Assembly (NCBI GenBank): GCA_013151555.1
Contig: JAADIA010000006.1
Location: forward strand, 1-8,545
Source of the DNA: Nitrospirota bacterium
GTDB taxonomy: Bacteria; NPL-UPA2; JAADIA01
Direction of reading: 5' to 3'
DNA: 8,545 bases
In this document: piece after piece, positions 1-8,545 of the stretch
Layout of the letters: each line of letters opens with the position of its first letter
Numbering within the stretch: position 1 is the stretch's first letter
Made by a program: the position numbers and the translations under genes
The notes under the pieces: generated by a model
Database searches by the model: none
The model's input: only the letters and a program-made list of their open reading frames with translations
Told to the model about the DNA's origin: nothing

Positions 1-496
1 TTTTTCCGGGTCGAGCCCGGCCTTTTTGAACATATCCTTGTTGTAAAATATTCCCAGGGGAATGATCCCTAAAGGAATCCCGTAATATTTGTCGTTATCT
101 TTTACTATATCCCAGGATTTCTTGACATAGTCCGATGTCTTTATTCCTATCTGGGCCAGGTCTTCGTTGGTAAACGACTTGAGATATAACCGGAACATTG
201 GGGGAGCATACGCAGCTACGTCAAATATTTCCGGTGGCTTGCCGACCAGGATGGAACTGCGGATCTTGCCGTAATAGGCTCCTCCCCAGGGCATGACCTG
301 AAAGTTTACCTGGATACCCGGATGAGTATCTATCGTTAAACTTCTGGATCATCTCTCCTGCGACGGCACCCTCCGGACCTGTTTTTCGGCTCCAGTAGTT
401 TACCACTACGGGTTTCTTTGCCGCCATTGCCGTTAAAGCTATACCTGAGATAAGGAATATTATTCCTAAGATAGAAGTTACCCTCAAAAATTTCAT
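1..496 (-). pseudogene. ABC transporter substrate-binding protein (family 1, sugar type), 5' part, frameshifted
   Basis: The start is ATG at 496-494, with a strong GGAGGAGGT ribosome site at 513-505. A Sec signal peptide follows (hydrophobic residues about 8-22, likely cleavage after the AMA at about 23-25). The mature N-terminus has the NYW...GPEG...IQKFND pattern of the UgpB-like extracellular solute-binding family, which captures sugars or related solutes for an ABC importer. After residue 55 the frame is lost at a GATA-GATA duplication (plus-strand TATCTATC, 327-334), and the shifted frame stops near 221. Removing one 4-bp copy restores an open frame of 109 more codons to the window edge. 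Its motifs fit the family: THPGIQVNF, MPWGGAYYG, a KPPEIFDV stretch, YYGIPLGI, and FYNKDMFKKAGLDPEK. Family members are usually about 400-450 residues, so the gene continues past the left edge. The call as disrupted is firm unless the duplication is a sequencing or assembly error. The transported solute cannot be told. Confidence 0.85.
327..334 (-). repeat. 4-bp tandem duplication causing the frameshift
   Basis: The plus strand reads TATCTATC (GATAGATA on the coding strand). Deleting one unit rejoins the two homologous halves of the substrate-binding protein with no other change: the FND end runs directly into THPGIQV. This looks like replication slippage creating a second copy. With only two units it is not a typical phase-variable tract. 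Confidence 0.8.
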
Positions 497-572
497 TCTT
501 CTTTACCTCCTCCTTGGGTTGGCTTTCGTAAGGGGCTGAATTTTTCCCGGCTCTTTTAGATGCCGGTCTCGT

Positions 573-588
573 TATGATTTATATCACA
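573..588. promoter_or_regulatory. Palindromic operator-like site overlapping the -10 element
   Basis: TATGA-N6-TCACA differs by one base from the CRP-type consensus TGTGA-N6-TCACA. It lies exactly over the -10 box of the transporter promoter. A bound protein there would be expected to block rather than activate transcription. The regulator is unknown, and chance occurrence in AT-rich DNA is possible. Confidence 0.4.
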
Positions 589-606
589 TTCTAAATATGC
601 TGTCAA
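578..606 (-). promoter_or_regulatory. Sigma-70-type promoter of the substrate-binding protein gene
   Basis: Read on the minus strand, a perfect -35 TTGACA (606-601) is followed by a 17-base spacer and a -10 TATAAA (583-578, one mismatch to consensus). The predicted start is near 571, giving a leader of about 75 bases before the ATG at 496. The promoter is intact, so the damaged gene is probably still transcribed. Confidence 0.75.
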
Positions 607-776
607 AGATAAAGGGTATGGTCTCCATGAGGGGAATATCTGGGTTGAGTGAGGACAGGTGATTGCCGGCAGGGAAATCTCCTAAAAGCGTCTGACCGTA
701 AAGATGAAGATTAGGGGCGTCTGGACGGGTAGTGGATAGTATGATAAACTGAAGCCGGGGTTTTTAGTGTGTCTAT

Positions 777-793
777 CCGTGCCGGAGGCACGG
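777..793 (+). other. Perfect short hairpin just upstream of hypA
   Basis: CCGTGCC and GGCACGG form a 7-bp GC-rich stem around a GGA loop. It ends 12 bases before the hypA ribosome site (806-810). No T-run follows, so it is not an intrinsic terminator. It could shield the mRNA 5' region or modulate translation. The rest of 497-815 shows no gene and no convincing hypA promoter. Confidence 0.5.
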
Positions 794-815
794 CAAGTTA
801 AATCCGGAGGATGTT

Positions 816-1112
816 ATGCACGAATGGGGAATTACTAAATCAATAGTGGAAAGTATTGTCAAGGGAGCACAGAAGCATGATTTGAAGAGAGTGGATAAGG
901 TTCGGTTGTCGATAGGGGAATCTACAGAGCTCACTCCTGAGTCTTTGGAATTCTGTTTTCAGTGTCTGAGCAAAGGGACGGTTGCTGAGAGAGCTACCTT
1001 GGAGATAAGGAAAAGCCAGGGAAGAGAAATTACTATTGATTCTCTGGAAGGAGAACGGGAGGGGGACATGCCCGGTGAAGATGTAAATTCTCACGAAGGT
1101 GGAACTTTATGA
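816..1112 (+). CDS. hypA: HypA-like hydrogenase nickel chaperone lacking the zinc ribbon
   Basis: HypA delivers nickel to [NiFe]-hydrogenase precursors (and to urease in some species), working with HypB in the cytoplasm. The 98-residue product starts with the family's MHE nickel-binding signature (His2, Glu3). It continues with a typical HypA N-terminal fold (KVRLSIGE at about 28-35, then ESLEFCF...LSKGT at 42-54 and LEI at 62-64). Family members then carry about 35-40 residues with two CxxC pairs that bind structural zinc. Here LEIRK runs straight into SQGREITIDSLEGE, which resembles the final strand of normal HypA, and no CxxC pair follows. A tail of about 18 polar residues ends the protein. 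GGAGG at 806-810 lies 5 bases before the ATG and supports the start. No hypB or hydrogenase gene is visible. The family call is firm; function without the zinc site is uncertain, and it may be a decaying gene. Confidence 0.85.
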   Translation: MHEWGITKSIVESIVKGAQKHDLKRVDKVRLSIGESTELTPESLEFCFQCLSKGTVAERATLEIRKSQGREITIDSLEGEREGDMPGEDVNSHEGGTL

Positions 1113-1152
1113 ATGTCTTAACCGGCTGAGCAGGTTACACTGCCTGGTCCTT

Positions 1153-1194
1153 CCCGGTGTTCTGATAACTGTCCGGGCTCTATCTTGTTTTTTT
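1153..1194 (+). terminator. Weak candidate terminator after hypA
   Basis: CCCGG (1153-1157) can pair with CCGGG (1173-1177), and a run of seven T lies at 1188-1194. The loop is long (15 bases) and the T-run is 10 bases away from the stem, so this is a poor match to an intrinsic terminator. It is listed because it is the only candidate between hypA and the promoter at 1264. The rest of 1113-1263 shows nothing else recognisable. Confidence 0.2.
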
Positions 1195-1263
1195 AAGATT
1201 TCTCTCTTAAAATCAGCTTAGGAGGGAAAAAGGTTTTTACCCGGTCTGACCGTGTTAGATATC

Positions 1264-1293
1264 TTGACAGGTATATAAATTATATGGTATACT
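1264..1293 (+). promoter_or_regulatory. Near-consensus sigma-70 promoter for the FrhB-family gene
   Basis: TTGACA (1264-1269, perfect) is followed by an 18-base spacer and TATACT (1288-1293, one mismatch). Transcription should start near 1300, giving a leader of about 118 bases. This makes the FrhB-family gene its own unit rather than dependent on hypA transcription. Confidence 0.8.
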
Positions 1294-1303
1294 CACCTCA
1301 AGC

Positions 1304-1335
1304 AGGAAGGGAAAGCATCTACTTTTTGCCTTCCT
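1304..1335 (+). other. 5' leader stem-loop of the FrhB-family mRNA
   Basis: AGGAAGG (1304-1310) pairs perfectly with CCTTCCT (1329-1335), and an inner AAAG/CTTT pairing extends the stem after a small bulge. It falls within a few bases of the predicted transcript start, so it may protect the 5' end. No known riboswitch is recognised in 1300-1418. Confidence 0.4.
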
Positions 1336-1418
1336 TCGTTATGTTTTTCACAACCCTGAGAGGATTTCAGAAAAGGGGAGAGGGCAAAGAGTAACTCAGA
1401 GTCCCCAAAGGAGGAGCC

Positions 1419-2552
1419 GTGGCTGAAGAAGATATAAAGAGTTTCCACGATCTTATCACTGAAGTTCATGAAAAAGGACTCTGTGGAAAATGCGGGGGCT
1501 GTGTTTCTTTTTGTTCGGCAGGGGATCTGAATGCTCTGGAGATAGGGGATGATGATGCTCCCCGGTTTGTCGATGAGGAAAGGTGTCTGAAATGTGGTAT
1601 CTGTTACCTCATCTGTCCCCAGATGAAGGCTCTGAATCCTGAGTTGAAAGAAGCCTTTGGCTGGAAGCCTCCGATTGGTTCTTATCGTTCCCTTCACTCG
1701 GCCCGGACCACGGACGAGAGGATAAAGAAAGTATGCACTGATGGGGGGGTAGTAACCTCGCTTCTCGCGTATGCCTTGAAGAAAGGGATTATTCAGGGAG
1801 CTATCGTTTCCCGGAAGATTGGCCCCTTTGCCCGCCAGCCGGTGATTGTTACCGACCCCGATGAGTTGATAGAAGCTGCCGGCTCTCATTTCGAAGAATC
1901 TTCTCACTTGGAGGAGATAGGACGCCAGTATGCTACTTATTCACCGGCCATCCGGGAAGTGAGAAATTTAGGGAAGAGTGATCTGCAAAGGATTGCTTTA
2001 GTGGGTACTCCCTGTCAGGTCTATACGGTGAGAAAGATGCAGTATCTCAAGGTGCTCCCGGCGGACACCATTGTCTTGACTATCGGACTTTTTTGTATGG
2101 AAAACTTCTCTTTTGATGACCGGGCCCGAAAGAGATTGGAAAAATCGCTGAAGATAAGATTGGATAAGGTAGAAAAGCTAAATATCAAGGATGATGTCAT
2201 CGCTACTCTGGTCGGAGGCGAGGTTGTCCATCTGCCCTTCGAGGCGGTGGACGAAATTGCCCGCCCGGCCTGTATGGGCTGTCCGGATTTCGCCAATGAT
2301 TATGCGGATATCTCGGTGGGAGGGTTAGGGTCGCCGGATGGTTATACTACTACCTTGGTCAGAACTGTCTTCGGTGAAAAATTATACAACGGCGCTAAAA
2401 GTCAGAACGATATTGAAGAGTTGTCTTTCCGGAGCCATGAAGAAATGAGAATTCATAAGACCAAAGCCATGGCCAGGATTATTGCTTTTGCCAAGAGGAA
2501 GAAGGAAAGAGCCAAAAAATATGTAAGCTTGGACTTCAGAAGCGATAAATAA
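1419..2552 (+). CDS. Coenzyme F420 hydrogenase/dehydrogenase beta subunit (FrhB) family protein
   Basis: This is a cytoplasmic iron-sulfur flavoprotein of the FrhB/FpoF/FdhB superfamily, which passes electrons between iron-sulfur clusters and a soluble carrier (F420 or another acceptor) through FAD. The 377-residue product has an N-terminal two-cluster ferredoxin part with C22-x2-C25-x2-C28-x3-C32 and C56-x2-C59-x2-C62-x3-C66-P. The FrhB N-domain follows (GSYRSLHSAR at 87-96, CTDGGVVTSLL at 106-116). The C-domain has GTPCQ at 196-200, C226, C285-x2-C288 and a D-ISVGGLGSPDGYTT stretch at 297-311. C199, C226, C285 and C288 are placed to hold a third cluster. The start is GTG at 1419, with AGGAGGA at 1409-1415. 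The gene stands alone, without the large or small hydrogenase subunits or HdrA. The family is certain; the electron partner and the use of F420 are not shown by the sequence. Confidence 0.9.
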   Translation: MAEEDIKSFHDLITEVHEKGLCGKCGGCVSFCSAGDLNALEIGDDDAPRFVDEERCLKCGICYLICPQMKALNPELKEAFGWKPPIGSYRSLHSARTTDERIKKVCTDGGVVTSLLAYALKKGIIQGAIVSRKIGPFARQPVIVTDPDELIEAAGSHFEESSHLEEIGRQYATYSPAIREVRNLGKSDLQRIALVGTPCQVYTVRKMQYLKVLPADTIVLTIGLFCMENFSFDDRARKRLEKSLKIRLDKVEKLNIKDDVIATLVGGEVVHLPFEAVDEIARPACMGCPDFANDYADISVGGLGSPDGYTTTLVRTVFGEKLYNGAKSQNDIEELSFRSHEEMRIHKTKAMARIIAFAKRKKERAKKYVSLDFRSDK

Positions 2553-2639
2553 TTGTGCCCCCAGCCCGTCAGATACGTCCTCTCTCTTCTTTTTCTCCTT
2601 AGGAATGATTATTGAAATAGCGTTTTTTAACCTACCCCT

Positions 2640-2735
2640 GTGTTAAAACACGCAGACTTAGGAAATTCCCGATAACTTTACCTCTCGAACCCCAGCCTCC
2701 CCATTTTTTCTAACGCATTGCTAACACGACAGTTA
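2640..2735 (+). promoter_or_regulatory. Candidate upstream activator sites for the sigma-54 promoter
   Basis: Two related elements share AACACG-CAG-TTA. One is at 2647-2660, where GTGTT-AA-AACAC (2640-2651) also forms a palindrome. The other is at 2723-2735, inside TAAC-N6-GTTA (2722-2735). They are 76 bases apart, close to whole helical turns, and lie about 65-160 bases upstream of the predicted start, where enhancer-binding proteins usually bind. This is inference; no specific regulator is recognised. The stretch 2553-2639 shows neither gene nor clear terminator. Confidence 0.35.
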
Positions 2736-2774
2736 TATCTTTTTGCTCTTTTTTATCCTCATATCTGATATAGC

Positions 2775-2790
2775 TGGCACGAGAATTGCA
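2775..2790 (+). promoter_or_regulatory. Sigma-54 (RpoN) promoter of the nine-heme cytochrome gene
   Basis: TGGCACG-N4-TTGCA matches the -24/-12 sigma-54 consensus exactly (GG at 2776-2777, GC at 2788-2789, standard spacing). Transcription should start near 2800. Expression would therefore require an ATP-dependent enhancer-binding activator, that is, a signal-gated system. Confidence 0.85.
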
Positions 2791-2803
2791 GTATAATTAG
2801 GAC

Positions 2804-2939
2804 GTAGGGGTGTGGGCGAAAAAGTCTGTCCCTACAGGATTTGAATTTAAGTTAGTTCTGAAAGAAGTGAGGGCTAACTTTAAAGGAATTTCAAAGTTGC
2901 TCCTTATCTTAAGTAACCTTTATATGTAGAAAGGAGTAA
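2804..2939 (+). promoter_or_regulatory. Structured 5' leader that can hide the ribosome site
   Basis: The leader of about 140 bases holds several pairings. GTAGGG (2804-2809) pairs with CCCTAC (2830-2835) at the very 5' end. AAGTTAG (2849-2855) pairs with CTAACTT (2874-2880). AACTTT (2876-2881) pairs with AAAGTT (2893-2898), which excludes the previous one. TTGCTCCTT (2897-2905) pairs over 9 positions, including one G-U, with AAGGAGTAA (2931-2939), which covers the Shine-Dalgarno sequence. Overlapping alternatives of this kind are typical of leaders that control translation. No known riboswitch family is recognised. Confidence 0.45.
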
Positions 2940-2942
2940 GAC

Positions 2943-4457
2943 ATGAAAAGTCAAGAGCTAATATTGGTTGTAGGTCTTATCCTGACTTCAGGGATAGTGT
3001 TGGGGGGCTGCAAAACCGAGGAAGTTGTGGCGCCTACCCTGCCATCTCCAACATCCACTACTACGCCGGTTCCTAAAGCACCCATGTCCGCAGCGGTTTC
3101 TCAACTGAAATGTCTGTCCTGTCATGCTGATGTCCATGCCAAGTGGAAGGGAAGTCCTCATGCCAAGACCCAGGCCGATCCGGCCGGTGAGCTGGGCGAA
3201 GAACGGGCCGGGCAGACTCCGGAAGAGGTAATCCATGGTGAGGATGCCGAAGACTGTATTGCCTGTCATGCTCCTACCGCGGTATTGGCTAACGGCGGGA
3301 TGAACGAAGTCCAGGCGTTGGAGTACTTCTTTACCACGGAAGATGGGAAGTTTACCAAGGATACGGTTCCGGTCCATAGCTCCGAGTGGCCTAACGTTGC
3401 TTGCATTGTCTGCCATAAGGTGCCCGATAACCACCCGACAACTATACCTACCCGGGCCCTCTTTAATTCTCAGACCGGGAAGTATGCCTCTGTGGACAGC
3501 GTCAGCGAACTCTGCGGGCAGTGTCATGGCAACCTGCGCTTCCCTGACACGGACCATCGGACTTATAATGCCTGGACAACCAGTAAGCATGCCAAGACCC
3601 AGGCCGATCCGGCCGGTGAGCTGGGAGAAGAACGGGCCGGGCAGACTCCGGAAGAGGTAATCCATGGGGAGGATGCGGAGAATTGTATTGCCTGCCATGC
3701 TCCCACAGCGGTATTGGCTAACGGCGGGATGAGCGAAGTCCAGGCGTTGGAGTACTTCTTCACCACGGAAGATGGGAAGTTCACCAAGGATACGGCTCCG
3801 GTCCATAGCTCCGAGTGGCCTAACGTTGCTTGCATTGCCTGTCACGACCAGCATAACCCCGGGGAACCTGCATACTTCAACTCTTCGACCAAGAAACATG
3901 AACCGATGAAGAATACCAGCGAACTCTGTGGGCAGTGTCATGGCAGCCTGCGCTTCCCTGACACAGATCATCTTAGCTATAATATCCGGACCGGCACCGG
4001 CGGCATCGGCGTACCGGATCAGCGGACGATGCCCGGGGCTACCTGTACCGATTGCCACATGTTCGTAAGCAAAGTCGATGACAGCAACTCGGCCACGTTC
4101 CATGGCCATACCTGGGCCATTACGGTGCAGGAGGCAGATGGCAAGAGCACAACCTCATGCACCCGTTGCCATGCCGGCAGCAAGGATGCAGCAAAGGCCA
4201 AGGCCATTATCAGTGCCTACAAGTCGGGTTTCCAGGCGCTTGATGTCACTGCTCAGAAGAACGTTGCTGCGGCCGCGGAAGCCATGAAAGGCATCCAGGA
4301 TAAAGTCCTGCAGGCTAAACTTAAGGAAGCCCGGCACAATCTAACTTATGCAGAATCTGACGAGAGCGGTGGTTTTCATAACCATAAGTACCTTATGGCC
4401 TTGGTGAAGGATGCCAATGACAAAGCACGAGAGATTCTATCTACCTTAGGGAAATAG
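2943..4457 (+). CDS. Nine-heme c-type cytochrome lipoprotein with internal duplication
   Basis: This is an exported electron-transfer protein. The N-terminus is a lipoprotein signal (hydrophobic 6-22, lipobox LGGC with Cys23 to be lipidated), followed by a Thr/Pro linker (about 30-47). Nine CxxCH heme-attachment motifs begin at residues 57, 105, 154, 191, 248, 297, 329, 368 and 406. Residues 73-209 and 216-347 are near-copies carrying hemes 2-4 and 5-7. The C-terminal part (ATCTDCHM at 366-373, distal His residues, CTRCH at 406, then helices ending in GGFHNHKY) resembles the rear half of NrfA-type nitrite reductases. The catalytic CxxCK heme of NrfA is absent, so electron transfer is more likely than nitrite reduction. 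The start ATG has AAGGAG at 2931-2936. It is driven by the sigma-54 promoter. Base and codon use looks GC-richer than in the neighbouring genes. Partner and localisation (inner or outer membrane) are inferred, not shown. Confidence 0.9.
   Translation: MKSQELILVVGLILTSGIVLGGCKTEEVVAPTLPSPTSTTTPVPKAPMSAAVSQLKCLSCHADVHAKWKGSPHAKTQADPAGELGEERAGQTPEEVIHGEDAEDCIACHAPTAVLANGGMNEVQALEYFFTTEDGKFTKDTVPVHSSEWPNVACIVCHKVPDNHPTTIPTRALFNSQTGKYASVDSVSELCGQCHGNLRFPDTDHRTYNAWTTSKHAKTQADPAGELGEERAGQTPEEVIHGEDAENCIACHAPTAVLANGGMSEVQALEYFFTTEDGKFTKDTAPVHSSEWPNVACIACHDQHNPGEPAYFNSSTKKHEPMKNTSELCGQCHGSLRFPDTDHLSYNIRTGTGGIGVPDQRTMPGATCTDCHMFVSKVDDSNSATFHGHTWAITVQEADGKSTTSCTRCHAGSKDAAKAKAIISAYKSGFQALDVTAQKNVAAAAEAMKGIQDKVLQAKLKEARHNLTYAESDESGGFHNHKYLMALVKDANDKAREILSTLGK
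3159..3569 (+). repeat. Internal duplication, copy 1 (hemes 2-4)
   Basis: This stretch encodes residues 73-209 of the cytochrome. Its first 260 bases or so match copy 2 at an offset of 429 bases without gaps. I count about 16 differences, mostly at third codon positions. The middle is diverged and 15 bases longer than in copy 2, and a conserved block around CGQCH and FPDTDH follows. Confidence 0.9.
3588..3983 (+). repeat. Internal duplication, copy 2 (hemes 5-7)
   Basis: This stretch encodes residues 216-347. It begins at the same HAKTQADP segment as copy 1, but the CLSCH heme that precedes copy 1 has no counterpart here. The duplicated unit is therefore a three-heme block rather than the whole front domain. 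Confidence 0.9.
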
Positions 4458-4475
4458 GAGCCTAATCTGGATTTA

Positions 4476-4491
4476 TTCACTTCTCAGTGAA
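4476..4491 (+). other. Small perfect hairpin after the cytochrome gene
   Basis: TTCACT and AGTGAA form a 6-bp stem around TCTC, 18 bases past the stop codon. It is too AT-rich and lacks a T-run, so it is not convincing as a terminator alone. It may stabilise the 3' end of the message. Confidence 0.35.
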
Positions 4492-4514
4492 CAATCTACC
4501 TGAAGGGTCGCATG

Positions 4515-4537
4515 ATTAAAACGCTTAGCGTTTTAAT
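4515..4537. terminator. Perfect 10-bp inverted repeat, likely terminator or attenuator
   Basis: ATTAAAACGC and GCGTTTTAAT pair perfectly around a TTA loop. The A-run on the left arm and TTTT in the right arm give the look of a bidirectional intrinsic terminator, though no long T-tract follows the stem. It separates the nine-heme cytochrome from the membrane gene pair, so it may end that transcript or let only part of it through. No strong promoter is visible in 4538-4625. Confidence 0.5.
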
Positions 4538-4625
4538 TCAATTCTCTATCCCCATATTTCTACTATCTCTTTTGCTTGCATTTTAATAGCCTGAGCTGTT
4601 ATACGATTCACTATGGAGAGGGAGG

Positions 4626-6275
4626 ATGAATAATAACCGTCTTAGCAAAGCAGGACACTTCTCAGGCTTGTTTCTCATCCTGCTCTTGCTCTTTATGGCC
4701 AGAGGTTTTCTGGGTACCCACCCTTTATTGAGTGGTTCCAGCTTCCTCTTCTTCTCTATCTTATACCTGATCGCTACCTTGGTTTCCCGGGAAAATTACT
4801 TCCTCTATCCGGTGATGTTCTTCGGGGCGCTTTCTTACTATCTCTTTCTTTATTTCTTTGGGACTTCTCCTGCTGCTTTTCCGGCCTTTTCCCTCCTTCT
4901 GGTCTTTGTTCTTCTCCTGGCGGCCTATCTTCTGGAAAGGGGCGATAAGAAAATATATGCTATCCCTTTAGAGAAGGGGATGGCGGTAACGGTTTTAATA
5001 TTTACGTTCTGGATAGTGAGGGGCGGATATTTTACTTCCTGGAAAACTATCCCGGTAATCACTTTTCTGGGCTATGCTCTCCTTTATTATCTCAGAAATA
5101 AATTTTCCCGCAGAAGGGGAGCTCTTTATATCTCTTTATTTTATTTCTCGGCCTTTTATCTTTTCCTCCTCTACGGAATTAAATATATTGCCCCCGGCTA
5201 CTACGGATTTTTCCTCCTGGCCTTGGCTGCCCTGTGGCTGTTTGCCGGAACTGTTCTTCGCCGCTCAAAGGGAATAGGTCATAGCCTGCCTTTCTATATA
5301 ATTAGTTTCCTGATAGTTTTTCTTTCTTTCTTCTATTCCGGCCGGGAGCCTTCCCTGCTCCTCGCCTCCTTAGTTATCACTTCCCTTATTTACCGGCTGG
5401 CCCTTAACCGGGTAAGAAGCCTGAGTAAGTTGAGGGAGCCGACCTTCTCTGAAAGGGTAGTGGATAAAGTTCTTCTGGCCATTGCTGATTTGCCGGCTTA
5501 TTTCTGCCTGGGCATATTGATCTATTATAAATTTGCTCTCACTCTGACCAATATGGTGATTGTTCTTATCTATTTCTTGCTCTATTTGGTAGTTGCCCGC
5601 GAGAGCAAAATAACCTTCCTCCGGATAAGGAACCATTACCTTTATCTTTCCGGAATCTTTCTCGGCATATTTTATTTCCTGCTTCTTTTCTCCATCCGGC
5701 CTCTTGCCGATCTGCAGTTGCGCTTGATGTTCTCTCTGCCTTTATTGTTTGGTATCCTTATTTTTGCCCGTTCGATGGATAAGCGAGGAGAGGTTATCCT
5801 GTCCGGTTCCGCCCTCGACCTCGGTTATCTGATGGTATCTGTGGTTTTCATCCTCTCTTTCCTGAGCCGGGATTACTCCCCGGCAAAGGCGGCTATCCTA
5901 TCAGGGCTTTTTCTCATCACCTATCTTATTTTCATGAAGACATGCCGGAGAGGTGACTTTATTTTTACTCTGACTATTATTGGAAGCTATGGTTATTATA
6001 ATCTTTTGAGTGGTCTGGGAACGAAGCTGCAGAATTTAGGAGTTTTCTTTCTTCCCCCGGGCTTGGCCTTGATTATAGCCGGGTATTTATTACAACGGCG
6101 GGGAATTCCTTTAGCCAAGGTATTCTATATAGCTTCGCTGCTGGTCGCTTTCATTTCCATCTATCTTTCTCGTCATTTTTCGGAAAGATATATTTTATCC
6201 CTCTCGGTCTGGGCTTTTTCCTATCTCTTAATAGCTCAGGCGATGGTCAGTAAGAGAAGGAGGGCAGAGATTTGA
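4626..6275 (+). CDS. Polytopic membrane protein of about 20 TM segments, family not recognised
   Basis: I do not recognise a known family. The 549-residue product is almost wholly hydrophobic, with about 20 predicted membrane segments (for example 11-29, 39-53, 58-78, 85-103, 141-156, 165-183, 191-209, 307-323, 336-355, 366-381, 397-413, 421-437, 443-461, 473-488, 498-513, 522-540). Short basic loops (SRRR, LRRSK, CRR, QRR) separate them. A four-helix unit recurs about every 100-115 residues, starting near 39, 141, 307 and 421, with a shortened unit near 243. There are no heme motifs, no CxxC and no nucleotide-binding motif. The start ATG directly follows GGAGG, so the upstream GGAG at 4615-4618 (7-base spacing) is the more likely ribosome site. 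Its stop overlaps the next start (TGATG), and that gene's membrane part has the same repeat, so the two products probably assemble together. A quinone-facing or scaffold role is only a guess. Confidence 0.85.
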   Translation: MNNNRLSKAGHFSGLFLILLLLFMARGFLGTHPLLSGSSFLFFSILYLIATLVSRENYFLYPVMFFGALSYYLFLYFFGTSPAAFPAFSLLLVFVLLLAAYLLERGDKKIYAIPLEKGMAVTVLIFTFWIVRGGYFTSWKTIPVITFLGYALLYYLRNKFSRRRGALYISLFYFSAFYLFLLYGIKYIAPGYYGFFLLALAALWLFAGTVLRRSKGIGHSLPFYIISFLIVFLSFFYSGREPSLLLASLVITSLIYRLALNRVRSLSKLREPTFSERVVDKVLLAIADLPAYFCLGILIYYKFALTLTNMVIVLIYFLLYLVVARESKITFLRIRNHYLYLSGIFLGIFYFLLLFSIRPLADLQLRLMFSLPLLFGILIFARSMDKRGEVILSGSALDLGYLMVSVVFILSFLSRDYSPAKAAILSGLFLITYLIFMKTCRRGDFIFTLTIIGSYGYYNLLSGLGTKLQNLGVFFLPPGLALIIAGYLLQRRGIPLAKVFYIASLLVAFISIYLSRHFSERYILSLSVWAFSYLLIAQAMVSKRRRAEI

Positions 6276-8545
6276 TGACCGTTATAGGAAATATATTTGC
6301 TCTCTGGGTCCTCATTCTGCTCATTTATTACAGGGCCGCTACCCTGGCCATTCCGGTCACCCTGATTTTGGGTGTCTGTTATTGTCTCCTTTCCCGTTCT
6401 TCCCGGAAAGCTTTCTATCTCTATCCGGGAAGCCTTCTCCTATCCATCGGCTATTTCCTTGTCCTGACTGGAATTCGGGGCTATAGCTCTTATCTTCTTT
6501 TTTCTATCCCCTTGATTGGCCTCTTATTCGGTCTGGGAATTTATTTCCAGCGTCGGCAAAAGGAGTTTTCTTCTCCCTTAATGGCAATCGGACACTTGAA
6601 TGTAATCTTCCTCACCGGGCTTTTGTTCTTTCATCAGTCAACGGTAAATAATACCTTAGTTGTTTTTTCCACTCTCGTCTATGCCCTTATTTACCTGGTC
6701 CTAACTAAATTCAGACGCTGCTCTGACTATCTCTTCGGGACAGCCTCTTTCCTCTCGGTAGCCTATTATTTTGTGCTGGCCGGGCCAAGTTTTATTACCC
6801 CCGAGAACCATCTCCCGTATTTTACCTTATTCAGCTTGGTCCTGTTTTTACTTGGAGGCCTCGTTCAGAAGAAGAAGGACCTGGCGACTGCCGGTCCCAT
6901 TTACGTGGCGGCTATCATTGTGCCTCTCCTCTCCGGCGGGATTTCTTTATCCCGGGGGGACCTAAACCCAGCCCGGGCCAGCCTTATCACCGGAGCGATT
7001 GTTTATGTAGCTATGTTGATCTTGTTTAAAAAGGAAGTCTTCATTTACCTCTTGACCTTAACCCTGGGTTTGCTCCTCTATAGTTTTCTGGAAGCCTTCC
7101 GGAGCAAATTTACCCAGCAATTGGTTGTTTACTTTCTCTACTTCCTGATATTCCTGGGAATCTTCTTTTTTATGCCCTACTTGAGGAGATTGTGGAAGGA
7201 TAAGCGCCCTCCGATCATTTTAAATATTGTCAACTGGAAAGGGGTCCTCTTCTACTCTATCCCCGTCATGGGATTAGTTATTTTATTCCTGGCCTTTTAT
7301 TTCTTGAAAATCAGCGGGACTCCCGGGTTTTGCGGTACCTGCCATTACATGAAGCCTTATGTTGAAACTTGGGCCGTTTCCACTCATAAAACGGTCAGAT
7401 GTGTGGAGTGCCATTATGCGCCCGGGTTTGATTCCGAGGTGAAGGGTAAGATAGCTGGGCTTATTCAGCTGGAAAAATATCTCTCCAATCTTTACGGCGG
7501 GAAGCCTCGAGCTGAGATAAGTGATAAATCCTGTCTGCGAAAAGCCTGTCATCGGGGAATGGATTTTAACCGGGTGGCAATATATAAAAAGAACATCAAG
7601 TTCAGGCATAATCCCCATATGACCCGCCTGGTGAGAGGGGTGCGACTGAGATGTACCTCCTGCCATAGCCATGTCGTCAAGGGCGAGCATTTCACCGTCT
7701 CCGATACCGTATGTTTTGTTTGTCATTTCAAAGGAAGAGGGAATAATGGAGTGGCTCTGGGAAGTTGCTATCTCTGCCACGGTCCGCCAAAGGGTATAGT
7801 TGTTCACGAGGGTGAGAAATTCAACCATACGGAATTTCTTGCCGGCAGAAAAAAAGTCCGTTGTGTTGACTGCCACATTCTGGTTACCGAAGGAGACGGT
7901 GGCGTTCCTCGGGAAAGATGCCTTTCCTGTCATGAAGAAAGCAAGAAGTATACCGATTATAAGTTTATGCATGAAATCCATGTAACCAAACATAAAGTGG
8001 AATGCTTCGAATGTCATACGGAAATAAGACATGGATTGACCAGGATAATAGAAGAACCGGCTCTCAACTGCAACAAATGTCATGGCAAAAGACATTCTGT
8101 CCCGGAAAAGATGTACCGGGGAACAAGCGGGAAAGGGTTGCCCGATTCTCCTGCCTCTATGTTCCTGGCCAACGTAGTCTGTGAAGCCTGTCATAAATAT
8201 AAAACTAAACTGATTGACGTGGGAGATATTACCTACCAGGTGAAAGAGGCCCGGGGACAAGCCTGTGATGATTGCCATGGGAAAGGTTACGGTCAGATAG
8301 CCAAAGCCTGGCAGGGGGAAACAAAAAATAGCCTTAAAGAGCTTAAACCACTGCTCCAAGAGGTGCGCCAAAAACTTGATTCTTTAAAGGGAAAAATGGA
8401 AGGAACGGAGTTTAGAAAAGTAGAAAAGCTCTTTCAGAGAGCTCAGTCCAACTACGATTTCGTAGTTGCCGATAGGAGCTACGGCGTTCATAACATTAAC
8501 TATACCACGGCACTCTTAGATAAGGTAAAAGAGGACCTGGAAAAG
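6275..8545 (+). CDS. Membrane-anchored dodecaheme cytochrome c: polytopic domain fused to NapC/NirT-like multiheme domain (3' end missing)
   Basis: The frame is open for 757 codons from ATG 6275 to the window edge. AAGGAGGG at 6257-6264 lies 10 bases upstream of the start. Residues 1-345 hold about 13 membrane segments (for example 4-19, 22-39, 47-65, 72-90, 127-145, 151-169, 180-197, 233-251, 254-272, 282-300, 323-344), with a repeat every 105 residues or so. The last helix leads straight into GFCGTCHYM (351-359), a NapC/NirT-like first heme site, then CVECH at 376. Eleven CxxCH motifs begin at 353, 376, 460, 480, 498, 530, 549, 577, 599, 636 and 664, and a CX4CH at 420 makes twelve hemes. 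The NapC family usually has a single anchor helix and takes electrons from quinol. A C-terminal helical segment ending in GVHN..Y..ALL matches the end of the nine-heme lipoprotein, so only a few residues are probably missing. Likely role (inference): quinol oxidation or reduction and transfer to periplasmic partners. Confidence 0.9.
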   Translation, partial: MTVIGNIFALWVLILLIYYRAATLAIPVTLILGVCYCLLSRSSRKAFYLYPGSLLLSIGYFLVLTGIRGYSSYLLFSIPLIGLLFGLGIYFQRRQKEFSSPLMAIGHLNVIFLTGLLFFHQSTVNNTLVVFSTLVYALIYLVLTKFRRCSDYLFGTASFLSVAYYFVLAGPSFITPENHLPYFTLFSLVLFLLGGLVQKKKDLATAGPIYVAAIIVPLLSGGISLSRGDLNPARASLITGAIVYVAMLILFKKEVFIYLLTLTLGLLLYSFLEAFRSKFTQQLVVYFLYFLIFLGIFFFMPYLRRLWKDKRPPIILNIVNWKGVLFYSIPVMGLVILFLAFYFLKISGTPGFCGTCHYMKPYVETWAVSTHKTVRCVECHYAPGFDSEVKGKIAGLIQLEKYLSNLYGGKPRAEISDKSCLRKACHRGMDFNRVAIYKKNIKFRHNPHMTRLVRGVRLRCTSCHSHVVKGEHFTVSDTVCFVCHFKGRGNNGVALGSCYLCHGPPKGIVVHEGEKFNHTEFLAGRKKVRCVDCHILVTEGDGGVPRERCLSCHEESKKYTDYKFMHEIHVTKHKVECFECHTEIRHGLTRIIEEPALNCNKCHGKRHSVPEKMYRGTSGKGLPDSPASMFLANVVCEACHKYKTKLIDVGDITYQVKEARGQACDDCHGKGYGQIAKAWQGETKNSLKELKPLLQEVRQKLDSLKGKMEGTEFRKVEKLFQRAQSNYDFVVADRSYGVHNINYTTALLDKVKEDLEK

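Follow-up and report, generated by a model that had tools for sequence, protein, structure and literature searches.

Two adjacent genes in the window, which is a whole 8,545-bp contig (C20) of a 1.81-Mb MAG, encode a very large membrane domain and a multiheme cytochrome, and together they probably form an inner-membrane, quinone-linked outlet from cytoplasmic electron donors to extracytoplasmic hemes. The first gene (4626..6275, + strand) codes for a 549-aa protein with 20 transmembrane (TM) helices. The second gene (6275..8545, + strand), cut at its 3' end by the contig end, codes for a 757-aa fusion protein that combines a 12-TM repeat domain, a NapC anchor helix, 12 c-heme sites and a C-terminal helical bundle. 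A quinone-linked respiratory or electron-export module, as an earlier note on this DNA had proposed, is the best reading of the pair, and its membrane part matched no described family.

The fusion frame starts at the ATG at 6275 or, less likely, at the in-frame TTG at 6272, and stays open for 757 codons, as far as the contig end; the C-terminus probably lacks a few dozen residues. The AF2 model has pLDDT values of ~68–94 over residues 1–270 and is poor in the heme region (35–60). It contains 12 polytopic helices (from 3–18 to 281–308) ahead of a single anchor helix (321–347) that directly precedes heme 1 (Cys353), i.e. 13 TM helices in total; Kyte-Doolittle analysis alone gives 12. The loops carry 18 Lys and Arg residues inside and five outside, which places the N-terminus inside and the hemes outside. 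The first cysteines of the 12 CX2-4CH motifs are found at positions 353, 376, 420, 460, 480, 498, 530, 549, 577, 599, 636 and 664 (ATG numbering), the motif at position 420 being the CX4CH site CLRKACH (7532..7552, + strand). The earlier description of about 13 TM helices fused to a dodecaheme NapC-like cytochrome with one CX4CH site agrees with these data.

An assembly join, named in the earlier note as a possible refutation of the fusion, or a chance open frame is an extremely improbable origin of this gene. The frame reaches the contig end, and the gene at the other contig end (1–496) appears frameshifted, both of which would fit a join; however, the identical domain order is found in MAGs from at least four lineages, and 5,000 composition shuffles of residues 346–757 contained 0.25 CX2-4CH motifs on average and never more than four, compared with 12 in the protein. 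An assembly chimera was rejected since homologues with the same architecture exist in distant lineages. The fusion architecture recurs in other deep-branching bacteria and is therefore a genuine module.

The partner is homologous to the polytopic domain of the fusion protein (residues 3–308; 6281..7198, + strand; BLASTP E=2e-9). It is colinear with helices 1–20 in the model of a one-gene homologue, in line with the 20 TM helices first ascribed to it. The two genes are linked by a GGAGG ribosome-binding-like site and a TGATG stop/start overlap (6259..6277, + strand), in which the TGA of the partner (6273–6275) and the ATG of the fusion gene overlap by one base. Addition of one T to the TTT before GATG would turn both genes into one continuous frame, and a sequencing indel may therefore lie behind the split.

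The same architecture is present in two copies in a Tectomicrobia MAG, each as two overlapping or adjacent genes. The split form was found there independently, with a 4-nt overlap at locus L087 and a gap of ~10 bp at locus L085. In four MAGs of a candidate phylum and in a Chloroflexi MAG, a single gene encodes a protein of ~1,240–1,360 aa with 33 modelled helices, a colinear fusion of the 20-TM partner with the 13-TM/heme protein. These one-gene homologues provide a Rosetta-stone link between the two genes of the window; the proposal that the 20-TM partner belongs with the heme fusion is supported by their single polypeptide in other genomes and by the recurrence of the pair in Tectomicrobia. 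The profile of the membrane part alone, searched against 385 genomes, gave matches in five, always attached to the heme module, and the full-length membrane domain with the heme module is found in three of 386 genomes. The fusion would require one change on the heme-module tree and may have a single origin, but this tree has long branches and support of 33/6. No relative was found among viral contigs, and the architecture was not found in Pfam, NCBIfam or the freely accessible journal literature.

Relatives with one helix, 12 or 18–19 hemes and the same CX4CH site are present in many phyla. These NapC-like 12-, 18- and 19-heme cytochromes (in Ignavibacteria, Aminicenantes, Bipolaricaulota and others) share the heme module with its CX4CH third heme and differ in having a single anchor helix without the polytopic domain. 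Some of them adjoin a cytochrome-b gene (loci L009, L028 and L029), and no name for them was found in the libraries searched. The NapC-like fusion had been regarded as unusual as a whole; a NapC-like entry with many hemes behind it on the same chain is common among the one-helix relatives, and the polytopic extension alone is what is rare.

Judged by sequence, the heme part of the fusion protein is a long member of the NapC/NrfH-like family, with the CXXCHxM motif, a conserved Lys/Arg, the CX4CH third heme and an NrfA/MccA/OcwA-like C-terminal bundle. The anchor helix and the first two hemes (CGTCHYM...CVECH; 7235..7420, + strand) match PF03264 (NapC/NirT; 26.1 bits versus a cut-off of 24.1, residues 325–399) and, by phmmer, NrfH (2j7a_C). 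The NrfH equivalog TIGR03153 matches with E=6e-10, yet the 39.3 bits are below its curated cut-off of 134.2. M359 of the CXXCHxM first heme is invariant in all 15 sequences, and each of them carries Lys or Arg opposite NrfH residue 82 in the alignment; the Asp next to that residue in NrfH is not conserved among them. Of 15 relatives, 14 retain the CX4CH signature. The heme of NrfH that interacts with menaquinol has the CXXCHXM motif (PMC8840924). The candidate quinol site of the fusion protein consists of the NapC anchor and heme 1, and no other part is expected to meet the quinone. The NapC, NirT, NrfH and CymA proteins (PF03264, TIGR03153) resemble the fusion protein in the anchor helix that leads into paired hemes, the CXXCHxM first heme, a Lys near the second heme and the extracytoplasmic location of the hemes. 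In contrast to the 12 sites observed here, they have four to five hemes on a short chain, and the CX4CH third heme, the 12-helix front domain and the 20-helix partner also set the fusion protein apart from them.

The C-terminal module (residues 599–757; 8069..8542, + strand) includes the last hemes and a long-helix bundle, which are shared with the C-termini of OcwA (6I5B), the undecaheme S-layer cytochrome (6QVM), MccA and NrfA. This module matches OcwA in phmmer (6i5b_A, E=2.6e-11). In VIA comparisons its Z scores are 12.5 (rmsd 2.7) to 4rkm, 11.0 to 6qvm and 9.1 to 6i5b, and range from 9 to 12.5 (rmsd 2.6–3.6) over this group. Unlike these proteins, the fusion protein is membrane-bound. It has no CXXCK catalytic heme site, every Cys after residue 345 being in a CX2CH or CX4CH motif, and by that test it is not an NrfA-kind nitrite reductase.

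For the membrane part, none of seven representatives matched a Pfam or NCBIfam family, and SCO7613_CTERM reached only 17.6 of 45 bits. In the seven compared sequences, the columns conserved at ≥80% are nearly all Leu, Phe, Tyr, Pro, Gly or Ala. The only conserved charged or His columns are H107 (six of seven sequences) and two Arg at loops, and neither a conserved heme-b His pair nor metal ligands were seen. The single-polypeptide route from within the membrane, suggested before, is not supported for this polytopic part. Because it has no visible cofactor ligands, the membrane part is more likely to be a scaffold or a quinone corral than a part of the electron wire. The 32 polytopic helices, arranged as eight blocks of four, far exceed the needs of an anchor, and in our searches the membrane part never came without the heme module. 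Both facts could speak for an energy-coupling translocator of ions or protons that electron flow through the NapC/heme part would drive, making the complex a new kind of redox pump; however, the seven sequences have no conserved ionisable residues inside the helices, there is no Pfam transporter or antiporter match, and we consider such a pump quite unlikely.

Foldseek found no match in PDB at E≤0.001 for either the fusion protein or the one-gene membrane model. The nearest solved membrane proteins by VIA fold are the EccD rings of ESX secretion complexes, with Z scores of ~11–12 and rmsd of 4–6 Å, within the helical-repeat background. With the VIA matches to EccD and designed helical repeats at background level or of very high rmsd, no fold was assigned. 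The EccD match could also hint that the membrane part aids biogenesis, heme handling or protein export outside a respiratory complex. This role is very unlikely given the background level of the match, the one-helix relatives that manage without a membrane part while having the same heme module, and the separate cytochrome c maturation genes (CcmF/CcmC/CcsA-like) of the genome.

Two co-oriented genes precede the pair. The nonaheme cytochrome c lipoprotein (2943..4457, + strand; lipobox LGGC, nine CXXCH motifs), located 168 bp upstream of the partner, is a possible next electron carrier after the fusion protein. The FrhB/FpoF-like iron-sulphur flavoprotein (1419..2552, + strand; PF04432 E=2e-36, PF04422, Fer4), followed by a 390-bp gap, is a possible cytoplasmic donor. 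No Hdr or Flx genes were seen beside the fusion gene within the contig, its downstream side lying beyond the contig end. In two MAGs, HdrC-HdrB-HdrA comes after the one-gene form, with MvhD-like or Flx-like genes behind it (Flx genes in one of them). In the genome studied here, a one-helix paralog precedes HdrC-HdrB-HdrA; the paralog and HdrCB are on contig C72, which continues into C73 with HdrB/HdrA, FlxC/B/A-like genes and menA. One Tectomicrobia copy adjoins GltD-like, Rieske and cytochrome b genes and two multiheme genes.

According to PMC10553843 and the references in it, the Flx-Hdr system connects NADH, ferredoxin and DsrC. As in FlxABCD-HdrABC, HdrCBA and Flx-like genes occur together, here as operon partners of homologous heme proteins; the differences are the link to a membrane multiheme protein and the window's lack of any Hdr gene. 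These operons, and the HdrA/CCG-domain cytochrome c oxidoreductase proposed in HotSeep-1 (PMC10553843), would fit a quinone-independent exit, in which an Hdr/Flx or similar cytoplasmic complex binds to the membrane part and hands electrons directly to the hemes, giving a bifurcation-linked outlet to the cell exterior. We regard this exit as unlikely: the membrane part has no conserved cofactor ligands and hence no path across the bilayer, and the NapC-like entry favours quinol. The quinone synthesis genes of the genome, like the non-conserved Asp, count against a quinone link: menA scores 130 bits (cut-off 102), but MqnA/D were not found and MenD was not above cut-off. For CbcBA of Geobacter and Mco of ANME, a polytopic membrane protein has been proposed to work with a multiheme cytochrome in taking electrons from quinone or methanophenazine (PMC10553843, PMC9012536). 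Their polytopic partner is a heme-b protein, whereas conserved His pairs like those of cytochrome b membrane subunits (CbcB, McoA/VhtC, HdrE) were not seen here and no known family matches.

We lean slightly towards a full explanation in which the 32 polytopic helices and the NapC-type anchor form one complex carrying the twelve-heme extracytoplasmic chain. Cytoplasmic NADH or ferredoxin would donate electrons via Hdr-Flx-type or GltD/FrhB-type flavo-iron-sulphur proteins, depending on the genome, and these electrons would most likely reach the complex through the quinone pool. Quinol could be oxidised at the predicted NapC/NrfH-like site by the anchor helix, formed by the CXXCHxM heme 1 and the nearby Lys, and the electrons would travel down the twelve-heme chain to another cytochrome, for which the upstream nonaheme lipoprotein is the probable candidate in the window. 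We speculate that the 32-helix part most likely forms a curved fence of helical repeats, which would hold the heme module in place and create a space for docking or quinone access. A bolder version, conceivable but doubtful, is a new class of respiratory complex. In it, a cofactor-free 32-helix solenoid would surround the NapC-dodecaheme outlet as a corral filled with quinone or as a docking platform, and would couple a soluble, electron-bifurcating Hdr-Flx machine to extracellular electron transfer, possibly conserving energy.

The gene pair brings to light a family of very large membrane domains that has no name yet and that our searches found only with a multiheme cytochrome; in some genomes this cytochrome is encoded next to genes for Hdr-Flx bifurcation. 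If the proposed mechanism is true, some deep-branching uncultured anaerobes would link flavin-based electron bifurcation with an outward heme chain by means of a complex that differs from the cytochrome b, Rnf and Cbc types.

The fusion gene (positions 6275-8545, forward strand) encodes 757 residues counted from its ATG and is open at the end of the contig. That contig, C20 (8,545 bp), makes up the entire window; the source MAG measures 1.81 Mb and is 94% complete. Its start overlaps the stop of the partner gene as TGATG, with GGAGG upstream. The protein contains 12 heme motifs (CX2-4CH) against 0.25 expected from shuffling. The AlphaFold2 model has 12 polytopic helices and an anchor helix at residues 321-347; its confidence is reasonable over residues 1-270 (pLDDT about 68-94), good in the C-terminal bundle and poor in the heme region. 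The loops follow the positive-inside rule (18 Lys and Arg inside, 5 outside), which places the N-terminus inside and the hemes outside. The counts of the earlier note (13 transmembrane helices, 12 hemes, one CX4CH and a 20-helix partner) are thus correct.

Of 386 genomes searched with a profile covering the polytopic part and the NapC start, only three gave full-length matches: the source MAG, a Candidatus Tectomicrobia MAG (G056; JACPUC) and CSMAG_150 (G272; DAOURK). The Tectomicrobia MAG has two fusion copies, each with a polytopic gene directly upstream. In four of the nine genomes of the CSMAG_150 phylum, and in a Chloroflexi MAG (locus L090, cut at the 5' end), partner and fusion protein form a single polypeptide. 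Helices 1-20 of this one-gene form correspond to the window partner and helices 21-33 to the fusion protein; the two window genes part at the loop that links helices 20 and 21, and nothing is missing. Of the evidence that these two genes act as a single unit, this Rosetta-stone arrangement is the strongest. The homologues in these three groups rule out an assembly join, raised by the earlier note, and the pairing it proposed to check is conserved, as adjacent genes or as one. The one-gene forms of HOT.CON.50 and G387 (L086, L077) end after about heme 11, lack the C-terminal bundle and are flanked by a DASS-type transporter rather than Hdr. In the window, one T added to the TTT within 6268-6277 would bring both genes into a single frame (RRAEI-LMTVIGN) that matches the one-gene homologues in order. 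The gene split may be an indel, or it may be genuine, as a ribosome-binding site is present and Tectomicrobia is also split.

The partner (4626-6275, forward strand, 549 residues) and the polytopic domain are mutually homologous (BLASTP E=2e-9), and the membrane part is thus composed of repeats. It has no family match in Pfam or NCBIfam and no PDB fold reaching E 0.001 in Foldseek; the VIA matches to designed helical repeats and ESX EccD lie inside that tool's stated helical-repeat background or have too high an rmsd to be meaningful. Every copy found by a membrane-only profile in 385 genomes is attached to this heme module. Conserved columns hold hydrophobic or aromatic residues, Pro or Gly, and H107 is the only near-conserved His; no signature of a heme-b protein or an ion channel is therefore visible. 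The membrane domain family is undescribed.

Residues 325-399 of the fusion protein match PF03264 above the gathering score and NrfH weakly. All 15 relatives compared share the CXXCHxM motif and have Lys or Arg at the position aligned to NrfH 82, and 14 of the 15 retain the CX4CH of heme 3. In NrfH the CXXCHXM heme is the one interacting with menaquinol (PMC8840924). The last 160 residues resemble OcwA in sequence (E=2.6e-11) and MccA, 6QVM, OcwA and NrfA in fold. Versions with one helix and 12 or 18-19 hemes are found in Ignavibacteria, Aminicenantes, Bipolaricaulota, Gemmatimonadetes and Kryptonia, among other groups. The heme module thus represents a NapC-like type of wide distribution, and the polytopic extension is its rare addition. 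In the tree the window sequence clusters with the one-gene forms (support 85/88); a single origin of all fusions fits the tree, with weak support. A NapC-like dodecaheme frame of 600 residues in G050 (L005:1447-3249, reverse strand) opens with an apparent response-regulator receiver domain, an odd cytoplasmic fusion. Longer NapC-like multiheme proteins (about 660-680 residues; L009, L028, L029) are encoded immediately after or next to a cytochrome-b-like gene, a separate and possibly widespread quinone:multiheme module.

Downstream of the giant gene, CSMAG_150 and Zod_Metabat.896 both carry HdrC, HdrB and HdrA, to which CSMAG_150 adds a FlxC-, FlxB- and FlxA-like series. In the source MAG a comparable run spans the ends of contigs C72 and C73 (L035:12636-15362 and L163:10130-17416): a one-helix dodecaheme paralog, HdrC and HdrB on C72, then the rest of HdrB, HdrA, the same FlxC/B/A-like series and menA on C73. 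AhbB adjoins the paralog, and a further AhbA/B-like gene and an AhbC-like radical SAM gene lie elsewhere on C72. One of the Tectomicrobia pairs has a GltD-like FAD/FeS gene downstream of it, along with Rieske and cytochrome b genes and two multiheme genes.

Upstream of the window pair, on the same strand, are a nonaheme lipoprotein gene and an FrhB/FpoF-like gene. The lipoprotein (2943-4457) has a near-identical internal duplication, HAKTQADPAGELGEERAGQTPEEVIHGEDAE.CIACHAPTAVLANGGM occurring twice, which looks like a recent tandem duplication. A HypA-like protein of 98 residues (816-1112) has no match to HypA profiles past residue ~69. At the start of the contig (1-496, reverse strand), a gene resembling those of ABC sugar-binding proteins is apparently split into frames of 98 and 91 residues, which suggests a pseudogene or a consensus indel. 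The source genome has c-maturation genes. Its quinone pathway is incomplete: menA is present, MqnA/D are absent and MenD has no match above the cut-off.

Cytochrome b plus multiheme modules, CbcBA and Mco, are already described (PMC10553843, PMC9012536), and an HdrA/heme complex was proposed in HotSeep-1 (PMC10553843). In the literature accessible without subscription, preprints aside, we found no system with this membrane domain. The data show the architecture, the topology signal, the fusion and linkage of the pair, the NapC-like entry and the operon context in relatives; the quinone, the direction, the acceptor and the role of the solenoid are inferred. The module is best read as a quinone-linked outlet of the inner membrane, in which quinone-derived electrons would leave that membrane via the twelve-heme chain and the 32-helix solenoid would act as a scaffold, docking platform or quinone corral. 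The module would be of a known kind, a NapC-entry multiheme respiratory module; what is new is the undescribed membrane domain family attached to it.
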